In this document: piece after piece, positions 1-64,000 of the stretch
How the letters are laid out: each line of letters starts with the position of its first letter
Position numbering within the stretch: position 1 is the first letter of the stretch
Assembly: GCF_023217965.1 (NCBI RefSeq)
Contig: NZ_JALPSC010000001.1
Location: 1,984,001-2,048,000, forward strand
Source: Prevotella sp. E13-27
GTDB lineage: Bacteria > Bacteroidota > Bacteroidia > Bacteroidales > Bacteroidaceae
Length of the DNA stretch: 64,000 nucleotides
Reading direction: 5' to 3'
Position numbers and translations under genes: made by a program
The notes under the pieces: model-generated
What the model was told of the DNA's origin: nothing
Seen by the model: the letters and a program-made list of their open reading frames with translations, nothing else
The model's database searches: none

Positions 1-276
1 GCTGATGAGGTTGGTCTTGTCGAGCTCTGCTATCACCTGGCCGCGCTTTACTACAGAGTTATAGTCCACGTAGAGCTTGCTTACTATGCCGCTCACCTGT
101 GTACCAACGGTGACGCTTGTCACAGGCTCAATGGCTCCTGTGGCTGTGATGGTGGTCTGTATGTTGCCTTTTTCCACCTTTGCTGTTGTGAACTCGGTCT
201 GCTGTTTGTCTGAGCAGCTCGCCATCAATGCTACTGCTGTAAGGGCTAAAAGTCCTGTTTTAATAAGTCCTCTCAT
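1..276 (-). CDS. RND efflux periplasmic adaptor (HlyD/AcrA family), 5' part only
   Basis: The first 92 codons are present and the rest lies beyond the left edge. The protein starts MRGLIKTGLLALTAVALMAS followed by Cys, which is a lipoprotein signal with a lipobox (M-A-S-C), so it is probably anchored by lipid in the periplasm. The next stretch (VEKGNIQTTITATGAIEP, then VGTQVSGIVSKLYVD and VKRGQVIAELD) is the N-terminal beta/lipoyl-like half of membrane fusion proteins that join an inner-membrane RND or ABC pump to a TolC channel. It lies 44 nt downstream of the tolC-like gene on the same strand, so the two form one operon that continues off the edge, presumably into pump genes. Confidence 0.85.
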   Translation of the reverse strand, partial: MRGLIKTGLLALTAVALMASCSDKQQTEFTTAKVEKGNIQTTITATGAIEPVTSVTVGTQVSGIVSKLYVDYNSVVKRGQVIAELDKTNLIS

Positions 277-320
277 ATATCAGTATTTTTTGTTTTCGAT
301 TATTGATGTTTACTTTTTTC

Positions 321-1664
321 TTATAGCTCCCCTTTCCTCTGGTAGAACTTCAGCATCTTCAGTGCCATTATTGCAAGGTATTTGCTCTCCAGTCGGTCTT
401 GCTGCGCTTTGAGCAAACGGTCTTTTCCTGTCATGAGTTCTACGATGTTCTTCAGTCCGAGTTGGAACTGCTCTTGCAACAGGTTGAAGCTCTCCTGTTC
501 GCTGTCAACAGAGACCTGCGCAGCACGGAGCTTCTCCTGGTTAAGTGTAGCGTCGAGCCAGTAGCCTTCGATAGTGGCGTATAGCTGGTCTTCAGCGTCT
601 TCCAGCTCTACTTGTGCCAGCTCCTGCTGTATGCGTGCCTTTCTGATGGCAGTCTTTGTCTGTCGGCGGTCATAGATGGGAATGCTAAGGGTTAGACCTG
701 CTGACATGTCGAAGTCTGTCTTCATCTGTGAGCCCCAGGTATCGTCAGACCTTGAGTTTGTGCTTGTGCCGAAGCCTGCTGTCATACCCAGTGTTGGCAG
801 ATAGCCTGCTTTCGCCATTTTTACGCTGAGCTCGCTGCTCTCTATCTGAAGTTTAGCCTCTGCGAGCTCTGGTCTTACAGCCAGCGCGTTCTCATAGACA
901 GCTTGCAGTGCAGGAACCTCTTCCATAGCCTGCTCGTCAGTAGTGGCGGGTACAACGATGTCAATCTCTGTGGGACCAACCATCTCCAGGAGTTCTTTCA
1001 GTTGCAGCTTGTATTTGCGGATGTTGGTCTGTGACTGAACGATGCTAAATTCGTCAGTGGCTCTTTGTGCAGTGAGCTGGGCAACGTCGGCCTTCGACAT
1101 CTTGCCTACTTCCAGCATCTGCTTGCCACGCTCTTCGTTTTTCTTACTTGTCTCCAAGCTCTGCTGGCTTACCTTTACGGCTTCTTCGAGGTAGAGTATC
1201 TGTATATAAAGCTGTGTGATCTGTTCCTCTATAGAGTTAGCGGTCACCTCTACTTCAAGATCCTTCTGTTTTGCAGTCAGCTTGTTCTGCTTTATGGTGT
1301 TGCGGTTCTTGTTGCCGTCCCAAAGTGTCCAGTTGGCATTTATGCCGTATGTGCCGTTGTAGTACCATTTGACTTCTTTGTCATCGACAATGCCGTTTGT
1401 AACGGTGATGGTATTCTCCTGCCAAGGTCTATAACCTAAGCTTTGGTTTGTCGATGCCGATACCGATGGTAGTAGTGCAGCTTTTGCACCCTTTACGTCT
1501 TCCTCTGCCGACTGTGCGTTTAGCTTTGCTCTCTTCAGCGTCATGTTATGCTCTTTGGCATAGCTGATGCAATCTTCGAGGGAAAGTGTCACTTTCTCCT
1601 GAGCAGTAGCGTTTAGCATTATTGATAGGCAGACGGAAGCAATTAGAATAAATCTTTTATACAT
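321..1664 (-). CDS. TolC-family outer membrane efflux protein
   Basis: This is a 447-aa protein with a cleavable signal peptide (MYKRFILIASVCLSIMLNAT, then AQ). Two repeated OEP domains follow (about residues 25-215 and 240-435), each rich in long amphipathic helices such as the SAEEDVKGAKAALLPSVSAS and LRAAQVSVDSEQESFNLLQE segments. Members trimerise into an outer-membrane beta barrel with a periplasmic tunnel and pass substrates from an RND or ABC pump. It is the first gene of a minus-strand operon, with the adaptor lipoprotein next. The length is normal for the family. The substrate cannot be read from the sequence. Confidence 0.93.
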   Translation of the reverse strand: MYKRFILIASVCLSIMLNATAQEKVTLSLEDCISYAKEHNMTLKRAKLNAQSAEEDVKGAKAALLPSVSASTNQSLGYRPWQENTITVTNGIVDDKEVKWYYNGTYGINANWTLWDGNKNRNTIKQNKLTAKQKDLEVEVTANSIEEQITQLYIQILYLEEAVKVSQQSLETSKKNEERGKQMLEVGKMSKADVAQLTAQRATDEFSIVQSQTNIRKYKLQLKELLEMVGPTEIDIVVPATTDEQAMEEVPALQAVYENALAVRPELAEAKLQIESSELSVKMAKAGYLPTLGMTAGFGTSTNSRSDDTWGSQMKTDFDMSAGLTLSIPIYDRRQTKTAIRKARIQQELAQVELEDAEDQLYATIEGYWLDATLNQEKLRAAQVSVDSEQESFNLLQEQFQLGLKNIVELMTGKDRLLKAQQDRLESKYLAIMALKMLKFYQRKGEL

Positions 1665-1706
1665 ATTTGTTCCGTATTTGATTACATATTTATATTAAAA
1701 CCAATG

Positions 1707-1714
1707 CAAAAGTA
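1707..1714 (-). promoter_or_regulatory. -7 box of the efflux operon promoter
   Basis: The minus strand reads TACTTTTG, matching the Bacteroidetes -7 consensus TAnnTTTG, 43 nt before the tolC-like ATG. Confidence 0.6.
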
Positions 1715-1764
1715 GTGATTTGTTCGAAAAAGAGGGGAAACGATATAAAATTATTTTGATTTTT

Positions 1765-1794
1765 TTTGTCTTATTGTTTTTTGTTGTAATTTTG
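1765..1794 (+). promoter_or_regulatory. Bacteroidetes-type promoter of the secreted Ig-like gene
   Basis: TTTG (1765-1768), 18 nt, then TAATTTTG (1787-1794). The box lies 33 nt before the chosen ATG at 1827, which makes the upstream TTG at 1809 an unlikely start. Confidence 0.6.
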
Positions 1795-1826
1795 CAATAA
1801 ATATAGCATTGAAAAACAAAACACTA

Positions 1827-3641
1827 ATGAAAACATGCACTTTTAAATTATTGCTTCTCTTGCTGCTGATGATGGTGGGAGGAACAGAAGTAAATGCTGA
1901 AAAGACATATAAGTTGATGAAGGTGAACACTGTGGAATATGGTCACTATTATGTCTTTGAACAGAGTGGAAGGGTGATGAACAATGAAGTTAGTTCTGGA
2001 GAACTAGCGACTACTAATTCATATAATAGTACAGGGTTGACAGGTAGTGAGAGCTACGTGTGGAAAGTTGTGAAGTTTGAAGGGTATAGCAATTTGTATT
2101 TGCGGAATGTGAGTGAAAATAAGTATTTGTGTAATACGAGTGGTTATAACTTGGGACTTAGAAGTGATGACATGTCTGCTGTTTCTTTTACTTTTACTAA
2201 CGGAATTGCTAATATAAAATGTAACAGCAAATATTTGGCTTATACTTCACAGTCATCATATGTTTATAAATTATACGCTAGCCCCACTTCAAATTACCCC
2301 CATTCTATTAATGTGTATCGGCTTTATGCTTATCCAAATATTTCGTTTTCTTCTTCATCTGTGACAATAAACAGTGACGAGGAAGATGGATTGGTGCCTA
2401 CATTCGTAAACCCTGAAGGTGTTGACGGTATAACGTTTAAGTCCAGCTACAACGAGGTGGCATCTATTAATAGTGAAGGCGTTATAACTCTTGGAGGCAG
2501 TTCAGGTACAGCTGTCATAACGGCTACATACCCTGGAAGTGCAGAGTATCTTGCTGATGAGGCTAAATGTGTTATTACCGTTAATAAGTTGGCACAGGAA
2601 AATGAACCTGAAGCAGGAGGTTATTATAGTCGAGTGACTTCTGTAGGCGATATTACAAATGGTCAGTATCTAATTGTCTGTGAAACTCAGAATACTGCAT
2701 TTAATGGTGGACTTGGAACTCTTGATAAAAACAACAATAATATTGATGTTGTTATATCCGATAATAAGATTTCAAAGACATCAGCAACTGAGGCCGCTGA
2801 GTTTACTGTAACATCTGTGACAGGCGGATATACCATAAGAAGCAAATCAGGTAAGTATATTGGTCATAAAATCTATGATGATGGATTGTCGGAATCAGAA
2901 AGCATACCTTACGTAAACTCTATTAGTATGGAAAATAGTGTGATGTCTATACGTATGCTTAGTGGCTTTTCTTTAAGATATAACAGCTCTGATAAAAGAT
3001 TCCGCTATTATAATAGCCAAACTCAGACTCGCTTATACAAATATATAGCTCCTGCAGGACTATCTACAGTAGATGTTGTGGTCAGTCAAGCAGGACTTGC
3101 TACTTATGCCAGCAATTTCGACCTTGATTTCAGTGACGTGGAAGGATTGAGCGCCTATAGGGCTGTGGAGTCTGAAGGGAGCGTGGAACTGCACAAGGTA
3201 GTTGTAGTACCTAATGGCGAAGGCGTGCTTCTGCGTTCCACAAATGGTGGAACAAACTTCTCTGTTCCTGTAACTGACAGTGCAACCCCTTGGGTGGATG
3301 GGTATAATGATTTCAAGCGTGGAACGGGCGCAGCTGTTGCTTCTGAAACAGACGGGAAGCATAACTATATACTGAATGTTGTGGACAATAAACTCGGATT
3401 CTACAAGGCAGCAGGCAACACCGTTGCCACAAATCGTGCCTATCTGCAAACCTCAGCCGCTCTGTCTCGCAACTCTATAGTCTTCGATGATGAGGAAGAA
3501 AACCAGACGACTACCGTGACTGATATAGTAAACTCTTCGACATGTGACGGATTCCTGTACAACCTGAATGGGCAGCGAGTGAAAAGCCCTTCGTCGGGAT
3601 TATATATAAGTGGTGGAAAACTTGTGTTTAAAAAGAAATAG
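1827..3641 (+). CDS. Secreted protein with Ig-like domain and Bacteroidales C-terminal tail
   Basis: The product is 604 aa from the ATG at 1827. An in-frame TTG at 1809 gives a longer form, but the ATG places a clean signal peptide at the N-terminus (MKTCTFKLLLLLLLMMVGG, then TEVNAE). Residues about 171-255 look like a bacterial Ig-like (Big_2) domain, with SSVTINSDEE, NEVASINSEGVITLGGSSGT and AVITATYPGSAEY. The flanking parts are Ser/Thr/Tyr-rich and I cannot assign them. The end (YNLNGQRVKSPSSGLYISGG, then KLVFKKK) is the tail common on secreted Prevotella and Bacteroides proteins and may be a sorting or anchoring signal. A role at the cell surface is inferred; no catalytic motif was recognised. 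Confidence 0.8.
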   Translation: MKTCTFKLLLLLLLMMVGGTEVNAEKTYKLMKVNTVEYGHYYVFEQSGRVMNNEVSSGELATTNSYNSTGLTGSESYVWKVVKFEGYSNLYLRNVSENKYLCNTSGYNLGLRSDDMSAVSFTFTNGIANIKCNSKYLAYTSQSSYVYKLYASPTSNYPHSINVYRLYAYPNISFSSSSVTINSDEEDGLVPTFVNPEGVDGITFKSSYNEVASINSEGVITLGGSSGTAVITATYPGSAEYLADEAKCVITVNKLAQENEPEAGGYYSRVTSVGDITNGQYLIVCETQNTAFNGGLGTLDKNNNNIDVVISDNKISKTSATEAAEFTVTSVTGGYTIRSKSGKYIGHKIYDDGLSESESIPYVNSISMENSVMSIRMLSGFSLRYNSSDKRFRYYNSQTQTRLYKYIAPAGLSTVDVVVSQAGLATYASNFDLDFSDVEGLSAYRAVESEGSVELHKVVVVPNGEGVLLRSTNGGTNFSVPVTDSATPWVDGYNDFKRGTGAAVASETDGKHNYILNVVDNKLGFYKAAGNTVATNRAYLQTSAALSRNSIVFDDEEENQTTTVTDIVNSSTCDGFLYNLNGQRVKSPSSGLYISGGKLVFKKK

Positions 3642-3653
3642 AATGATTGGAAT

Positions 3654-3836
3654 ATGAAAAAACGATATATCATACCTGCAACTTCTAAGGTTGTAATAAG
3701 AAACAGCCAGTTCTTGTGTCTCTCAAGAGGTGATCAGCAGTTTGATGAAAGTGGGGATCAAGGAAGTGTTGAAACACAAGACGATGATGCCATCCACTCG
3801 GCAATGGGGCGCTCTGGTAATTGGCTTGATGAATAA
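3654..3836 (+). CDS. Small hypothetical protein, 60 aa
   Basis: The ATG lies 12 nt after the stop of the secreted Ig-like gene, so the two are probably co-transcribed. The protein begins MKKRYIIPATSKVVIRNSQF and ends in an acidic tail (DDDAIHSAMGRSGNWLDE). Short proteins with a similar start are common after secreted-protein genes in Prevotella. There is no signal peptide, membrane segment or known motif, and the function is unknown. The neighbour spacing and codon use support a real gene. Confidence 0.55.
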   Translation: MKKRYIIPATSKVVIRNSQFLCLSRGDQQFDESGDQGSVETQDDDAIHSAMGRSGNWLDE

Positions 3837-3857
3837 ATATACAAATACGGATATAAT

Positions 3858-4130
3858 ATGAATAATGTTAATAATGTAGAGGCTTCACAAAGCTGTTATG
3901 AACAGGGTAGGGCTGCTTTAGAGCATGGTGATATTGTGAATGCTTTGGCTCAGCTTACTAAGGCTGTGGCAATAGATGAGGACAATGCAGAAGCACGCGT
4001 GCTTCGTGGTAACCTGTTGATGCGAATGGGCGACAAAAAGGGCGCGAGCGAAGATGCAAAATGGCTGTTGGAACACCACCCAGAGTTGATGTCTGATATG
4101 AATGGTGAGTTCAAAATGGGCAAAATGTAA
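3858..4130 (+). CDS. TPR-repeat protein, 90 aa
   Basis: This is a short cytoplasmic protein made of about two tetratricopeptide repeats. The first is CYEQGRAALEHGDIVNALAQ with LTKAVAIDEDNAE, and the second ARVLRGNLLMRMGDKKGASE with DAKWLLEHHPE. Both show the W/L-G-Y-A-P pattern of the family. TPRs bind other proteins, and no partner can be named. It starts 21 nt after the 60-aa gene. The next gene downstream belongs to a different transcript behind its own promoter. Confidence 0.75.
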   Translation: MNNVNNVEASQSCYEQGRAALEHGDIVNALAQLTKAVAIDEDNAEARVLRGNLLMRMGDKKGASEDAKWLLEHHPELMSDMNGEFKMGKM

Positions 4131-4158
4131 GCAAAAAGGTGAAAAAACTTTCAATTTA

Positions 4159-4190
4159 TTTGTTTGGTTCGCAGAAAAGTACTACTTTTG
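4159..4190 (+). promoter_or_regulatory. Promoter of the aromatic amino-acid operon
   Basis: TTTG (4159-4162), 20 nt, TACTTTTG (4183-4190). Transcription would begin near 4196, leaving about 24 nt before the leader-peptide ATG and about 197 nt before the first structural gene. Confidence 0.65.
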
Positions 4191-4219
4191 CTCCCGAAAA
4201 CAATAATAGAGAGACAACC

Positions 4220-4297
4220 ATGTTGAATATTAATGCATTTTATTACGGCTATTATTATTACTTTACAAGCAATTGTGAAGCGGTAGGTCGTGCATAA
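4220..4297 (+). CDS. Tyr/Phe-rich leader peptide (attenuation)
   Basis: A 25-codon ORF reads MLNINA, FYYGYYYYF, TSNCEAVGRA, stop. Eight of nine consecutive codons are Tyr or Phe (ttt tat tac ggc tat tat tat tac ttt). It sits between the promoter and a terminator hairpin, ahead of Phe/Tyr biosynthesis genes, which is the arrangement of pheL-type leader peptides. The end of the ORF contains gtgaagcgg (4275-4283), which is exactly complementary to the left arm of the downstream terminator (4332-4340). A ribosome stalled on the Tyr/Phe codons would leave that strand free to form an antiterminator; one reaching the stop would cover it. The mechanism is inferred from this layout. Confidence 0.8.
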   Translation: MLNINAFYYGYYYYFTSNCEAVGRA

Positions 4298-4325
4298 TAA
4301 TTCATATGTGGATTAGCTAAATGAT

Positions 4326-4360
4326 AAAACCCCGCTTCACGAGATGAAGAGGGGTTTTTT
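4326..4360 (+). terminator. Attenuator terminator of the aromatic operon
   Basis: The left arm 4326-4339 (aaaaccccgcttca) pairs with the right arm 4345-4358 with one G-A mismatch at 4334/4350. The loop is cgaga, and the T run extends to 4360. Positions 4332-4340 can instead pair with 4275-4283 in the leader ORF (9 bp), which excludes the terminator. Confidence 0.8.
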
Positions 4361-4392
4361 AATGAAGTTATGACATCTAAGAATTAAAAGAT

Positions 4393-5556
4393 ATGATACA
4401 AGGAGCTGACAGATTAAACTTAGTAAGCGAATATTACTTCAGTAGGAAGCTGAAGGAGGTGGCACAGATGAATGCTGAGGGTAAGAATGTTATCAGTCTT
4501 GCCATTGGAAGTCCTGACATGCCGCCATCAGAGAGTACTATTGAGAAACTGTGTGAGGTTGCTCGTGACCCTTCGGCTCACGGATATCAGCCAACAATGG
4601 GTACGGCTGAACTGCGCGAGGCGATGACAGGCTTCTATAAGCGTTGGTATGATGTTGACCTTGATGCCAAGACTGAGGTGCTGCCTCTGATAGGTTCGAA
4701 GGAGGGTATCCTGCATATTACGCTTGCTTTTGTTAATCCTGGTGACGCGGTGTTGGTGCCAAACCCTGGCTATCCTACCTATACGTCGCTCTCGAAAATA
4801 TTAGGTGCAAAGATTGTGAATTACAATCTGCGCGAGGACAACGGATGGCAGCCAGACTTTGACGAACTGGAGAATATGGACCTCACAGGAGTGAAGCTCA
4901 TGTGGACAAACTATCCCAATATGCCGACGGGTGGGCGAGCACAGCGTGAGACCTACGAGCGTCTGGTGAAGTTCGCTATGGATCATGACATAGTTGTGGT
5001 CAACGATAACCCTTATAGTTTTATTCTTAGTGAAGAACATCTGAGTATCCTTCAAGTGCCTGGGGCAAAGGAGTGCTGTATTGAGCTGAACTCTATGTCT
5101 AAGAGCCATAACATGCCAGGCTGGAGAGTGGGACTGTGTGCCACTAACGCTCAGTTCATACAGTGGATTCTGAAAGTGCAGTCAAACATTGAGAGCGGCA
5201 CATTCCGCGGCATCCAGCTTGCTGCTGCTGAGGCTTACAGAAATGATGAGGCATGGCATCGCGAGTTTAATATTAATACATATGCTCGTCGCCGTAAGTG
5301 GGCTGAGAAGATTATGGATGTGCTGGGATGCACGTACGACAAGAGCCAAGTTGGAATGTTCCTCTGGGGAAAGATACCCGAGAGCGTGGCTAACGTGGAA
5401 GATCTGACTGAGAATGTGCTTCACGAGGCTCGAGTATTTATCACACCTGGCTTCATCTTCGGCTCAAATGGTGAACGCTACATCCGCATTTCGCTCTGTG
5501 CAAAGGAGGAAAAAATAGAAGAAGCACTTCATAGAATTCAAAAATTAACGAAATAA
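4393..5556 (+). CDS. Aromatic/prephenate-type aminotransferase, class I PLP
   Basis: This is a 387-aa fold-type I aminotransferase. The PLP lysine is K237 in the motif SMSKSHNMPGWRVG, and the Asn and Asp that hold the cofactor are in WTNYPNMPTGG and VVNDNPYSF. The arginine that binds the substrate carboxylate is expected in the GERYIRISLC segment near the end. The family includes Asp, aromatic and LL-diaminopimelate aminotransferases, so the name is by context. It is the first gene behind the Tyr/Phe attenuator and precedes DAHP synthase/chorismate mutase and prephenate dehydrogenase, so transamination of prephenate, phenylpyruvate or 4-hydroxyphenylpyruvate is likely. In related Bacteroidales a prephenate dehydratase gene often precedes it. 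None is present here. Confidence 0.85.
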   Translation: MIQGADRLNLVSEYYFSRKLKEVAQMNAEGKNVISLAIGSPDMPPSESTIEKLCEVARDPSAHGYQPTMGTAELREAMTGFYKRWYDVDLDAKTEVLPLIGSKEGILHITLAFVNPGDAVLVPNPGYPTYTSLSKILGAKIVNYNLREDNGWQPDFDELENMDLTGVKLMWTNYPNMPTGGRAQRETYERLVKFAMDHDIVVVNDNPYSFILSEEHLSILQVPGAKECCIELNSMSKSHNMPGWRVGLCATNAQFIQWILKVQSNIESGTFRGIQLAAAEAYRNDEAWHREFNINTYARRRKWAEKIMDVLGCTYDKSQVGMFLWGKIPESVANVEDLTENVLHEARVFITPGFIFGSNGERYIRISLCAKEEKIEEALHRIQKLTK

Positions 5557-5578
5557 CGAACGAAAACACAATATTATT

Positions 5579-6643
5579 ATGGAACTGGAACTTCAACCAC
5601 TGAATCTACCAAGTGACAACGAACGTCCTTTCGTAATTGCAGGCCCTTGCTCTGCAGAGACTGAAGAACAGGTTATGAAAACTGCCCAGCAGCTTGCTAT
5701 GCGCGGATGCCATAATTTCCGTGCTGGAGTGTGGAAGCCACGTACCAAGCCAGGCGGCTTTGAGGGTAATGGCGAGATGGCACTCCCATGGATGCAGCGC
5801 GTGAAGAAGGAGACTGGCATGCTCGTATCTACCGAAGTTGCTACTCCAGAACATGTGGAGCTGGCTCTGAAGTATGGTATTGATATTCTTTGGATTGGTG
5901 CACGTACCTCGGCAAACCCATTTGCTATGCAGGCTATTGCCGACTCGTTGAAGGGCGTTGACGTGCCAGTGTTCGTGAAGAACCCTGTTAATCCAGACCT
6001 TGAGCTGTGGATAGGCGCTTTGGAGCGCATCAATCAGGCTGGTGTAAAGCGACTGGGTGCCATTCATCGCGGCTTCTCTTCATATGATAAGAAGATATAC
6101 CGTAACATGCCTATGTGGCAGATTCCCATTGAGCTCCGCCGTCGTATTCCTGAGCTTCCAATAATCTGTGACCCCTCACATATAGGAGGACGTCGTGAGC
6201 TTATAGCTCCTCTCTGTCAGCAGGCTATGGACCTTGGCTTCGACGGCTTGATAGTGGAGAGCCACTGCGACCCAGACAAGGCTTGGAGCGATGCTTCGCA
6301 GCAGGTTACACCCGATGTGCTTGACTACATACTGTCGCTGCTTGTTATACGTGACGAGCATACAACAACTGAGGGCATACAGACTCTGCGTAAGCAGATT
6401 GACGAGTTGGATAATCAGATTATGGACCTGTTGTCGAAGCGCATGCGTGTGTGCCGTGAGATAGGTCAATACAAGAAGGAACATAACATGACGGTGCTGC
6501 AGGCAAATCGCTACAACGAGATATTGTCGAAGCGTGGTGTTCAGGGTTCTCTTCTTGGCATGGGACAGGAGTTCGTGGCTCGTGTGTTTGAGAGCATCCA
6601 CGAGGAGAGTGTGCGTCAGCAAATCGAAATTATTAATAAGTAA
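5579..6643 (+). CDS. Bifunctional DAHP synthase / chorismate mutase
   Basis: The product is 354 aa. Residues about 1-262 are a class I DAHP synthase barrel (FVIAGPCSAETEEQVM, RAGVWKPRTKPGGFEG, DPSHIGGRRELI), which joins phosphoenolpyruvate and erythrose-4-phosphate at the shikimate entry. Residues about 265-350 are an AroQ-type chorismate mutase (LRKQIDELDNQIMDLLSKRM, REIGQYKKE), which makes prephenate. Fusing the first shikimate step to the first Phe/Tyr-specific step is known in Bacteroidetes, where the mutase domain can also serve as the feedback sensor. It starts 22 nt after the aminotransferase gene and is controlled by the same attenuator. Confidence 0.93.
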   Translation: MELELQPLNLPSDNERPFVIAGPCSAETEEQVMKTAQQLAMRGCHNFRAGVWKPRTKPGGFEGNGEMALPWMQRVKKETGMLVSTEVATPEHVELALKYGIDILWIGARTSANPFAMQAIADSLKGVDVPVFVKNPVNPDLELWIGALERINQAGVKRLGAIHRGFSSYDKKIYRNMPMWQIPIELRRRIPELPIICDPSHIGGRRELIAPLCQQAMDLGFDGLIVESHCDPDKAWSDASQQVTPDVLDYILSLLVIRDEHTTTEGIQTLRKQIDELDNQIMDLLSKRMRVCREIGQYKKEHNMTVLQANRYNEILSKRGVQGSLLGMGQEFVARVFESIHEESVRQQIEIINK

Positions 6644-6689
6644 AAGAAATAACCCCACACTTACAGTGAGGTGATGGGGAAGATAGTAT

Positions 6690-7484
6690 ATGAGAATATT
6701 AGTTATGGGCGCAGGCAAGATGGGAAGCTTTTTCATCGACCTGCTTAGCTTTGACCATGAGGTTGCCGTGTTTGAGAAGGATGCGAAGCGTATGCGCTTC
6801 ACATATAACTGTCAGCGTTTTACCAGTTACGAAGAAATAAAGGCTTTTGCACCCGATCTGCTCATCAATGCTGTGACGCTGAAGTACACGATAAGTGTGT
6901 TTAAGGAGGTGATTCCTTATCTGCCGAAAGATTGCATCATCAGCGATATTGCCAGTGTAAAGACTGACCTGAAGGAATTCTATGAGTCAACAGGAATGCG
7001 CTATGTTTCTACGCACCCTATGTTCGGCCCTACTTTCGCTAATCTCAACCAGCTGTCAGAGGAGAACGCAATCATTATCAGCGAGGGCGACTACATGGGA
7101 CGTATCTTCTTCAAGGACCTATACCAGAAGCTTGGATTGAATATCTACGAGTATTCGTTTGAGGAACACGATAAGACTGTGGCATATTCTCTTAGTATCC
7201 CGTTCGTATCGACATTCGTGTTTGCTGCCGTGATGAAACATCAGGATGCTCCAGGTACGACCTTCAAGCGCCACATGAGAATAGCCAAGGGCGTTCTCAA
7301 TGAGGATGACTACCTGCTTCAAGAGATACTCTTCAACCCTTATACGCATGATCAGGTGAGCCAGATACGTAGTGAGCTGAAAGAACTACTTGAGATTATC
7401 GACAAGAAAGATGCCGATGGCATGAAGGGCTATCTTACGAAAATACGCAATAATGTGCGTAGGGATATTGAGATTAAGAAGTAA
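6690..7484 (+). CDS. tyrA: Prephenate dehydrogenase
   Basis: This 264-aa enzyme of the TyrA family oxidatively decarboxylates prephenate to 4-hydroxyphenylpyruvate. A Rossmann NAD(P) motif lies at the start (RILVMGAGKMGSFFIDLL), and the family's substrate-site segments follow (ISDIASVKTDLKEF, STHPMFGPTFANL). The protein is compact and has no C-terminal ACT domain, so feedback by tyrosine, if any, does not come from such a domain. It is the third gene of the attenuated operon. Its stop codon lies inside a run of heptanucleotide repeats that continues into the next gene. Confidence 0.92.
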   Translation: MRILVMGAGKMGSFFIDLLSFDHEVAVFEKDAKRMRFTYNCQRFTSYEEIKAFAPDLLINAVTLKYTISVFKEVIPYLPKDCIISDIASVKTDLKEFYESTGMRYVSTHPMFGPTFANLNQLSEENAIIISEGDYMGRIFFKDLYQKLGLNIYEYSFEEHDKTVAYSLSIPFVSTFVFAAVMKHQDAPGTTFKRHMRIAKGVLNEDDYLLQEILFNPYTHDQVSQIRSELKELLEIIDKKDADGMKGYLTKIRNNVRRDIEIKK

Positions 7485-7517
7485 GAAGTAAGAGGTAAGA
7501 GGTTAGAAGTGAGAGGC
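7476..7517 (+). repeat. Six-unit heptanucleotide repeat at a gene junction
   Basis: Exact 7-nt units read aagaagt, aagaagt, aagaggt, aagaggt, tagaagt, gagaggc. They include the tyrA stop (7482-7484) and the GTG start of the next gene (7509). Because 7 is not a multiple of 3 and several units contain a stop triplet across the join (gTAA), stops occur in more than one frame. Confidence 0.8.
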
Positions 7518-8432
7518 TTTTTTTATCATATAGTTGCATTCCTGACTGTTGCAGTGTGGGGTAGCACTTTTGTGTTTACTAAGCTGCTGTTGCTCAGCGG
7601 TTTGACGCCTGCGCAGATATTCACGCTACGCTTTTTTATAGCCTATTTGTTGCTGACGGCCTTTGAGATGGCTTTCCGTAGGAAGAAACGTCGCACAAAG
7701 CCTCGTTCGTGGACTGATGGACTGATTCTCTTGGGACTTGGCATTACAGGTGGCTCACTCTATTTCCTTTCTGAGAATGAAGCGCTGAAATATACCACTA
7801 CGACAAACGTATCGTTGATAGTGTGTAGCTGTCCTTTGGCTGCGGCACTGCTCATAGGGCTGTTCTATAAGTCGCAGCGAATGAATCTTAGACAGGTGGC
7901 TGGCATGCTGATGGCTGTCTGTGGAGTGACGGCAGTCATACTAAATGGACATTTCGTGCTACATCTGTCGCCACTTGGTGATGCGTTGGCATTGGTGGCA
8001 AACCTGTGTTGGGCCGTGTATTCGCTGTTGCTTATACCTGCCAACAAACACTATGATGCATTGTTCGTAACACGTAAGGTGTTCTTCTATGGCCTCTTAA
8101 CCATGTTGCCATATTTCTGGTGGAGGCCAGACGAACTGCCTACGTTCATGGGCGGCACTTTCGATATGAGTATTCTCATTCAGCCTAATGTGTTGACAAA
8201 TCTGCTGTTCTTGGGTGTGGTAGCATCGTGCGTGTGCTATCTTGTGTGGACGTGGGTTATGGATAAGCTCGGAGCTGTTGTTGCGACTAACTATGTGTAT
8301 GTTAATCCGCTCTCTACAATCGTCGTTGCATGGCTTGTACTGAGTGAGCAGATAACGCTTTATTTCATCCTCGGAGCCATACTTATTCTTGTAGGCATGT
8401 ACCTGGCGGATAAAAAAATGAAGAAAAGATAG
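7509..8432 (+). CDS. EamA/DMT-family transporter
   Basis: This 307-aa membrane protein has about ten hydrophobic segments arranged as two EamA repeats (about residues 1-140 and 155-300), typical of drug/metabolite exporters. The first repeat starts VRGFFYHIVAFLTVAVWGST. The second ends with VYVNPLSTIVVAWLVLSEQI and ends in lysines (DKKMKKR). The start is GTG and lies within the heptad repeat. The spacing from tyrA (24 nt) allows read-through from the aromatic operon, so export of an amino acid or related metabolite is possible. The substrate is not readable. Confidence 0.85.
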   Translation: MRGFFYHIVAFLTVAVWGSTFVFTKLLLLSGLTPAQIFTLRFFIAYLLLTAFEMAFRRKKRRTKPRSWTDGLILLGLGITGGSLYFLSENEALKYTTTTNVSLIVCSCPLAAALLIGLFYKSQRMNLRQVAGMLMAVCGVTAVILNGHFVLHLSPLGDALALVANLCWAVYSLLLIPANKHYDALFVTRKVFFYGLLTMLPYFWWRPDELPTFMGGTFDMSILIQPNVLTNLLFLGVVASCVCYLVWTWVMDKLGAVVATNYVYVNPLSTIVVAWLVLSEQITLYFILGAILILVGMYLADKKMKKR

Positions 8433-8453
8433 CAGTAAATGCCTAAAATGTTG

Positions 8454-8461
8454 TAACTTTG
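8454..8461 (+). promoter_or_regulatory. -7 promoter box
   Basis: TAACTTTG, 30 nt before the ATG of the TerB-DnaJ gene. Confidence 0.6.
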
Positions 8462-8491
8462 GCGCAGAATAACTGAAACAGCATTGGAAAT

Positions 8492-9259
8492 ATGAAATCT
8501 TCTACATGGATTGGTGGCTTCCTTGGTTGGATCCTTCTTGGTCCCTTTGGAGGGCTTATTGGAGCCTTGATTGGTTCGTCATTAGGCAGTGACGATGATG
8601 AGCGCAGCTCTTCGCGCCTGTTCTCTGGCGAGAGCGGACATACGGCTGAAGGTAATCGCAATAGTTTCCTTATGTCAATGTTGCTCCTCGCCTCCTATAT
8701 AATAAAGGCCGACGGACGTATCATGCATTCTGAAATGGAACTGGTGCGTCAGTGGCTACGAGTGAATTTCGGTGATGTGGCAGCCCAACAAGGTGATAAT
8801 ATCCTGCGTCGCTTGTTTGAGACTTCGAGTCAGCGTGGTGAGGAACAGTATCGCAAGAATATTCAGGACGCTTGTCTGCAGATTGCTATGAACATGGAGT
8901 ATAGCGAGCGTCTTCAACTGCTGAACTTCCTTGTTGCTATTGCTCAGGCCGACGGCTTCGTTGATCAGACGGAGGTCTATGCCTTAAAGGAAATGGCAGG
9001 ATGGATGCAGCTTCAAGATTCTGAGGTTGACATGATGCTTAACCTTGAGAAAGACGACCTCGAGTCGGCATATAAGGTGCTCGGCCTTACTCCAGATGCT
9101 ACTGACGACGAGCTACGTCGCGCCTATCGTCGTCTTGCGCTGGAACATCATCCTGACCGTGTGGCTGCCTTGGGAGATGACGTGCGTCGTGCAGCAGAAA
9201 AGAAATTCCAGGAAATAAATGCAGCAAAAGAACGTATTTGGAAAGCCAGAGGATTGTAA
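8492..9259 (+). CDS. TerB-DnaJ domain protein (DjlA-like)
   Basis: The product is 255 aa. A glycine-rich hydrophobic N-terminus (ILLGPFGGLIGALIGSSLGS) may insert in the inner membrane. Residues about 60-170 form a TerB-like helical domain, and residues about 190-255 are a J domain with the HPD triplet in EHHPDRV, which stimulates DnaK ATPase. The order is that of DjlA-type membrane co-chaperones. The last 41 nt overlap the next gene, suggesting translational coupling. The client is unknown. Confidence 0.85.
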   Translation: MKSSTWIGGFLGWILLGPFGGLIGALIGSSLGSDDDERSSSRLFSGESGHTAEGNRNSFLMSMLLLASYIIKADGRIMHSEMELVRQWLRVNFGDVAAQQGDNILRRLFETSSQRGEEQYRKNIQDACLQIAMNMEYSERLQLLNFLVAIAQADGFVDQTEVYALKEMAGWMQLQDSEVDMMLNLEKDDLESAYKVLGLTPDATDDELRRAYRRLALEHHPDRVAALGDDVRRAAEKKFQEINAAKERIWKARGL

Positions 9260-10322
9260 TGAGGTGCTCCTCCACGCTTGCTGTGCACCTTGTTCCTCAG
9301 CCATCGTAGAGTGGCTGCTGGCTAACGGCGTGCGCCCAACTATCTTCTATTACAATCCAAATATCTTCCCTCGTGAGGAATACGATATCCGTAAGTACGA
9401 GAGTAAACGCTATGCCATGTCGTTGGGAATCCGCTGGATTGACGGTGACTATGACCATAAGCAGTGGCTTGATTGTGTCTGTGGATTGGAAGGCGAACCT
9501 GAGCGTGGACAGCGCTGTGAACAGTGCTTTACGTTACGACTTACTGAGGCAGCACGTAAAGCGAAAGAGTTGGGGATAAAATGGTTCGCAACCACACTTG
9601 CTTCGTCACGTTGGAAGAGCTTGGATCAGATAGAACGTGCAGGCCGTGTGGCTGAACGGGCCGTTCCTGACACATCGTTTTGGGCCCAGAACTGGAGAAA
9701 AGGAGGACTTCAGGAACGGCGCAATCAGTTGCTTCGCGAAAACAATTTCTATAATCAGCAATACTGCGGATGTGAGTTCTCTGCTCGTAATGCTGCTCCT
9801 ACAAAACCACTTCTTCGTGAACAGATGCGACAGGCTAAGCGTCAGCATCAGACACAGTTGGCTGCATTCTCTGAAGATGTGGTAAACAAACTTCAACAGC
9901 ATGTTAAGGACTGTCGTACAGTGATGGCATATTGGCCTCTTCCTGATGAAGTGGACATAAAGCCGCTTATCAATTATTTCATTGCTGAAGGTCGTACCGT
10001 TTTGTTGCCGAAAGTCATCGATAATGAAAACATGGAACTACGCCGTTACAGCTCACCGGCCGATTTGACTGAAGGCGCTTTCCATATTCAAGAGCCTGTA
10101 GGCGAGGCCTTTACGGATAATGATAAGATAGATGTTGCCCTTGTTCCTGGAATGGCTTTCGATGCAGCTGGTCACCGATTAGGAAGAGGTCGCGGATACT
10201 ACGACCGTTTCCTTTCGGCACATCCAAGTATTCATAAAATTGGCGTTTGTTTCCCATTCCAGCGCGTTGCAGAGGTGCCTATTGAGGAACACGATGTGTG
10301 TATGGACGAAGTCATTGGTTGA
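9219..10322 (+). CDS. queH: Epoxyqueuosine reductase QueH fused to 5-formyltetrahydrofolate cyclo-ligase
   Basis: This is one uninterrupted 367-aa frame with two enzymes. Residues about 1-190 are QueH: the CC pair in LLHACCAPCSSAI, the CxxC in RCEQCFTLRL, and YCGCEFS near residue 187. QueH reduces epoxyqueuosine to queuosine in tRNA with an iron-sulfur cluster. Residues about 195-367 are 5-formyl-THF cyclo-ligase, which converts 5-formyl-THF to 5,10-methenyl-THF with ATP. It opens KPLLREQMRQAKRQ and carries the family signature GMAFDAAGHRLGRGRGYYDR. The start overlaps the previous gene by 41 nt; a GTG at 9264 is an alternative but would cut the conserved N-terminus. folD, which makes methenyl-THF, lies 1.4 kb downstream. 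Confidence 0.9.
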   Translation: MQQKNVFGKPEDCNEVLLHACCAPCSSAIVEWLLANGVRPTIFYYNPNIFPREEYDIRKYESKRYAMSLGIRWIDGDYDHKQWLDCVCGLEGEPERGQRCEQCFTLRLTEAARKAKELGIKWFATTLASSRWKSLDQIERAGRVAERAVPDTSFWAQNWRKGGLQERRNQLLRENNFYNQQYCGCEFSARNAAPTKPLLREQMRQAKRQHQTQLAAFSEDVVNKLQQHVKDCRTVMAYWPLPDEVDIKPLINYFIAEGRTVLLPKVIDNENMELRRYSSPADLTEGAFHIQEPVGEAFTDNDKIDVALVPGMAFDAAGHRLGRGRGYYDRFLSAHPSIHKIGVCFPFQRVAEVPIEEHDVCMDEVIG

Positions 10323-10346
10323 AAACTCTATTATTTTATCAAATAC

Positions 10347-10377
10347 TTTGCTTTTTCATAGTTTTTCATTACCTTTG
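10347..10377 (+). promoter_or_regulatory. ffh promoter
   Basis: TTTG (10347-10350), exactly 19 nt, TACCTTTG (10370-10377). The ATG follows 31 nt later. The spacing is the family consensus. Confidence 0.7.
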
Positions 10378-10408
10378 CACCCAATTTATAAAAATATAAG
10401 AGGTAAAT

Positions 10409-11749
10409 ATGTTCGAAAATTTATCAGAAAGACTTGAACGGTCGTTCAAGATACTGAAAGGTGAGGGTAAAATTACCGAGATTAACGTTGCTGAAACACT
10501 GAAAGACGTTCGTCGTGCGCTGCTTGATGCCGACGTGAACTATAAGGTTGCCAAGAACTTTACTGACACTGTGAAGCAGAAGGCCATGGGTATGAACGTA
10601 CTCACGGCAATCAAGCCAAGTCAGCTGATGGTGAAGATTGTTCACGATGAGTTGACAGAGCTTATGGGCGGCAAGGCTACCGAGCTTAAACTTGAGGAGC
10701 GCCCGTCAATAATTCTTATGTCTGGTCTGCAAGGTTCTGGTAAGACAACCTTCACTGGTAAGCTGGCAAAATTGCTTAAGGATCGTCAGCACAAGAATCC
10801 TTTGCTTGTGGCATGTGACGTTTATCGTCCTGCTGCTATAGAGCAGTTGAAAGTCGTTGCCCAGACCGTAGGCGTTGATGTATATACTGAGGAAGGCAAC
10901 AAGAATGTTGTCGAGATAGCACAGAACGCTATACGCAAGGCAAAACAGGAAGGTTATAATGTGGTCATTGTCGATACTGCAGGTCGTTTGGCAGTTGATG
11001 AACAGATGATGCAGGAGATTGAGACGCTGAAGAAAGCTATCAATCCTGAGGAGACGCTCTTCGTTGTCGACTCGATGACTGGTCAGGATGCTGTTAACAC
11101 GGCTAAGGAGTTCAATGACCGTTTGGACTTCGATGGCGTGGTACTTACCAAGCTCGATGGTGATACTCGTGGTGGTGCAGCCCTCTCAATACGTACTGTC
11201 GTTACGAAGCCAATCATGTTTGTCGGTACTGGCGAGAAGATGGAGGCAATTGACGTGTTCCATCCCGAACGTATGGCAGACCGAATTCTTGGCATGGGCG
11301 ACGTTGTGTCTCTCGTAGAGCGCGCGCAGATGCAGTTCGATGAGGAAGAAGCTAAGCGCCTGGAGAAGAAAATCCGCAAGAATAAGTTCGACTTCGATGA
11401 CTTTATGAACCAGATCCAGCAGATAAAGAAGATGGGCAACATCAAGGAATTGGCTGGTATGATTCCCGGTGTAGGCAAGGCTATCAAAGATATTGACATT
11501 GATGACAATGCCTTCAAGTCAATCGAGGCTATCATCCAGTCAATGACTCCAAAGGAGCGCGCCAATCCAGACATTATCAATCAGAGTCGTCGCGTGCGCA
11601 TTGCAAAAGGCTCGGGCACGAAGCTTGATGATGTGAACCGCCTGATGAAGCAGTTCGATCAGACTCGTAAGATGATGAAGATGGTCACTGGCATGGATAA
11701 GGGCAAGATGATGCAGATGGCTGCCGCAATGAAGAACATGAGAAAATAG
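10409..11749 (+). CDS. ffh: Signal recognition particle protein Ffh
   Basis: This 446-aa SRP54-family GTPase binds signal sequences and 4.5S RNA and delivers ribosomes to FtsY at the membrane. An N domain (about 1-90) is followed by a G domain with the P-loop [15 protein letters not shown], the [13 protein letters not shown] segment and [14 protein letters not shown]. The C-terminal M domain is methionine-rich (about 300-446, ending [18 protein letters not shown]). The length is normal. folD follows 8 nt later in the same transcript. Confidence 0.97.
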
Positions 11750-11757
11750 ATAATAAT

Positions 11758-12636
11758 ATGCAACTGATTGACGGAAAAGCAACGGCAGCTGCTATAAAAG
11801 CAGAGATAGCCGAAGAGGTGAAAAAGATTGTGGCAGAAGGAGGAAAACAACCTCATCTGGCAGCAGTTCTCGTGGGACACGATGGCGGTAGCGAAACCTA
11901 TGTGAAGAATAAAGTGCTCGCTTGTGAAGCATGCGGCTTCAAGTCAACACTGATTCGCTATGAAGACGATGTGACGGAAGAAGAACTCCTGTCCTGTGTG
12001 TCGCGATTGAATCGCGATGATGACGTTGACGGCTTTATAGTGCAGTTGCCACTTCCGAAGCATATCAACGAACAGAAGATAATTGAGGCTATTGACTATC
12101 ACAAAGATGTAGATGGCTTCCATCCCATTAACGTAGGACGCATGGCTATAGGTTTGCCTTGTTTCATCTCTGCAACACCTCTTGGCATAGTAACGCTGCT
12201 GAAACGTTATGGCATTGAGACTTCCGGAAAGAAGTGTGTAGTACTTGGACGCTCAAATATCGTAGGTAAGCCCATGGCACAGCTCATGATGCAGAAGCAG
12301 TATGGCGATGCCACGGTAACCGTTTGCCACTCTCATTCAAAGACACTGAAAGAGGAATGCCGACAGGCAGACATCATAATAGCTGCAATCGGTAGTCCGG
12401 AATTTGTTACTGCCGACATGGTGAAGGATGGTGCAGTGTTAGTTGATGTTGGCACTACACGCGTTCCTGACTCTACTCGCAAGAGCGGTTTCCGCCTCTG
12501 TGGTGACGTGAAGTTCGATGAGGTTGCACCTAAGTGCTCGTTTATCACTCCTGTACCTGGTGGGGTAGGACCTATGACTATCTGCTCACTGATGCTCAAT
12601 ACTCTTGCTGCTGGTAAGAAAGAGTATTATAAGTAG
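11758..12636 (+). CDS. folD: Methylenetetrahydrofolate dehydrogenase / methenyltetrahydrofolate cyclohydrolase
   Basis: The 292-aa bifunctional enzyme interconverts 5,10-methylene-, methenyl- and 10-formyl-THF. The catalytic region holds [17 protein letters not shown] (with the family Tyr and Lys) and [13 protein letters not shown]. The NADP site is [17 protein letters not shown], and [13 protein letters not shown] lies at the C-terminus. It is encoded directly after ffh. With the cyclo-ligase domain upstream, this places two steps of one-carbon folate metabolism within about 2.5 kb. Confidence 0.97.
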
Positions 12637-12647
12637 TTTAAACTTTA

Positions 12648-12655
12648 TATCTTTG
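12648..12655 (+). promoter_or_regulatory. -7 promoter box of the 59-aa TPR gene
   Basis: TATCTTTG, 15 nt before the ATG at 12671, which would give a very short leader. Confidence 0.5.
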
Positions 12656-12670
12656 GCTTTGTAAAACAAG

Positions 12671-12850
12671 ATGACAGCTCAGGAGTGGTACCAGAAAGGA
12701 AATGAATACCGCAAACAGGGTAATTTCGCAGAGGCAATCAATTGCTATGCTGAAGCATCACGAATTGACCCCGATAGTCCAGCTGCAGAAGCCAAGAAAA
12801 TGCTTGACGAAATAATGGCGTTCTATTGCAAGGATATGTATAACCCTTGA
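12671..12850 (+). CDS. Small TPR protein, 59 aa
   Basis: A single tetratricopeptide unit (EWYQKGNEYRKQGNFAEAIN, then CYAEASRIDPDSPAAEAKKM) is followed by LDEIMAFYCKDMYNP. The W-G-Y-G-A-Y-A-P pattern is complete. It has its own -7 box and ends inside a terminator whose left arm is coding sequence. It is likely a protein-binding adaptor, with partner unknown. It resembles the larger TPR protein at 3858-4130 in type but is not a close copy. Confidence 0.75.
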   Translation: MTAQEWYQKGNEYRKQGNFAEAINCYAEASRIDPDSPAAEAKKMLDEIMAFYCKDMYNP

Positions 12851-12863
12851 ATAGAACGCCATT
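12814..12863. terminator. Bidirectional terminator between convergent genes
   Basis: A perfect 14-bp inverted repeat (12814-12827 and 12850-12863, aatggcgttctatt) with a 22-nt loop, followed by gttcttttt. The left arm and loop encode the last codons of the TPR protein, and the stop codon touches the right arm. Confidence 0.75.
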
Positions 12864-12909
12864 GTTCTTTTTATTGCTTTATTGTGGTGCTGCCACTTGG
12901 ACAGCAGAT

Positions 12910-14631
12910 TTATACCACTTCAATCCCCTGTTCTTCGCAAAGCTTCAGACTCATCTCCTTTAGCTTGAACTTCTGAATCTTTCCTGAGCCGGTCAGCGGG
13001 AATTCCTTTATGAAGAACACATACTTTGGAATCTTGTAGCGAGCAATCTTGCCGCGGCAGAAGAGCTGAACGTCTTCGGCTGTCATCGATGCTCCCTCTT
13101 CAAGTATGATGAAGGCACCAACGGCCTCGCCATATTTCTTCGATGGCACAGCTGCTACCTGTACGTCGCGTATGCCTGGCATGTGGTAAAGGAACTCCTC
13201 AATCTCACGAGGATAGATGTTCTCACCACCGCGGATAATCATATCCTTGATACGACCAGTAATCTTGTAGAAACCCTGCTCATCTTTCACACCTAAGTCG
13301 CCAGAGTGCAGATAGCCGTTCTTGTCAATGACTTCAGCTGTAGCCTGAGGATTCTTATAGTAGCCTTTCATAACGTTGAAGCCTTTGCAGCACATCTCAC
13401 CCTGAACACCGACAGGACACTCCTCGCCTGTCTCTGGATCGAGCACTTTTACATCAACAAATGGGAAGTCGCGCCCTACTGTGGTGCAACGCTGCTCGAA
13501 AGTATCGTTAAGACATGTCTGTGTCATGCCAGGCGATGATTCGGTGAGTCCATAAACGCTGGTGATGGTCATGTACATCTTCTCTGACACCTGTCTCATC
13601 AGTTCAACAGGGCAGAGACTTCCTGCCATGATGCCTGTTCGCAGACAGCTGAGGTCGAACATGTCGAACATTGGGTGGTTGAGCTCGGCTATGAACATAG
13701 TTGGCACACCATATACTGCCGTACACCTTTCTTTATGTATGGAGGCTAGCACTACCAGTGGGTCGAACTTCTCAACCATCACCTCGGTACAGCCATGAGT
13801 AAGGCAGTTCATTGTTGCAAGCACCACACCGAAACAGTGGAACAATGGTACGCAGACACAGAGCTTGTCGTCGGCTGTGAAGCCCATGTTCTCTCCTGTA
13901 AAGTAACCATCGTTGGCAATGCCGTAATGGGTAAGCATGACGCCCTTGGGGAATCCTGTGGTGCCACTGGTGTACTGCATGTTACATACATCATGGCAGT
14001 TGACGTTACGCTTCATCTCGTTCAGAGTGTCATCTTCGATGTTCTGTCCTAAGAGTAGCAGTTCGGCTGTGTTATACATGCCGCGGTACTTCTCCATGCC
14101 GATATATACAACGTTCTTCAGGTATGGGAAACGCTCGCTGTTAAGATGGCCGCGTTCGCAGGTTTTCAGCTCTGGCAGCATGGTATAGGTCATGTCAACA
14201 TAGTTGCAGTCCCATGTGCCATCGGTAATGCAGAGCACTTCCATGTCGGAGTCCTTGCAGAGATACTCCAACTCGTTCTGTTTGTAGTTGGTGTTTACTG
14301 TTACAAGTACTGCGCCGATCTTTGCGGTGGCATAGAGGAAAGTGAGCCAGTCTGGCACGTTGGTTGCCCAGATGCCTACATTTGAACCTTTCTTAACACC
14401 TATGGATATAAGTCCCTTTGCAAGGTTATCTACGCGCTCGTTGAACTTTGACCATGTAAAACGTAGGTCTCGGTCAGAATAAACTATATACTCTTTGTCG
14501 GGAGTAGTCTCAGCCCAATACTCCAGCCACTGACCAAGCGTGCGTTCTGAAAGTGTGTAGCCTGCACTGCCTGTTTCAGCGGGATATGTTCTGTCTGGCA
14601 GTGGTCTGCCTGCCATGTCAAGTCTTGCCAT
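12910..14631 (-). CDS. AMP-forming acyl-CoA synthetase-like protein
   Basis: This 573-aa ANL-superfamily enzyme activates a carboxylate with ATP and transfers it to CoA. The P-loop-like motif is [20 protein letters not shown], the A5 region [14 protein letters not shown], the A7 Asp is in [20 protein letters not shown], the hinge [20 protein letters not shown], and the catalytic Lys is in [12 protein letters not shown]. It resembles medium/long-chain fatty-acid CoA ligases; the exact chain length cannot be read. It follows the XRE-cupin regulator on the same strand, 54 nt away. This pair is recurrent in Bacteroidales, so the regulator probably controls it. Confidence 0.92.
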
Positions 14632-14645
14632 TCTTTCTTCTTTTT

Positions 14646-14677
14646 CGTGATAACGTTATAACGTGATGACGTAATAA
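14646..14677. repeat. Four-unit octanucleotide repeat between two genes
   Basis: The units cgtgataa, cgttataa, cgtgatga, cgtaataa stand in register at 8-nt steps, filling most of the 54-nt gap between the XRE-cupin gene and the ligase gene. Confidence 0.7.
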
Positions 14678-14685
14678 CAGTGGTG

Positions 14686-15267
14686 TTAAAATGGAATATA
14701 AACGACTGCAAGAATCTTTGCACTCTTGCCTGGTGCGCCATGAACGTGATGATTCACGATGGAATCGTAGAAGATGGAGTCGCCTTCTTTCAGATTGTAG
14801 GTGTCCTTGCCATATACAATCTCTACTTCGCCCTGCATGACATAGATGAACTCCTCGCCTTCGTGAGCAGACAGTTGAAACTCAGGACTATCTTCGGGGT
14901 TGATGTCAATAACAAATGGTTCCATATGTCTGCCTGCTTTCTGTTGTGCCAATGGGTGGTATTCCATGTGCTTGCGGGCATCGTTGGCTCCATTGCTGAA
15001 GCTTATGCTGCTGTCTTTTTCGCGGTCAGCAGCTCTGCACACCACGGGACCAAGTTCGTCGCTGTCGTCAAGGAAAGTGCCTAGCCGTACGCCTAAAGCT
15101 CTTGCAACTTTGATTAACGGTCCTAACGAAGGTAGGTTCTCGTCGTTCTCAATAGAGTTGATTTGTTCGACTGACAATCCGCTGCGCTCTGCAATTTCCT
15201 CAATTGAGAGACCCTTTGATTCTCTGAATCCCTTGATCTTGTGTCCTACGATTGTGTTGTTGTGCAT
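14686..15267 (-). CDS. XRE-family regulator with C-terminal cupin domain
   Basis: The product is 193 aa. Residues about 8-65 are a helix-turn-helix of the Cro/C1 type (IKGFRESKGLSIEEIAERSG, LSVEQINSIENDENLPSLGP). Residues about 110-190 are a cupin beta barrel (SAHEGEEFIYVMQGEVEIVY, DSIFYDSIVNHHVHGAPGKS), which commonly senses a small ligand. It is the first gene of a two-gene minus-strand operon with the acyl-CoA synthetase-like gene. Autoregulation and response to a fatty acid or acyl-CoA are inferred only. Confidence 0.9.
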   Translation of the reverse strand: MHNNTIVGHKIKGFRESKGLSIEEIAERSGLSVEQINSIENDENLPSLGPLIKVARALGVRLGTFLDDSDELGPVVCRAADREKDSSISFSNGANDARKHMEYHPLAQQKAGRHMEPFVIDINPEDSPEFQLSAHEGEEFIYVMQGEVEIVYGKDTYNLKEGDSIFYDSIVNHHVHGAPGKSAKILAVVYIPF

Positions 15268-15311
15268 ACAAGTAAAATTTAATGAAAAGTTTCCTGATTA
15301 AAAAACGATGG

Positions 15312-15319
15312 CAAAAGTA
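15312..15319 (-). promoter_or_regulatory. -7 box of the XRE-cupin/ligase operon
   Basis: The minus strand reads TACTTTTG, 45 nt before the XRE ATG. Confidence 0.6.
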
Positions 15320-15444
15320 CTAAATTGTGAAGAATAAACGGTGAGTTTTTTGAAAATTAACAAAAAAAGAGTGTAAAAACTGACATATTGATAGTTTGTT
15401 GTTCTTACAAGTGTACTGAATAGAGCATTTTTTCCATTAATTCC

Positions 15445-15475
15445 TTTGGCGTTTCGAATTAAATTACTACTTTTG
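15445..15475 (+). promoter_or_regulatory. kor operon promoter
   Basis: TTTG (15445-15448), exactly 19 nt, TACTTTTG (15468-15475), 41 nt before the ferredoxin ATG. Confidence 0.7.
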
Positions 15476-15515
15476 CCTTGCTTTTTTAAAAGACATTCCT
15501 TTAATTAAATATATT

Positions 15516-15743
15516 ATGGCAAAATTAAAAGGCGCTATTGTTATTGATACCGCTCGCTGTAAAGGCTGTGTTCTTTGCGTCAAGGCATGTCCTCAGGACG
15601 TTATAGCTCTTTCAGGGAAGGTAAATGTTCATGGTTATCCTTATGTTGAGGCTGTGAATCAAGAGAGTTGTGTCGGTTGCGCGTCATGCGGCATTGTGTG
15701 CCCAGACGGGTGTATAACAGTTTATCGTAAGAAGATTGAGTAA
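15516..15743 (+). CDS. korD: 2-oxoacid:ferredoxin oxidoreductase, ferredoxin-like delta subunit
   Basis: This is a 75-aa protein with two [4Fe-4S] cluster motifs (CKGCVLCVKACP and CVGCASCGIVCP). It is the electron-transfer subunit of a four-subunit 2-oxoacid oxidoreductase and precedes the alpha subunit, whose ATG begins one nucleotide after this stop codon. It passes electrons from the thiamine-diphosphate site to a soluble ferredoxin. Confidence 0.9.
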   Translation: MAKLKGAIVIDTARCKGCVLCVKACPQDVIALSGKVNVHGYPYVEAVNQESCVGCASCGIVCPDGCITVYRKKIE

Positions 15744-15744
15744 T

Positions 15745-16860
15745 ATGGCAGAACAAAAGATTTCCGACAACAAGGAGAAACAAGAGGTTGTGTTAATGAA
15801 GGGTAACGAGGCAATAGCCCGAGCTGCTATTCGTTGTGGTGTGGATGGCTATTTCGGCTATCCCATTACCCCTCAGAGTGAAGTGATTGAGACGTTGGCT
15901 GAGTTGAAGCCCTGGGAGACGACTGGTATGCAGGTCGTTCAGGCTGAGAGTGAGCTGGCATCTATATATATGGTATATGGCGCTGCTGGTGCTGGCAAGA
16001 AGGCTATGACGTCTTCGTCAAGCCCTGGCGTGGCTCTGATGCAGGAGGGTATTACCTATATGGCAGGAGCTGAACTGCCTGGCGTGTTTGTTAATGTTCA
16101 GCGTGGCGGCCCTGGCTTGGGCACTATCCAGCCTTCACAGGGTGACTATTTCCAGGCAACACGTGGCGGTGGTAATGGTGACTATAATGTCATTGTGTTG
16201 GCACCAGCTTCTGTTCAGGAAATGGCCGATTTCGTTGACTTGGCTTTTGAGCTTGCATTCAAATATCGTAACCCGGCAATGATTCTTTCTGATGGCGTTA
16301 TCGGCCAGATGATGGAGAAAGTCGTTCTTCCTCCGTTTAAGCCACGTCGTACCGACGAAGAAGTTATTGAGCAGTGCCCATGGGCTTCTACTGGTAAGAA
16401 GAAAGGCCAGACAAGACGTGTCATTACCTCTCTTGAACTGAAGCCAGAAGAGATGGAGAAACGTAACTTGGCATTGCAGGAGAAATATCGCAAGATTAAG
16501 GATAATGAAGTGCGCTTTGAAACACAGCAGTGTGACGATGCCGAATATCTGATTGTTGCTTTCGGCTCTGCTGCACGTATTGCTGAGAAAGCTATCGAGA
16601 TTGCTCGTGAAGAAGGTCTGAAGGTAGGCCTCTTCCGTCCTATTACATTGTGGCCTTTCCCTGAAAAGGAGATAGCAGCTATGGCAAAAGGAAAGAAAGG
16701 CGTGCTCGTTGCAGAGATTAATGCAGGCCAGATGGTTCAGGATGTGCGCTTGGCAATCAACGGCGCTGTTCCTGTAGAACAGTTCGGACGTTTAGGCGGA
16801 ATAGTCCCAGAGCCTGAGGAGATCGTTGGTGCACTGCGTTCAAAGTTAATGAATAAGTAA
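15745..16860 (+). CDS. korA: 2-oxoacid:ferredoxin oxidoreductase alpha subunit
   Basis: The product is 371 aa from the ATG at 15745. An in-frame TTG at 15736 lies inside the upstream gene and is a less likely start. The domain-I pyrimidine-binding region carries RCGVDGYFGYPITPQSEVIE, and EGITYMAGAELPGVFVNVQR follows. The C-terminal transketolase-like domain begins near AEYLIVAFGSAARIAEKAIE. Such enzymes oxidatively decarboxylate 2-oxoglutarate or branched-chain 2-oxoacids to acyl-CoA and reduce ferredoxin, which anaerobes use in an incomplete TCA cycle. The substrate (Kor or Vor) cannot be settled from sequence alone. Confidence 0.9.
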   Translation: MAEQKISDNKEKQEVVLMKGNEAIARAAIRCGVDGYFGYPITPQSEVIETLAELKPWETTGMQVVQAESELASIYMVYGAAGAGKKAMTSSSSPGVALMQEGITYMAGAELPGVFVNVQRGGPGLGTIQPSQGDYFQATRGGGNGDYNVIVLAPASVQEMADFVDLAFELAFKYRNPAMILSDGVIGQMMEKVVLPPFKPRRTDEEVIEQCPWASTGKKKGQTRRVITSLELKPEEMEKRNLALQEKYRKIKDNEVRFETQQCDDAEYLIVAFGSAARIAEKAIEIAREEGLKVGLFRPITLWPFPEKEIAAMAKGKKGVLVAEINAGQMVQDVRLAINGAVPVEQFGRLGGIVPEPEEIVGALRSKLMNK

Positions 16861-16902
16861 TGTAATTATAATTACTAATTCCACATTATTAATTATAAGA
16901 TT

Positions 16903-17673
16903 ATGGAAGCAAAAGATATTATTTCACAGGAAAACTTGGTGTATAAAAAGCCAACGCTCCTTAACGATACAAATATGCACTATTGTCCTGGCTGCTCTCA
17001 TGGCGTGGTGCATAAGCTTGTAGCTGAAGTTATAGAGGAAATGGGCATGGAGGAGAAGGCTATAGGCGTTAGTCCTGTAGGTTGCGCCGTCTTCGCGTAC
17101 AATTATATAGATATAGACTGGCAGGAGGCTGCCCATGGTCGTGCTCCCGCTATTGCAACTGGCATTAAGCGCTGCTGGCCTGACCGTCTGGTGTTTACTT
17201 ATCAGGGCGATGGCGACCTTGCTTGTATAGGTACTTGTGAGACTATTCATGCTCTGAACCGTGGTGAAAACATCGTTATCATCTTTGTTAACAATGCAAT
17301 CTACGGCATGACTGGTGGACAGATGGCACCAACTACTCTGATTGGTCAGAAGACATCAACATGTCCTTATGGTCGCGACCCACAGATTCATGGTTATCCA
17401 CTGAAGATGGCTGATATTGCAGCACAGCTTGAAGGTACATGCTTTGTTACACGTCAGTCGGTAGAGTCTGTTGCATCTATAAACAAGGCAAAGAAAGCAC
17501 TGAAGAAAGCTTTTCAGGCTTCAATGGAGGGCAAAGGCTCTTCGTTGGTTGAGTTCGTTTCAACATGTAACAGCGGTTGGAAACTGACACCTGTACAGGC
17601 AAACGAGTGGATGAAAGAAAACATGTTCCCCTTCTATCCTAAAGGTGACCTTAAAGACACTACGGGACTTTAA
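16903..17673 (+). CDS. korB: 2-oxoacid:ferredoxin oxidoreductase beta subunit (TPP-binding)
   Basis: This 256-aa subunit binds thiamine diphosphate and Mg. MHYCPGCSHGVVHKL holds the cluster-type cysteines near the N-terminus, and the TPP motif is YQGDGDLACIGTCETIHALN, closing with VNNAIYGMTGGQMAPTT. It is the third gene of the operon; the alpha and gamma subunits complete the active complex. Confidence 0.92.
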   Translation: MEAKDIISQENLVYKKPTLLNDTNMHYCPGCSHGVVHKLVAEVIEEMGMEEKAIGVSPVGCAVFAYNYIDIDWQEAAHGRAPAIATGIKRCWPDRLVFTYQGDGDLACIGTCETIHALNRGENIVIIFVNNAIYGMTGGQMAPTTLIGQKTSTCPYGRDPQIHGYPLKMADIAAQLEGTCFVTRQSVESVASINKAKKALKKAFQASMEGKGSSLVEFVSTCNSGWKLTPVQANEWMKENMFPFYPKGDLKDTTGL

Positions 17674-17705
17674 AGAGAAATGTGAATAGCGAAAACTGAA
17701 TAGTT

Positions 17706-18251
17706 ATGAAAAAAGAAATAATCATCGCAGGATTTGGAGGTCAGGGCGTGCTCTCAATGGGTAAGATTCTCGCCTACTCAGGACTGATGGAAGATAAGGA
17801 AGTGACATGGATGCCTGCCTATGGACCTGAGCAGCGCGGAGGTACAGCCAATGTGACTGTCATTGTGAGTGACCAGCGCATTTCATCGCCTATACTCAGT
17901 AAATATGATATAGCCATTGTGCTTAATCAGCCATCATTGGAGAAATTCGAGCCGAAGCTGAAACCTGGTGGAATACTCATCTATGACAGCTATGGCATAA
18001 TTAATCCACCCACGCGCAGTGACATTACAATCTATAAGATTGATGCCATGGACAAGGCAGCGGAGATGAAGAACGGAAAGGTCTTCAACATGATTGTGCT
18101 GGGCGGACTATTGAAGGTTGCTCCGGTGGTGGGATTTGGCGGCGTGGAAAAAGCATTGTATAAGACATTGCCTGAGCGTCACCATGCTATGATTCCTCTG
18201 AACATGCAGGCTTTGGAGGAAGGTGGAAAGATTATAGAACAAGTGAAGTAA
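17706..18251 (+). CDS. korC: 2-oxoacid:ferredoxin oxidoreductase gamma subunit
   Basis: This 181-aa CoA-binding subunit has the conserved start IIAGFGGQGVLSMGKILAYS and WMPAYGPEQRGGTANVTVIV. The gamma domain positions CoA for acyl transfer. It ends the kor set. The next gene begins 6 nt later, too close for an independent promoter, so the regulator is probably co-transcribed. Confidence 0.92.
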   Translation: MKKEIIIAGFGGQGVLSMGKILAYSGLMEDKEVTWMPAYGPEQRGGTANVTVIVSDQRISSPILSKYDIAIVLNQPSLEKFEPKLKPGGILIYDSYGIINPPTRSDITIYKIDAMDKAAEMKNGKVFNMIVLGGLLKVAPVVGFGGVEKALYKTLPERHHAMIPLNMQALEEGGKIIEQVK

Positions 18252-18257
18252 TATGAT

Positions 18258-21230
18258 ATGAAGGCTCTGATAGCCGTTATATTGTTAATGATTTTAAGCC
18301 CGAAAACTGCTGAAGCTCAGCAGTTTCAGGCTTCTTTGTCACATTACTCCACAGATGAGGGCCTGGCATCCAATGCTATATCAAAGATAAAGCAGGATGA
18401 CTATGGTTTCATTTGGCTTTCAACATGGAATGGTCTTTCGCGATTCGATGGTTATAACTTCTATAACTATCAGACCGGTGCTGGAAGCAGAATACCCAAA
18501 CTTCATAACCGTATTCTTGATATGGTCATTGACACTCAGCAGAACGTCTGGATGCGCATGTATGATGGGCGCGTTTTCGTCGTAAAGCGTTCTACTGACA
18601 TGATTGTCAATGCTTTTGAGAATATAATGACCAGCGAGGAGGCTTTTACCAGTCATCCGCTGATGGTTACAAGTTCTGGTGATGTTTTGGTAAATGTTGA
18701 TGGGGTGGGGCTGTATAAGTTGCGCATGGAGCAGAATGGAATACAGTCACAGCTTATCACTACGGGTAATCTTGTGGTGACATCGATGGCAGAAGGCTAT
18801 CAGAACGATATATGGCTCGGAACCGACAAAGGTGTTCATCGAATGGACATGTCAAACCTTACCATTGAGCGTAAGGGCTTGTTCCTTGATGAAGAGATTT
18901 GTATTCTTTACTCAAACGGATATAACATATACGTTGGTACGGAATCGGGTAAGATAATGTCATTCTCCTATGGCCAGGATACCAAAGTCCTTCATATCGG
19001 AGACCAGCGTATAACAGGACTGTTCGTCGATAGTCACGGAGTCGTTTGGTATTCAGATAATCGTGAGGGCGTGCATCGTATTTTGCCGGATACGTCAGAT
19101 GAGAAAACATTCACTCAGCGTGTGACAGTTCCAGACTATGATGGTCAGGGTGGCGAGTTCGATGAGGTTAATGGCGTGGTATGGATTCGCTTGAACAAAG
19201 GCGGATACGGCTATTACAATAGGGAAAAAGACGAAGTTGAATATTTTCATAACGACCCGAGTAACCCTTGGAATCTGTCGAACACCGTCAATGCACGGCT
19301 GGAACTTAGTGAGGGTGTCATATGGGAGTCTACTAGCCGTAGAGGATTGGAAAAACTCGAGATCCAGAAAAACACTATTGAGCGCTTGCAGATAAACCCC
19401 AATGAAGAAGCGTCTCTGACAAATGAGATACGAGCCATGGCTTTTGACTCACATCGTCAGAACCTTCTCATCGCAAACAAGGCAGGTGAGTTGTATATTA
19501 AGCGTGCCAATGGCGAGACAATCATGGTTAACAAAAATTCCGACGGTAGTCCACTCGGGCGTATCTATGGAATCTATGTTGACAGTAAAGACAATTACTG
19601 GCTTTGCTCTAAGGGTAACGGACTCTATAAGTTTACTCCAAATGCACAATGTGACCATTTCACTATTGAGAACTATAGACACGGAAGCAATGAGTATTCC
19701 ATTGCTAATGATAATATATATAATTGTGTCGAGGATGGTGAAGGTAATATGTGGATTGCTTCATACGGTGGCGGTGTAAATATCATGACGCGTGGAAAGG
19801 ATGGTAAAACACGTTTTATCCATAGCGGAAACGTTATGCACAGGTATCCTTTCAACTCTCACAAAAAGGTTCGTTGTGTGGCAAAGGGACCTGACGGCAA
19901 TATTTGGGTAGGTACTACCGACGGCATACTTATAATGTCTTACAAGAACAATAAGATATCTATTGAACAGGTAAAGCCATCAGAAGAAGAGCCGTCTAAG
20001 ATATTGATGTCAAACGACATTGTATGTCTTGCACTCGATCGCCAGGGTGATATGTGGGTAGGAACTAATGGTGGCGGTATAGCTCATACATTGGGAAAGG
20101 ATAGTAAGGGCTACTGGCTTTTTGAAAACTTTGGCTCTGCTGATGGACTTCCTAATGAAGAGATACGTGGAATGACTTTTGATGACAGAGGTAACGTGTG
20201 GTTCTCAACAGATCATGTGCTCTGCTCTTTCGATACCAGCAAGCGCATATTTACAACTTTCTCCAGTCTTGATGGCGTTGATGAGACGGTCTGTTCTGAG
20301 GGTGCTGCCGTGTGCATGCCAAGTGGCAATGTGCTATTTGGTACTGTGAATGGCTACTATGTCGTTGACCGTTCAAAGCTGGTGGCAAGTACGGGAAACG
20401 TTCTGAAGCTGCGTATAACAGATTTCTACGTTAATGATGAGCTACAGAGTCCACGACTGACAGATTTGTTTGACTATTACGTGCCAGAAAGCAAGAAGGT
20501 TGTCTTGCCAAATCATAGTTCATTCTTTGCCTTCCGTTTTGCGTCGCTAAACTATCAACTTCAGCATCGCGTACACTACCAGTATATGCTTGACGGATAT
20601 GACAAGGAATGGCAGAATGCCGACCGTAATCGTATAGCTTCTTATGGCGACCTGCCTACTGGATGCTATCGCTTTAAGGTGAAAGCATTCTTGTTGGAGT
20701 CACCCGATAAGTTTGACATGCGCGAGATAGAAGTGGAAGTGCCTCCTTACTTCCTCCTTTCAACCAGTGCTATATGGCTTTACATGGCAGCGTTCATGGC
20801 GTTTGGCATATGGTTACTATTCTGGCGTCAGAAGATTCTTGAAGAAGAAGAGAAAATGCGAGTACTACGTGAGGGACCACGTCGTCAGCGCCAGCTGGAT
20901 GAGACAGACGATTTCCTTATTTTCCTTAACGACTATCTTAATCTGCACTTCTCTGATCCCATGCTGTCTGTGGATGATATGGTCGTTGCTGCAGATATGC
21001 CTGAAGATAAGTTCGTGCTGCAACTTCGTCGCAGTTCGGGCATGTCTCCTAAGGAATATGTGTCTGAGTACAGAATCAAAAAGGCGATGACTATGCTTGA
21101 GACAACAGCTGACGAGATTGCCATCGTCGCTTATGGCTGTGGCTATTTAGATGTGGCAGCTTTCAACCGTCAGTTTAAGGCACGCACAGGTGTTATGCCT
21201 TCAAGGTATAGAGACATGCATAAGGCATAA
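18258..21230 (+). CDS. Propeller-YYY-AraC membrane regulator without kinase or receiver
   Basis: The product is 990 aa. A signal sequence (MKALIAVILLMILSPKTAEA) is followed by repeated two-component-regulator propeller blades, such as FIWLSTWNGLSRFDGYNFYN and NMWIASYGGGVNIMTRGKDG, to about residue 745. A Y_Y_Y domain (about 755-830, MLDGYDKEWQNADRNRIASY) comes before one membrane helix (about 837-856). The cytoplasmic tail is an AraC HTH (about 889-987, MSPKEYVSEYRIKKAMTML). Classic hybrid two-component systems have a histidine kinase and receiver between helix and HTH. Here only about 30 residues separate them, so ligand binding must act directly on the DNA-binding domain. It starts 6 nt after korC; no SusC/SusD pair is nearby. 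The ligand is unknown. Confidence 0.9.
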   Translation: MKALIAVILLMILSPKTAEAQQFQASLSHYSTDEGLASNAISKIKQDDYGFIWLSTWNGLSRFDGYNFYNYQTGAGSRIPKLHNRILDMVIDTQQNVWMRMYDGRVFVVKRSTDMIVNAFENIMTSEEAFTSHPLMVTSSGDVLVNVDGVGLYKLRMEQNGIQSQLITTGNLVVTSMAEGYQNDIWLGTDKGVHRMDMSNLTIERKGLFLDEEICILYSNGYNIYVGTESGKIMSFSYGQDTKVLHIGDQRITGLFVDSHGVVWYSDNREGVHRILPDTSDEKTFTQRVTVPDYDGQGGEFDEVNGVVWIRLNKGGYGYYNREKDEVEYFHNDPSNPWNLSNTVNARLELSEGVIWESTSRRGLEKLEIQKNTIERLQINPNEEASLTNEIRAMAFDSHRQNLLIANKAGELYIKRANGETIMVNKNSDGSPLGRIYGIYVDSKDNYWLCSKGNGLYKFTPNAQCDHFTIENYRHGSNEYSIANDNIYNCVEDGEGNMWIASYGGGVNIMTRGKDGKTRFIHSGNVMHRYPFNSHKKVRCVAKGPDGNIWVGTTDGILIMSYKNNKISIEQVKPSEEEPSKILMSNDIVCLALDRQGDMWVGTNGGGIAHTLGKDSKGYWLFENFGSADGLPNEEIRGMTFDDRGNVWFSTDHVLCSFDTSKRIFTTFSSLDGVDETVCSEGAAVCMPSGNVLFGTVNGYYVVDRSKLVASTGNVLKLRITDFYVNDELQSPRLTDLFDYYVPESKKVVLPNHSSFFAFRFASLNYQLQHRVHYQYMLDGYDKEWQNADRNRIASYGDLPTGCYRFKVKAFLLESPDKFDMREIEVEVPPYFLLSTSAIWLYMAAFMAFGIWLLFWRQKILEEEEKMRVLREGPRRQRQLDETDDFLIFLNDYLNLHFSDPMLSVDDMVVAADMPEDKFVLQLRRSSGMSPKEYVSEYRIKKAMTMLETTADEIAIVAYGCGYLDVAAFNRQFKARTGVMPSRYRDMHKA

Positions 21231-21535
21231 TAGCCCGAAAAAAGAAACTACTCGCGTTCGAAAAAAAAAGAAAGAATTCTTGTTTTTGTGCTCACTAAAT
21301 CGTACCTTTGCAGTCAAATTCATAGGGGACGTATCGGTTAGATTGGGATACTCATCAATTAACGCTTGAAAACCGGGCAGTCTTCTCTTGTCAATGGCGG
21401 GCCATGCGCCGAATAAGCGTAGCATTTTCATGCCGATGGATTACAAAGACGGAGAGCACCCACAACCTGTGATAAAGGAGTTTTCATCACATCACCTGTG
21501 CGTCCCCGTTTTTTTCTTTTCAAAATATTTTTGTT
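21231..21535 (+). other. Intergenic and 5' leader of ribE; unclassified structured RNA candidate
   Basis: A promoter (21303-21310) lies about 225 nt before ribE. The leader has several short inverted repeats: acgctt/aagcgt closing roughly 21362-21422, ggcg/cgcc inside it, gcat/atgc near 21422-21434, and tgtgat/atcaca near 21470-21494 next to the coding start. I looked for the FMN riboswitch core and did not find its conserved blocks. The leader may still regulate ribE, but no known class is supported. Confidence 0.4.
21303..21310 (+). promoter_or_regulatory. ribE promoter -7 box
   Basis: TACCTTTG, with TTG 20 nt upstream (21280-21282). It gives a leader of about 220 nt. Confidence 0.6.
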
Positions 21536-22153
21536 ATGTTTTCTGGTATTATTGAAGAGTTCGCAACTGTCTTGGCTATTGATAAAGATAGGGAAAATAT
21601 TGATTTCACTCTCACTTGTTCGTTTGTCGATGAACTTTCTATCGATCAGAGCGTGGCACATAATGGCGTATGCCTCACCGTGGTAAGCACTTCTCCTGCA
21701 ACAGCTGAAAAGCCTGCTTCCTATGTTGTTACTGCCATGAAAGAGACACTCGACCGTTCGAATCTTGGACTTCTTAAAGTAGGCGACAAGGTCAATGTTG
21801 AGCGTTCTATGCTTATGAATGGCCGTCTTGACGGACACATCGTCCAGGGACATGTGGATCAGACAGCCACATGTGTTGACATGCAGGATGCTGATGGCTC
21901 AACTTATTTTACGTTTAAGTATGCTTTCGATGCTGAAATGGCCCGTCATGGCTATTTTACTGTTGATAAAGGTTCTGTCACAGTCAATGGCGTTTCACTC
22001 ACTGTTTGCCGTCCTACGCGTGACACATTCCAGGTTGCAATCATTCCCTATACTTTTGAGCATACCAATTTCTGTGATATAAAGGTTGGCACAGTCGTTA
22101 ATATTGAGTTCGATATTATCGGTAAGTATATTGCACGCATGCAACAATTGTAG
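21536..22153 (+). CDS. ribE: Riboflavin synthase, alpha chain
   Basis: The 205-aa protein has two lumazine-binding barrels: residues about 1-97 start MFSGIIEEFATVLAI and include GVCLTVVS, and residues about 98-195 include GHIVQGHVDQTATCVDM and SVTVNGVSLTVC. The enzyme dismutates two 6,7-dimethyl-8-ribityllumazine molecules to riboflavin. The length is normal. It has a long leader and is followed 11 nt later by mfd, probably in one transcript. Confidence 0.95.
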   Translation: MFSGIIEEFATVLAIDKDRENIDFTLTCSFVDELSIDQSVAHNGVCLTVVSTSPATAEKPASYVVTAMKETLDRSNLGLLKVGDKVNVERSMLMNGRLDGHIVQGHVDQTATCVDMQDADGSTYFTFKYAFDAEMARHGYFTVDKGSVTVNGVSLTVCRPTRDTFQVAIIPYTFEHTNFCDIKVGTVVNIEFDIIGKYIARMQQL

Positions 22154-22164
22154 TACCGCGGTTA

Positions 22165-25100
22165 ATGGATATTAAGGAGTTATTGACGCTCTATGCCAGC
22201 AAGCCTCAGGCAAAGGCATTTCTAAAGCAGCTTCAAAAGAACCAGCAGCAACTGGCTCTTGATGGTTTGCATGCTTCTTCGAAGGCACTCTTCTTTGCAA
22301 GCATAGCCCAGCAGAACACTCGTACAATGGTGTTTGTGCTGAATGATGTGGAGGATGCCGGCTATTTCTATCATGACCTCACTCAGTTGATTGGCGATGA
22401 GAGAGCACTCTTCTTTCCCTCGTCCTATCGCCGTGCAATAAAATATGCCCAGAAGGATGCCCCAAGTGAGATTCTCCGTACTGAGGTTTTGACAAAACTC
22501 CGTTCCAAACAGCCGCTTTTCATTGTTACTCATCCTGAGGCTTTGGCTGAGATGGTCATCAATAAGAAGCAGCTTGATGACCGCATGCTCAATCTTCAGC
22601 AAGGTCAGACCGTTAGCGTGGATGCTCTTGTACGCCAGTTGCGTGAATTTGGATTCATAGAGGTTGACTATGTCTATGAGCCTGGCCAGTTCTCATTGCG
22701 TGGTAGCATACTCGACGTGTTCTCTTTCAGTCACGAATATCCATTCCGTATAGATTTCTTTGGCGATGATATAGATTCTATCCGCACCTTCGAGGTGGAA
22801 GACCAACTCTCACGTGAGCGTTGCCAGCAGGTGAGCATCGTTCCTGAGCTATCGACTGTCGAGGAGAAAGAGTCGCTCCTTCGCTTCTTGCCATCCGATG
22901 CAGTGATGGTATATAATAATTATATGTTCGCGCGCGATGTCATAGAGCGTACCTATCGTGAAGGCTTCTCTACGCAGGCATTAACAGAGCGTATGGAAGG
23001 TGCTACCGAGATGGAACGCAAGGAGATAGAGCGCGAGATGCAGCGTGACTCTCAGATTCTCACTGCTTCTCAGTTTGAGCGTGATGCCCAGCCGTTTACA
23101 TCAGTTCATCTTTCTTCGGATGGTAATGTGCGACGTGCTGTCATAACGTTCCGCACACAGCCTCAGCCACTCTTCCACAAGAATTTCGAGCTGTTGGCAA
23201 AGACCATAGAAGACTATCATCTGCAAGGCTATAAGATATTTGTTTTGGCCGACAGTCAGAAGCAGATAGAACGCCTACACTCCATATTGGAAGAGGACAA
23301 GGAACTTAGAGTGTCTTCCTCTGTTATTGATGGCGTAAACAAAACTCTTCACGAAGGCTTTGTCGATGAAGACCTTCGAGTCTGTTGCTTCACCGACCAT
23401 CAGATATTCGACCGCTTCCACAAGTATAATCTAAAGAGCGATAAAGCGCGTGGCGGTAAGGTTGCGCTGACGCTGAAAGAGATACAGCAGTTCGAGATTG
23501 GCGACTATGTGGTACATGTGGACCACGGCATAGGCAAGTTCATGGGTCTTGTCCGCATGCCAATTACTCAGAATAATCCTAGTGCTCAGAATAGTCAGAA
23601 TGCTCCTGGCTTCCAGGAGATGATAAAGATTCAGTATCAGCATGGCGACTCTATCTACGTGTCCATCCATTCGCTTTATAAAGTGTCGAAGTATAAGGCT
23701 CAGGATACAGGACAGCCTCCACGAATGTCGTTCCTTGGTACAGGTCAGTGGGAGCGTCTTAAGGAGCGCACGAAGAAGCACATCAAAGATATTGCACGTG
23801 ACCTCATACGCCTATACTCAAAGCGTCGCACACAGCGCGGCTTCGCATTCAGCCATGACACATATCTACAGCACGAGCTTGAGGCATCGTTCCTCTATGA
23901 AGACACTCCCGACCAGCTGAAGGCAACCCAGGAGGTTAAGGCCGATATGGAAATGGCGCGTCCCATGGATCGTCTGGTCTGTGGCGATGTGGGTTTTGGC
24001 AAGACTGAGGTAGCTGTTCGTGCGGCATTCAAGGCCGCTGTCGATGGCAAACAGGTGGCAGTCCTCGTTCCTACGACGGTGCTTGCTTACCAGCATTTCC
24101 GTACGTTCAGTAGCCGACTCAAGGACATGCCTGTGCGAGTGGATTATATCACTCGGGCTCGTACGGCTAAGCAGACCACGGCCTTGCTTAAGGAACTTGA
24201 AGAAGGAAAGATTGATATACTCATTGGAACTCAGAAACTTGTAGGCAAGAATGTTAAGTTCAAGGATTTAGGTTTGCTCATCATCGATGAAGAGCAGAAG
24301 TTCGGTGTCTCTGCCAAAGAGAAACTTCGTCATATGAAGACCAATGTTGACACACTCACGATGTCAGCAACGCCAATACCTCGAACACTCCAGTTCTCAC
24401 TGATGGGTGCACGCGACATGAGCGTCATACAGACACCGCCCCCAAACCGTTATCCCATTCAGACGGAGATACACACATTCTCTCCAGAGATTATCGTCGA
24501 TGCCATCAACTTCGAGATGTCACGCAATGGACAGGTCTATTTCGTTAACAATCGCATCAGCGACCTAACTAATCTTGCTGAGGTCATACATAAATATATA
24601 CCCGACTGCCGTGTGGCGATAGGTCATGGACAGATGAAGCCCGATGAGCTTGAGCGTATAGTGCTCGACTTCTCCAACTATGACTATGATGTGCTGCTCT
24701 CCACAACAATCGTTGAGAACGGTATTGATATTCCAAATGCCAACACCATAATTATTAATGGTGCTCATAACTTCGGACTCTCTGACCTCCATCAGATGCG
24801 AGGTCGTGTGGGACGTGGCAACCGTAAGGCGTTCTGCTATCTTCTGGCTCCACCGTTGTCGGCCCTTCCTCAAGACTCGCGTTGTCGCCTTGAGGCGCTT
24901 GAGAGCTTCAGTGGCTTGGGCTCAGGAATAAACATTGCCATGCAGGATCTTGATATCCGTGGTGCAGGAAATCTTCTTGGCGCTGAACAAAGTGGCTTCA
25001 TCTCCGACCTTGGTTACGAGACCTATCAGAAAATTCTCAATGAGGCTATGGCGGAGTTGAGAAATGAGACCTCTCCCGACCTCCCCGAAGGGAAGGAGGG

Positions 25101-25644
25101 GCTAGCGCACGCTGGTGTCTCAGGAGAAAAAACACAAACAGGTTCTGCATGGGACTCCTCCCCTTTGGGGAGGCTGGGAGAGGTCTTGTTTGTCTCCGAC
25201 TGTACCCTTGAGTCTGACCTTGAGATGTATTTCCCTGACCAGTATGTGCCGAGCGACTCCGAACGAATGCTTCTATATCGCGAACTCGATAACATGCGCG
25301 ACGACAAGGAACTCGATGCCTATCGCGAAAGACTGAAGGACCGTTTTGGCCCCATCCCTCATGTGGCAGAAGAACTATTGCAGGTGGTTCGTCTTCGTCG
25401 TATGGGCATGAAGCTTGGCTGCGAGAAGATCATGCTTAAGCAGGGACGCATGTTCATGTTCTTTGTTAGCAATGACCGCAGTCCGTTCTATCAGAGTGAG
25501 GCCTTCGGACGCGTGCTTGACTTTATCGGGCGCAATGTGCGTCGTTGTAACCTTCGCGACCAGCAGGGTAAGCGCTCTATGATAGTTACCGAAGTGCCAA
25601 CTGTTGAAGAGGCTGTTAAGGTTCTTCAGGGCATTTTGGGATAA
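22165..25644 (+). CDS. mfd: Transcription-repair coupling factor Mfd
   Basis: This 1159-aa superfamily 2 translocase removes RNA polymerase stalled at lesions and recruits UvrA. The N-terminal UvrB-like region is followed by the RNA-polymerase-interaction domain (about 430-500, IGDYVVHVDHGIGKFMGLVR). Helicase motifs are CGDVGFGKTEVAVRAAFKAA (Walker A), IIDEEQKFGVSAKEKL (DEEQ box) and HQMRGRVGRGNRKAFCYL (motif VI). The C-terminal D7 regulatory domain starts near SDCTLESDLEMYFPDQYVPS. Residues about 968-1007, between helicase and D7, are encoded by a palindromic repeat element (25067-25186) that keeps the frame. Confidence 0.95.
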   Translation: MDIKELLTLYASKPQAKAFLKQLQKNQQQLALDGLHASSKALFFASIAQQNTRTMVFVLNDVEDAGYFYHDLTQLIGDERALFFPSSYRRAIKYAQKDAPSEILRTEVLTKLRSKQPLFIVTHPEALAEMVINKKQLDDRMLNLQQGQTVSVDALVRQLREFGFIEVDYVYEPGQFSLRGSILDVFSFSHEYPFRIDFFGDDIDSIRTFEVEDQLSRERCQQVSIVPELSTVEEKESLLRFLPSDAVMVYNNYMFARDVIERTYREGFSTQALTERMEGATEMERKEIEREMQRDSQILTASQFERDAQPFTSVHLSSDGNVRRAVITFRTQPQPLFHKNFELLAKTIEDYHLQGYKIFVLADSQKQIERLHSILEEDKELRVSSSVIDGVNKTLHEGFVDEDLRVCCFTDHQIFDRFHKYNLKSDKARGGKVALTLKEIQQFEIGDYVVHVDHGIGKFMGLVRMPITQNNPSAQNSQNAPGFQEMIKIQYQHGDSIYVSIHSLYKVSKYKAQDTGQPPRMSFLGTGQWERLKERTKKHIKDIARDLIRLYSKRRTQRGFAFSHDTYLQHELEASFLYEDTPDQLKATQEVKADMEMARPMDRLVCGDVGFGKTEVAVRAAFKAAVDGKQVAVLVPTTVLAYQHFRTFSSRLKDMPVRVDYITRARTAKQTTALLKELEEGKIDILIGTQKLVGKNVKFKDLGLLIIDEEQKFGVSAKEKLRHMKTNVDTLTMSATPIPRTLQFSLMGARDMSVIQTPPPNRYPIQTEIHTFSPEIIVDAINFEMSRNGQVYFVNNRISDLTNLAEVIHKYIPDCRVAIGHGQMKPDELERIVLDFSNYDYDVLLSTTIVENGIDIPNANTIIINGAHNFGLSDLHQMRGRVGRGNRKAFCYLLAPPLSALPQDSRCRLEALESFSGLGSGINIAMQDLDIRGAGNLLGAEQSGFISDLGYETYQKILNEAMAELRNETSPDLPEGKEGLAHAGVSGEKTQTGSAWDSSPLGRLGEVLFVSDCTLESDLEMYFPDQYVPSDSERMLLYRELDNMRDDKELDAYRERLKDRFGPIPHVAEELLQVVRLRRMGMKLGCEKIMLKQGRMFMFFVSNDRSPFYQSEAFGRVLDFIGRNVRRCNLRDQQGKRSMIVTEVPTVEEAVKVLQGILG
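25067..25186. repeat. Palindromic repeat inserted in frame in mfd
   Basis: Two 32-nt arms (25067-25098 and 25155-25186) are inverted repeats with 28 of 32 positions matching; the left begins agacctctcccgacctcccc. The element spans 120 nt, or 40 codons. The encoded peptide (SPDLPEGKEGLAHAGVSG to SSPLGRLGEV) is unlike the charged helical linker expected at this place in Mfd. Similar cctctccc-cctcccc palindromes recur in Bacteroidetes genomes from memory; no second copy was seen in this window. Confidence 0.8.
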
Positions 25645-25742
25645 GTGTTTTGTTTGCCTTCCTTGTGGTCTGATAGTGCCTTTTTTATCGTCTTTCTGTC
25701 ATTTTGTCTGTATTGTCTGTCAATTTGTCTGCCTTTTTTACA

Positions 25743-25758
25743 TTGGCATCGATGTTGC
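25743..25758 (+). promoter_or_regulatory. Sigma-54-type -24/-12 promoter of hsp20
   Basis: TTGGCA (25743-25748) and TTGC (25755-25758), with the GG and GC pairs exactly 12 nt apart, as in the sigma-54 consensus. Several TGTC-containing repeats lie 14-46 nt upstream (25697-25729) and could bind an enhancer protein. No TAnnTTTG box fits this gene. Confidence 0.6.
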
Positions 25759-25845
25759 ATAATTGTTAGTGAGCGACGATAAGAAGCTCACAAACGAAAC
25801 GACAAGTTAAACCAATAAAAAAATAAACATTAGGAGGACAAAATT

Positions 25846-26277
25846 ATGATGACACCAATGATGAGACGTAACGCAGCTTGGCTGCCCAGTGTATTCAACG
25901 ATTTGTTTGACACTGATTTCATGCCGAAGGCAAATGCCACAGCACCTGCTATTAACGTTAAGGAGACTGATAAGGCCTATACCGTAGAACTGGCAGCACC
26001 AGGAATGACGAAGGAAGACTTCAACGTTCATATCAACGACGAGGGTAACCTCATCATCAAGATGGAGAAGAAGCAGGAACAGAAAGAGGAAGACAAGAGC
26101 TCTCGCTACCTGCGCCGTGAATTCTCTTACACTAAGTTCGAACAGACGCTTATCTTGCCTGACGACGTAAAGAAGGAAGATATTGCTGCTCGTGTTGAGA
26201 ATGGCGTGCTGACTGTAGAACTGCCTAAGATCGTAGAAGAGAAGGCGAAGGTGAGCCGTCAGATTGAGATTGGATAA
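25846..26277 (+). CDS. Hsp20/alpha-crystallin small heat-shock protein
   Basis: This is a 143-aa ATP-independent holdase. The N-terminal arm MMTPMMRRNAAWLPSVFNDL precedes an alpha-crystallin domain (about 38-130, with YTVELAAPGMTKEDFNVHI and GVLTVELPKI). An IxI-like C-terminal tail is weak (RQIEIG). It oligomerises and keeps unfolded proteins soluble under stress. It is a monocistronic unit: a sigma-54-like promoter lies upstream and a strong double hairpin downstream. The lysine/glutamate-rich loop (EKKQEQKEEDKSS) is typical of Bacteroidetes members. Confidence 0.93.
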   Translation: MMTPMMRRNAAWLPSVFNDLFDTDFMPKANATAPAINVKETDKAYTVELAAPGMTKEDFNVHINDEGNLIIKMEKKQEQKEEDKSSRYLRREFSYTKFEQTLILPDDVKKEDIAARVENGVLTVELPKIVEEKAKVSRQIEIG

Positions 26278-26301
26278 CCACAAATAGATGATGAAAGGAG
26301 A

Positions 26302-26364
26302 CTCTGCCTTTCGTTGGCAGAGAGTAGAGATGCCGACCCGCAAACCGTGGGTTGGCATTTTTTT
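26302..26364 (+). terminator. Double-hairpin terminator of hsp20
   Basis: The first hairpin has arms ctctgcc (26302-26308) and ggcagag (26316-26322). The second has atgccgaccc (26330-26339) and gggttggcat (26349-26358), 10 bp with one G-U, followed by seven T. Confidence 0.85.
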
Positions 26365-26375
26365 GTTCATTTTAT

Positions 26376-26406
26376 TTTGCAGAGTTCGTTTTTCTTTTTA
26401 CCTTTG
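26376..26406 (+). promoter_or_regulatory. ugd promoter
   Basis: TTTG (26376-26379), exactly 19 nt, TACCTTTG (26399-26406). The ATG is 109 nt further, after a repeat array. Confidence 0.7.
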
Positions 26407-26417
26407 CGCTTTACTAG

Positions 26418-26495
26418 TTTAGTAAGAACAACAAAAGTGTTTAGTAAGAACGCTCTGAGTGTTTGGTAAGAACGCTTCGAGCATTTAGTAAGAAA
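26418..26495 (+). repeat. Four direct repeats with exact 22-nt period in the ugd leader
   Basis: The core tttagtaagaac (third copy tttggtaagaac; fourth ends aaa) starts at 26418, 26440, 26462 and 26484. Spacers vary, and copies 2-3 share gctc or gctt after the core. The array lies between the -7 box and the ATG, so it is transcribed. Confidence 0.85.
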
Positions 26496-26514
26496 AGAAA
26501 AAAACTCTAATAAT

Positions 26515-27828
26515 ATGAATATCGCAATTGTAGGAACAGGTTATGTAGGATTGGTCAGCGGAACATGTTTCGCTGAGATGGGTGCTCATGTCACTTGTGT
26601 TGATGTCGATGCACAGAAGATTGAAAAGCTGAAAAACGGCATCATGCCAATCTATGAGCCGGGACTGGAAGAGCTTGTCAAGCGTAATGTTGAGTTCGAA
26701 CGCCTCAGCTTCACTACCGACCTGACTGAAGTTCTTAATGATGTAGAGGTCGTCTTCTCAGCAGTAGGCACGCCTCCAGATGAGGATGGTAGCGCAGACC
26801 TCAAATATGTGCTGGCAGTAGCTCGCCAGTTTGGTCAGAACATAAATAAATATACCATACTTGTCACTAAGTCAACCGTTCCTGTGGGAACAGCCAAGAA
26901 GGTTAAGGCTGTCATTCAGGAAGAACTGAAGAAGCGTGGCGTAGATGTTCCTTTCGATGTTGCCAGCAACCCAGAGTTTCTCAAGGAAGGTGCTGCTATC
27001 AAGGACTTTATGTCGCCAGACCGTGTTGTCGTGGGTACAGAGTCTGAGAAGGCAAAAGAGGTGATGACCCGCCTCTACAAGCCGTTCCTTATCAATAATT
27101 TCCGTGTTATCTTCATGGACATTCCTTCAGCCGAGATGACTAAGTATGCTGCCAATGCTATGCTTGCCACTCGTATCTCGTTCATGAACGACATTGCCAA
27201 CCTCTGTGAGCGCGTAGGTGCCAATGTTGACAGCGTGCGCAAAGGCATAGGCACGGATAGTCGCATTGGCTCTAAGTTCCTCTATGCAGGCTGTGGCTAT
27301 GGTGGCAGCTGCTTCCCTAAGGATGTCAAGGCACTCATGCATACTGGCATCGATGCCGGCTATCACATGGAAGTCATCGAGGCTGTAGAGCGTGTCAACG
27401 AGAAACAGAAGTCTGTCGTCTATGACAAGATAATAAAGGTTGCTGGCTCTGTGAAAGGCAAGACTGTTGCCATAATCGGACTTAGCTTTAAGCCTGAGAC
27501 TGACGATATGCGCGAGGCTCCGGCCCTTGTCGTTATTGACCGTCTGCTCAAGGATGGTGCAACAATCCGTGTCTTTGACCCAGTAGCTATGGACGAGTGT
27601 AAGCGTCGCATTGGCGATAGTGTCACCTATTGCAAGAATATGTATGATGCTGCAGATGGTGCCGATGTCTTTGCCCTTATGACAGAGTGGCGCCAGTTCC
27701 GCATGCCGTCATGGAACGTCATTCAGAAAGTCATGAACGGAAACATCGTTGTCGATGGACGTAACATCTACGATCGAGCCGAACTCGAAGATTACGGCTT
27801 CGTATATACTAGAATAGGCGAGAAATAG
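26515..27828 (+). CDS. ugd: UDP-glucose 6-dehydrogenase
   Basis: The 437-aa NAD-dependent enzyme oxidises UDP-glucose to UDP-glucuronate for capsule or lipopolysaccharide sugars. The Rossmann start is NIAIVGTGYVGLVSGTCFAE, followed by FSAVGTPPDEDGSADL. The catalytic cysteine is in YGGSCFPKDVKALMH, and the C-terminal UDP-binding domain has SFKPETDDMREAPALV. It precedes manA and is preceded by the 22-nt repeat leader. Confidence 0.95.
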   Translation: MNIAIVGTGYVGLVSGTCFAEMGAHVTCVDVDAQKIEKLKNGIMPIYEPGLEELVKRNVEFERLSFTTDLTEVLNDVEVVFSAVGTPPDEDGSADLKYVLAVARQFGQNINKYTILVTKSTVPVGTAKKVKAVIQEELKKRGVDVPFDVASNPEFLKEGAAIKDFMSPDRVVVGTESEKAKEVMTRLYKPFLINNFRVIFMDIPSAEMTKYAANAMLATRISFMNDIANLCERVGANVDSVRKGIGTDSRIGSKFLYAGCGYGGSCFPKDVKALMHTGIDAGYHMEVIEAVERVNEKQKSVVYDKIIKVAGSVKGKTVAIIGLSFKPETDDMREAPALVVIDRLLKDGATIRVFDPVAMDECKRRIGDSVTYCKNMYDAADGADVFALMTEWRQFRMPSWNVIQKVMNGNIVVDGRNIYDRAELEDYGFVYTRIGEK

Positions 27829-27836
27829 TTCATTTA

Positions 27837-27864
27837 TCAATTCTCAATTCTCAACTCTCCACAT
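27837..27864. repeat. Heptanucleotide repeat between ugd and manA
   Basis: The units are tcaattc, tcaattc, tcaactc and a diverged tccacat that runs into the manA ATG. On the minus strand these read as gaattga-type units. Confidence 0.7.
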
Positions 27865-28903
27865 GCCACTCTATCCGTTACTTTTCGAACCAAATCTCCA
27901 CACCGTTGTGTGGGGCGGCAATCAGTTACGCCCCTATAAAGGATTAACTCCCACTGAAGAGCCCATTGGCGAAAGTTGGGAGGTTAGTGCCGTGCCATCG
28001 AGCACAAGCATCGTGAGCAATGGCTTCTGGAAGGGTAGGAATCTCGTTTCAGTCATCAGCGAGATGCCTGTTGAAATCCTTGGCGAAGCTGTGGCAAGAC
28101 AGTATGACAACCAGCTGCCACTATTGGTGAAGTTCATCGATGCCAAGCGCGACCTCAGCATACAGGTCCATCCCAACGACGAGATGGCACACCGCGTTCA
28201 TGGCAAGATGGGCAAGTCAGAGATGTGGTATGTCATCAAGGCCGAGCCAGGCAGCTATCTCTATGCCGGCTTCAAAGACCAGATAACTCCTGATGAGTAT
28301 CAGCGCCGAGTGTCCGATGGCACCATTACTGATGTGCTCGCCCGTCATGAGGTGAAGTCTGGCGATGTCTTTTATATTCCAGCCGGACGTGTTCATGCCA
28401 TCTGTGGCGGCATAATGCTTGCCGAGGTTCAGCAGTCGTCCGATGTCACCTATCGCATCTTCGACTATAACCGTCCTGGCATGGACGGCAAGCCTCGCGA
28501 GCTCCACACCGAGCTGGCTGCTCAGGCGTTAGACTATCATGTGGAGCGTGAATATCGCACAGTCTATCAGGATGAGGCCGACCGTGCCGTTCAGATTATT
28601 GATTCACCTTATTTCGACGTGCGTGTGACAGAGATGACAGCCCCGTTCCATCGTAACCTGAAGAAGTACGACAGCTTCATTATCATGATGTGTATCGAGG
28701 GCGACTGTAAACTCCGAATCCGTGAAACTGGCTGTGAGGTATTAATAAAAGCAGGTAACAGTTGCCTGATACCTGCTTCCATTGCCGACTACGACGTCTT
28801 TCCTCTGAACTCTCGTTCCATTGTCCTCGACGCATTCATCGACAACATGGATCGCTCTCTCTCCAGCCTTGTCACTCGCTTCCTGCACATCACTAATAAA
28901 TAA
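27863..28903 (+). CDS. manA: Mannose-6-phosphate isomerase, class I
   Basis: This 346-aa zinc-dependent cupin interconverts fructose-6-phosphate and mannose-6-phosphate, feeding GDP-mannose synthesis or mannose use. The metal site includes LSIQVHPNDEMAHRVHGKMG and KSEMWYVIKAEPGSYLYAGF; the second cupin segment is VKSGDVFYIPAGRVHAICGG. The start ATG overlaps the last unit of the heptad repeat. With ugd upstream it suggests sugar-nucleotide supply. Confidence 0.93.
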   Translation: MPLYPLLFEPNLHTVVWGGNQLRPYKGLTPTEEPIGESWEVSAVPSSTSIVSNGFWKGRNLVSVISEMPVEILGEAVARQYDNQLPLLVKFIDAKRDLSIQVHPNDEMAHRVHGKMGKSEMWYVIKAEPGSYLYAGFKDQITPDEYQRRVSDGTITDVLARHEVKSGDVFYIPAGRVHAICGGIMLAEVQQSSDVTYRIFDYNRPGMDGKPRELHTELAAQALDYHVEREYRTVYQDEADRAVQIIDSPYFDVRVTEMTAPFHRNLKKYDSFIIMMCIEGDCKLRIRETGCEVLIKAGNSCLIPASIADYDVFPLNSRSIVLDAFIDNMDRSLSSLVTRFLHITNK

Positions 28904-28969
28904 AGGAGCAGTAGAATAATATAACCGTTCTCGTTTTTCCTAATAATGTGTAAAAGTTCAAGCAAGATG

Positions 28970-28999
28970 TTTGTTATTTACAAATCCTTCGTATCTTTG
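28970..28999 (+). promoter_or_regulatory. Promoter of the MmeI-like gene
   Basis: TTTG (28970-28973), 18 nt, TATCTTTG (28992-28999), 23 nt before the ATG. Confidence 0.65.
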
Positions 29000-29022
29000 C
29001 AAATATATATTGATAATTGAAA

Positions 29023-31971
29023 ATGGCTAAACCTAAGCAATCAGAGATAAAGAAGGCCGCACAGAAGTTTGTTGCGGAATGGAAGAACCGAGGCAAGGAA
29101 GACAAGGACTACACAGAGTTCTGGGAAGACCTACTTGAAGATGTATTTGGCGTACCCAAAGCGCGCAAGGAGATTGAACCCCAATCGAAAGTAAAATTTG
29201 AGGGTACCACAAAACGCATTGATATACGTGTTAAAACATCAAAGGTTGTCATTGAGCAGAAAAGTAATGACGTTAATCTTGATGCGAAACAGAAACAGAG
29301 TGGTAAGGATGCAAATGGTAATCCTTTGGAACTTACTCCGATGGATCAGGCAATTCGCTATTATAATAATTTGGACACGCCAGACCAAGGTCGTTACGTA
29401 ATTGCCTGTAACTTTAAAGAGTTCCGCATTTGGGACAGCTATCATAAAAATGCACCTCAGCGTAGGATTCTTCTTGAGGAGTTGCCGTTACGCTGGCGCG
29501 AATTGAAATTCTTGATTGAACCATACCGTCCAGAAGGTTTTGTAGACGAAAAGCGTGAAGAGCGTGTTTCGAGTACTGCCAGTGAATTCATTCGTAATCT
29601 TTATGATACCATTTATGCAAGCAAGAAAGAGTGGACTAAGAACGAACTACAATCATTGAATATGTTCTGTGTCCGCATTGTATTCTGCTTGTTTGCAGAA
29701 GATGCTGGTATCTTCGATGACGGTCAGTTCCGTACATTCTTAGATAAGTTTAATGCCAAAGACCTTAGCAAGAAATTCGATGCGCTGTTCTTTTGGCTCG
29801 ACATGACCGACCCTAAACGCCGTGAGTATTACAAACTTGCTGATGTGGAAGTTCAGCAGTTCCCATATGTGGATGGTGGCCTCTTCAACAATGCTGATCT
29901 ATACGAAACACCTGCCATCAACAAAGCAGCTTTCGATATATTAAAAAGTGCTTGGGACTTGAAGTTGAAGGACACTGATGAGACTTTTGACTGGAGTGAG
30001 ATTTCACCCACCAACTTCGGCTGCATCTTTGAAAGTACTGTAGACAGCGAGGTGCGTGAATCAGGCGGTATGCACTACACAACCCCTTCAAACATCCATC
30101 GGGTAATAGACCCGCTGTTTATGGATGACTTGAAGGAAGAACTTGAGCACATTATTGCCTTACCAATCGATACCAAAGGCCAGAAGGATGTAAAGTACGC
30201 TAAGCTTGAGGCTTTCCGAGACCGATTGTCTTCTATGCGATTCCTCGATCCTGCTTGCGGAAGTGGCAACTTCTTGACCGAAACCTACAAATCTCTGCAC
30301 ACTCTTGAATTGTTAGCCATAGAAAGTGAGCTTGAGTTCCGCCACGATGCCATTATGGAGAATCAAGACCCTTGCAAGGTTCGCATGGGTCAATTCTTCG
30401 GTATTGAGATTGACCATTTTGCAGCCTCAGTTGCTCGTGCTTCGCTGTGGATTGCCGAATGTCAATTGATACAGGAGACTAAAAAGGTGTTGCATTGCAA
30501 CATAGACCCACTGCCATTGGAAAAGAATACCAATGTGATTCAGGCAGATGCGTTGATCGTAGATTGGAACGAAGTGCTGAAGCGCAAGTCAACTACAGAG
30601 ACCTATATTATAGGTAATCCACCATTCCAAGGTGCAAAGAAGATGAACGATGAGCAGAAAGTAAGTCTTCGACATGCTATGCCAAGCCGTCTTCCTGATG
30701 GAAATAAACTATGGGATAAACAGGGCAAACTTGACTTCGTTTGTGCATGGTATGCAAAAGCTGCAGAATACATGGAAGGCAAGAAGAATACCACTGCGGC
30801 TTTCGTTTCTACTAATAGTATTGTTCAGGGAGATTTGGAAGCCCCCTTATGGTATCCGCTAATGTCTCATTATAATCTTCAAATACTATTTGCGTGGCGA
30901 TCGTTCAAATGGTACAATGAAGCAGACAAAATGGCTCAGGTTTTCTGTGTCATTGTGGGATTCTACTTAAACAAACGCAAAAGGACGGTTTCTCACAGGA
31001 TTTTTGAAGAAGGTAAAGATGTTATTGTTGCAGACAATATAAATGGCTATCTGCTCAATGCTGAGAATCTGTTTGTTTGGGATAGGACAAAAGCATTAAG
31101 CAATATTCCAGAGATGGTTTCAGGTAACAAACCAATCGATGATGGAAACTATCTATTTAGGGAGGATGATATGCGGGATTTCGTAAAGAACGAACCTGCC
31201 TCTGAAAAATACTTTCATCCTTGGTATGGCTCGGAGGAATTCATAAATCGTCGCCCTCGCTATTGTCTATGGCTTGGCGACTGTTCGCCCAATGAATTGG
31301 CAGATATGCCACTCTCCAGAAAACGCGTTGAAGCGGTACAGGAATATAGGAAGAAACAAGGTTATGATGAGACAACACAATTGTATCAGAAACCACGTCG
31401 CTTCCATGTAGAAGTCATGCCTAAAAGCGATTATATCGTTATACCTTCCGTTTCATCAAAGAATAGACAGTATGTACCAATGGGTTATCTTGCGCCCAAT
31501 GATATGGCAAGCAATTTGGTTTTAGTGATACCTGATGGCTCACTTTTTACATTAGGGGTGCTAATGTCACGTATTCACATGGCATGGATGAGGATAGTTT
31601 GTGGAAGGATGAAAGAAGACTATCGATACACCAAAGGAATTGTATATAATAATTTCCCATGGCCGTCAGTCACTGAAGAACAGAAATATGTTATAACTCA
31701 GGCAACTCAGCGCATACTTGATGTCAGGAATAAGTATGCCAACTCAACCTTTGAGCAACTATATAACTCAAGTCTAATGCCTGACGACTTGATAGATGCT
31801 CATGAAGAGAATAATCGTGCCGTAGCAGCCATCTATGCTCAATATGGCATCAATCTTAATATGACGGACGAAGAGATTGCAATCATTCTTATGCGTGTTT
31901 GTACAAAACTTGCAGCTCCTAAGCCTAAGAAGAGAAAAAAGCTCGGGAGTAAGAAAATAGCGAAGAAATAA
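29023..31971 (+). CDS. MmeI-like (type IIL) restriction-modification enzyme
   Basis: The 982-aa protein starts at ATG 29023; an upstream TTG (29017) is less likely. The N-terminal endonuclease carries the PD-(D/E)XK pattern D67, E78, K80 (in RIDIRVKTSKVVIEQKSNDV), spaced as in MmeI. A helical spacer is followed by an adenine methyltransferase with motif I FLDPACGSGNFLTETY (about 407) and motif IV IIGNPPFQGAKKM (about 530). The C-terminal half would hold the target-recognition domain, which sets the site for both cutting and methylation. Type IIL enzymes need no partner, and no separate methylase or specificity gene is nearby. It is probably a stand-alone defence gene; the site is not predictable by eye. 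Confidence 0.85.
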   Translation: MAKPKQSEIKKAAQKFVAEWKNRGKEDKDYTEFWEDLLEDVFGVPKARKEIEPQSKVKFEGTTKRIDIRVKTSKVVIEQKSNDVNLDAKQKQSGKDANGNPLELTPMDQAIRYYNNLDTPDQGRYVIACNFKEFRIWDSYHKNAPQRRILLEELPLRWRELKFLIEPYRPEGFVDEKREERVSSTASEFIRNLYDTIYASKKEWTKNELQSLNMFCVRIVFCLFAEDAGIFDDGQFRTFLDKFNAKDLSKKFDALFFWLDMTDPKRREYYKLADVEVQQFPYVDGGLFNNADLYETPAINKAAFDILKSAWDLKLKDTDETFDWSEISPTNFGCIFESTVDSEVRESGGMHYTTPSNIHRVIDPLFMDDLKEELEHIIALPIDTKGQKDVKYAKLEAFRDRLSSMRFLDPACGSGNFLTETYKSLHTLELLAIESELEFRHDAIMENQDPCKVRMGQFFGIEIDHFAASVARASLWIAECQLIQETKKVLHCNIDPLPLEKNTNVIQADALIVDWNEVLKRKSTTETYIIGNPPFQGAKKMNDEQKVSLRHAMPSRLPDGNKLWDKQGKLDFVCAWYAKAAEYMEGKKNTTAAFVSTNSIVQGDLEAPLWYPLMSHYNLQILFAWRSFKWYNEADKMAQVFCVIVGFYLNKRKRTVSHRIFEEGKDVIVADNINGYLLNAENLFVWDRTKALSNIPEMVSGNKPIDDGNYLFREDDMRDFVKNEPASEKYFHPWYGSEEFINRRPRYCLWLGDCSPNELADMPLSRKRVEAVQEYRKKQGYDETTQLYQKPRRFHVEVMPKSDYIVIPSVSSKNRQYVPMGYLAPNDMASNLVLVIPDGSLFTLGVLMSRIHMAWMRIVCGRMKEDYRYTKGIVYNNFPWPSVTEEQKYVITQATQRILDVRNKYANSTFEQLYNSSLMPDDLIDAHEENNRAVAAIYAQYGINLNMTDEEIAIILMRVCTKLAAPKPKKRKKLGSKKIAKK

Positions 31972-32069
31972 CCTATGTGAAATAACCAATCAAGACAAAA
32001 TCGTACTTACAAGAAAATCTCTTATACATACCCACTAATGATAGTGGTTTGATTGATATACTTCTAAAT

Positions 32070-32114
32070 AATGTGGGCTCGATGATTATTTGTTATTCTC
32101 ATCGAACCCACATT
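32070..32114. terminator. Bidirectional terminator between convergent genes
   Basis: Arms 32070-32085 (aatgtgggctcgatga) and 32099-32114 pair with one mismatch over 16 bp. It separates the MmeI-like gene from the minus-strand secreted protein. Confidence 0.75.
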
Positions 32115-32117
32115 GTT

Positions 32118-32879
32118 CTATAGTTTGTTTGATGCGATTCTTGTGATAATTTTTTCTCCAGTATTGCTATTGGTAAGGACCCATACAAAGTCTTTGTTTA
32201 GAGCTTTCAACGCAATGTGTATCTCACTCATTGGTATATCACTAATTACGTAGTATGCGTTTTTGTTAGCTAAGTCCGTGTCATTTTTAATCATTTCAAA
32301 GATTTCATCATTATTGGTCTGCATCTCATGAATATAGCCGTCATCATTTAGTGACACACTTTTGAGCACAATCTCTGCATCTTCATTTTGTGCATTCTTT
32401 ATGTCGATATTTATGAGGTCAATGCGTGTCTCAAGCAATAGCTTACTTTTGATGCTTGAGTCGTCTTTCAATAGTTCTGACAGCCTCTGCGCAGAAATGG
32501 TGTTTGTAACGTCACCATTGATATTCTCACCACGCATTACAACCTGCAGATTGATGCCTTCCTTGCTAAGCTCATCAAGAAGAGATTTCGGTAAGGAATA
32601 GCCTTGAATGACAAGAAGCTGAGCAACATTCGATGAATTGAACTTATTAGAGGACAATTTTTCCACGCTCTCTTCCACATTGTCTTTTAACATAAATGTG
32701 GCAGTAGCTTGTTTGTCTTTAATGTCGAAACCAGTTAGTATTGCCTTGTTGGGCAAGGTCTTTGGGATAGATGACTTGACAGAATCTATCAAAGCTTTGA
32801 GATTGTTTTGCGCATGAGCTGTACAGGCAATCGTAATTAGCACTGTGGCTAACAGGCTTTTTATAATAATGCTTTTCAT
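32118..32879 (-). CDS. Secreted protein of unknown function, 253 aa
   Basis: The start at 32879 gives a signal peptide (MKSIIIKSLLATVLITIACT, then AHAQ). A longer reading to 32984 lies inside the TonB-like gene and is cysteine-rich shadow sequence. The mature part has alternating strands and helices (ALIDSVKSSIPKTLPNKA, RGENINGDVTNTISAQRLSE) with no motif I recognise. Its ATG overlaps the stop of the TonB-like gene (ATGA), so the two are translationally coupled and likely act together in the envelope. Confidence 0.7.
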   Translation of the reverse strand: MKSIIIKSLLATVLITIACTAHAQNNLKALIDSVKSSIPKTLPNKAILTGFDIKDKQATATFMLKDNVEESVEKLSSNKFNSSNVAQLLVIQGYSLPKSLLDELSKEGINLQVVMRGENINGDVTNTISAQRLSELLKDDSSIKSKLLLETRIDLINIDIKNAQNEDAEIVLKSVSLNDDGYIHEMQTNNDEIFEMIKNDTDLANKNAYYVISDIPMSEIHIALKALNKDFVWVLTNSNTGEKIITRIASNKL

Positions 32880-34021
32880 CTTCTTATTATTTTTTTGGGG
32901 GTATTGTCTACAATTAATCGGAATGTTACAGGGACAGTGTATTTCACTCTGACAGGCGCACCGTTCTGCCTTCCAGGGCTCCATTTTGGCATTAGTTTAA
33001 GTACTCGGATAGCCTCTTTGTCAAGAGACGGATCTACTGAACGTGCAACCTGTATATCGGTAATAGATCCGTCACGTTCTACAACGAACGTGCATACCAC
33101 GCGTCCCTGAATGCCATTTTCCTCAGCAATAGAAGGATATCTGATATTACGGCTCAACCAACTCATCATGGCTGCTGCACCTCCTGGGAACTCTGGCATC
33201 TGCTCTACAACATCGAAAACCTTAATTCCTGTTATTACTTGCCATTGATTAGTGTTATGGAATTTCTCACTTTGTTTAACTATGCGGTTTGCTCCAAGTA
33301 CCTGTTGACTGATATACTGTTGCTGTTTGTTGCGCATAACCTTCTCCCATTCAACAAGCTGTTTGAACTCTGGAGTAAAAGCATTTACATGTGATACGTA
33401 GTCGAGTTCCATTTCATTCATCTTGCCATTCACTTTATATCCGATGACGATACTCTTGTCATCAATATTAATTTGTGGCCACTTGTCACCTATGATGGCT
33501 TTTATTTCATTGACCTTTGCGGGCACAAAGATATCTGTAAGCTCCAACACCTTTGCTCGCTTGATGTCATAGACAAAGTTTCGAGTCTTTGTGTTCCTAA
33601 CAACTTTTTGCCCTACAGAAACCATTCTGTTCGAAATAGCGAAATAACAGAGATAGCGTCCTTCAACCCCATTCAAGAATGCTAATTCGTAGATGTTTGT
33701 CAATGATGTTTTGCTATTGGCAGGCTCAATAATCTTGTCAAAAGTATCCAGGTTTCTCTGCATCGCTTCTTCAAGGGTAGTACAATCAGAGTTGAAGAGC
33801 ATCTTCACACATGCTTTCTCAAGTTCTGGATACTGGTTGTGGTAATTAAATTTATATATTACTTTGTAATAGTCTTTTCTTAACTTGGCATTTTTCTCAA
33901 TGTAGATTGACTTTAGTTCCTTCTTCAATTGCTCTTGTGCTATGCATTTGTTACTGAAAACAATAGTACTAAAGAGCAGGAAGAAAACCATAATTAGTCT
34001 GTTTATTCTCTTGTTATTCAT
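32876..34021 (-). CDS. TonB C-terminal domain protein
   Basis: The product is 381 aa from ATG 34021. The hydrophobic N-terminus (INRLIMVFFLLFSTIVFSNK, then CIA) is a signal peptide or membrane anchor. A middle domain of about 220 residues is unassigned. Residues about 275-375 are a TonB C-terminal domain (MPEFPGGAAAMMSWLSRNIR, YPSIAEENGIQGRVVCTFVV, KLMPKWSPGRQNGAPVRVKY). In true TonB this domain touches the TonB box of outer-membrane transporters. No proline-rich spacer or ExbB/ExbD gene is visible, so a structural or sensing role is equally possible. It shares a promoter with the secreted protein downstream. Confidence 0.8.
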   Translation of the reverse strand: MNNKRINRLIMVFFLLFSTIVFSNKCIAQEQLKKELKSIYIEKNAKLRKDYYKVIYKFNYHNQYPELEKACVKMLFNSDCTTLEEAMQRNLDTFDKIIEPANSKTSLTNIYELAFLNGVEGRYLCYFAISNRMVSVGQKVVRNTKTRNFVYDIKRAKVLELTDIFVPAKVNEIKAIIGDKWPQINIDDKSIVIGYKVNGKMNEMELDYVSHVNAFTPEFKQLVEWEKVMRNKQQQYISQQVLGANRIVKQSEKFHNTNQWQVITGIKVFDVVEQMPEFPGGAAAMMSWLSRNIRYPSIAEENGIQGRVVCTFVVERDGSITDIQVARSVDPSLDKEAIRVLKLMPKWSPGRQNGAPVRVKYTVPVTFRLIVDNTPKKIIRR

Positions 34022-34053
34022 TTTCCTTAATATTATGTTATTATTTCCTATCG

Positions 34054-34061
34054 CAAAAGTA
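34054..34061 (-). promoter_or_regulatory. -7 box of the TonB-like gene
   Basis: The minus strand reads TACTTTTG, 33 nt before the ATG. Confidence 0.55.
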
Positions 34062-34131
34062 TAAAACTTTTTTATTATATCCAAATTATGTTGTAAAATG
34101 TTTTGTTAAGACCTAGATTTGTCAAAAAATA

Positions 34132-34155
34132 GGCTACGGTCAAAATGCCGTAGCC
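34132..34155 (-). terminator. Terminator of the GH43 gene
   Basis: A perfect 8-bp stem (ggctacgg/ccgtagcc) with an 8-nt loop. On the minus strand it is followed by tattttttg. Confidence 0.75.
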
Positions 34156-34182
34156 CAAGCAGTCTTTGTGTTGACTGTTTTT

Positions 34183-36300
34183 TTAGAACGTAACTTCATC
34201 GCGCCAGCGGATAACAGGTTTGTTGTCTTCAAACTCTATGGGAATCCAAATATAACGGGCGTCACGTGGATGACGAGGACGCCAGATGTCGGCCATGAAG
34301 ATATGACGGCCATCCTCAAGGGTGAGCACAAAGGTACTCTGACCATTGAAGGTCTTCTCGGCCTTTGGTCCGCGGCAGGGGTTGGGATGCTGTGTCCAAG
34401 GGCCCCATATGCTGGGCGCAGAGAACATGCGGGCCTCGTTTGGCTCCCAACCTGTGCAGCCAGAGGTAATCATCCAGTAGGTGCCGTCATGTTTGAAGAT
34501 GGCTGGTGCCTCGTTCTGTCCGCCAGATGCCACACGAGTGTAGCGGCCTGTGTGATGCAGATAGTCGGCTGTCAGTTCCGCAATATGGAGCGTCACGTTG
34601 TCTTCCGAGGCGAATATATGATAGGCTTTGCCATCATCATCGATATAGAGGGTCATGTCACGCGACATCTGACCAGCAGCAAAATCACGCTTCACGAATA
34701 GCCCCTTGTCAATGGCCTTGCGCCATGACGGTGTCCACCATTTCTTGTAATTGTCCATGTTAAGCGTATCGGCTATAGCGCAGGCTTTCTTGTCAAACTC
34801 TATGGGCCATGTGCCGGCATTAGCCCTTGAGGAATACAGGAACTTATACGGTCCTTCCGGACGGTCGGCTACAGCCACACCATAGCGGGCTGCGTTGTAT
34901 CCCCTTCCTTTCAGTTCGAGATGGAACCACATGCAGAACTTCCCTGTCACCTTATTATATATAACCTTCGGACGCTCCAGTATGCAGCCGCGCTCTATGT
35001 CGTGGCCACGCTCATCGGTGACGCTCAGCGCCACACCACAGTTGCGCCAGTTCATCAGGTCTTTCGAGGCATAGCACATCACGCCCACCATAGCATTGCT
35101 GGTATGGTCGTCCTTATGCTCGCCAAACCAATAGTAGGTGTCGCCATATTTCATGATGCCACCACCATGTGCGTTGATGTGCCGACCACTCTCGTCGCGC
35201 CACAATCCGCCATTGCGAAGAGTGTGCGGTTTTTGTTGTTGCTTGTTCCAATAGTTTTCCAATCGCTTGGCTTCAGCCTTTGTGATATGAATCACCGAAC
35301 CATGTTTTGGTGATACCACGCCTTTTATCTTCATCACACCCTCATTGAATCTGCCAAGTGGTTTGAATGTCTTGAAGTCGGTGGTCTCCACGAAGCCGAA
35401 GTTATGAGGATGAACACTATAGACATCGTACATCACCACCCATTTCTTCTCTCCGATGCGTTTCCACACATTGGGAGCCTCGCAGTCACTTCGCTCATCG
35501 TCAATCTGCTCTGCATGATAGTCGTCAAAGTGGTTGATGCGGTCACTTATCATATACTTTATGCCGCCAGGGTTTTCTTGCGAAACATAGGTCATGAAGT
35601 AGCGGCCGTCGGGCATGGGACAAATATCAGCATCGAGCACTTGTATCTTGTTGTCGGGATACTCAAAGAGCAACTGTGGCTCGGTCTCCAGTGTGGTGAA
35701 GGCTTCATCGGCATAGCTGTAGTACATCTTCGTACGTTCTCCAGCCTTCTCACGGATGGTGAAATAGACCATGGGCTTTCCCACTGCAGGATCCCAGATG
35801 GTCTGGGGTGCCCATGCACAACCAATCTCTCCGAACTTCTCTGGGAAGAGCTTGTCAATGCGTGCCACGTGGTGGGTCCAGTGGATAAGGTCGTCGGAAG
35901 CCATCAGCACCAGTCCTCGGTTGTTGCCCCAACCGTATCTGTCGGGACGTTCCCACTGTGTGGTGCGTAGTCCTTTCTGCTTGCCAAAGACATGCAGGTC
36001 GGTCATGGCAATATAGAACTTCCCATTGGGTGCACGGTAGATGTGCGGATCGCGTATGCCGTTTTGCTCTGCTATGCTGTCACCGGCAATGATGGGCTCG
36101 CCATTATTCACTGGTGTGAAGTTGTAGCCGTCATAGCTGATGGCCATGAACAGCGAGTGGGTAGGGTCTGTGAAATAAGTGAAGAGATAGGCGCCCATGT
36201 CCTTCTCGGTGAGCGCACACTTCTGCTTAGCCATCGTCGGCATAGCGGACACAAGCACGATGCTACAAAGAAGTGATAGTAATAATCGTTTTAGTTTCAT
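34183..36300 (-). CDS. Bimodular GH43-family glycoside hydrolase
   Basis: The product is 705 aa from ATG 36300 with a signal peptide (MKLKRLLLSLLCSIVLVSAM, then PTMA). It carries two five-bladed propeller modules of the GH43 type. Module 1 (about 35-350) has the catalytic-type Asp in GIRDPHIYRAPNGKFYIAMT and a second acid likely in IQVLDADICPMPDGRYF. Module 2 (about 370-700) starts HINAHGGGIMKYGDTYYWFG, the pattern of exo-beta-1,3-galactanase-like GH43 members, and has SRDMTLYIDDDGKAYHIF. Pectin, arabinogalactan or similar plant side chains are likely substrates, by family. No SusC/SusD or other CAZyme is adjacent. The start found by reading further upstream to 36384 lacks a signal peptide. 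Confidence 0.85.
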   Translation of the reverse strand: MKLKRLLLSLLCSIVLVSAMPTMAKQKCALTEKDMGAYLFTYFTDPTHSLFMAISYDGYNFTPVNNGEPIIAGDSIAEQNGIRDPHIYRAPNGKFYIAMTDLHVFGKQKGLRTTQWERPDRYGWGNNRGLVLMASDDLIHWTHHVARIDKLFPEKFGEIGCAWAPQTIWDPAVGKPMVYFTIREKAGERTKMYYSYADEAFTTLETEPQLLFEYPDNKIQVLDADICPMPDGRYFMTYVSQENPGGIKYMISDRINHFDDYHAEQIDDERSDCEAPNVWKRIGEKKWVVMYDVYSVHPHNFGFVETTDFKTFKPLGRFNEGVMKIKGVVSPKHGSVIHITKAEAKRLENYWNKQQQKPHTLRNGGLWRDESGRHINAHGGGIMKYGDTYYWFGEHKDDHTSNAMVGVMCYASKDLMNWRNCGVALSVTDERGHDIERGCILERPKVIYNKVTGKFCMWFHLELKGRGYNAARYGVAVADRPEGPYKFLYSSRANAGTWPIEFDKKACAIADTLNMDNYKKWWTPSWRKAIDKGLFVKRDFAAGQMSRDMTLYIDDDGKAYHIFASEDNVTLHIAELTADYLHHTGRYTRVASGGQNEAPAIFKHDGTYWMITSGCTGWEPNEARMFSAPSIWGPWTQHPNPCRGPKAEKTFNGQSTFVLTLEDGRHIFMADIWRPRHPRDARYIWIPIEFEDNKPVIRWRDEVTF

Positions 36301-36304
36301 GCAA

Positions 36305-36312
36305 CAAAGATA
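36305..36312 (-). promoter_or_regulatory. -7 box of the GH43 gene; possible leaderless start
   Basis: The minus strand reads TATCTTTG, followed by TTGC and the ATG only 4 nt later, so transcription may begin at or within the start codon. Confidence 0.45.
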
Positions 36313-36462
36313 AGCATTATTTCCGATATTCGGATAGTGAATACTCTCCTTTCCTTTAACATTGGCAGAAAATGATAAAAACATTCGACAAAATAAACAG
36401 ATGAGGTTGATGAATACTCAAAAAGAACCGTACATTTTGTGTAAAACTGACAGAAATAATTA

Positions 36463-36542
36463 AATCTGCGTCGCAGATTAAGTAATCCGTGACGCAGATT
36501 AATAAATCTATGACGCAGTTTATTAAATCTGTGTCGCAGATT
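36463..36542. repeat. Four 17-bp palindromes at exact 21-bp spacing
   Basis: Copies start at 36463 (aatctgcgtcgcagatt), 36484 (aatccgtgacgcagatt), 36505 (aatctatgacgcagttt) and 36526 (aatctgtgtcgcagatt). Each is a near-perfect dyad with 8-nt arms. The array lies between the end of the CotH-type gene and the upstream side of the GH43 gene, about 150 bp before its -7 box. Confidence 0.85.
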
Positions 36543-36614
36543 TAGTTGTTCCAGTTTGTTTTATCGGCTTTTTGCGACAGTCTCTTTTTCTTTGTCTGTT
36601 GGAATGACCTCTTA

Positions 36615-39600
36615 TTACTTCATGAACTTGCATCCTACACGGTTACCTTCAGCATCGGTGGCACGTGCCACGTAGAAGCCTTGAGGCAGATGAGCCACAC
36701 TGACGAGGGCTGAACCGCCCTTGACCATTGTAGCGGTATGCTCTACTAGACGGCCGTCGGTGGTGTAGATGTCAATGGTGGCAATGCCGTCGTCCTCATT
36801 CTTAACAAGCAACTGCTGTGCTCCGTAGCGTATGCGGAAGCCGTTGGCAGCAGCGATGAAGGTGTGCTCAACAGAGGTAGCCTTCTTCAGCTCTTCCTGA
36901 TTGGTGAGCTCTGCATAGCTGCTCATGATGTTTGGCTTGGCAATGGTTGTTACGTTCATTGAATAGATGTCGGCAGCACCGTCAGGATAGCGACCTACGG
37001 TGGTGTTTGCATCGTGTGCTCCATAATAGAGCACGTCGGTCCACTGTTTGTTGGCTGCCTTTAGTGCAAGTACGCCTCCGTCGCCAGAAATCTTAAACGA
37101 TGCGTGGAGAGCCTGGTCGGTGGTAGGCTGCTTGTCACACCAGATGATGAGGTGACCGTGAGCAGGAATAATAGTTTTTGCGTTGGTGTTGCCTTTGCTT
37201 AGCTTGCACTTCTCCGGATTTGACAAGTCGTCGGTGAGGTACATGCCTTCTATGTCAACAGCCTCGTCGGTGGTGTTGTATAGCTCTACCCAGTCGCTCT
37301 TCTTCTGATATTCATTGATGTAACTGTCGTTAGAGCCGCTCACCTCGTTGATGCGTACCGCGTTGATGCCCTGCTTTGCACGCTCGCTCTTCGAGAGGTT
37401 GCGATAAGAAGCGGTTAGGACGATATTTTCCCCTTCGGGCAGTGCTATCTCGGCATCGGTAGAGTAGTAGTCTTGCGCCGAAGTGGCTGTCATGCGGATG
37501 GATGCTTCCCAAAGGATGTCTGACGAACGGAGTGACTCGTTGTGAACCTCCACGGCGATGGTGTTGCTGCCCTTATGGAAGAGGCTTGCGTCAAGAGATA
37601 ATGTTCCCTCATCGGGATTGCCGTGAGCATAGTGGTTGGCGAAGGTGTCGTATGACGGTGTGCCGTCAGGCATGTTGTAGCGTCCTGCCTCTGTGCCGTT
37701 GACATAGACCACAAAGCCGTCGTCGGCATAGTAATCGAGTGAGAATGTTGCATCAGCAGCAGGGGCCTGAGTGAGGTTCACCTTAGTGCGGAAATAGAAC
37801 ACAGCCTTCTGAGTTTCGTAGTCCACCTGTGTAGCAGCTGTGATGTTCGGATTGTTGTAGCCTAATGGCGCATTGCCGCTCTTCCATCCGCTCTCGCCGT
37901 ATGATGGTGACTGCCAGTTTACCCCGTCGAGTGAGCCCTTGTCATAGTAGCTCCACTGGCTGCCGTTGCTTAATATTGTCTGAGTGTTTAAAGATGGTGA
38001 CAGCCATCCCTTGAACTCATAGCCGGCAGGAGCGATGGCTTTCAGCTTAGCAGGCGCAACAAGGTAGCCGTTGAAAGAGTTAGTCGGAATAATAGCATCG
38101 TTTACCTGTATAAAAGCACCTTCAACGTCACTGCTCATGTTAACGCGTCGCATGTCGTTATCGCTGAGTCCGAATGTCCAGTAGTTCTTCAGCGCATTTG
38201 TTGCTTTGGTGAGACGTGCCTTGAGGTTGTTGCGAATACCATCTGCGGTTGAGTTCAGCGCGCTGCCAACACCATCAGCGTTCATGGCAGACTGTACGCG
38301 CTCCTGCAACTGGTTGATAACACTTATTGCACGCTCTGCCTCAAACACACTACCACCCATGATGCTGTAAGCATCGATAAAGCGACGGCGGAAGTCGCTG
38401 TTCTGCAGTAGGTTCTTGAACAGGGTCACGAAGCGTATCTGAGCGCTGATGCGTCCGAGTGAGGTGGGGTAGAGCTTGTCAAATGTGTATTGCTCTTTAC
38501 CCATGAAAAGATTGATAGGGTCGTCTGAGTTGAAAGAACCGTCGAGGTCGAACATCACGAAGCGGAACTTGCCGCCATCACGATGACGGAATGCCTTGAC
38601 GTTGTTCTGTGGCCAGTCCCAGTTGCCGAGATAGAGCTGTGCAGCCATGTAGTTTGCATATTCGTCGATGTCAACCATGCTGCAGATCTCTTTATAGGTC
38701 TCGCTATTGGCAGCGTCGGGCGAGAGAATATCTACCAGCTGGTTGTAAACGTCGGGTGTGCCGCATTTCTGTACATAGCCAGAGTCGGGCGACATCTCGA
38801 ACTGGTCTATCTCATCGTCACCCCAGCCGTAGTTCGCATAGACATAGTGCTTGTTGTTTGGCTCGCGCACATTCAGAACACCTATGTATCTGCCATTTAT
38901 GAATTCATGTACTGGCTGGTAGCTCTGATAATCAATGTCTATGCCTGATGTGTGCACAATCTGCTGCAGGGCTGGGTCGCGGAAACGAGCCTGTGTGTCG
39001 TTACCTCCGTTACGAATCTGAAGTGTGCGGTTACGAATGTAAGGCTTCTCTTCAAAGAAAGAGTAAGGCAGGTTCTTGTTGCCACCCAGCTCCTTGCTGC
39101 CTTTCAGCTTGAATGCGTGAGGAGACCAAGCACGGCTCCATCCGCCACACATCTCAAGGTCAACATCCTGGTTGAGCACCATCTCGCCGTTAGCATCAAT
39201 ATAAGAGAAGTTCACAGGACGCTCCCAGTCCATGTTCCAGTTGCATGCCTGTGACTGTCCGTTGCCGGGACGGCCGTTGCCGCTACCCTGAACGAGCACG
39301 CCCATCTCCTGACCGTAGAGGTCTCTGTCTTGTCCTACTACCGACACGATTGGCAGGTAGTAGTCTTTGTCGCGGAAGATATAAGAGCGCGTGACCACTG
39401 GCGATGGTAGCTTGCCCTCGGCAAAAAGACGGAAACGGTAGACTGTAGTAGTACTACATCCAAACTGTCCCTTATTGACGACAGGACCTTCCATCGTTGG
39501 TACTGAGCCATCGGTAGTAAATGCTAGCCAGCAACCGTCGGGCACCGTGACGTTGATGCTCAGCGGCGATGTGAACAGCTGAGAAGGCTGGTCAACGACA

Positions 39601-41756
39601 GGTGCCGAAAGCTGTGTTGTGGCAAAGGTGCTTGTAGCGTTTGTCGCACCAGGCGTGGCCTTGAATGCGTTGCCCCATTCACCAGTGCCGTCTGTCTTGC
39701 GTGCATAGCTGATGCGCTCCATTGATGCAGGGTAGGTCTGACTGGCAAGAAGCGTTCCGTCGCTGTTGCTTATGTAGATGGTGCCTCCATCGGTGTCGAG
39801 CTTGAATGGAGCGTTCTTCACAGCTATGTTATTGCTGTCGAACCAGATGGTCTTAAAGCCATGGGCACTTACTGAACCGGCCTCTACTGGCATCTGCCAC
39901 TTTCTGAGGTTCGTGGCATCATCGCTGACGAACAGACCTACAAGTGAGATGCTCTTTGCTGATGTGTTATATATCTCAATCCATCCGTCGTAGTTGTAGG
40001 CAGGACTAACGAACTCATCGATGTTTGACGCCATAATCTCGTTGATGGCGAGATCACCCACGGCAATGGTTGATGAGACGGCAGTAATGGTTATGCTCTT
40101 GGTGATATTTGAGCCGTCGGTGGTAGTGGCGCTGATGGTAGCTTTTCCTGCTCCGCAAGCTGTGACAAGCCCCGTCTGGTCAACTGTTGCCACCTGAGGA
40201 TTGCTTGATGTCCAGTTGAGTACCTTGTTCTTCGCGTTGGTCGGGCGTATCGTTGCTGTAATCTGGGTTGTCTCGCCAACGGTGAGAGTTGTCTTGCTTG
40301 TATTGAGCGTGAGCTGTGTTACGGCTACATAGACGCTGTTGTAATAGTCTTTGGCATCTTTGCCGTTGCCGTAGTATGTGAGGCTGAAGTCATCGAAGAT
40401 TGACCAGTCGCTGTCGTTGGTGTAGTCCTTGCGTACACCGATGATCAGCTCTCCGCTATCGTCAACAGGTATAAGTACTGTGTTGTCATAGAAACCTAAG
40501 CTGTGCATGTAATGCTCGGCTGCAATCATGTCGTTAGGACAGTAGAATGTCTTTTTGAGACTATTGTCATAGTACTGTGACTCACTGCCGACATAGGCTC
40601 TGTTTTCATTCTCTGGCGACCACGATGACATGATGGACTCTTCATTGTTGGTGTTGCCACTTGAGGCATATAGCTTTGCATAACGTGACTCGTTATTAGC
40701 AGCACGATAGTTAGTATATGCGTTGTTTGCGTCGCCTGCGCGGTAGAACGCCTTCACGCCTACAGCATAGATACCTGCGGGCAGGTCGCTTATAACCTGA
40801 TAGGTGTCGTAGGTCTTGTTGTAGTGCTCGGCATTCTCCCTTGGTGATGCATAACCAAAAGCTGTACCCAGCCATCCTGTCAAGATGTTGTTGCCCTCGA
40901 AGTTCGGGTTCTCAATCTTGAAGGTCATGTCATAGGGGTTTGCAAGCGTGGCATTGGCCGACTGGTTGTTCTTCCAATCAATAATCTTCGCATTCACTGA
41001 GTCGGTAGCATAATAGATGTCATTATAGCTGGCGTTCTCGTTGAGATAGACGTTCTTTTCTGAAGATACGTCAAGCCCATAGCCCTCAGCCTCTTCTATC
41101 AATGCTCTCAGGTGCTCGGCAAAGTAGTATATTTCGAGTTTATTATTGAAGGCATCGTAGTCATCAGGATTTACCAATCCCCATTCAATATAGCTCTGGT
41201 TTGACGGGTCAAGGAAGGGATATACAACGGTGTTCTGTGCATTAGCGTCGATGCCTACATAATGTCCACCCTCCTGTACATAGTTTCCTCCTGTCTGCCA
41301 GTTTCTCCACCCGGGATTGCCGTTAGGCGATGCGAAGATGCGGAACGACTTGTTACCAGTCTTCTCTATGCCAAAGCGATAGTTCGCCTGATTGTTGTAG
41401 TCAACATACATGGTAGTGGTGTTTTCGATGAATGTCATTCTCCACCAGCCTTGGTAGTTGTCGTACCAACGATATGTGTCGCTGTAGTCGCCATCGGCAA
41501 TGAAAATGACGCCAAGTCCGTAATTGCTGCTCACGCTTGACTGCGTGTTGTAATCATTGCCATTGCAATAGAATGCTTTTGCGTTGATGTTGTAAAGATA
41601 ATAGAAATCATCAGTGTTATCGCTTACTGTGAATCCTTTCAAAGTAGTGGTATCAAACTCCGGCATCTGTCTTATTCCATTTACGATAATAGCATAGCTA
41701 TTAGCAGTGCAGAGCAGAGTAAATATACCGATAAGGAGTAGCTTTAGATGTCTCAT
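36615..41756 (-). CDS. Giant secreted CotH/lamin-tail domain protein
   Basis: The 1713-aa protein has a signal peptide (MRHLKLLLIGIFTLLCTANS, then YA). Modules in order: an unassigned N-terminal part to about 475, a Big_2 Ig-like domain (478-555, LTLNTSKTTLTVGETTQITA), a lamin-tail domain (about 568-690, LAINEIMASNIDEFVSPAYN), a chitobiase-type segment (about 700-775), a CotH kinase-like domain (about 800-1155, FRHRDGGKFRFVMFDLDGSF), an FN3/PA14-like region, a second lamin-tail domain (about 1462-1590, AVRINEVSGSNDSYINEYQK) and a C-terminal tail (ALVSVAHLPQGFYVARATDA, ending in VGCKFMK). CotH proteins phosphorylate spore coat proteins in Bacillus. In Bacteroidales these are large surface proteins of uncertain role. 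It is a single-gene unit on the minus strand. Confidence 0.88.
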   Translation of the reverse strand: MRHLKLLLIGIFTLLCTANSYAIIVNGIRQMPEFDTTTLKGFTVSDNTDDFYYLYNINAKAFYCNGNDYNTQSSVSSNYGLGVIFIADGDYSDTYRWYDNYQGWWRMTFIENTTTMYVDYNNQANYRFGIEKTGNKSFRIFASPNGNPGWRNWQTGGNYVQEGGHYVGIDANAQNTVVYPFLDPSNQSYIEWGLVNPDDYDAFNNKLEIYYFAEHLRALIEEAEGYGLDVSSEKNVYLNENASYNDIYYATDSVNAKIIDWKNNQSANATLANPYDMTFKIENPNFEGNNILTGWLGTAFGYASPRENAEHYNKTYDTYQVISDLPAGIYAVGVKAFYRAGDANNAYTNYRAANNESRYAKLYASSGNTNNEESIMSSWSPENENRAYVGSESQYYDNSLKKTFYCPNDMIAAEHYMHSLGFYDNTVLIPVDDSGELIIGVRKDYTNDSDWSIFDDFSLTYYGNGKDAKDYYNSVYVAVTQLTLNTSKTTLTVGETTQITATIRPTNAKNKVLNWTSSNPQVATVDQTGLVTACGAGKATISATTTDGSNITKSITITAVSSTIAVGDLAINEIMASNIDEFVSPAYNYDGWIEIYNTSAKSISLVGLFVSDDATNLRKWQMPVEAGSVSAHGFKTIWFDSNNIAVKNAPFKLDTDGGTIYISNSDGTLLASQTYPASMERISYARKTDGTGEWGNAFKATPGATNATSTFATTQLSAPVVDQPSQLFTSPLSINVTVPDGCWLAFTTDGSVPTMEGPVVNKGQFGCSTTTVYRFRLFAEGKLPSPVVTRSYIFRDKDYYLPIVSVVGQDRDLYGQEMGVLVQGSGNGRPGNGQSQACNWNMDWERPVNFSYIDANGEMVLNQDVDLEMCGGWSRAWSPHAFKLKGSKELGGNKNLPYSFFEEKPYIRNRTLQIRNGGNDTQARFRDPALQQIVHTSGIDIDYQSYQPVHEFINGRYIGVLNVREPNNKHYVYANYGWGDDEIDQFEMSPDSGYVQKCGTPDVYNQLVDILSPDAANSETYKEICSMVDIDEYANYMAAQLYLGNWDWPQNNVKAFRHRDGGKFRFVMFDLDGSFNSDDPINLFMGKEQYTFDKLYPTSLGRISAQIRFVTLFKNLLQNSDFRRRFIDAYSIMGGSVFEAERAISVINQLQERVQSAMNADGVGSALNSTADGIRNNLKARLTKATNALKNYWTFGLSDNDMRRVNMSSDVEGAFIQVNDAIIPTNSFNGYLVAPAKLKAIAPAGYEFKGWLSPSLNTQTILSNGSQWSYYDKGSLDGVNWQSPSYGESGWKSGNAPLGYNNPNITAATQVDYETQKAVFYFRTKVNLTQAPAADATFSLDYYADDGFVVYVNGTEAGRYNMPDGTPSYDTFANHYAHGNPDEGTLSLDASLFHKGSNTIAVEVHNESLRSSDILWEASIRMTATSAQDYYSTDAEIALPEGENIVLTASYRNLSKSERAKQGINAVRINEVSGSNDSYINEYQKKSDWVELYNTTDEAVDIEGMYLTDDLSNPEKCKLSKGNTNAKTIIPAHGHLIIWCDKQPTTDQALHASFKISGDGGVLALKAANKQWTDVLYYGAHDANTTVGRYPDGAADIYSMNVTTIAKPNIMSSYAELTNQEELKKATSVEHTFIAAANGFRIRYGAQQLLVKNEDDGIATIDIYTTDGRLVEHTATMVKGGSALVSVAHLPQGFYVARATDAEGNRVGCKFMK

Positions 41757-41806
41757 GTTGTGTTATGGTTTTTATATTGATAATATTAGTTAGCGCAAAA
41801 TCGGGG

Positions 41807-41814
41807 CAAAGTTA
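41807..41814 (-). promoter_or_regulatory. -7 box of the CotH-type gene
   Basis: The minus strand reads TAACTTTG, 51 nt before the ATG. Confidence 0.6.
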
Positions 41815-41890
41815 CAAAAAAATCGAGTGCAGAACAAAAGATTTTAATCTTTTTTATGCTGAGATGCAGTAAGTTCGCCATCTTAGATGG

Positions 41891-41990
41891 CAAAGTTACA
41901 CAAAAACGAGAGAAGAGCGAAAGAAAAGTTTATTTTTCTTTCCTATTCCGAGTGCTAAGTAACTTCGACGGAGTCAAAGTCACACAAAAA
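41891..41990 (+). repeat. Left copy of the 100-bp island-bounding direct repeat
   Basis: This copy matches 51628-51727 at 97 of 100 positions in the same orientation. It contains a 9-bp hairpin (gaaagaaaa/ttttctttc) and ends with a partial restart of itself (caaagtcacacaaaaa). On the minus strand it carries gtaactttg, a promoter-like box. Confidence 0.9.
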
Positions 41991-42363
41991 GCTTGTAAAA
42001 GCGAAGCTATTTTGGAAGATTAACGCAATTCAGCCTGAAATAGAGTCAAGACGGGGATTTAGAACCCCTTGATAAGGGGCGGCTATAATGCAGGGATATG
42101 CAAATTGGGGAGGATTGGAGAAAGAGTTAGGTTGCCAAATCGTAACCCCAAATTAGGGTTCTGATGTAGGTTAATCGACTAAGCAAATCGGGGCAGAATG
42201 GCGTACCTTTCACCCTCCGTTCACTTCCAGTTTCTTATTCCGCAAACTGCTACATTTCGCATAGCGATGAATGCCAAAAGAAATAGTGGTTTTGCAGCCT
42301 GATTTGAAAAACAAGTAAATTTCTTCCTTTTTATTTGTATTTAAACTGATTTGTAAGAAAACA

Positions 42364-42395
42364 TTTGTTCCCTTGCAATCAATTTATTATATTTG
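42364..42395 (+). promoter_or_regulatory. Promoter of the EEP-McrBC operon
   Basis: TTTG (42364-42367), 20 nt, TATATTTG (42388-42395); the leader is about 150 nt. Confidence 0.6.
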
Positions 42396-42548
42396 CACAC
42401 GAAACGCCTAAAAAAATAGATTTCTACTAATAAGGAATAAACGCATCAATATATATGAAAAAAGAAGTGTTTCGTACTAATGTGAGGCAAGATAGGGGAA
42501 CGTCCCTTGATTCGAGTATGTAGTTGATGCAGAAAAAAATAGTTAATT

Positions 42549-43217
42549 ATGAAAATATTGTCATATAATATAAATCGTTCTACGCAGGAAAAGATAGACA
42601 AAATCATGCAGTTCAATGCAGATGTCTTTATTCTTCCAGAAGTGGCTTGTCCTTCTCAAGTAAAGGTTCCAGAAGGGTATAGAATGGAATGGATGGGTAA
42701 TTATGACTTCAAAGGGCTTGGCGTTATTTGGAAATCGGGAATGAAAGCTGAAATCCCACAATGGTATAACCCCTGTCATCAGCATTTCCTTCCTATCATC
42801 ATTGAGAATAAGTTAATCATGGCTGCATGGCCTACAAGAACTGATGATAATGCTCCGAAAGATTATCCACAGATTGCAATGGAAACATTGCAGGAATATG
42901 CTCCATACTTGAAAGAGTGCCCTACTGTTATCTCTGGCGACATGAACTGTTATAAAGGACAGGCTGGCGAGACAAAGCAATATAGCATTGAGACTATATT
43001 CAGCTTTCTGGAAGGTATGGGCTATGTTAGTGCTTATCACCAAAAAACAGGAGAGCTGTTAGGTAAGGAAAGCAAGACAACTTATTATCATAGGTTTAAT
43101 GAGAATTCGCCTTTCTTTCTTGACTATACTTTCTCAAATTTGGCCTTCAAGTCGTATGCACTCTGCGAGTGGAACAAAGAAATAAGTGACCATGTTGCTC
43201 AAATGATGGAATTGTAA
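42549..43217 (+). CDS. Endonuclease/exonuclease/phosphatase-fold protein
   Basis: This is a 222-aa EEP-superfamily metallo-enzyme. Family marks are MKILSYNINRS at the start (metal-binding Asn), FILPEV (catalytic Glu), VISGDMNCYKGQ (GDxN), FFLDYTFSN and the terminal ISDHVAQ (SDH). Members cut DNA or RNA or remove phosphates from nucleic acids, lipids or sugars. It is encoded 47 nt before mcrB in what looks like one operon with mcrB and mcrC, so an accessory nuclease for that defence system is inferred. The A/T-rich sequence with AGA/AGG arginine codons, unlike the core genes, points to transfer. Confidence 0.82.
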   Translation: MKILSYNINRSTQEKIDKIMQFNADVFILPEVACPSQVKVPEGYRMEWMGNYDFKGLGVIWKSGMKAEIPQWYNPCHQHFLPIIIENKLIMAAWPTRTDDNAPKDYPQIAMETLQEYAPYLKECPTVISGDMNCYKGQAGETKQYSIETIFSFLEGMGYVSAYHQKTGELLGKESKTTYYHRFNENSPFFLDYTFSNLAFKSYALCEWNKEISDHVAQMMEL

Positions 43218-43264
43218 TTTGGTTATCTAAAAAGTTTTGTTTGGAATCTGTAAATCGATAAAGT

Positions 43265-45205
43265 ATGAATATGAGTTTATTGGAGATTTGTCAACAATTG
43301 CCTGATATAGATGTTAGTGAATTCCATAGGTTTACCTCAAAGTGGATAAACTATGTGAAATCCAATACAACCAGTGACAATATTCCAGAATCAGACTGGA
43401 ACCAACTTTTCACCCGTTCTAATCCTGTTGCAGGCATAGATCGGGGTGAAATGCAAGACAGAATTAAGCAAAGAAACGGAGAGAGAGAAACTAATGAAAG
43501 GCGTTCTTTTGTCTCTAACTGGAATAAGATATTTCTTCCAATTCTAAAGGGTATTATTAATCCTGATTCTGGAAATAGGATTGAAAAGATAAAGGATGTA
43601 AGGGACACGATGAGAAATGTTATTATTCAAGGTGGTGGTAGAAACACAAAAGCTGCCATCAATAGAATGCTCATTACTTTTTGTCCTGATATTCTTATTC
43701 GAATTCCCAATGAGGATAACACGAAAGAGTTTATGGAATTACTTAGACCTTTCTCTAATCCAGATGAGCCTCTGACTGCAAATGAGGATTGGGTAGATAA
43801 TAGTACTAATATCATGGAGTTTCTGAAAAGGCAACTTGGAGAGACCATACAGAAAAGAACAATCTGGGATGTTTATATTAGCTTGAAGAATTCTGACAAA
43901 AGATATAGCATGGCAACAAATAATGAAAGAGAAACAAGTATGTTAGACAAATACACTTCTTTGTTGAAGACGAATAAAAATCTGATCTTAACAGGAGCAC
44001 CAGGAACGGGAAAAACTTTTTTAGCTAAGGATATAGCTGCACAGATGATTTTAAACAAATCGTATGAAGAAGTAATGGATGATGAGGAAGACAAGGATTT
44101 GTTTTCACATTATTCGGATTTCGTGCAGTTCCATCCATCATATGATTATACAGATTTTGTGGAAGGTTTACGTACCAAGAATGACACAAATGGAAATGTT
44201 GGTTTTGAACGTAAGGATGGGGTCTTCAAGAGATTTTGCAAGAGGCTTTTTACAAATGATTTGTTAATGAGACAAGAAGATGTCTTTGAACCAATTTATC
44301 AATCTGTGTATGATGCAATAGAGAAAGGCAGACTTAAACATCTTAAAACACCGTATGGATCATTTGAAGTCGGAGTAGAGAAAGGAAGAATTGTATATGG
44401 GAGTGATAGGCGAACTGAGAGTAAAGATAATCTAAAATTATTATACGACCATTTCTTTCTTAAAAACAAATTCGATTTGTCTGATTTGCATAAAGATGAT
44501 TATTGGAATCTAATTGCAAAACTAACAGAAGGGAAAACCAAAACTTGCGACTATGTGTATTATAGTGGAATTTTGCAGAAGATGCTTGATATAGCAGACA
44601 AAAAATATGAAGAAGATAATACCCCATATATTTTCATTATCGACGAAATCAATCGTGGTGAAATCTCAAAGATATTCGGCGAACTATTCTTCTCTATCGA
44701 TCCAGGTTACAGAGGTGAGAAAGGCAAGGTAAACACGCAGTATCAGAACATGGTTGCAGAGGGCGATGTGTTTAAAAATGGCTTCTATGTCCCAGAGAAT
44801 GTCTATATCATCGGAACTATGAACGACATTGACCGCTCTGTGGAGAGTATGGACTTTGCTATGCGTCGCCGTTTTGCTTGGCAGGAAGTAACTGCGGAGG
44901 AGAGTTATACGAACATGATAGAGCAAGATCCTGAGTTTGCGCTCGCCAAAGATGAAATCAAGGCGAGAATGTTCAATTTGAATAAAGCTATCGTAGAGAC
45001 AGAGGGATTGGATGAGGCTTATCAAATAGGTGCTGCTTACTTCAGAAAGTATCTTGACTATCAAGATAAAACCAATCCTTTCGATTGCCTATGGGAGAAC
45101 CATCTGAAAGGCTTGCTCTTTGAGTATCTACGTGGCAATCGTAGGGCGAAAGAATTGTTAGAGAAGTTACACGACGCATATAACAAGAAGAGTCTAAATG
45201 AGTAG
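43265..45205 (+). CDS. mcrB: McrB-type AAA+ GTPase subunit
   Basis: The product is 646 aa. The N-terminal ~220 residues should recognise target DNA; they do not match the EcoKMcrA/B N-domains I know. The AAA+ motor has Walker A LTGAPGTGKTFLAKDIAAQM (about 244-262), Walker B FIIDEINRGEISKIFGELFF (about 456) and the McrB signature MNDIDRSVESMDFAMRRRFA. McrB hexamers use GTP to translocate and activate McrC against modified DNA. The mcrC start overlaps its end by 8 nt. Many AGA and AGG codons and high A+T set the gene apart from neighbouring core genes. Confidence 0.9.
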   Translation: MNMSLLEICQQLPDIDVSEFHRFTSKWINYVKSNTTSDNIPESDWNQLFTRSNPVAGIDRGEMQDRIKQRNGERETNERRSFVSNWNKIFLPILKGIINPDSGNRIEKIKDVRDTMRNVIIQGGGRNTKAAINRMLITFCPDILIRIPNEDNTKEFMELLRPFSNPDEPLTANEDWVDNSTNIMEFLKRQLGETIQKRTIWDVYISLKNSDKRYSMATNNERETSMLDKYTSLLKTNKNLILTGAPGTGKTFLAKDIAAQMILNKSYEEVMDDEEDKDLFSHYSDFVQFHPSYDYTDFVEGLRTKNDTNGNVGFERKDGVFKRFCKRLFTNDLLMRQEDVFEPIYQSVYDAIEKGRLKHLKTPYGSFEVGVEKGRIVYGSDRRTESKDNLKLLYDHFFLKNKFDLSDLHKDDYWNLIAKLTEGKTKTCDYVYYSGILQKMLDIADKKYEEDNTPYIFIIDEINRGEISKIFGELFFSIDPGYRGEKGKVNTQYQNMVAEGDVFKNGFYVPENVYIIGTMNDIDRSVESMDFAMRRRFAWQEVTAEESYTNMIEQDPEFALAKDEIKARMFNLNKAIVETEGLDEAYQIGAAYFRKYLDYQDKTNPFDCLWENHLKGLLFEYLRGNRRAKELLEKLHDAYNKKSLNE

Positions 45206-46502
45206 CCTGCCCATACAGACAAAGGACAACTCTGAATGGCGTTTGACAGAGAAGGAACTTTGCCATCTTGACACACTCAAGAAGTTGACAGAGCCAACCA
45301 TTGCTGACCTATGCCGGAAGGAGCATCCCAATTTGTTGATATTCCCACAAGACTTGGATGTCTATGGGGATAAGATTGGCGATGCTCATATCTTTGAGGT
45401 GAAGGATGAAAAGATTGTTACTGGCAACATCATGGGCTTTATCGGCTGTGGCGATACAAAGGTTAGCATCAGTTCTCGCTTTGCTCAGGATAGCAATGAC
45501 TACTTCCTGCACTACATGCTCAGAAAGGTATTTGCCATCAATCTGTTTGATTTGCAATTCAACTCTGACGAAGAGAGTATTTTTGACTTCCTTATTTACC
45601 TGTTCCCGACGTTCTTGAAACGGGCGATGCAACAAGGGATGTATAGGGAGTATCAGACGCGAAGGTATAATGATGCCAATGTAAAAGGAAGGATAGATAT
45701 ATCTCGTCATATCAGGCAGGACATTCCCTTTGCAGGCAAGATTGCCTATACCACTCGTGAATATGCTCAGGACAATCATCTGACACAGTTGATCCGGCAT
45801 ACTATCGAATACATTTCCCATCATCAGTATTCAGGGAACATCCTCCACAATGACGATAATATGTCAGATTGCGTAAAAGCTATTTGCCAGGCAACTGCAT
45901 CTTATAATCGAAATGAACGGCAGAAAGTGATAAATCAGAATCTTCGTCCCATTAGCCACCCTTATTATGGTGAGTATCGGCCGTTGCAACAGCTTTGCTT
46001 GCAGATACTTCGTCAGGAAGAAATGAAATATGGGCGAGACGATGATGAAATCTACGGAGTTCTGTTTGATGGCGCTTGGCTATGGGAAGAATATCTAAAC
46101 ACATTCCTCGCAGACATAGGCTTTGAACATCCCAGAAACAAAGAGGCAAAAGGACGTAAGAGTCTGTTTACGGACGGCTCAGGCTGGTGCTATCCCGATT
46201 TCTTGAGTCCAGAAATGGTGCTTGACGCAAAATACAAATCGTACGACGATTGGAGCAAAGTACAAACGAAAGACCTGTATCAGGTGATTTCGTATATGCA
46301 TGTTTTGAATAGGAAGAAGGGTGGGTATGTTGTTCCTGTAGATTGGACTTCATCAAAACTTCCATCCAAAACTCTAAAAGGACAGGGTGGCATTATGTCC
46401 ATCTATGGTATGGATGTTGCTTTCAAAGCTGAATCGTTTGAAAATTATTATTCTAACATGGCCCTCTCTGAACAAGAGATAATAAACAACTTGGAAACCT
46501 AA
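45198..46502 (+). CDS. mcrC: McrC-type nuclease subunit
   Basis: The 434-aa partner of McrB has an N-terminal region with IFEVKDEKIVTGNIMGFIGC that stimulates the motor, and a C-terminal PD-(D/E)XK nuclease with PDFLSPEMVLDAKYKSYDDW (the D-x(n)-D-A-K active site, about 334-347). It cleaves DNA when activated. The ATG overlaps the mcrB stop by 8 nt, so the subunits are made in step. The last part of the protein ends 174 nt before the next gene, in which only a run of noncoding sequence was seen. Confidence 0.9.
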   Translation: MSSLPIQTKDNSEWRLTEKELCHLDTLKKLTEPTIADLCRKEHPNLLIFPQDLDVYGDKIGDAHIFEVKDEKIVTGNIMGFIGCGDTKVSISSRFAQDSNDYFLHYMLRKVFAINLFDLQFNSDEESIFDFLIYLFPTFLKRAMQQGMYREYQTRRYNDANVKGRIDISRHIRQDIPFAGKIAYTTREYAQDNHLTQLIRHTIEYISHHQYSGNILHNDDNMSDCVKAICQATASYNRNERQKVINQNLRPISHPYYGEYRPLQQLCLQILRQEEMKYGRDDDEIYGVLFDGAWLWEEYLNTFLADIGFEHPRNKEAKGRKSLFTDGSGWCYPDFLSPEMVLDAKYKSYDDWSKVQTKDLYQVISYMHVLNRKKGGYVVPVDWTSSKLPSKTLKGQGGIMSIYGMDVAFKAESFENYYSNMALSEQEIINNLET

Positions 46503-46676
46503 TGACACTAGGGATAGGTACCCTGTCATGCATAAAAATCCAAACCGTGTCTGTAAATCACGGGTAAATCACTGGGACGGTTCTGGTGATCTACAGCAAT
46601 TCCTAGAGACAAGTACTTGGTTTCAAATATATGAAGTGTAGAATTCCAAAATAATTTGTAACTTAGCAAACGAAAT

Positions 46677-48176
46677 ATGAAGATGGACGAAAAAACAATA
46701 AGAGAGACATTGCTAAAAGGCGAACGAGTGACGCTGGAATGCAAGAAAGCGAAGGCTGAGGTGCCAAAGTCGGTTTGGCAGACGTATTCGGCTTTTGCCA
46801 ATACTATTGGTGGACTGATTCTGCTTGGCGTGGATGAAGACTTGCAGGAGAAGGATGTTAGTAAGCGATTCCAGATAATTGGTGTGTATGAACCACGTAA
46901 GATTATCACAGATTTCTGGAATACTCTCAACAGCGACAAGGTTAATGAGAATATTCTCGTTGACAGCGATGTGGAGGTGGTGAATATGGATGGGGCACAG
47001 ATTGTCTGCATCCATGTTCCTCAGGCAGACTGGAGAGCAAAGCCAATATATCTGAATGGCAATGTATATAAAGGTACGTATAGGCGTAACAACGAAGGGG
47101 ACTATCATTGCACAGAGGCACAAGTGAAAGCAATGATACGTGACTCCAATGCAGATGGAAACGATAGTATCCTTATTGAATACTATGGTATGGACGACAT
47201 TGATCCTGATTCTTTGCGCCAATATCGTACCGAGTTTAGGCAAGAAAATAGTACCCATGTCTGGAATAGGGTTGATGACAAGACTTTCCTGAGAAATCTT
47301 GGCGGATATACCGAGGACAGGCAGACTGGCAAGGAGGGACTGACATTGGCGGGTCTGATGATGTTTGGTAAGGGGCTTGCCATAAGAGACCGTTTTGCAA
47401 ACTTCCGCATGGACTATTTAGACATGAGCCATCTGGTGGGTGATGAGCGGTATCATGACCGACTGACATACGATGGACTATGGGAAAACAACCTTTATCA
47501 GTTCTTCCGTATCGTGTCACCAAAGGTTCAGTTCGACCTTCCGAGACCGTTCAAATTGGAGAAAGGCGGCAAGAGAAATGACGACACACCTCAACATGAG
47601 GCTGTTCGTGAAGCCTTTACCAATGCTATTATCCACTGCGATCTGATGATGGATGCTGGCATTCTAAGAATAGAGAAGCATGATGACCGTCTTTGCTTCC
47701 GCAATCCAGGATTGTTGAAGTTGCCAGTAGAGACTATCTATCGTGGTGGTAACTCCAAGGCTCGTAATCCAAAGATTCAGAATATGCTGCGTATGATTGG
47801 CTTTGGTGAGAATGTCGGTTCCGGATTCCCAAAGATAATCGCTGCATGGAAAGAAACCAATTGGGGCGAACCACAACTGCTGAACAAACTGGATGTTGAC
47901 GAAGTTGAACTGATACTACCTGTGCCTTCACCTAAGTCAAATAGTACTGGGGTGTCCGAAGGGGTGTCTAATAGGGTGCCTAATGGGGTGTCTGATACTG
48001 CGAAGGCTATATATTCTCATATTCAAGCAGATCCTAATATCAGCAGAAACGAGTTGGTTAACCTTACAGGAATTTCGCTCAAAAACGTTCAGAAGCATAT
48101 AAATAGGCTCAAAGAGTTAGGGTTAATACGGCGAATCGGTTCAACAAGGTTTGGCTATTGGGAGATAATAGAGTGA
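46677..48176 (+). CDS. AlbA_2/Schlafen-like ATP-binding regulator with winged-helix tail
   Basis: The product is 499 aa. Residues about 5-130 are the AlbA_2 (Schlafen-type) nucleic-acid domain (GERVTLECKKAKAEVPKSVW, AFANTIGGLILLGVDEDL). A middle ATP-binding part (HEAVREAFTNAIIHCDLMMD, FGENVGSGFPKII) belongs to the RecG-like ATP-binding group. A repetitive linker (TGVSEGVSNRVPNGVSD) leads to a winged helix (about 435-495, NELVNLTGISLKNVQKHINR). Such proteins are found in defence islands and as transcription regulators. The last 4 nt overlap a second gene that repeats its own linker and winged helix. The -7 region reads TAACTTAG, one base off the consensus. Confidence 0.82.
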   Translation: MKMDEKTIRETLLKGERVTLECKKAKAEVPKSVWQTYSAFANTIGGLILLGVDEDLQEKDVSKRFQIIGVYEPRKIITDFWNTLNSDKVNENILVDSDVEVVNMDGAQIVCIHVPQADWRAKPIYLNGNVYKGTYRRNNEGDYHCTEAQVKAMIRDSNADGNDSILIEYYGMDDIDPDSLRQYRTEFRQENSTHVWNRVDDKTFLRNLGGYTEDRQTGKEGLTLAGLMMFGKGLAIRDRFANFRMDYLDMSHLVGDERYHDRLTYDGLWENNLYQFFRIVSPKVQFDLPRPFKLEKGGKRNDDTPQHEAVREAFTNAIIHCDLMMDAGILRIEKHDDRLCFRNPGLLKLPVETIYRGGNSKARNPKIQNMLRMIGFGENVGSGFPKIIAAWKETNWGEPQLLNKLDVDEVELILPVPSPKSNSTGVSEGVSNRVPNGVSDTAKAIYSHIQADPNISRNELVNLTGISLKNVQKHINRLKELGLIRRIGSTRFGYWEIIE

Positions 48177-48418
48177 ACTGTAGGTTGCTTGAAGGGTTGT
48201 CTATAAGGTTATTTAAAGGGTTGTCTAAAGGGTTATCTGAAACTGCCGCTAATATATATAAGATATATGCAGATAATTATATCACAAGAAGTGATATTGC
48301 GAATAGAATCGGAATATCTTTAACAGCAGTCCAAAAGCATATCAATAAACTCAAATCATTGAGATTCATTGACCGTGACGGATCTACAGGCCACGGTAAT
48401 TGGATAGTAATAGAGTGA
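48173..48418 (+). CDS. Winged-helix protein duplicated from the previous gene's C-terminus
   Basis: This is an 81-aa product starting GTG at 48173; GTGA overlaps the stop of the upstream gene, giving translational coupling. A longer TTG start (48158) is possible. It repeats the linker and winged helix of the upstream protein: LLEGLSIRLFKGLSKGLSE against the GVSEGVSNR-type linker, then RSDIANRIGISLTAVQKHIN against RNELVNLTGISLKNVQKHIN, and it ends GNWIVIE against GYWEIIE. It could be a dimer partner or competitor of the full-length protein, or a spare 3' cassette; neither is shown. Confidence 0.7.
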   Translation: MNCRLLEGLSIRLFKGLSKGLSETAANIYKIYADNYITRSDIANRIGISLTAVQKHINKLKSLRFIDRDGSTGHGNWIVIE

Positions 48419-48444
48419 GATAATCGACATGTCATTACGGTAGA

Positions 48445-48565
48445 AGGACGTAGCCTAATACGCACCTTCATGGCAAGTGCCACAAAAGATGCCACAATCA
48501 GTTCAAGAGCGTTGAGCAAGCTCTGATGAAAAAGATATGAATAGATTTTGTTTTTTCAGAAAAAA
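48445..48565 (+). repeat. Left copy of a diverged ~120-bp repeat
   Basis: The first 21 nt (aggacgtagcctaatacgcac, split here into aggacgtagcc and taatacgcac) match 51333-51353 exactly; about 70-75% of the rest matches, to gaatagattt and beyond, ending near the IS110 left end. Confidence 0.65.
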
Positions 48566-48614
48566 ATCACGGGGACTCTAATTTTGCGCTCTGATAGAAT
48601 ATATCAGTGAAGAA

Positions 48615-48646
48615 TTTGCTTTATCACGGCCAAATCCTTACCTTTG
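48615..48646 (+). promoter_or_regulatory. Promoter inside the IS110 left end
   Basis: TTTG (48615-48618), 20 nt, TACCTTTG (48639-48646). The transcript would start near 48652, 190 nt before the transposase ATG. Confidence 0.7.
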
Positions 48647-48651
48647 TTGTC

Positions 48652-48841
48652 AGAAGGAGGAAGAGGCCGACAGGAAAGGGAAACTATCCGTGGGACAACA
48701 GTCCTTTAGAGTCTATGAACCGTCTTAGTCCTTCCTGCTTAGTTGCGAAGTCCAGATAGAATGCCAGCGGCATAATAGCCTATTTAGAGTCCAAGACCAG
48801 ACAACTATTGGCCAATTCCTTCATTTTAACGGTACAAAGGT
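48652..48841 (+). ncRNA. Candidate IS110 bridge RNA
   Basis: About 190 nt between the promoter and the transposase ATG, close to the ~177 nt of the IS621 bridge RNA. It holds small hairpins (ggac-aaca-gtcc near 48693-48704; atgcc-agc-ggcat at 48761-48773) and two copies of TTTAGAGTC (48705-48713 and 48783-48791). The extended second copy TTAGAGTCC is fully complementary to GGACTCTAA at 48573-48581, at the presumed left end of the element, as expected for a guide sequence. Another loop part, GAACCG (48717-48722), is complementary to CGGTTC at 49945-49950 just past the transposase gene. The guide assignment is inference. Confidence 0.55.
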
Positions 48842-49906
48842 ATGAAAAAAATCTTTATTGGCATCGATTTCTCGAAAGAAAAGTTTGATGCGACCCTCAT
48901 TCAGGCAGAGGGACTGAAGGAATGTGCCCCTAGCGTGCACGAAGTGTTTGACAACAAAACATCAGGCTATCGTCGTCTGGCGAAGTGGGTGAAGGCTCAT
49001 GCAGAGGGCTTTGCGGCAGATTCCTGGCTCTTCTGTGGGGAGAATACCGGTGGGTATAGTATCGGGCTTAGCAACTATCTTTATGCCTCGGGCTATGACA
49101 TGTGGCTGGAGTGTGCCTACAAGATCAAGCACTCTGCAGGTATCCAACGTGTAAAGAACGACAAGGCTGACTCACGGGCCATCGCAGAGTATGCTATGCG
49201 TAACTACGACAAGATGATACTGCACAAGCCTCAGAGTGCCTCGCTAACTTGTTTGAGAGAGATATTCCTTTATCGTCACAGCCTTGTCAGGCAGAAGGTA
49301 GCACTGACGGTCAGAAGAGACGAGAAACGTCTCACACAGGAGAAGTCGGATGCCAGAGCTTTTATGTCTTTTACCAGCAAACACCTTATTACAGAGGTAA
49401 ACAAAGCCATCGCGAAATGTGACCAGAAGATTAAGGAAATCATTGCCTCTGATGACGAACTCAGGGAGATCTTTGGCATCATCACCTCCATGCCAGGCAT
49501 TGGAGTGCAGAATGCGACGTGCCTGATGGTCTATACGGACAACTTCCAGAAATTTGACCTAGACTCAAGGAAGATAGCCTGCTATTATGGTATTGCTCCA
49601 TTCGGACGACAATCGGGCACTAGCGTCAACAGCAGGCCTCAGGTCAGTCCTTTTGCCAACAGGAGGATTAAGTCCTTACTCTCGCAAGCGGCACTGGCGG
49701 CAATTAAGTTTGACATAAACGTACACAGCTATTATCAGCGGCTCATAGAACGAGGCAAGCATCCGTTGCTGATACATAATAACATCAAGAACAAGATGCT
49801 GCACATCCTCGTGGCAATGGTCAGAGATCGGGTAAAATACAATCCCGATAACGTGTATAGAACGAGTAACGAGGTAAGCCTAGCTCCTCAAGTGTTAAAT
49901 ATATAG
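48842..49906 (+). CDS. IS110-family transposase (DEDD recombinase)
   Basis: The 354-aa protein has the RuvC-like DEDD N-terminal domain (IGIDFSKEKFDA with the first Asp, CGENTGGYS with the Glu, KNDKADSRAIAEYAM with the last acids) and the Tnp_20 C-terminal domain (ITSMPGIGVQNATCLMVY, GTSVNSRPQVSPFANRRIKS, the likely catalytic serine region). IS110 recombinases are guided by a bridge RNA made from the element itself. Here the noncoding RNA candidate precedes the gene. The reading frame is intact, so it may be active. Confidence 0.93.
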   Translation: MKKIFIGIDFSKEKFDATLIQAEGLKECAPSVHEVFDNKTSGYRRLAKWVKAHAEGFAADSWLFCGENTGGYSIGLSNYLYASGYDMWLECAYKIKHSAGIQRVKNDKADSRAIAEYAMRNYDKMILHKPQSASLTCLREIFLYRHSLVRQKVALTVRRDEKRLTQEKSDARAFMSFTSKHLITEVNKAIAKCDQKIKEIIASDDELREIFGIITSMPGIGVQNATCLMVYTDNFQKFDLDSRKIACYYGIAPFGRQSGTSVNSRPQVSPFANRRIKSLLSQAALAAIKFDINVHSYYQRLIERGKHPLLIHNNIKNKMLHILVAMVRDRVKYNPDNVYRTSNEVSLAPQVLNI

Positions 49907-50017
49907 TTAAATATCAATCAATGTTTGGAATTTAGCATAGAATGCGGTTCTCCTGATTCATTTACGTAAACAATAGAATAAGGAACTAAAACGTTTTAAT
50001 TACAAAAGCCATAAGAT

Positions 50018-50215
50018 ATGTATCAAGAAAGGAACCATATAAAGGTGTTCGTATCATCAACGGTGTATGACTTTGAGTCACAGTTGGACATGGTGTACTC
50101 TACACTGGACGGCTAAGGGTACGACGTGATGATGTCGCACAAGGGAACGATTCCACTCGACAGTAAGTTGAGCAATCTGGAGAACTGCCTAAAGGGAGTT
50201 GAGGGCTGTAACGAT
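50018..50215 (+). pseudogene. DUF4062 gene remnant with an internal stop
   Basis: The frame reads MYQERNHIKVFVSSTVYDFE, SQLDMVYSTLDG, stop (TAA 50114-50116), then GYDVMMSHKGTIPLDSKLSN and LENCLKGVEGCND before similarity ends. This is the conserved start of DUF4062 proteins; the TAA stands where the family has Tyr. The rest of the gene is missing, and a new gene's promoter follows. DUF4062 proteins are often found in defence and NTPase contexts. It lies directly right of the IS110 element. Confidence 0.75.
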
Positions 50216-50232
50216 ATACGGAATAAAAGCAT

Positions 50233-50240
50233 TAACTTTG
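50233..50240 (+). promoter_or_regulatory. -7 box of the DUF1016 gene
   Basis: TAACTTTG, 15 nt before the ATG. The following gcaaacgaaat is shared with the start region of the AlbA_2-like gene (46667-46676). Confidence 0.5.
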
Positions 50241-50255
50241 CAAACGAAATGAGAT

Positions 50256-51305
50256 ATGGCAAACGAAATAGTAGAAACGAAAGCAATTGAGCAGGTAAGT
50301 GATAGCCTATATAAGGGAGTATCCGACATTATTGACAATGCACGGCAAGAGGTTGTTGTGTATGTGAACAAGCATTCTGACTTGATGTTCTGGCATATAG
50401 GCCATTATATTAATGAGGATATGGGCTACAAGCAGTATTCTGCCTATGGCAGCAAAATTCTTGCGACACTGTCGCAAAGATTGACTGCACGTTATGGCAA
50501 AGGATATACCTATACTGCTGTCACAAGGATGATGAAAGTCGCTCGATTTTATAGCGACGAAGAAATGTTTGCGACACTGTCGCAAACATTAACGTGGAGT
50601 CATTTTTTGGAACTCGTTACCATAGAAGATAATAACAAGCGATTGTTCTATCAACAGATGGGCATTGCTGAGCATTGGAGTGTCAGGCAGTTACGAGATA
50701 AACAGGATGAGATGGCGTACGAACGTTCTCTGATAGCTGTAAAACCTGAAGATGAGATAGTGAAGACTCTTGAGAAGGTGACTCCAACCCACATGGAGCC
50801 AGATGTAGTGCTACGCAATTCATACGTGCTGGATTTCCTGGGACTGAACGGCTACTATTCTGAAGAAGAACTGGAAGATGCTATCGCCAAACAGCTAGAA
50901 GCTTTTATCCTTGAGCTTGAATAAGGTTTCGCATTTCTGGAGCGTCAGAAACGTTTTACAATTGATGGCACAGACTATTATCTTGATTTGCTTTTCTATC
51001 ATCGAAAGCTGAAGTGCCTGATAGCTATTGACCTCAAACTTGGAAAATTCAAGCCTCAATATAAAGGGCAGATGGAATTATATCTCAAATACCTGCAGAA
51101 ATATGATATGCAACCAGATGAGAATCCACCTATCGGTCTTCTGCTATGCAGCGAAGGTAATACAGAACATATTGAGCTGATGATGCTGAACGAGGATCAC
51201 ATCAAAGTGGCTCAATACCTTACCTGCTTACCAGATAAACAGTGGTTTATTGACAAACTCAATCGTTCAATACTCATTGCTAAGGAATATAATGACAATC
51301 GCTAA
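50256..51305 (+). pseudogene. DUF1016 (YhcG-like) PD-(D/E)XK nuclease, split by a stop codon
   Basis: The N-terminal DUF1016 domain (MLWH-type segment in SDLMFWHIGHYINEDMGYKQ, SVRQLRDKQDEMAYERSLIA) runs to LELE and a TAA at 50922-50924. The same frame goes on without a shift as GFAFLERQKRFTIDGTDYYL, DLLFYHRKLKCLIAIDLKLG and the PD-(D/E)XK nuclease core (D, then IDLKLGKF) to 51305. Intact homologues read straight through here. One nonsense change thus splits an otherwise complete gene of about 349 codons. The product would be a 222-aa fragment lacking its nuclease. Confidence 0.85.
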
Positions 51306-51332
51306 GGAATATCCGCACTGTCGGTGAGTAAG

Positions 51333-51452
51333 AGGACGTAGCCTAATACGCACTTTTCAAGCAAGTGCCACACAAAATGCCGCAATATGCTTGGTGAGCG
51401 AAGAGCAAGCTCAGAACAAAAAGAAGTGAATAGATTTGGTTCATTCAAAAAG
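51333..51452 (+). repeat. Right copy of the diverged ~120-bp repeat
   Basis: Partner of 48445-48565, in the same orientation, just after the split DUF1016 gene. It contains the small hairpin gagcaagctc at 51403-51412, present in both copies. Confidence 0.65.
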
Positions 51453-51458
51453 AATGAT

Positions 51459-51511
51459 TACCTTTGCACCCGATGATGAGTCATAGTACGGTTGCTGGCT
51501 CAGCATCGGGT
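51459..51511 (+). ncRNA. Promoter-driven hairpin, possible small RNA
   Basis: TACCTTTG lies at 51459-51466, and a stem of 13 bp with one mismatch follows at once (acccgatgatgag 51468-51480; ctcagcatcgggt 51499-51511; 18-nt loop), then gttctttga. The transcript would be mostly this stem. It could be a small RNA or a terminator relic. Confidence 0.35.
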
Positions 51512-51627
51512 GTTCTTTGATGCAGTTTATAGCAGAATGTGGAATTGAGTACGGTTGCCAATTCGTAACCCAGATTTTCATCAATCCCCCAGACTGCCTT
51601 TATACAAAGAAAAGCTGAGAATTCTAA

Positions 51628-51727
51628 CAAAGTTACGAAAAAACGAGAGAAGAGCGAAAGAAAAGTTTATTTTTCTTTCCTATTCCGAGTGCTAAGTAAC
51701 TTCGACGGAGTCAAAGTTACACAAAAA
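51628..51727 (+). repeat. Right copy of the 100-bp island-bounding direct repeat
   Basis: Differs from 41891-41990 at three positions only (copy positions 10, 11 and 91). It lies just before the promoter of the secreted nuclease. Confidence 0.9.
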
Positions 51728-51782
51728 CGAGAGAAATACAAAAGGAAAGTGGCTTTTCTTTTGCATTTTTCTAGACTTTTCG

Positions 51783-51790
51783 TATCTTTG
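51783..51790 (+). promoter_or_regulatory. -7 promoter box
   Basis: TATCTTTG, 32 nt before the secreted nuclease ATG. Confidence 0.6.
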
Positions 51791-51822
51791 CCAACGAAAA
51801 ACAATGATTAAATGCCGATATT

Positions 51823-53115
51823 ATGTCAATGAAGTATGCTCTGCTGCCTGTTTTTGCTATGTTTGCAATGTATGCACAGGCACAATCGTTTATCAACATA
51901 CAATATAAGAACGGAACTGTCACATCGATAAATGTCGATGACGTCCAGGAGATAACCTTCACAAAGGCTGAGAAGGGAACTGCCGACAATCCTTATACTG
52001 TGGCAGAACTGCTCGTTGCCTGTCAAGGGCTGGAGACTGACGCACTGTTGAAAGACGGTGCGGAAGTTTATGCTCGTGGCATCATCACCAAGGTGAAGGA
52101 GATGTCCACACAATATGGTAATGCCACGTATTATATCGCCGACAGTCAAGTGGGTTATGAACAGTTCACTGTGTATAGAGGGTCGCTTGTGAACAGGGCG
52201 CCAGTGACGGTGGGCGATGAGCTTGCCGTAGGTGATACTGTGGTGGTTTGTGGACAGGTGAAAAACTATCGTGGTACAACGCTCGAATTTATTCAGGGCA
52301 ACTATCTGGTCAGCCTTAAGAAATATAATTCTGAGGAAACTCTGAGGTCTGTGTTGAAACGTCTTGAATTTCCTATGAGACAGGGAGGTGACAACAACCT
52401 CATTGTTGTTCACACAGCGAAACTCAATGATGAGACTGGTGAAGAGGGCGTGAACTATTCCGTAGAGTGGGATACCAACAAGCATGCTCAGCGCTGGAGC
52501 TGCTATCAGATGTACGAGAGCGTGATGGCCAGATTGGTATCTCGTTACCAGGGTGGCTATCCTAACGATGTATTCCTCCCATTGGCTTATCATCTCGATC
52601 CAGACCCATACGTCAGGTCTGGCTATGATCACGGACATATACTGCCTTCTGCAGACAGAATGGCATCGGCACAGTCTAACGAACAGACGTTCTATATGAC
52701 AAACATGCATCCACAGGTTCATGCTTTCAACGCTGGATTATGGGAGAAGATGGAAGATCAGGTGCGTACATGGGCCGAACGTTTCGACACACTCTATGTA
52801 TGTAAGGGCGGAACCATAGATAAGGAAGAAAATATCATAGGATATCTGGGCGCTGATGCGAACATGATTCCTGTGCCGAAATATTTCTTCATGGCACTTC
52901 TTGGCAAGAGCTCTACTGGTTACACAGCCGTAGGTCTGTGGGTGGAACATCGCGACGACTACCCATCTAACGCCTCTGTAAGCAACTATTTGGTAAATAT
53001 CCGTGATTTGGAACAGAAGACTGGCCTTGACTTCTTCCATAATCTGCCAGATACAGTGGAAGAACAGGTGGAAACACTTCCTGTCTCTAATTTGAAGAAT
53101 GTCTGGGGGATGTAG
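51823..53115 (+). CDS. Secreted DNA/RNA non-specific endonuclease with OB-fold domain
   Basis: The 430-aa protein has a signal peptide (MSMKYALLPVFAMFAMYAQA). Residues about 45-170 form an OB-fold-like nucleic-acid domain (DALLKDGAEVYARGIITKVK, VGDTVVVCGQVKNYRGTTLE). Residues about 180-430 are a NUC1-type beta-beta-alpha metal nuclease. The catalytic box is SGYDHGHILPSADR instead of the usual DRGH; the histidine base is kept, with Arg replaced by His. The metal Asn is in YMTNMHPQVHAFNAGLWEK. It degrades DNA and RNA outside the cell or in the periplasm, for nutrition or defence. A paralogue lies at 53591. Confidence 0.88.
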   Translation: MSMKYALLPVFAMFAMYAQAQSFINIQYKNGTVTSINVDDVQEITFTKAEKGTADNPYTVAELLVACQGLETDALLKDGAEVYARGIITKVKEMSTQYGNATYYIADSQVGYEQFTVYRGSLVNRAPVTVGDELAVGDTVVVCGQVKNYRGTTLEFIQGNYLVSLKKYNSEETLRSVLKRLEFPMRQGGDNNLIVVHTAKLNDETGEEGVNYSVEWDTNKHAQRWSCYQMYESVMARLVSRYQGGYPNDVFLPLAYHLDPDPYVRSGYDHGHILPSADRMASAQSNEQTFYMTNMHPQVHAFNAGLWEKMEDQVRTWAERFDTLYVCKGGTIDKEENIIGYLGADANMIPVPKYFFMALLGKSSTGYTAVGLWVEHRDDYPSNASVSNYLVNIRDLEQKTGLDFFHNLPDTVEEQVETLPVSNLKNVWGM

Positions 53116-53165
53116 GGCAAAATAGAATGAAATTGGGATTATAATATAGTTTTTTTGCAAAAATA

Positions 53166-53197
53166 TTTGTGGGGAAGGAAAAAAGTTAGTAACTTTG
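53166..53197 (+). promoter_or_regulatory. rpmE2 promoter
   Basis: TTTG (53166-53169), 20 nt, TAACTTTG (53190-53197), 40 nt before the ATG. Confidence 0.7.
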
Positions 53198-53237
53198 CAG
53201 CCCGAAATTAGTATAAACCCAATTTTAAGACAAAGAA

Positions 53238-53492
53238 ATGAAAAAAGGTATTCATCCAGAAAACTATCGCCCCGTCGTGTTCAAGGACATGTCTAACGGC
53301 GATATGTTCCTTACGAAGTCTACTGCAAAGACAAACGATACTGTAGAGTTCGAAGGCGAAACTTACCCAGTGGTAAAAGTTGAAATCTCAAGTAGCTCAC
53401 ACCCATTCTACACAGGTAAGAGCAAGCTCGTTGACACCGCAGGTCGTGTTGATAAGTTCATGAGCCGTTACGGTAAGGCTTCGAAGAAATAA
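53238..53492 (+). CDS. rpmE2: 50S ribosomal protein L31, type B
   Basis: The 84-aa protein ([53 protein letters not shown]) is the type B L31 that lacks the zinc-binding cysteines of type A. In Bacteroidetes it is the common form. It bridges the two ribosomal subunits. Monocistronic, with its own promoter and terminator. Confidence 0.95.
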
Positions 53493-53518
53493 GAGATAGA
53501 TACAGCGATTATAAAAAT

Positions 53519-53566
53519 AAGGTGCGTTCAGGGTAGTTGCATATGCCTCGAATGCACCTTTTTTAT
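53519..53566 (+). terminator. rpmE2 terminator
   Basis: Stem aaggtgcgttc (53519-53529) with gaatgcacctt (53550-53560), 11 bp including one G-U, then tttta. Confidence 0.8.
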
Positions 53567-53590
53567 TACAAACACTTTATTCTTAAGACG

Positions 53591-54511
53591 ATGAAAATGA
53601 ACCGTAACCTTTTCGTGAGTGTGTGCATGCTGCTAGCAGCAGCGCTGTGTGTGGTGTCATGCTCAAAGGATGATGATGAAGACGGCGGCTCTTCTGAGGC
53701 TAATGTGAACCGCAACGACGTAAGTCATGAGCCATTGCTCGGTAGACTGGAGTTCCCGAGTGTGAAAAAAGGTACGTCTATGGTTATTATCCATAAGACA
53801 TCGGATGCTTATTCTAAAGGTGTGAACTATGCCGTAGAATGGGACTCGGAAAAGAAATCATCACGTTGGACCTGCTATCAGATGATATATAAGGACAATA
53901 TGAAATTCACAGGTGGTGCAGGGCGTGCTAACGAATTCAAGGAAGATCCAGACCTGCCTCAGTCGCTGCGTCTGGCTGATACTAATGCGGCATATAAAGG
54001 CTCAGGTTTTACTCGTGGCCATATCTGTCCGTCTGCTGACCGTCAGTATTCTGTTGCTGCAAATGCACAGACATATTACTTCACTAACATTCAGCCACAG
54101 TATTATAATTTCAATGCTGGTGACAATTATACCAGTGCGTGGGTAAGACTCGAGAATAAGGTGCGTGACTGGGCTAAGGTTTCAACAACAGACACTCTCT
54201 ATGTTGTTAAGGGTGGTACTATCGAGGACAGTCAGCTGTTGATGAAGGTGAAGGACGAACTGCGTGTGCCGAAATATTTCTTTGTCGCGCTGTTGGCGAA
54301 AAACAAGCAAGGGTATAAGGCAATAGGCTTCTGGATGGAACATAAGTCAACTGCATACACCGGTCAGGAGTCGCTTGGCGGCTATGCTGTTAATATTCAT
54401 TCTCTTGAGGCACGCACAGGAATAGACTTCTTCTGTAATCTGCCTGATAAAACAGAGAAAGAAGTAGAGGAACTACCTGTAGAGAATTGCCGAAAGGCAT
54501 GGGGAATTTGA
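53591..54511 (+). CDS. DNA/RNA non-specific endonuclease lipoprotein
   Basis: The product is 306 aa from ATG 53591; the 18 residues that could precede it overlap the terminator and give no signal peptide. The lipobox ALCVVSC gives a lipid anchor, followed by an acidic spacer (SKDDDEDGGSSE). The NUC1 catalytic box is GSGFTRGHICPSADRQYS (T-R-G-H), with FTNIQPQYYNFNAG as the metal-site segment. It is a paralogue of the nuclease at 51823 without the OB-fold domain. The leader between the rpmE2 terminator and this gene is under 30 nt, so its promoter is not obvious. Confidence 0.88.
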   Translation: MKMNRNLFVSVCMLLAAALCVVSCSKDDDEDGGSSEANVNRNDVSHEPLLGRLEFPSVKKGTSMVIIHKTSDAYSKGVNYAVEWDSEKKSSRWTCYQMIYKDNMKFTGGAGRANEFKEDPDLPQSLRLADTNAAYKGSGFTRGHICPSADRQYSVAANAQTYYFTNIQPQYYNFNAGDNYTSAWVRLENKVRDWAKVSTTDTLYVVKGGTIEDSQLLMKVKDELRVPKYFFVALLAKNKQGYKAIGFWMEHKSTAYTGQESLGGYAVNIHSLEARTGIDFFCNLPDKTEKEVEELPVENCRKAWGI

Positions 54512-54539
54512 TGCGAAATGTTTAATTTTCTGTAATTAG

Positions 54540-54571
54540 TTTGGCAAAACAAAAGTTTATGTGTATTTTTG
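54540..54571 (+). promoter_or_regulatory. Glutathione peroxidase/trxB operon promoter
   Basis: TTTG (54540-54543), 20 nt, TATTTTTG (54564-54571). Confidence 0.65.
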
Positions 54572-54621
54572 CAGAAACTAAAAACAGTTAGATTACATTT
54601 ATTTTATCATATAAAAGACCG

Positions 54622-55173
54622 ATGAGAACAATTTATGATTTCTCTGTCAAGGACAGAAAAGGTAAGGAGGTTTCGCTCCGTGAGTATGCTAATGAAGTAG
54701 TGCTTATCGTAAATACGGCTACAAAGTGCGGATTCACGCCACAGTATGAAGAGCTTGAGAAACTCTACGAGAAATATCGTTCACAGGATTTTGTCATTCT
54801 TGACTTCCCATGTAATCAGTTCGGTCAGCAGGCTCCTGGCACTGACGAGTCTATTCACGAGTTCTGTAAGCTGAACTTCGGCACAGAGTTCCCACGCTTC
54901 AAGAAGGTGAAGGTAAATGGTGACGATGCTGAGCCTCTGTTCAAGTATCTGCAGGAGATGAAGGGCTTCGCTGGTTGGGACATGGAGCATCCTATCGCCC
55001 ATATCCTCGATGATATGCTCTCCAAGGAAGACCCCAACTACAAGGAGAAACCAGATATCAAGTGGAACTTCACAAAGTTCCTCATTGACAAGAATGGTAT
55101 GGTAGTGGCACGTTTCGAGCCAACTGAGAAAATCGAGAATATTGCAGCAAAGATTGAAGAACTGCTGAAATAA
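54622..55173 (+). CDS. gpx: Glutathione peroxidase family protein
   Basis: The 183-aa thioredoxin-fold peroxidase keeps the family motifs: the peroxidatic Cys in VNTATKCGFTPQYEELEKLY (a cysteine, not selenocysteine), FPCNQFGQQAPGTDES, and WNFTKFLIDKNG. It reduces hydrogen peroxide or lipid peroxides, and in anaerobes electrons usually come from thioredoxin. That fits the downstream gene: the trxB ATG shares one base with this stop codon, giving a coupled peroxidase-reductase pair. Confidence 0.92.
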   Translation: MRTIYDFSVKDRKGKEVSLREYANEVVLIVNTATKCGFTPQYEELEKLYEKYRSQDFVILDFPCNQFGQQAPGTDESIHEFCKLNFGTEFPRFKKVKVNGDDAEPLFKYLQEMKGFAGWDMEHPIAHILDDMLSKEDPNYKEKPDIKWNFTKFLIDKNGMVVARFEPTEKIENIAAKIEELLK

Positions 55174-56111
55174 TGGAAAGAGTAAAGTGTCTAATCATAG
55201 GTAGCGGTCCTGCCGGATATACCGCTGCCATCTACGCTTCAAGAGCAAACCTCTCGCCAGTGGAGTATTGCGGTCTGCAACCAGGCGGTCAGCTCACCCA
55301 GACCACTGAGGTGGAGAACTTCCCTGGCTATCCTCAGGGTGTCGATGGCAATCAGATGATGATGGATTTGCGCGAGCAGGCAGCACGCTTCGGCACAGAC
55401 ATACGCGATGGTGAGATAGTACGAGTGGATTTCTCGGCTCGTCCTTATAAGGCATGGGATGACAATGACCGTGAGCTGTCATGTGACACGGTAATCATTG
55501 CCACAGGTGCCTCAGCAAAATATCTCGGACTCGACGATGAGCGTAAGTATAACGGCATGGGCGTGTCTGCATGTGCTACCTGCGACGGCTTCTTCTATCG
55601 TAAGAAAACTGTGGCAGTGGTAGGCGGCGGCGATACAGCATGCGAGGACGCACTCTACCTTAGCGGACTCTGCAAGAAGGTCTATCTCATTGTTCGCAAG
55701 CCTTTCCTGCGTGCATCTAAGGTGATGCAGCAGCGAGTGATGGAGCACGAGAACATTGAGATCCTCTTTGAGCACAACACCGTTGGACTGTTTGGAGAGG
55801 ATGGCGTAGAGGGTGCTCATCTCGTGAAGCGTAAGGGCGAAGCCGACGAGCAGATGGTTGACATTGCTATCGACGGATTCTTCCTCGCCATAGGCCATAA
55901 GCCTAACACCGACATCTTCAAGGAGTGGCTCGATACCGATGAAGTGGGCTATCTGAAGAAGATTGACGGCACTCCACGCACAAAGCTGGCAGGCGTGTTC
56001 GTTGCAGGCGACTGTGCCGACCCTGTCTATCGTCAGGCTATCTCAGCTGCTGGCACAGGTTGCCAGGCAGCCATTGAGGCCGAGAGGTTCCTGTTGGAAA
56101 CCGAGAAATAG
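55173..56111 (+). CDS. trxB: Thioredoxin-disulfide reductase
   Basis: The 312-aa FAD/NADPH flavoenzyme reduces thioredoxin. FAD binding: CLIIGSGPAGYTAAIYASRA. Redox-active centre: CATC (Cys134 and Cys137) in SACATCDGFFYRKK. NADPH site: AVVGGGDTACEDALYLSGLC. Near the end: AGVFVAGDCADPVYRQAISA. It is translated with the glutathione peroxidase gene and followed 5 nt later by an MFS transporter gene. Confidence 0.96.
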   Translation: MERVKCLIIGSGPAGYTAAIYASRANLSPVEYCGLQPGGQLTQTTEVENFPGYPQGVDGNQMMMDLREQAARFGTDIRDGEIVRVDFSARPYKAWDDNDRELSCDTVIIATGASAKYLGLDDERKYNGMGVSACATCDGFFYRKKTVAVVGGGDTACEDALYLSGLCKKVYLIVRKPFLRASKVMQQRVMEHENIEILFEHNTVGLFGEDGVEGAHLVKRKGEADEQMVDIAIDGFFLAIGHKPNTDIFKEWLDTDEVGYLKKIDGTPRTKLAGVFVAGDCADPVYRQAISAAGTGCQAAIEAERFLLETEK

Positions 56112-56116
56112 AAGGA

Positions 56117-57328
56117 ATGAATAGTGAAGAGCGGTTGTGGAACCGTAACTACTGTAAGGTGATGGCAGCGAATTTTTCGCTGTTCTTCGCCTTTTATGTT
56201 CTTACTCCGCTTCTGCCGCTCTATCTCAGTGAACATTTCGGCGCAACGAAGGATGTTATAGGACTGGTGCTCTCGGGCTATACCATAACAGCGCTGCTGC
56301 TGCGTCCGTTCAGCGGATATTTCGTTGACTCCTTCCCTCGAAAGACAGTGTTGATGGTGTGCTTCGGAGCTTTCGCAATATTCTTTGCAGGCTATCTGGC
56401 GGCATCAACCCTGCTGCTGTTCACCATTGTCAGAACACTTCATGGCGGACCTTTTGGGGCGCTGACAGTTGCCAACTCAACGGTAGCCATCGACGTGCTG
56501 CCGTCCAGCAGGAGAACAGAGGGTATAGGCTTCTATGGACTTAGCAACAACCTCGCTATGGCAATAGCCCCAACGATAGGCATCTTCATCTATAGCATCA
56601 CCAACAGTTTCGACCTGCTGTTCTGGATAGCCCTTGCAGTGGCATGTATAGGGTGGGGGATAGACGCCACGGTGACACTTTCTGGCAAGGAGGTGGTGAA
56701 AAACAAGTCTAAGCTGTCACTCGACCGCTTCTTTCTCACTCGCGGATGGCTGTTAGGACTGAATATGGTGGCTTTTGGCTTCTGCTTCGGAGTGCTGAGC
56801 AACTATCTCGCCATCTATGGTAAGGAGACACTCGGCATATCCGGTGGCACGGGCACATACTTCATGCTCTGCTCGATAGGACTCATGCTCAGCCGGATAC
56901 AGGGAGGCAAAGCATTGCGTGCCGGAAGGCTCACATATAATGCTGCCAGTGGTATGGTAATCTCCTTAGTGGGATACACCTTGTTTATATTATTGCCCAC
57001 CTTGGACTCATCCTTAACTTTCGTAGGCTACTATGGTTCGGCAATACTAATAGGTTTGGGCAACGGTCACATGTGGCCCGCCTTCCAGAATATGACCATC
57101 TGTGTGGCACAAAACAACCAGCGTGGCACGGCAAATTCAACAATACTTATATCGTGGGACATAGGCATGGGACTGGGCATACTCCTCGGAGGTATCATCG
57201 CAGAGCTTCTTGGCTATGACATGGCATTCTGGACAGTAGCATTCGTCAATGCTGTAGGTGTGGCAACCTTCTTCATGGCGACCAGGACTTTCTTCTTGAG
57301 CAGAAACCTCAACCCAACAGTAAGATAA
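56117..57328 (+). CDS. MFS transporter
   Basis: The 403-aa protein has about twelve membrane helices in two halves. MFS motif A is found in the loop between helices 2 and 3 (SGYFVDSFPRKTVLMVCFG), and helix 4 has RTLHGGPFGALTVANSTVAI. It resembles drug-efflux-type members (DHA1). The substrate cannot be told. It begins 5 nt after trxB, so it belongs to the oxidative-stress operon or at least its transcript; export of a toxic compound is a guess. Confidence 0.88.
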   Translation: MNSEERLWNRNYCKVMAANFSLFFAFYVLTPLLPLYLSEHFGATKDVIGLVLSGYTITALLLRPFSGYFVDSFPRKTVLMVCFGAFAIFFAGYLAASTLLLFTIVRTLHGGPFGALTVANSTVAIDVLPSSRRTEGIGFYGLSNNLAMAIAPTIGIFIYSITNSFDLLFWIALAVACIGWGIDATVTLSGKEVVKNKSKLSLDRFFLTRGWLLGLNMVAFGFCFGVLSNYLAIYGKETLGISGGTGTYFMLCSIGLMLSRIQGGKALRAGRLTYNAASGMVISLVGYTLFILLPTLDSSLTFVGYYGSAILIGLGNGHMWPAFQNMTICVAQNNQRGTANSTILISWDIGMGLGILLGGIIAELLGYDMAFWTVAFVNAVGVATFFMATRTFFLSRNLNPTVR

Positions 57329-57346
57329 ACAAATAAACATAAGAAA

Positions 57347-58231
57347 ATGAAGCACAAAGCAGGATTCGTAAACATCGTAGGAAACCCCAACGTGGGAAAG
57401 TCAACACTCATGAACCAGTTGGTTGGTGAGCGTATCTCCATTGCAACATTCAAGGCACAGACAACGCGCCATCGTATCATGGGCATTGTAAATACCGATG
57501 ACATGCAGATAGTCTTCAGCGATACTCCAGGAGTGCTGAAGCCTAACTATAAGTTGCAGGAGTCAATGCTTGCCTTCTCAGAGTCAGCCCTTGCTGATGC
57601 CGATGTGCTGCTTTATGTCACTGACGTGGTGGAGAATCCAGAGAAGAACATGGATTTCCTCGAGAAGGTTCAGAAGATGACCATACCTGTCCTGCTGCTC
57701 ATTAACAAGATTGACGAGAGCGACCAGAAACAGCTTGGCGACATAGTGGAGAAATGGCACTCGCTGCTGCCTAATGCAGAGATACTCCCTATCTCGGCAA
57801 AGAATAAGTTCGGCGTTGACATTCTTATGAAACGCATAAAGGAGCTGCTCCCTGAGAGTCCTGCTTTCTTCGACAAGGACCAGCTCACCGACAAGCCTGC
57901 CCGCTTCTTCGTCTCTGAGATTATTCGCGAGAAGATTCTTCTTTATTATGACAAGGAGGTGCCCTATTCCGTTGAGGTTGTAGTGGAGCGTTTCAAGGAA
58001 GACGATCGCCAGATTCACATCAATGCTGTCATCTATGTTGAGCGCGATTCGCAGAAAGGCATCATCATTGGCCATCAGGGCACAGCTCTGAAGAAAGTCT
58101 CTACCGAAGCCCGTAGGACACTCGAGAAATTCTTCGACAAGCACATCTACCTCGAGATTTTCGTAAAGGTAGATAAAGACTGGCGCTCATCGAAGAAAGA
58201 ACTCGATAACTTCGGCTATAATCCGGATTAA
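57347..58231 (+). CDS. era: GTPase Era
   Basis: The 294-aa essential GTPase helps 16S rRNA maturation and 30S assembly. The G domain has [20 protein letters not shown] (G1), QTTRHRIMGIVNTDD (G2), FSDTPGVLKPNYKLQESM (G3) and LLINKIDESD (G4). The C-terminal KH domain (IIIGHQGTALKKVSTEARRT) binds 16S rRNA near the anti-Shine-Dalgarno region. It starts 18 nt after the MFS gene; der lies downstream after a 214-nt gap. Confidence 0.96.
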   Translation: MKHKAGFVNIVGNPNVGKSTLMNQLVGERISIATFKAQTTRHRIMGIVNTDDMQIVFSDTPGVLKPNYKLQESMLAFSESALADADVLLYVTDVVENPEKNMDFLEKVQKMTIPVLLLINKIDESDQKQLGDIVEKWHSLLPNAEILPISAKNKFGVDILMKRIKELLPESPAFFDKDQLTDKPARFFVSEIIREKILLYYDKEVPYSVEVVVERFKEDDRQIHINAVIYVERDSQKGIIIGHQGTALKKVSTEARRTLEKFFDKHIYLEIFVKVDKDWRSSKKELDNFGYNPD

Positions 58232-58418
58232 GCCTGATCAGCTGTTGATAGCGTCCCGCGTGCCGTCTGGGCTGATGCTGCAGTTAGTAGTGCAGTAAAG
58301 ACGAGGCTCGAAAAAATCTCTTCAGCATGTCGTTTTATGGTTAAAGCGTTTTATGGTGCAAAAATACTTTTTTTTTATAAAAACGCACGATAAGGCAGAT
58401 TTATCAGTAAAAAAGTCG

Positions 58419-58426
58419 TAACTTTG
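58419..58426 (+). promoter_or_regulatory. der promoter -7 box
   Basis: TAACTTTG, 19 nt before the der ATG. Confidence 0.6.
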
Positions 58427-58445
58427 CACCCAAATAATACGTATT

Positions 58446-59759
58446 ATGGGAAATTTAGTTGCTATTGTAGGCCGTCCTAACGTGGGTAAGTCTACATTAT
58501 TTAATCGTTTGACAAACAGCCGCCAGGCTATCGTCAGTGACGAAGCCGGTACGACTCGCGACCGCCAGTACGGTAAGTGCGAATGGAGCGGACGTGAGTT
58601 CTCTGTCGTTGATACAGGCGGATGGGTTGTCAACAGTGATGACATCTTTGAAGAAGAAATACGCAAGCAGGTAATCATTGCCACTGAAGAGGCCGACTTG
58701 GTGCTCTTCGTTTGTGATATTAAGAATGGAGTTACTGACTGGGACATGGATGTAGCTCAGATTCTGCGTCGTGCAAAACTGCCAACAATCCTTGTGGCAA
58801 ACAAGGCCGATGACGCAAAAGACCTCTATGGACAGTACGATTTCTTCAAGCTCGGACTTGGAGATCCATATCCTGTCAGTGCTGCCACTGGCAGTGGTAC
58901 TGGCGACCTTCTTGACAAGGTTCTTGAGGTGCTGCCTGAGAAGTCTGGCGACAACCTTGAAGAGGGCATACCCCGTTTTGCTGTCGTAGGTCGTCCAAAC
59001 GCAGGTAAGTCAAGTCTCATCAATGCATTCATTGGCGAAGACCGTCACATCGTGACTGATATTGCAGGCACCACGCGCGACTCCATCTATACTCGCTACG
59101 ATAAGTTCGGTTTCGACTTCTATCTTGTTGATACTGCTGGTATCCGCCGTAAGAACAAGGTGACTGAGGATTTGGAGTTCTATTCTGTTATGCGTTCAAT
59201 TCGTGCCATTGAAAACTCTGATGTGTGCATCCTGATGATTGATGCTACACGTGGCATAGAGGCTCAGGACATGAATATCTTCCAGCTCATACAGAAGAAT
59301 AATAAGAGTCTTGTTGTAGTGGTAAACAAATGGGATCTCGTGGAGGAGAAGTCTCAGATTGTCATTGATACCTTCGAGAATGCTATCCGCAAGCGCATGG
59401 CTCCATTTGTTGACTTCCCCATCATCTTTGCTTCAGCGCTCACCAAACAGCGCATCTTCAAGGTGCTGGAGACTGCAAAGGAAGTCTATCTGAACCGCAA
59501 GGTGAAGATTGGCACATCCAAGCTTAACGAGGTGATGCTCCCCATCGTTGAGGCTACACCACCGCCATCAATCAAGGGCAAGTATATCAAGATAAAGTAT
59601 GTGAGTCAGGTGCCTGACACGCAGATTCCTACTTTCATATTCTATGCAAACCTGCCACAGTATATAAAAGAGCCATACAAGCGTTTCCTTGAAAACAAGA
59701 TTCGCGAGAACTGGAATCTCACAGGTTCGCCAATAAATGTATTTGTTCGTCAGAAATGA
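58446..59759 (+). CDS. der: GTPase Der (EngA)
   Basis: This 437-aa double GTPase of 50S assembly has G domain 1 with [20 protein letters not shown] and VVDTGGWV, and G domain 2 with [20 protein letters not shown] and [17 protein letters not shown]. The C-terminal KH-like domain ends PINVFVRQK. The product has normal length. Its stop codon overlaps the ATG of a small lipoprotein gene by 4 nt. Confidence 0.97.
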
Positions 59760-60175
59760 GAAACTTCAAAATCTTTCATAAAGGAGCGCTAAGTTGTCAG
59801 TTGGCGCTCCTCCTTTTGGCGCTTCTCGTGGCATGCTCAAAGGAACTGACACCAACAGAGCAGGCTATGGAGGCTGTAAAGGAGAACTATACCAATCTGT
59901 TTGATGGACGTTATGAGGCGTTCTTAAAGGGTAGGGTAGGCATTGATAGCATTCCTGATAGCTATAGGGAGGAACTGCTCACATCCTACAAGCAATTCGT
60001 CATCCAGCAGAAGCAGGCACATGGCGGCATAAACTCGTTTGTCGTGACAAATGCCAAGGCCGACTCTACATTGAACATCATGCAGGTGTTCCTCACCATA
60101 AACTATGCCGACTCCATGAAGGAAGAGATTGTTGTTCCAATGGTGGAACACAATGGTGAATGGAAGATGAAATAA
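59756..60175 (+). CDS. Small lipoprotein of the DUF4878/NTF2-like type
   Basis: The 139-aa protein has a lipobox (ALLVAC, cysteine near residue 27) after a hydrophobic stretch ([13 protein letters not shown]). The mature part ([20 protein letters not shown], to the closing [14 protein letters not shown]) looks like an NTF2-like fold with a single trailing domain. Function unknown. The ATG overlaps the der stop (ATGA), so it is co-translated with der, though the two are not functionally linked as far as can be seen. Its stop is followed directly by heptad repeats. Confidence 0.75.
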
Positions 60176-60203
60176 CCTCTTACCTCTTACCTCTCACCTC
60201 TTG
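60176..60203. repeat. Four-unit heptanucleotide repeat at a convergent junction
   Basis: Units cctctta, cctctta, cctctca, cctcttg in register, filling the gap between the lipoprotein stop and the mlaF stop and covering the last codons of mlaF. The reverse strand reads taagagg-type units, like those at 7476-7517. Confidence 0.8.
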
Positions 60204-60958
60204 ACTCGTATCGCTTCTCTCATCTCTTTCAGCAGATCGCTGGCGAAGATGAAGTCAGTGAGACGTTTGTTTGTTGAGCCCATGATGTCGGCCGACACTC
60301 CCTGCCACTCCTTGTGTCCCTCGTAGATGAAGACAATGTTCTCACCAATGCCCATCACTGAGTTCATGTCGTGGGTGTTTATGATGGTCGTCATGTTGAA
60401 CTCGTGAGTGATGCTGTGCAACAGCTCATCTATTACCAGCGATGTCTTAGGGTCAAGACCAGAGTTCGGTTCGTCGCAGAAGAGATACTTTGGGTTCAGG
60501 GCTATGGCACGTGCTATGGCAACGCGCTTCTGCATACCACCCGATATCTCACCAGGATATTTCTGCTCGGCTCCAACGAGGTTCACACGTGCCAGACAGT
60601 CCATTGCTCGCTTAGTACGGTCGCGTAGCGTCATGTCTGAGAACATGTCGAGTGGGAACATCACGTTTTCAAGTACGGTCATCGAGTCAAAGAGAGCAGC
60701 ACTCTGGAATATCATGCCCATCTCGCGGCGCATGAGCACCTTCTCTTTCTTTGTCATCTGTACGAAGTCGCGTCCGTCGTAGAGTATCTGTCCGCTCGTT
60801 GGGTCAAACAGTCCCACGAGGTTCTTCATCAAAACAGTCTTTCCACTGCCGCTCTGTCCAATGATGAGGTTGGTCTTTCCGTCTTCAAAGACTGTGGAGA
60901 TGCCTTTGAGAACCTCTTTCTCCTCAAACGATTTATGTAGGTCTTTTACTTCAATCAT
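60194..60958 (-). CDS. mlaF: Lipid-transport ABC ATPase MlaF
   Basis: The 254-aa ATPase of a phospholipid ABC transporter that keeps outer-membrane asymmetry. Walker A is LIIGQSGSGKTVLMKNLVGL, the signature is PGEISGGMQKRVAIARAIAL, and Walker B LFCDEPNSGLDPKTS. It overlaps mlaE by 4 nt. In many Bacteroidetes the MCE lipid-binding gene (mlaD) follows; here the strand ends in the der-side junction, so mlaD must be elsewhere. Confidence 0.93.
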   Translation of the reverse strand: MIEVKDLHKSFEEKEVLKGISTVFEDGKTNLIIGQSGSGKTVLMKNLVGLFDPTSGQILYDGRDFVQMTKKEKVLMRREMGMIFQSAALFDSMTVLENVMFPLDMFSDMTLRDRTKRAMDCLARVNLVGAEQKYPGEISGGMQKRVAIARAIALNPKYLFCDEPNSGLDPKTSLVIDELLHSITHEFNMTTIINTHDMNSVMGIGENIVFIYEGHKEWQGVSADIMGSTNKRLTDFIFASDLLKEMREAIRVKR

Positions 60959-61701
60959 GATAGCAGTTGTGTTAAGAATACATCACTGAACAGGATGAGT
61001 GCGCTCGATGACACGACAGCATCTGTCGATGCCTTACCCACGTTTACTGAGCCACCTTCAACAGTATATCCGAAATATGATGGTACACTGGATATGATGA
61101 ATGCAAAGAACAGGCTCTTTATTATTGACATCCACACAAACCATGCCTGGAAGTCGTGCTGCAGTCCTGCCGTGAGGTCGTCGGGCGGCATGATATGACC
61201 TATGTAGGCTGTGCCGTAAGCTCCTATGATGCCCATCACCGATGAGAAGATAACAAGGAACGGCATTATTGTCAGCATGCCCATTATCTTTGGCAGAATG
61301 AGATAGCAGGCTGAGTTCACACCCATGATGTCGAGCGCGTCAATCTGCTGTGTCACACGCATCGTGCCTATCTCAGAGGCAATGTTCGAGCCTACCTTTC
61401 CTGCCAGGATAAGACACATTATTGAACTTGAGAACTCAAGGAGCATAATCTCTCGAGTGGTGTAGCCTGCCACCCAGCGAGGCATCCAAGGACTCTCAAT
61501 GTTCAGCTTCATCTGAATACAAATCACGGCACCTATGAAGAACGAGATGAGCAGCACTATGCCTATCGAGTTGACGCCAAGCTGTGCCATCTCCTTGATA
61601 TATTGCTTCCAGAACATGCGGAAACGCTCAGGCACGGAAAATGTCCTGCCCATAAGAATCAGATAGCGTCCGAAGGCTGTAAGCCATTTGTAAATCATCA
61701 T
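60955..61701 (-). CDS. mlaE: Lipid-transport ABC permease MlaE
   Basis: The 248-aa permease has the MlaE/permease family core, with segments RYLILMGRTFSVPERFRMFW, GKVGSNIASEIGTMRVTQQI (EIGTMRV is the family signature), ALDIMGVNSACYLILPKIMG, and about five membrane helices. It is the first gene of the minus-strand pair with mlaF and sits behind a TACCTTTG box (61736-61743) shared back-to-back with the lptB promoter region. Confidence 0.93.
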   Translation of the reverse strand: MMIYKWLTAFGRYLILMGRTFSVPERFRMFWKQYIKEMAQLGVNSIGIVLLISFFIGAVICIQMKLNIESPWMPRWVAGYTTREIMLLEFSSSIMCLILAGKVGSNIASEIGTMRVTQQIDALDIMGVNSACYLILPKIMGMLTIMPFLVIFSSVMGIIGAYGTAYIGHIMPPDDLTAGLQHDFQAWFVWMSIIKSLFFAFIISSVPSYFGYTVEGGSVNVGKASTDAVVSSSALILFSDVFLTQLLS

Positions 61702-61735
61702 AATAATAACCTTTTGTCTTTTTTCTTATGCGTTG

Positions 61736-61743
61736 CAAAGGTA
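61736..61743 (-). promoter_or_regulatory. -7 box of the mlaE-mlaF operon
   Basis: The minus strand reads TACCTTTG, 34 nt before the mlaE ATG. Confidence 0.65.
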
Positions 61744-61818
61744 GTGCTTTTGAAGGCAAAACTATCGTCTTTAACTCCCTTTAACTCCTTAAACTCCGTT
61801 GACTATCTAAAAATATAT

Positions 61819-61826
61819 TACCTTTG
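61819..61826 (+). promoter_or_regulatory. lptB promoter -7 box
   Basis: TACCTTTG, 18 nt before ATG 61845; this box contains the in-frame TTG (61824) that gives a longer reading. Confidence 0.6.
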
Positions 61827-61844
61827 CATACAAAAATCTACGAT

Positions 61845-62639
61845 ATGGCAGAAGAATCAATAGTACTTCGTGCTGAAGGCTTGGTAAAACGATATGGCAA
61901 GCGCACAGTCGTCAACGATGTGAGCTTCACTGTTAAGCAGGGCGAGATTGTCGGACTGCTGGGACCTAACGGTGCAGGAAAGACCACATCTTTCTATATG
62001 ACCACAGGCTTGGTCATTCCTAATGCAGGACATATCTATCTTGGCGACGAGGAGGTGACCAGCTATCCTGTCTATAAGCGTGCCCGTGCAGGCATTGGCT
62101 ATCTTGCTCAGGAGGCCTCTGTGTTCCGTAAGATGAGTGTTGAGGACAACATCCTTTCCGTTCTTGAGATGACAGGCAAGCCCCGCGATTATCAGCTTGA
62201 GAAACTGGAGAGCCTGATAAAGGAGTTCCGACTGGGCAAGGTCCGCAAGAACAAGGGTGACCAGCTGTCGGGCGGTGAGCGTCGCCGCTGTGAGATAGCA
62301 CGCTGTCTGGCCATTGAGCCAAAGTTCATCATGCTTGATGAGCCCTTTGCTGGCGTTGACCCTATCGCCGTTGAGGATATCCAGTTCATCGTCTGGAAAC
62401 TGAAAGACCGAAATATCGGCATCCTCATCACTGACCATAACGTCGAGGACACGCTTTGTATCACCAACCGTGCTTATCTGCTGTTCGAGGGACGCATACT
62501 CTTTCATGGCACTCCCGAAGAGCTGGCTGCCAACGAGGTGGTGCGCAAGAACTATCTCACCGATTCGTTTGTCCTTCGACAAAAGGACTTCCAACTGCTC
62601 GAAGAGGAACGACGCAAAAAAGAAGAGGACTTGTTCTAA
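61845..62639 (+). CDS. lptB: Lipopolysaccharide export ABC ATPase LptB
   Basis: The product is 264 aa from ATG 61845; the TTG at 61824 lies in the promoter box and is rejected. Walker [21 protein letters not shown], signature [20 protein letters not shown], Walker [21 protein letters not shown]. It powers extraction of lipopolysaccharide by LptFG. The C-terminus ([14 protein letters not shown]) is the left half of the terminator hairpin. It is a single-gene unit, divergent from mlaE. Confidence 0.95.
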
Positions 62640-62654
62640 GTCCTCTTCTTTTTT
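62616..62654 (+). terminator. lptB terminator overlapping its last codons
   Basis: A perfect 16-bp stem (62616-62631 with 62639-62654) with a 7-nt loop (tgttcta). The stop codon TAA at 62637-62639 is at the start of the right arm. Confidence 0.9.
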
Positions 62655-62685
62655 GCTTATGTTTTAGAAAGGTTTTTATTGTTTT

Positions 62686-62814
62686 GCCATTAAAGAGATT
62701 GAATCCCCAAAGGGGTAACGGGATTAGTGGAAAACTTCTCTGAGAGCTTGCTCTTAAGGAAGTTTGGCGCTGATACCGTTAGTACTCTGACAAGAGTACA
62801 ATCTCTTTAATGGC
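62686..62814. other. 129-bp inverted-repeat element: structured RNA or MITE-like
   Basis: The ends are a perfect 16-bp inverted repeat (gccattaaagagattg at 62686-62701, complement at 62799-62814). Inside are three more hairpins: aatccc/gggatt (62703-62725) with cccc/gggg nested, aaacttc/gaagttt (62732-62765), and gtactct/agagtac (62782-62799) with a 4-nt loop. Both sides are flanked by gtttt (62681-62685 and 62815-62819), which could be a 5-bp target duplication. It is noncoding. Confidence 0.6.
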
Positions 62815-63317
62815 GTTTTTGGGGTTTTTGTTAAGATAATAATACAATGTGAACCTATTTTTTCTATTATATTATAATGTATATGTAAGAAAAAATATGT
62901 ATCTTTGCACCCAATATCACGCCGTACTTGCCATTTTGGCAGTGAAGGTGTGGGCGTAATTCTTATTGGTACAGCGTCTTACAACGCGTGTTTTTCGGTT
63001 TCTTTGAACCTGAGAAATTCAAATAAATTGCTATCGAGAACATGGCTGAGTGGATGCTTAGGACGTGGTTATATAACGCCCCGTCAGTGCGTCGTGAGGC
63101 TCATTCGGGCCTCCGCGCACTCAACGGGTGTGAGCATATATAATCCAACGGCGTGAGCATGAATTCTGTCAGTTTATAGCAAGGGTTTTCTCAGGACCTA
63201 AAGAGACGGACGGGCAGAGTGAGGTTCACGCTCTTTTTGTATTCTTAGGTCATCTCCGACCAAGTTTCCATTTAGAGCTTCGCTGATTCCAAGACGCACT
63301 GGCGTAACAGCCTGATT
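62815..63317 (+). other. Long structured leader upstream of the UpxY/NusG-like gene
   Basis: About 420 nt separate the promoter (62900-62907) from the ATG at 63318. The strongest hairpin is at 63087-63120 (gtgcg and gaggc pairing with gcctc and cgcac). A weaker, terminator-like hairpin with a T run lies at 63215-63238 (agagtgaggttcacgctct then ttttt). Several ATGs occur, but no convincing small gene was found; a frame at 62905-63156 has no homology and is not counted. Confidence 0.45.
62900..62907 (+). promoter_or_regulatory. -7 box of the right-edge operon
   Basis: TATCTTTG, about 411 nt before the ATG at 63318. Confidence 0.55.
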
Positions 63318-64000
63318 ATGAGTATGCAAGAAGACTCTAATGCGTTGGTCATTGGTAATGGGGCTCAAAGTGAAAACGGGGGGCCTGCGGCGGAGCCGTG
63401 CCAAAAGAGGAACAAAAATTATCGTCGGTTGCGCAGCCTGACCACCAACCGAATCCTCCATCAGGAGAAGGAAAAATCCGTTGTCAAGAAAGTTTTTGAC
63501 CCTACAGCATGGTATATATATGGCGTGAAGAGAAACAAGGAGATTTATGTTTGCTCTTTTCTCAATGATTCCAAGAACATACCATTCCAGATAGAAGCAT
63601 ACGCTGCTGTCCAGCAAAAGATAGTCAGGTCATGTAAGAAAGGCCAGAAGTCAGACGGTTCCAAGAAACTTGTTGAAAAAGTTGTCATTCATGGCAAGGT
63701 CTTCATAAGAGTCGATGAGTCTCATCGTGTGGAAACCCTCAAACAATGTAACTTGCTGACTCATTGCATTATAGATCCTTCCCTTTCAAGAACCGAAGGC
63801 GGCTATCGTGACTTCGCCCGAGTTCCTGATTCTCAGATTAATGCTCTTAAAGCGGTGCTTGAACTGGCTGATGGTGCTGTCGAGTATTTTGATGAGCCTC
63901 TACAGGTCAATGAGACAGTCACTCTTAATGATGGCTTCTTATCAGAGTCCGAGGCTTTGAAAGGACTTAAGGGAAGCGTAGAGATGGTAAATGGAAAGAA
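63318..64000 (+). CDS. UpxY/NusG-like transcription antiterminator, cut by the right edge
   Basis: The frame opens at 63276 after a TAG and runs to the edge. The ATG at 63318 is chosen (a second ATG lies 6 nt on). After a variable, charged start the NGN-type core begins WYIYGVKRNKEIYVCSFLND, with KVFIRVDESHRVETLKQCNL and FARVPDSQINALKAVLELAD; near the edge LNDGFLSESEALKGLKGSVE looks like a KOW domain. This is the pattern of the NusG paralogues (UpxY/LoaP type) that promote full transcription of capsular and exopolysaccharide operons in Bacteroidales. The gene would be the first of such a locus to the right. The C-terminus is missing. Confidence 0.75.
   Translation, partial: MSMQEDSNALVIGNGAQSENGGPAAEPCQKRNKNYRRLRSLTTNRILHQEKEKSVVKKVFDPTAWYIYGVKRNKEIYVCSFLNDSKNIPFQIEAYAAVQQKIVRSCKKGQKSDGSKKLVEKVVIHGKVFIRVDESHRVETLKQCNLLTHCIIDPSLSRTEGGYRDFARVPDSQINALKAVLELADGAVEYFDEPLQVNETVTLNDGFLSESEALKGLKGSVEMVNGK

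Follow-up and report, generated by a model that had tools for sequence, protein, structure and literature searches.

Does the short stretch at 4159-4392 of the window (the whole analysed DNA, 64,000 nt long) hold a ribosome-controlled switch that senses the supply of tyrosine and phenylalanine ahead of an aromatic operon? In our reading of the sequence this is very likely: the stretch would be a ribosome-mediated transcription attenuator sensing charged Tyr and Phe tRNA.

Leader, helices and operon in the window

The elements of the locus and the genes behind it are as follows.

4159-4162, + strand: TTTG, the −33 promoter element, by sequence and by the consensus cited in the available part of PMC7366714
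4183-4190, + strand: TACTTTTG, the −7 promoter element, by sequence; TAnnTTTG lies upstream of most leaders
4220-4297, + strand: leader open reading frame MLNINAFYYGYYYYFTSNCEAVGRA of 25 codons, ATG at 4220, TAA at 4295-4297
4238-4264, + strand: putative sensing codons Phe-Tyr-Tyr-Gly-Tyr-Tyr-Tyr-Tyr-Phe (FYYGYYYYF), whose content tracks operon content in relatives
4261-4268, + strand: segment 1, protector arm CUUUACAA, partner of 4273-4280
4273-4283, + strand: segment 2, UUGUGAAGCGG, of which 4273-4280 pairs with segment 1 and 4275-4283 with segment 3
4332-4340, + strand: segment 3, CCGCUUCAC, antiterminator partner of 4275-4283 and also the left arm of the terminator
4326-4358, + strand: intrinsic terminator hairpin (segments 3 and 4) running into a U-rich tail, −16.8 kcal/mol, z −5.0
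4393-5556, + strand: aminotransferase, class I/II (PF00155)
5579-6643, + strand: DAHP synthase fused to chorismate mutase (PF00793, PF01817)
6690-7484, + strand: prephenate dehydrogenase, TyrA-like (PF02153)
7509-8432, + strand: EamA-family transporter (PF00892), after a 24-bp gap

A preliminary description of this DNA had proposed a promoter, a 25-codon reading frame with eight Tyr/Phe codons in nine, a terminator, and perfect pairing between the end of the leader and the terminator's left arm, and all of these stand. Read directly, TTTG and TACTTTTG are separated by a spacer of 20, in agreement with the Bacteroidota promoter consensus TTTG/TAnnTTTG given in the available part of PMC7366714. 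The reading frame is seen directly at 4220-4297, its run comprising six Tyr and two Phe codons; none of 200 shuffles equalled the stability of the terminator. Finally, GTGAAGCGG (4275-4283) and CCGCTTCAC (4332-4340) are complementary at every base, and this perfect 9-bp pairing is the predicted fold once the terminator's right arm is omitted.

To these two stems, which the description had named, a third must be added: a protector hairpin of 8 bp, in which CUUUACAA (4261-4268) pairs with UUGUGAAG (4273-4280) around a GCAA loop. Judged from the sequence, segments 1, 2, 3 and 4 of classical attenuation are thus all there, as a full four-segment device. When the 64-kb window was scanned for reading frames that start with ATG, encode 9-40 residues including an amino-acid run and are followed by a terminator, this leader was the sole match. 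We had also considered a three-segment attenuator lacking the protector, because Tyr/Phe codons are A/U-rich; this was ruled out, as the run and segment 2 fold into the 8-bp hairpin, which is conserved in the family.

On the strength of these elements, of how they are conserved and of how the codons track the genes, we infer a transcription start, leader translation, stalling, termination and read-through of the following kind. Transcription would start roughly 25 nt ahead of the leader ATG, and a ribosome would load on the leader without a Shine-Dalgarno sequence. With Tyr and Phe plentiful, the ribosome would pass the run and reach the stop, leaving segment 2 covered or back in the 1:2 protector; the 3:4 terminator would form and transcription would end. 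With Tyr (mainly) or Phe short, the ribosome would stall on the run and occupy segment 1, and the freed segment 2 would pair with segment 3, so that no terminator formed and the aminotransferase/DAHP synthase-chorismate mutase/TyrA operon would be read. Judging from the 24-bp gap, the EamA transporter is probably co-transcribed.

The operon matches its earlier summary as 'Phe/Tyr genes' only in part: shared and Tyr genes are present, but the dedicated Phe gene, pheA, is absent. The genome's single PF00800 match (pheA, prephenate dehydratase) lies on the other contig, behind an attenuator of its own, with leader MNKLNTMFFRFFFFTRTL and the run FFRFFFF (six Phe, no Tyr).

L001, contig C2, about 1258-1476: second, related attenuator of the window genome, before pheA, with a Phe-only run and the same GUGAAGCGG segment

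Could the leader at 4159-4392 be a relic, or a product of chance, that no longer works now that the operon has been split? It does precede a rearranged operon, and elsewhere seven pheA genes that stand alone lack a leader. Yet neither attenuator of the window genome has lost its promoter, its run, its segment 2:3 pairing or its terminator, and the codons of each lean toward the genes that it precedes, which leaves this explanation with a negligible probability.

Spread of the leader and conservation of its helices

Relatives were reached through the aminotransferase (the best 80 matches listed, titled Prevotella, Prevotellaceae, Xylanibacter, Bacteroidaceae or Bacteroidales) and through wider samples of 201 genomes of the family, 118 of the phylum, and 79 and 294 of the order. 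All 80 of the best aminotransferase matches listed have a Phe/Tyr-rich leader. In 76 it lies before pheA, the first gene ahead of the aminotransferase; in the other four (L068, L072, L074 and L079, split Prevotella relatives) a leader with a mixed run directly precedes the aminotransferase.

Conservation of the Tyr/Phe codons, which the preliminary description had proposed to seek by alignment in relatives, extends over the order. Among Bacteroidales pheA loci with at least 250 bases upstream, 226 of 240 are preceded by a leader in which a stretch of 9 residues holds 6 or more Phe/Tyr (76/76, 29/30, 27/28 with one genome per family, and 94/106), a count that covers only genomes with a detectable pheA, contains six repeats of genomes from the one-per-family set, and takes 76 loci from the aminotransferase listing, with possible overlap with genomes of the other samples. 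A further 40 pheA loci of the family, outside the 240, have the leader in 35 cases; the five misses are all g30 genomes whose operon is split and which keep a mixed run before the aminotransferase. In other orders of the class, 18 of 20 fetched pheA loci have a leader (19 of 23 after adding L204, which has one, and L191 and L261, which do not), and 15 of the 18 show segment 2:3 pairing at p ≤ 0.025. Such runs are rare by chance: at least 6 Phe/Tyr in 9 occurred in 9/1190 shuffled upstream regions and 1/238 antisense regions vs. 224/238 real ones.

Leaders were absent from five linked operons with complete upstream sequence (L291, L318, L350, L355, L356). Outside the class, none of 28 pheA loci (28 of the 30 in the sample) reached 6 in 9 within 600 nt upstream of the domain match, a weak negative, since some of these domains may be internal to a longer gene. 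No Phe/Tyr leader was found in same-genus genomes lacking pheA (L118, L119), where the close aminotransferase is missing too. Three genomes of the window's genus, given as 99% complete (G063, G099, G143), have neither a pheA match nor a close aminotransferase; in G063 and G099, the 2.2 kb ahead of the DAHP synthase gene yielded no Phe/Tyr leader.

The helices are conserved along with the codons. A terminator was found in 219 of 227 distinct leader regions and none in the remaining 8. Of 100 dinucleotide shuffles per region, no more than 1 paired as well as the segment 2:3 duplex in 181/219 regions and no more than 5 did so in 201/219, while 18/219 missed the 5% level; in three f65 genomes whose leaders are Phe-only, the antiterminator is weak (p 0.04, 0.10 and 0.08). 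From the last Phe/Tyr codon to the start of segment 2 the distance is a median of 10 nt (quartiles 9-12), exceeding 30 nt in 4/219. The footprint of a stalled ribosome would leave segment 2 free at about that distance.

We then aligned 103 family sequences on the window's own structure, itself one of the 103 (L035, L040, L090, L091 and L094, with no terminator found, were left out). In the protector, 95.4% of cells were paired, with compensatory changes in 3/8 pairs; the antiterminator (2:3) had 95.0% and 4/9, and the terminator 80.3% and 8/13. When one partner was slid by 1-3 columns, pairing fell to 36-60% (protector), 38-55% (antiterminator) and 37-67% (terminator). Compensatory cells numbered 47, 22 and 94 for protector, antiterminator and terminator, against slid maxima of 10, 10 and 11, and no helix had its pairing or its compensatory cells reached in any of 300 shuffles, a control that ignores kinship. 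Slid versions had up to 4 pairs with any compensatory change, vs. 3 for the protector and equal to the 4 of the antiterminator; for these two helices, the excess over slid controls is in cells, not in the number of pairs. The alternative pairing is conserved with compensation, in both the antiterminator and the terminator. Conservation of leader codons and alternative pairing in relatives was the comparative test that the preliminary description had set, and its outcome favours attenuation.

Locus by locus, the protector reached the 5% level in 71/199 leaders as a duplex and in 46/199 as a fold; against synonymous shuffles it did so in 17/199, where about 10 are expected by chance. This test is low in power, since E. 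coli pheL (p 0.33) and trpL (p 0.54) also fail it as duplexes (thrL, p 0.04). In 199 leaders, the Tyr at run position −2 is TAC in 92% and the Phe at −1 is TTT in 92%. These near-fixed codons adjoin or fall within the protector arm; codons earlier in the run are more variable at their wobble bases. Counted from the ATG, segment 2 begins 55, 54 or 53 bases downstream, depending on the locus, and is therefore read in different frames, which argues that it is kept as RNA and not for its peptide. A conserved C-terminal leader peptide (CEA..R) was accordingly rejected as a candidate; in relatives the same nucleotides lie in other frames or contain a stop.

These results also bear on a reading in which a T-box, a riboswitch or an RNA-binding protein controls the terminator, and the reading frame is incidental or encodes a small membrane peptide. 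The terminator and alternative helices exist whatever the reading frame does, and Phe/Tyr-rich peptides are hydrophobic. However, conservation extends to the run and to its spacing from segment 2 but not to the peptide past the run, and no Rfam family reached threshold at the window leader or five further loci. Even at E up to 1, the window leader gave three sub-threshold matches only (Leu_leader, PyrR and RsaJ) and no T-box; the match to Leu_leader, an attenuator family, scored 19.5 bits against 50 (E 0.093). We consider control of this kind very improbable.

Putative sensing codons and gene content

If the codons are the sensor of a ribosome-mediated attenuator, Phe-only and mixed runs should match the genes behind them. 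We compared 'lone' pheA genes, defined as those whose 1.1-1.5 kb of downstream sequence gave no match to any of the three window proteins, with linked ones, followed by the aminotransferase, DAHP synthase or tyrA. The count kept 159 pheA loci, with a leader threshold of 5 in 9 and Tyr scored inside the run only (Tyr also occurs before the run in L110 and L336, and after it in L249 and L306). It omits L294, L317 and L320 (contig ends), L276, L277, L281, L286, L287 and L299 (repeats), and L298 (linked, mixed), and it excludes the 80 aminotransferase-listed loci, the class sample (upstream DNA only) and the 40 extra family loci.

A leader was present at 145 of the 159 loci. Every linked pheA with a leader had Tyr in the run (135/135, or 136 if L298 is added), vs. 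8/10 lone pheA leaders with no Tyr and two with a single Tyr codon (L330, L338). For the absence of Tyr in lone vs. linked pheA, Fisher's p is 1e-11, uncorrected for kinship; the eight Tyr-less cases (G000, G117, G338, G348, G539, G358, G544, G609) make up five lineages by genus and family. The 14 loci without a leader are 7 linked and 7 lone, with the linked L253 and L373 cut upstream.

Where pheA has parted from its operon, the partner leader could often be read as well. G117 has FFSNFFFVF before pheA (L110) vs. AYVYSYYYF before the aminotransferase operon (L175); G338 has a Phe-only run at pheA and YYAFYYYFFY before the prephenate dehydrogenase gene; and G348 and G539 have a Phe-only run at pheA and AYFYYYFYF at the partner operon. 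Partner operons are readable in four of the five lineages, and Tyr makes up 62-83% of their Phe+Tyr vs. a mean of 44% in linked leaders, of which single ones reach 75% (L315, L378). In the f65 genomes G358, G544 and G609, a partner leader was sought and either the contig ended or none was in reach. Several genomes (G001-G003, G141, G169, G112, G079, G060) have pheA without a leader and keep a mixed leader at the aminotransferase operon; G152, also without a leader at pheA, has TYYYYYFYF on the aminotransferase side. Where the gene after a lone pheA could be named, it is not a Tyr gene: G000 has a Cys/Met metabolism PLP enzyme there, G117 a PALP-family enzyme (read as trpB) preceded by a Trp leader, and the three f65 genomes have ilvD, preceded by an Ile/Leu leader.

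This natural experiment is, as far as sequence can speak, the strongest evidence for our interpretation. Together with codon conservation and compensated pairing, it supports the earlier proposal that stalling on Tyr/Phe codons would choose antitermination. It is likely that one Phe/Tyr attenuator has been kept since early in the class Bacteroidia and that its codons were repeatedly retuned after operon breakup. Operon breakup may then serve as an evolutionary readout of what a leader senses, for which mutants are usually needed.

The codon patterns also weigh on the idea that the leader peptide senses free Tyr or Phe through arrest of the nascent chain, in the manner of TnaC and tryptophan. 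Under this idea, too, one would see a translated leader and alternative folds, and sequence is silent on the direction of the response. But no fixed arrest motif is apparent, as the run varies (YYYFYFYF, FFFYYFYF, YFYGYYFYF) while its Phe/Tyr codons keep their number and kind, and the match of Phe-only and mixed runs to gene content is what codons acting as the sensor would produce. Nascent-chain sensing is therefore very unlikely, and sensing of charged tRNA remains our preferred reading.

Some Phe/Tyr runs before aminotransferase or DAHP synthase operons contain a Trp codon (L240, L243, L335, L341, L342, L357, L372), possibly for sensing all three aromatic amino acids.

Start signals and known attenuators

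How ribosomes would load on such a leader was the question that the preliminary description had left standing, in view of the lack of strong Shine-Dalgarno sequences. A Shine-Dalgarno-like tetramer at −18 to −5 occurs in only 2/226 leaders, and the start context is of the A-rich, non-Shine-Dalgarno kind: adenine occupies −3 in 62% of leaders, −6 in 56%, and −12 and −13 in 71 and 69%, in a stretch that is A-rich generally. Within 95 nt upstream, TAnnTTTG is found in 188/226 leaders vs. 12/226 shuffled ones, and its end lies a median of 27 nt from the leader ATG. The available text of PMC6847099 describes Bacteroidota without Shine-Dalgarno sites and names adenine at −3 as a positive determinant in Flavobacterium johnsoniae; that of PMC9976891 describes a sequestered 16S rRNA 3′ tail in Bacteroidota. 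Given the A-rich start context and the conserved TAnnTTTG, the leaders have the start signals expected for the class.

In this attenuator the ribosome would have to start on the leader and act within about 140 nt of transcription (ATG 4220 to 4358). Without Shine-Dalgarno sites and with a sequestered 16S 3′ tail, how closely translation follows transcription in Bacteroidota is a real question, for which the attenuator offers a ready assay. If the attenuator is indeed class-wide, non-Shine-Dalgarno ribosomes would load nascent RNA fast enough for transcription-timed sensing.

The mechanism is of a known kind; what is new is its breadth, its four-segment anatomy and the retuning of its codons. 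E. coli pheL-pheA, trpL and thrL likewise place a leader reading frame with end-product codons, alternative helices and an intrinsic terminator before biosynthetic genes, and the same code recovered terminator and antiterminator pairing in all three (3/3). The window element differs from them in its mixed Tyr/Phe sensing, its operon, its start lacking a Shine-Dalgarno-like site and its promoter type. Segment 2 begins directly after the leader stop in E. coli pheL and trpL, and 12 nt before the leader end in thrL; in Bacteroidia leaders, unlike in pheL and trpL, it mostly begins ahead of the stop codon's end.

Sequence similarity to known attenuators was sought through Rfam only. RF01692, which we take to be associated with tryptophan genes, had no match at the window leader (also at E up to 1) or at five further loci, and RF01743, by its name presumably a leader for two amino acids, had none at the window leader. 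As there is no Rfam model at threshold, Phe/Tyr leaders are probably unannotated in many genomes. Since a large attenuation survey (Lopatovskaya 2010, Mol Biol 44:128) reportedly mentions Bacteroidetes/Chlorobi, we make no claim of priority for attenuation in the phylum.

The two Rfam families appear in the available part of PMC2864571, in a 2010 list, as Bacteroid-trp RNA, a cis-regulatory motif of Bacteroidetes, and as the Leu/phe leader of Lactococcus lactis, which belongs to a different phylum from the window leader. For Flavobacterium psychrophilum, a member of the same bacterial class, a 2021 account gives 'strong clues' that leader peptides attenuate amino acid operons, and describes a conserved 5′ element at pheA that is said to occur in other Flavobacteriaceae genera too and has no Rfam match (PMC9723704, in its available part). 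The 5′ regions before these operons are transcribed and structured; the section on 5′ elements in that account is silent on Bacteroidales, Phe/Tyr codons and operon breakup. Leader-like small reading frames are described for B. thetaiotaomicron in the available part of PMC7366714. The statement that such attenuation is not commonly described for Bacteroidales has to be tempered by the earlier reports of Flavobacterium attenuation and Bacteroid-trp. Our search, which left most subscription papers outside, found no paper on a Bacteroidales Phe/Tyr leader or on codon retuning, and no Bacteroidota terms were found in PMC13323073 (runaway transcription).

Leaders for other amino acids were seen along the way. 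In G117 (L110), a Trp leader MKHVSYFWWWQCSRFKKS and a terminator-like hairpin lie between the Phe-only-attenuated pheA and the PALP-family gene. In Bacteroidales of other families, Ile/Leu/Val-rich leader reading frames (e.g. MTKSILHIILVVVVLVLIPGAT and MRHILTSILFIILRESGKK) precede ilvD, either upstream of it (L394, L395, L400, L404, L409) or between pheA and ilvD (L334, L336, L345), and a terminator-like hairpin is visible at those of the f65 genomes; no such leader was found before ilvD of the window genome (L397). Elsewhere in the window lies another RNA.

21327-21511, + strand: 6S-like RNA, Rfam RF01693 Bacteroidales-1, 113 bits
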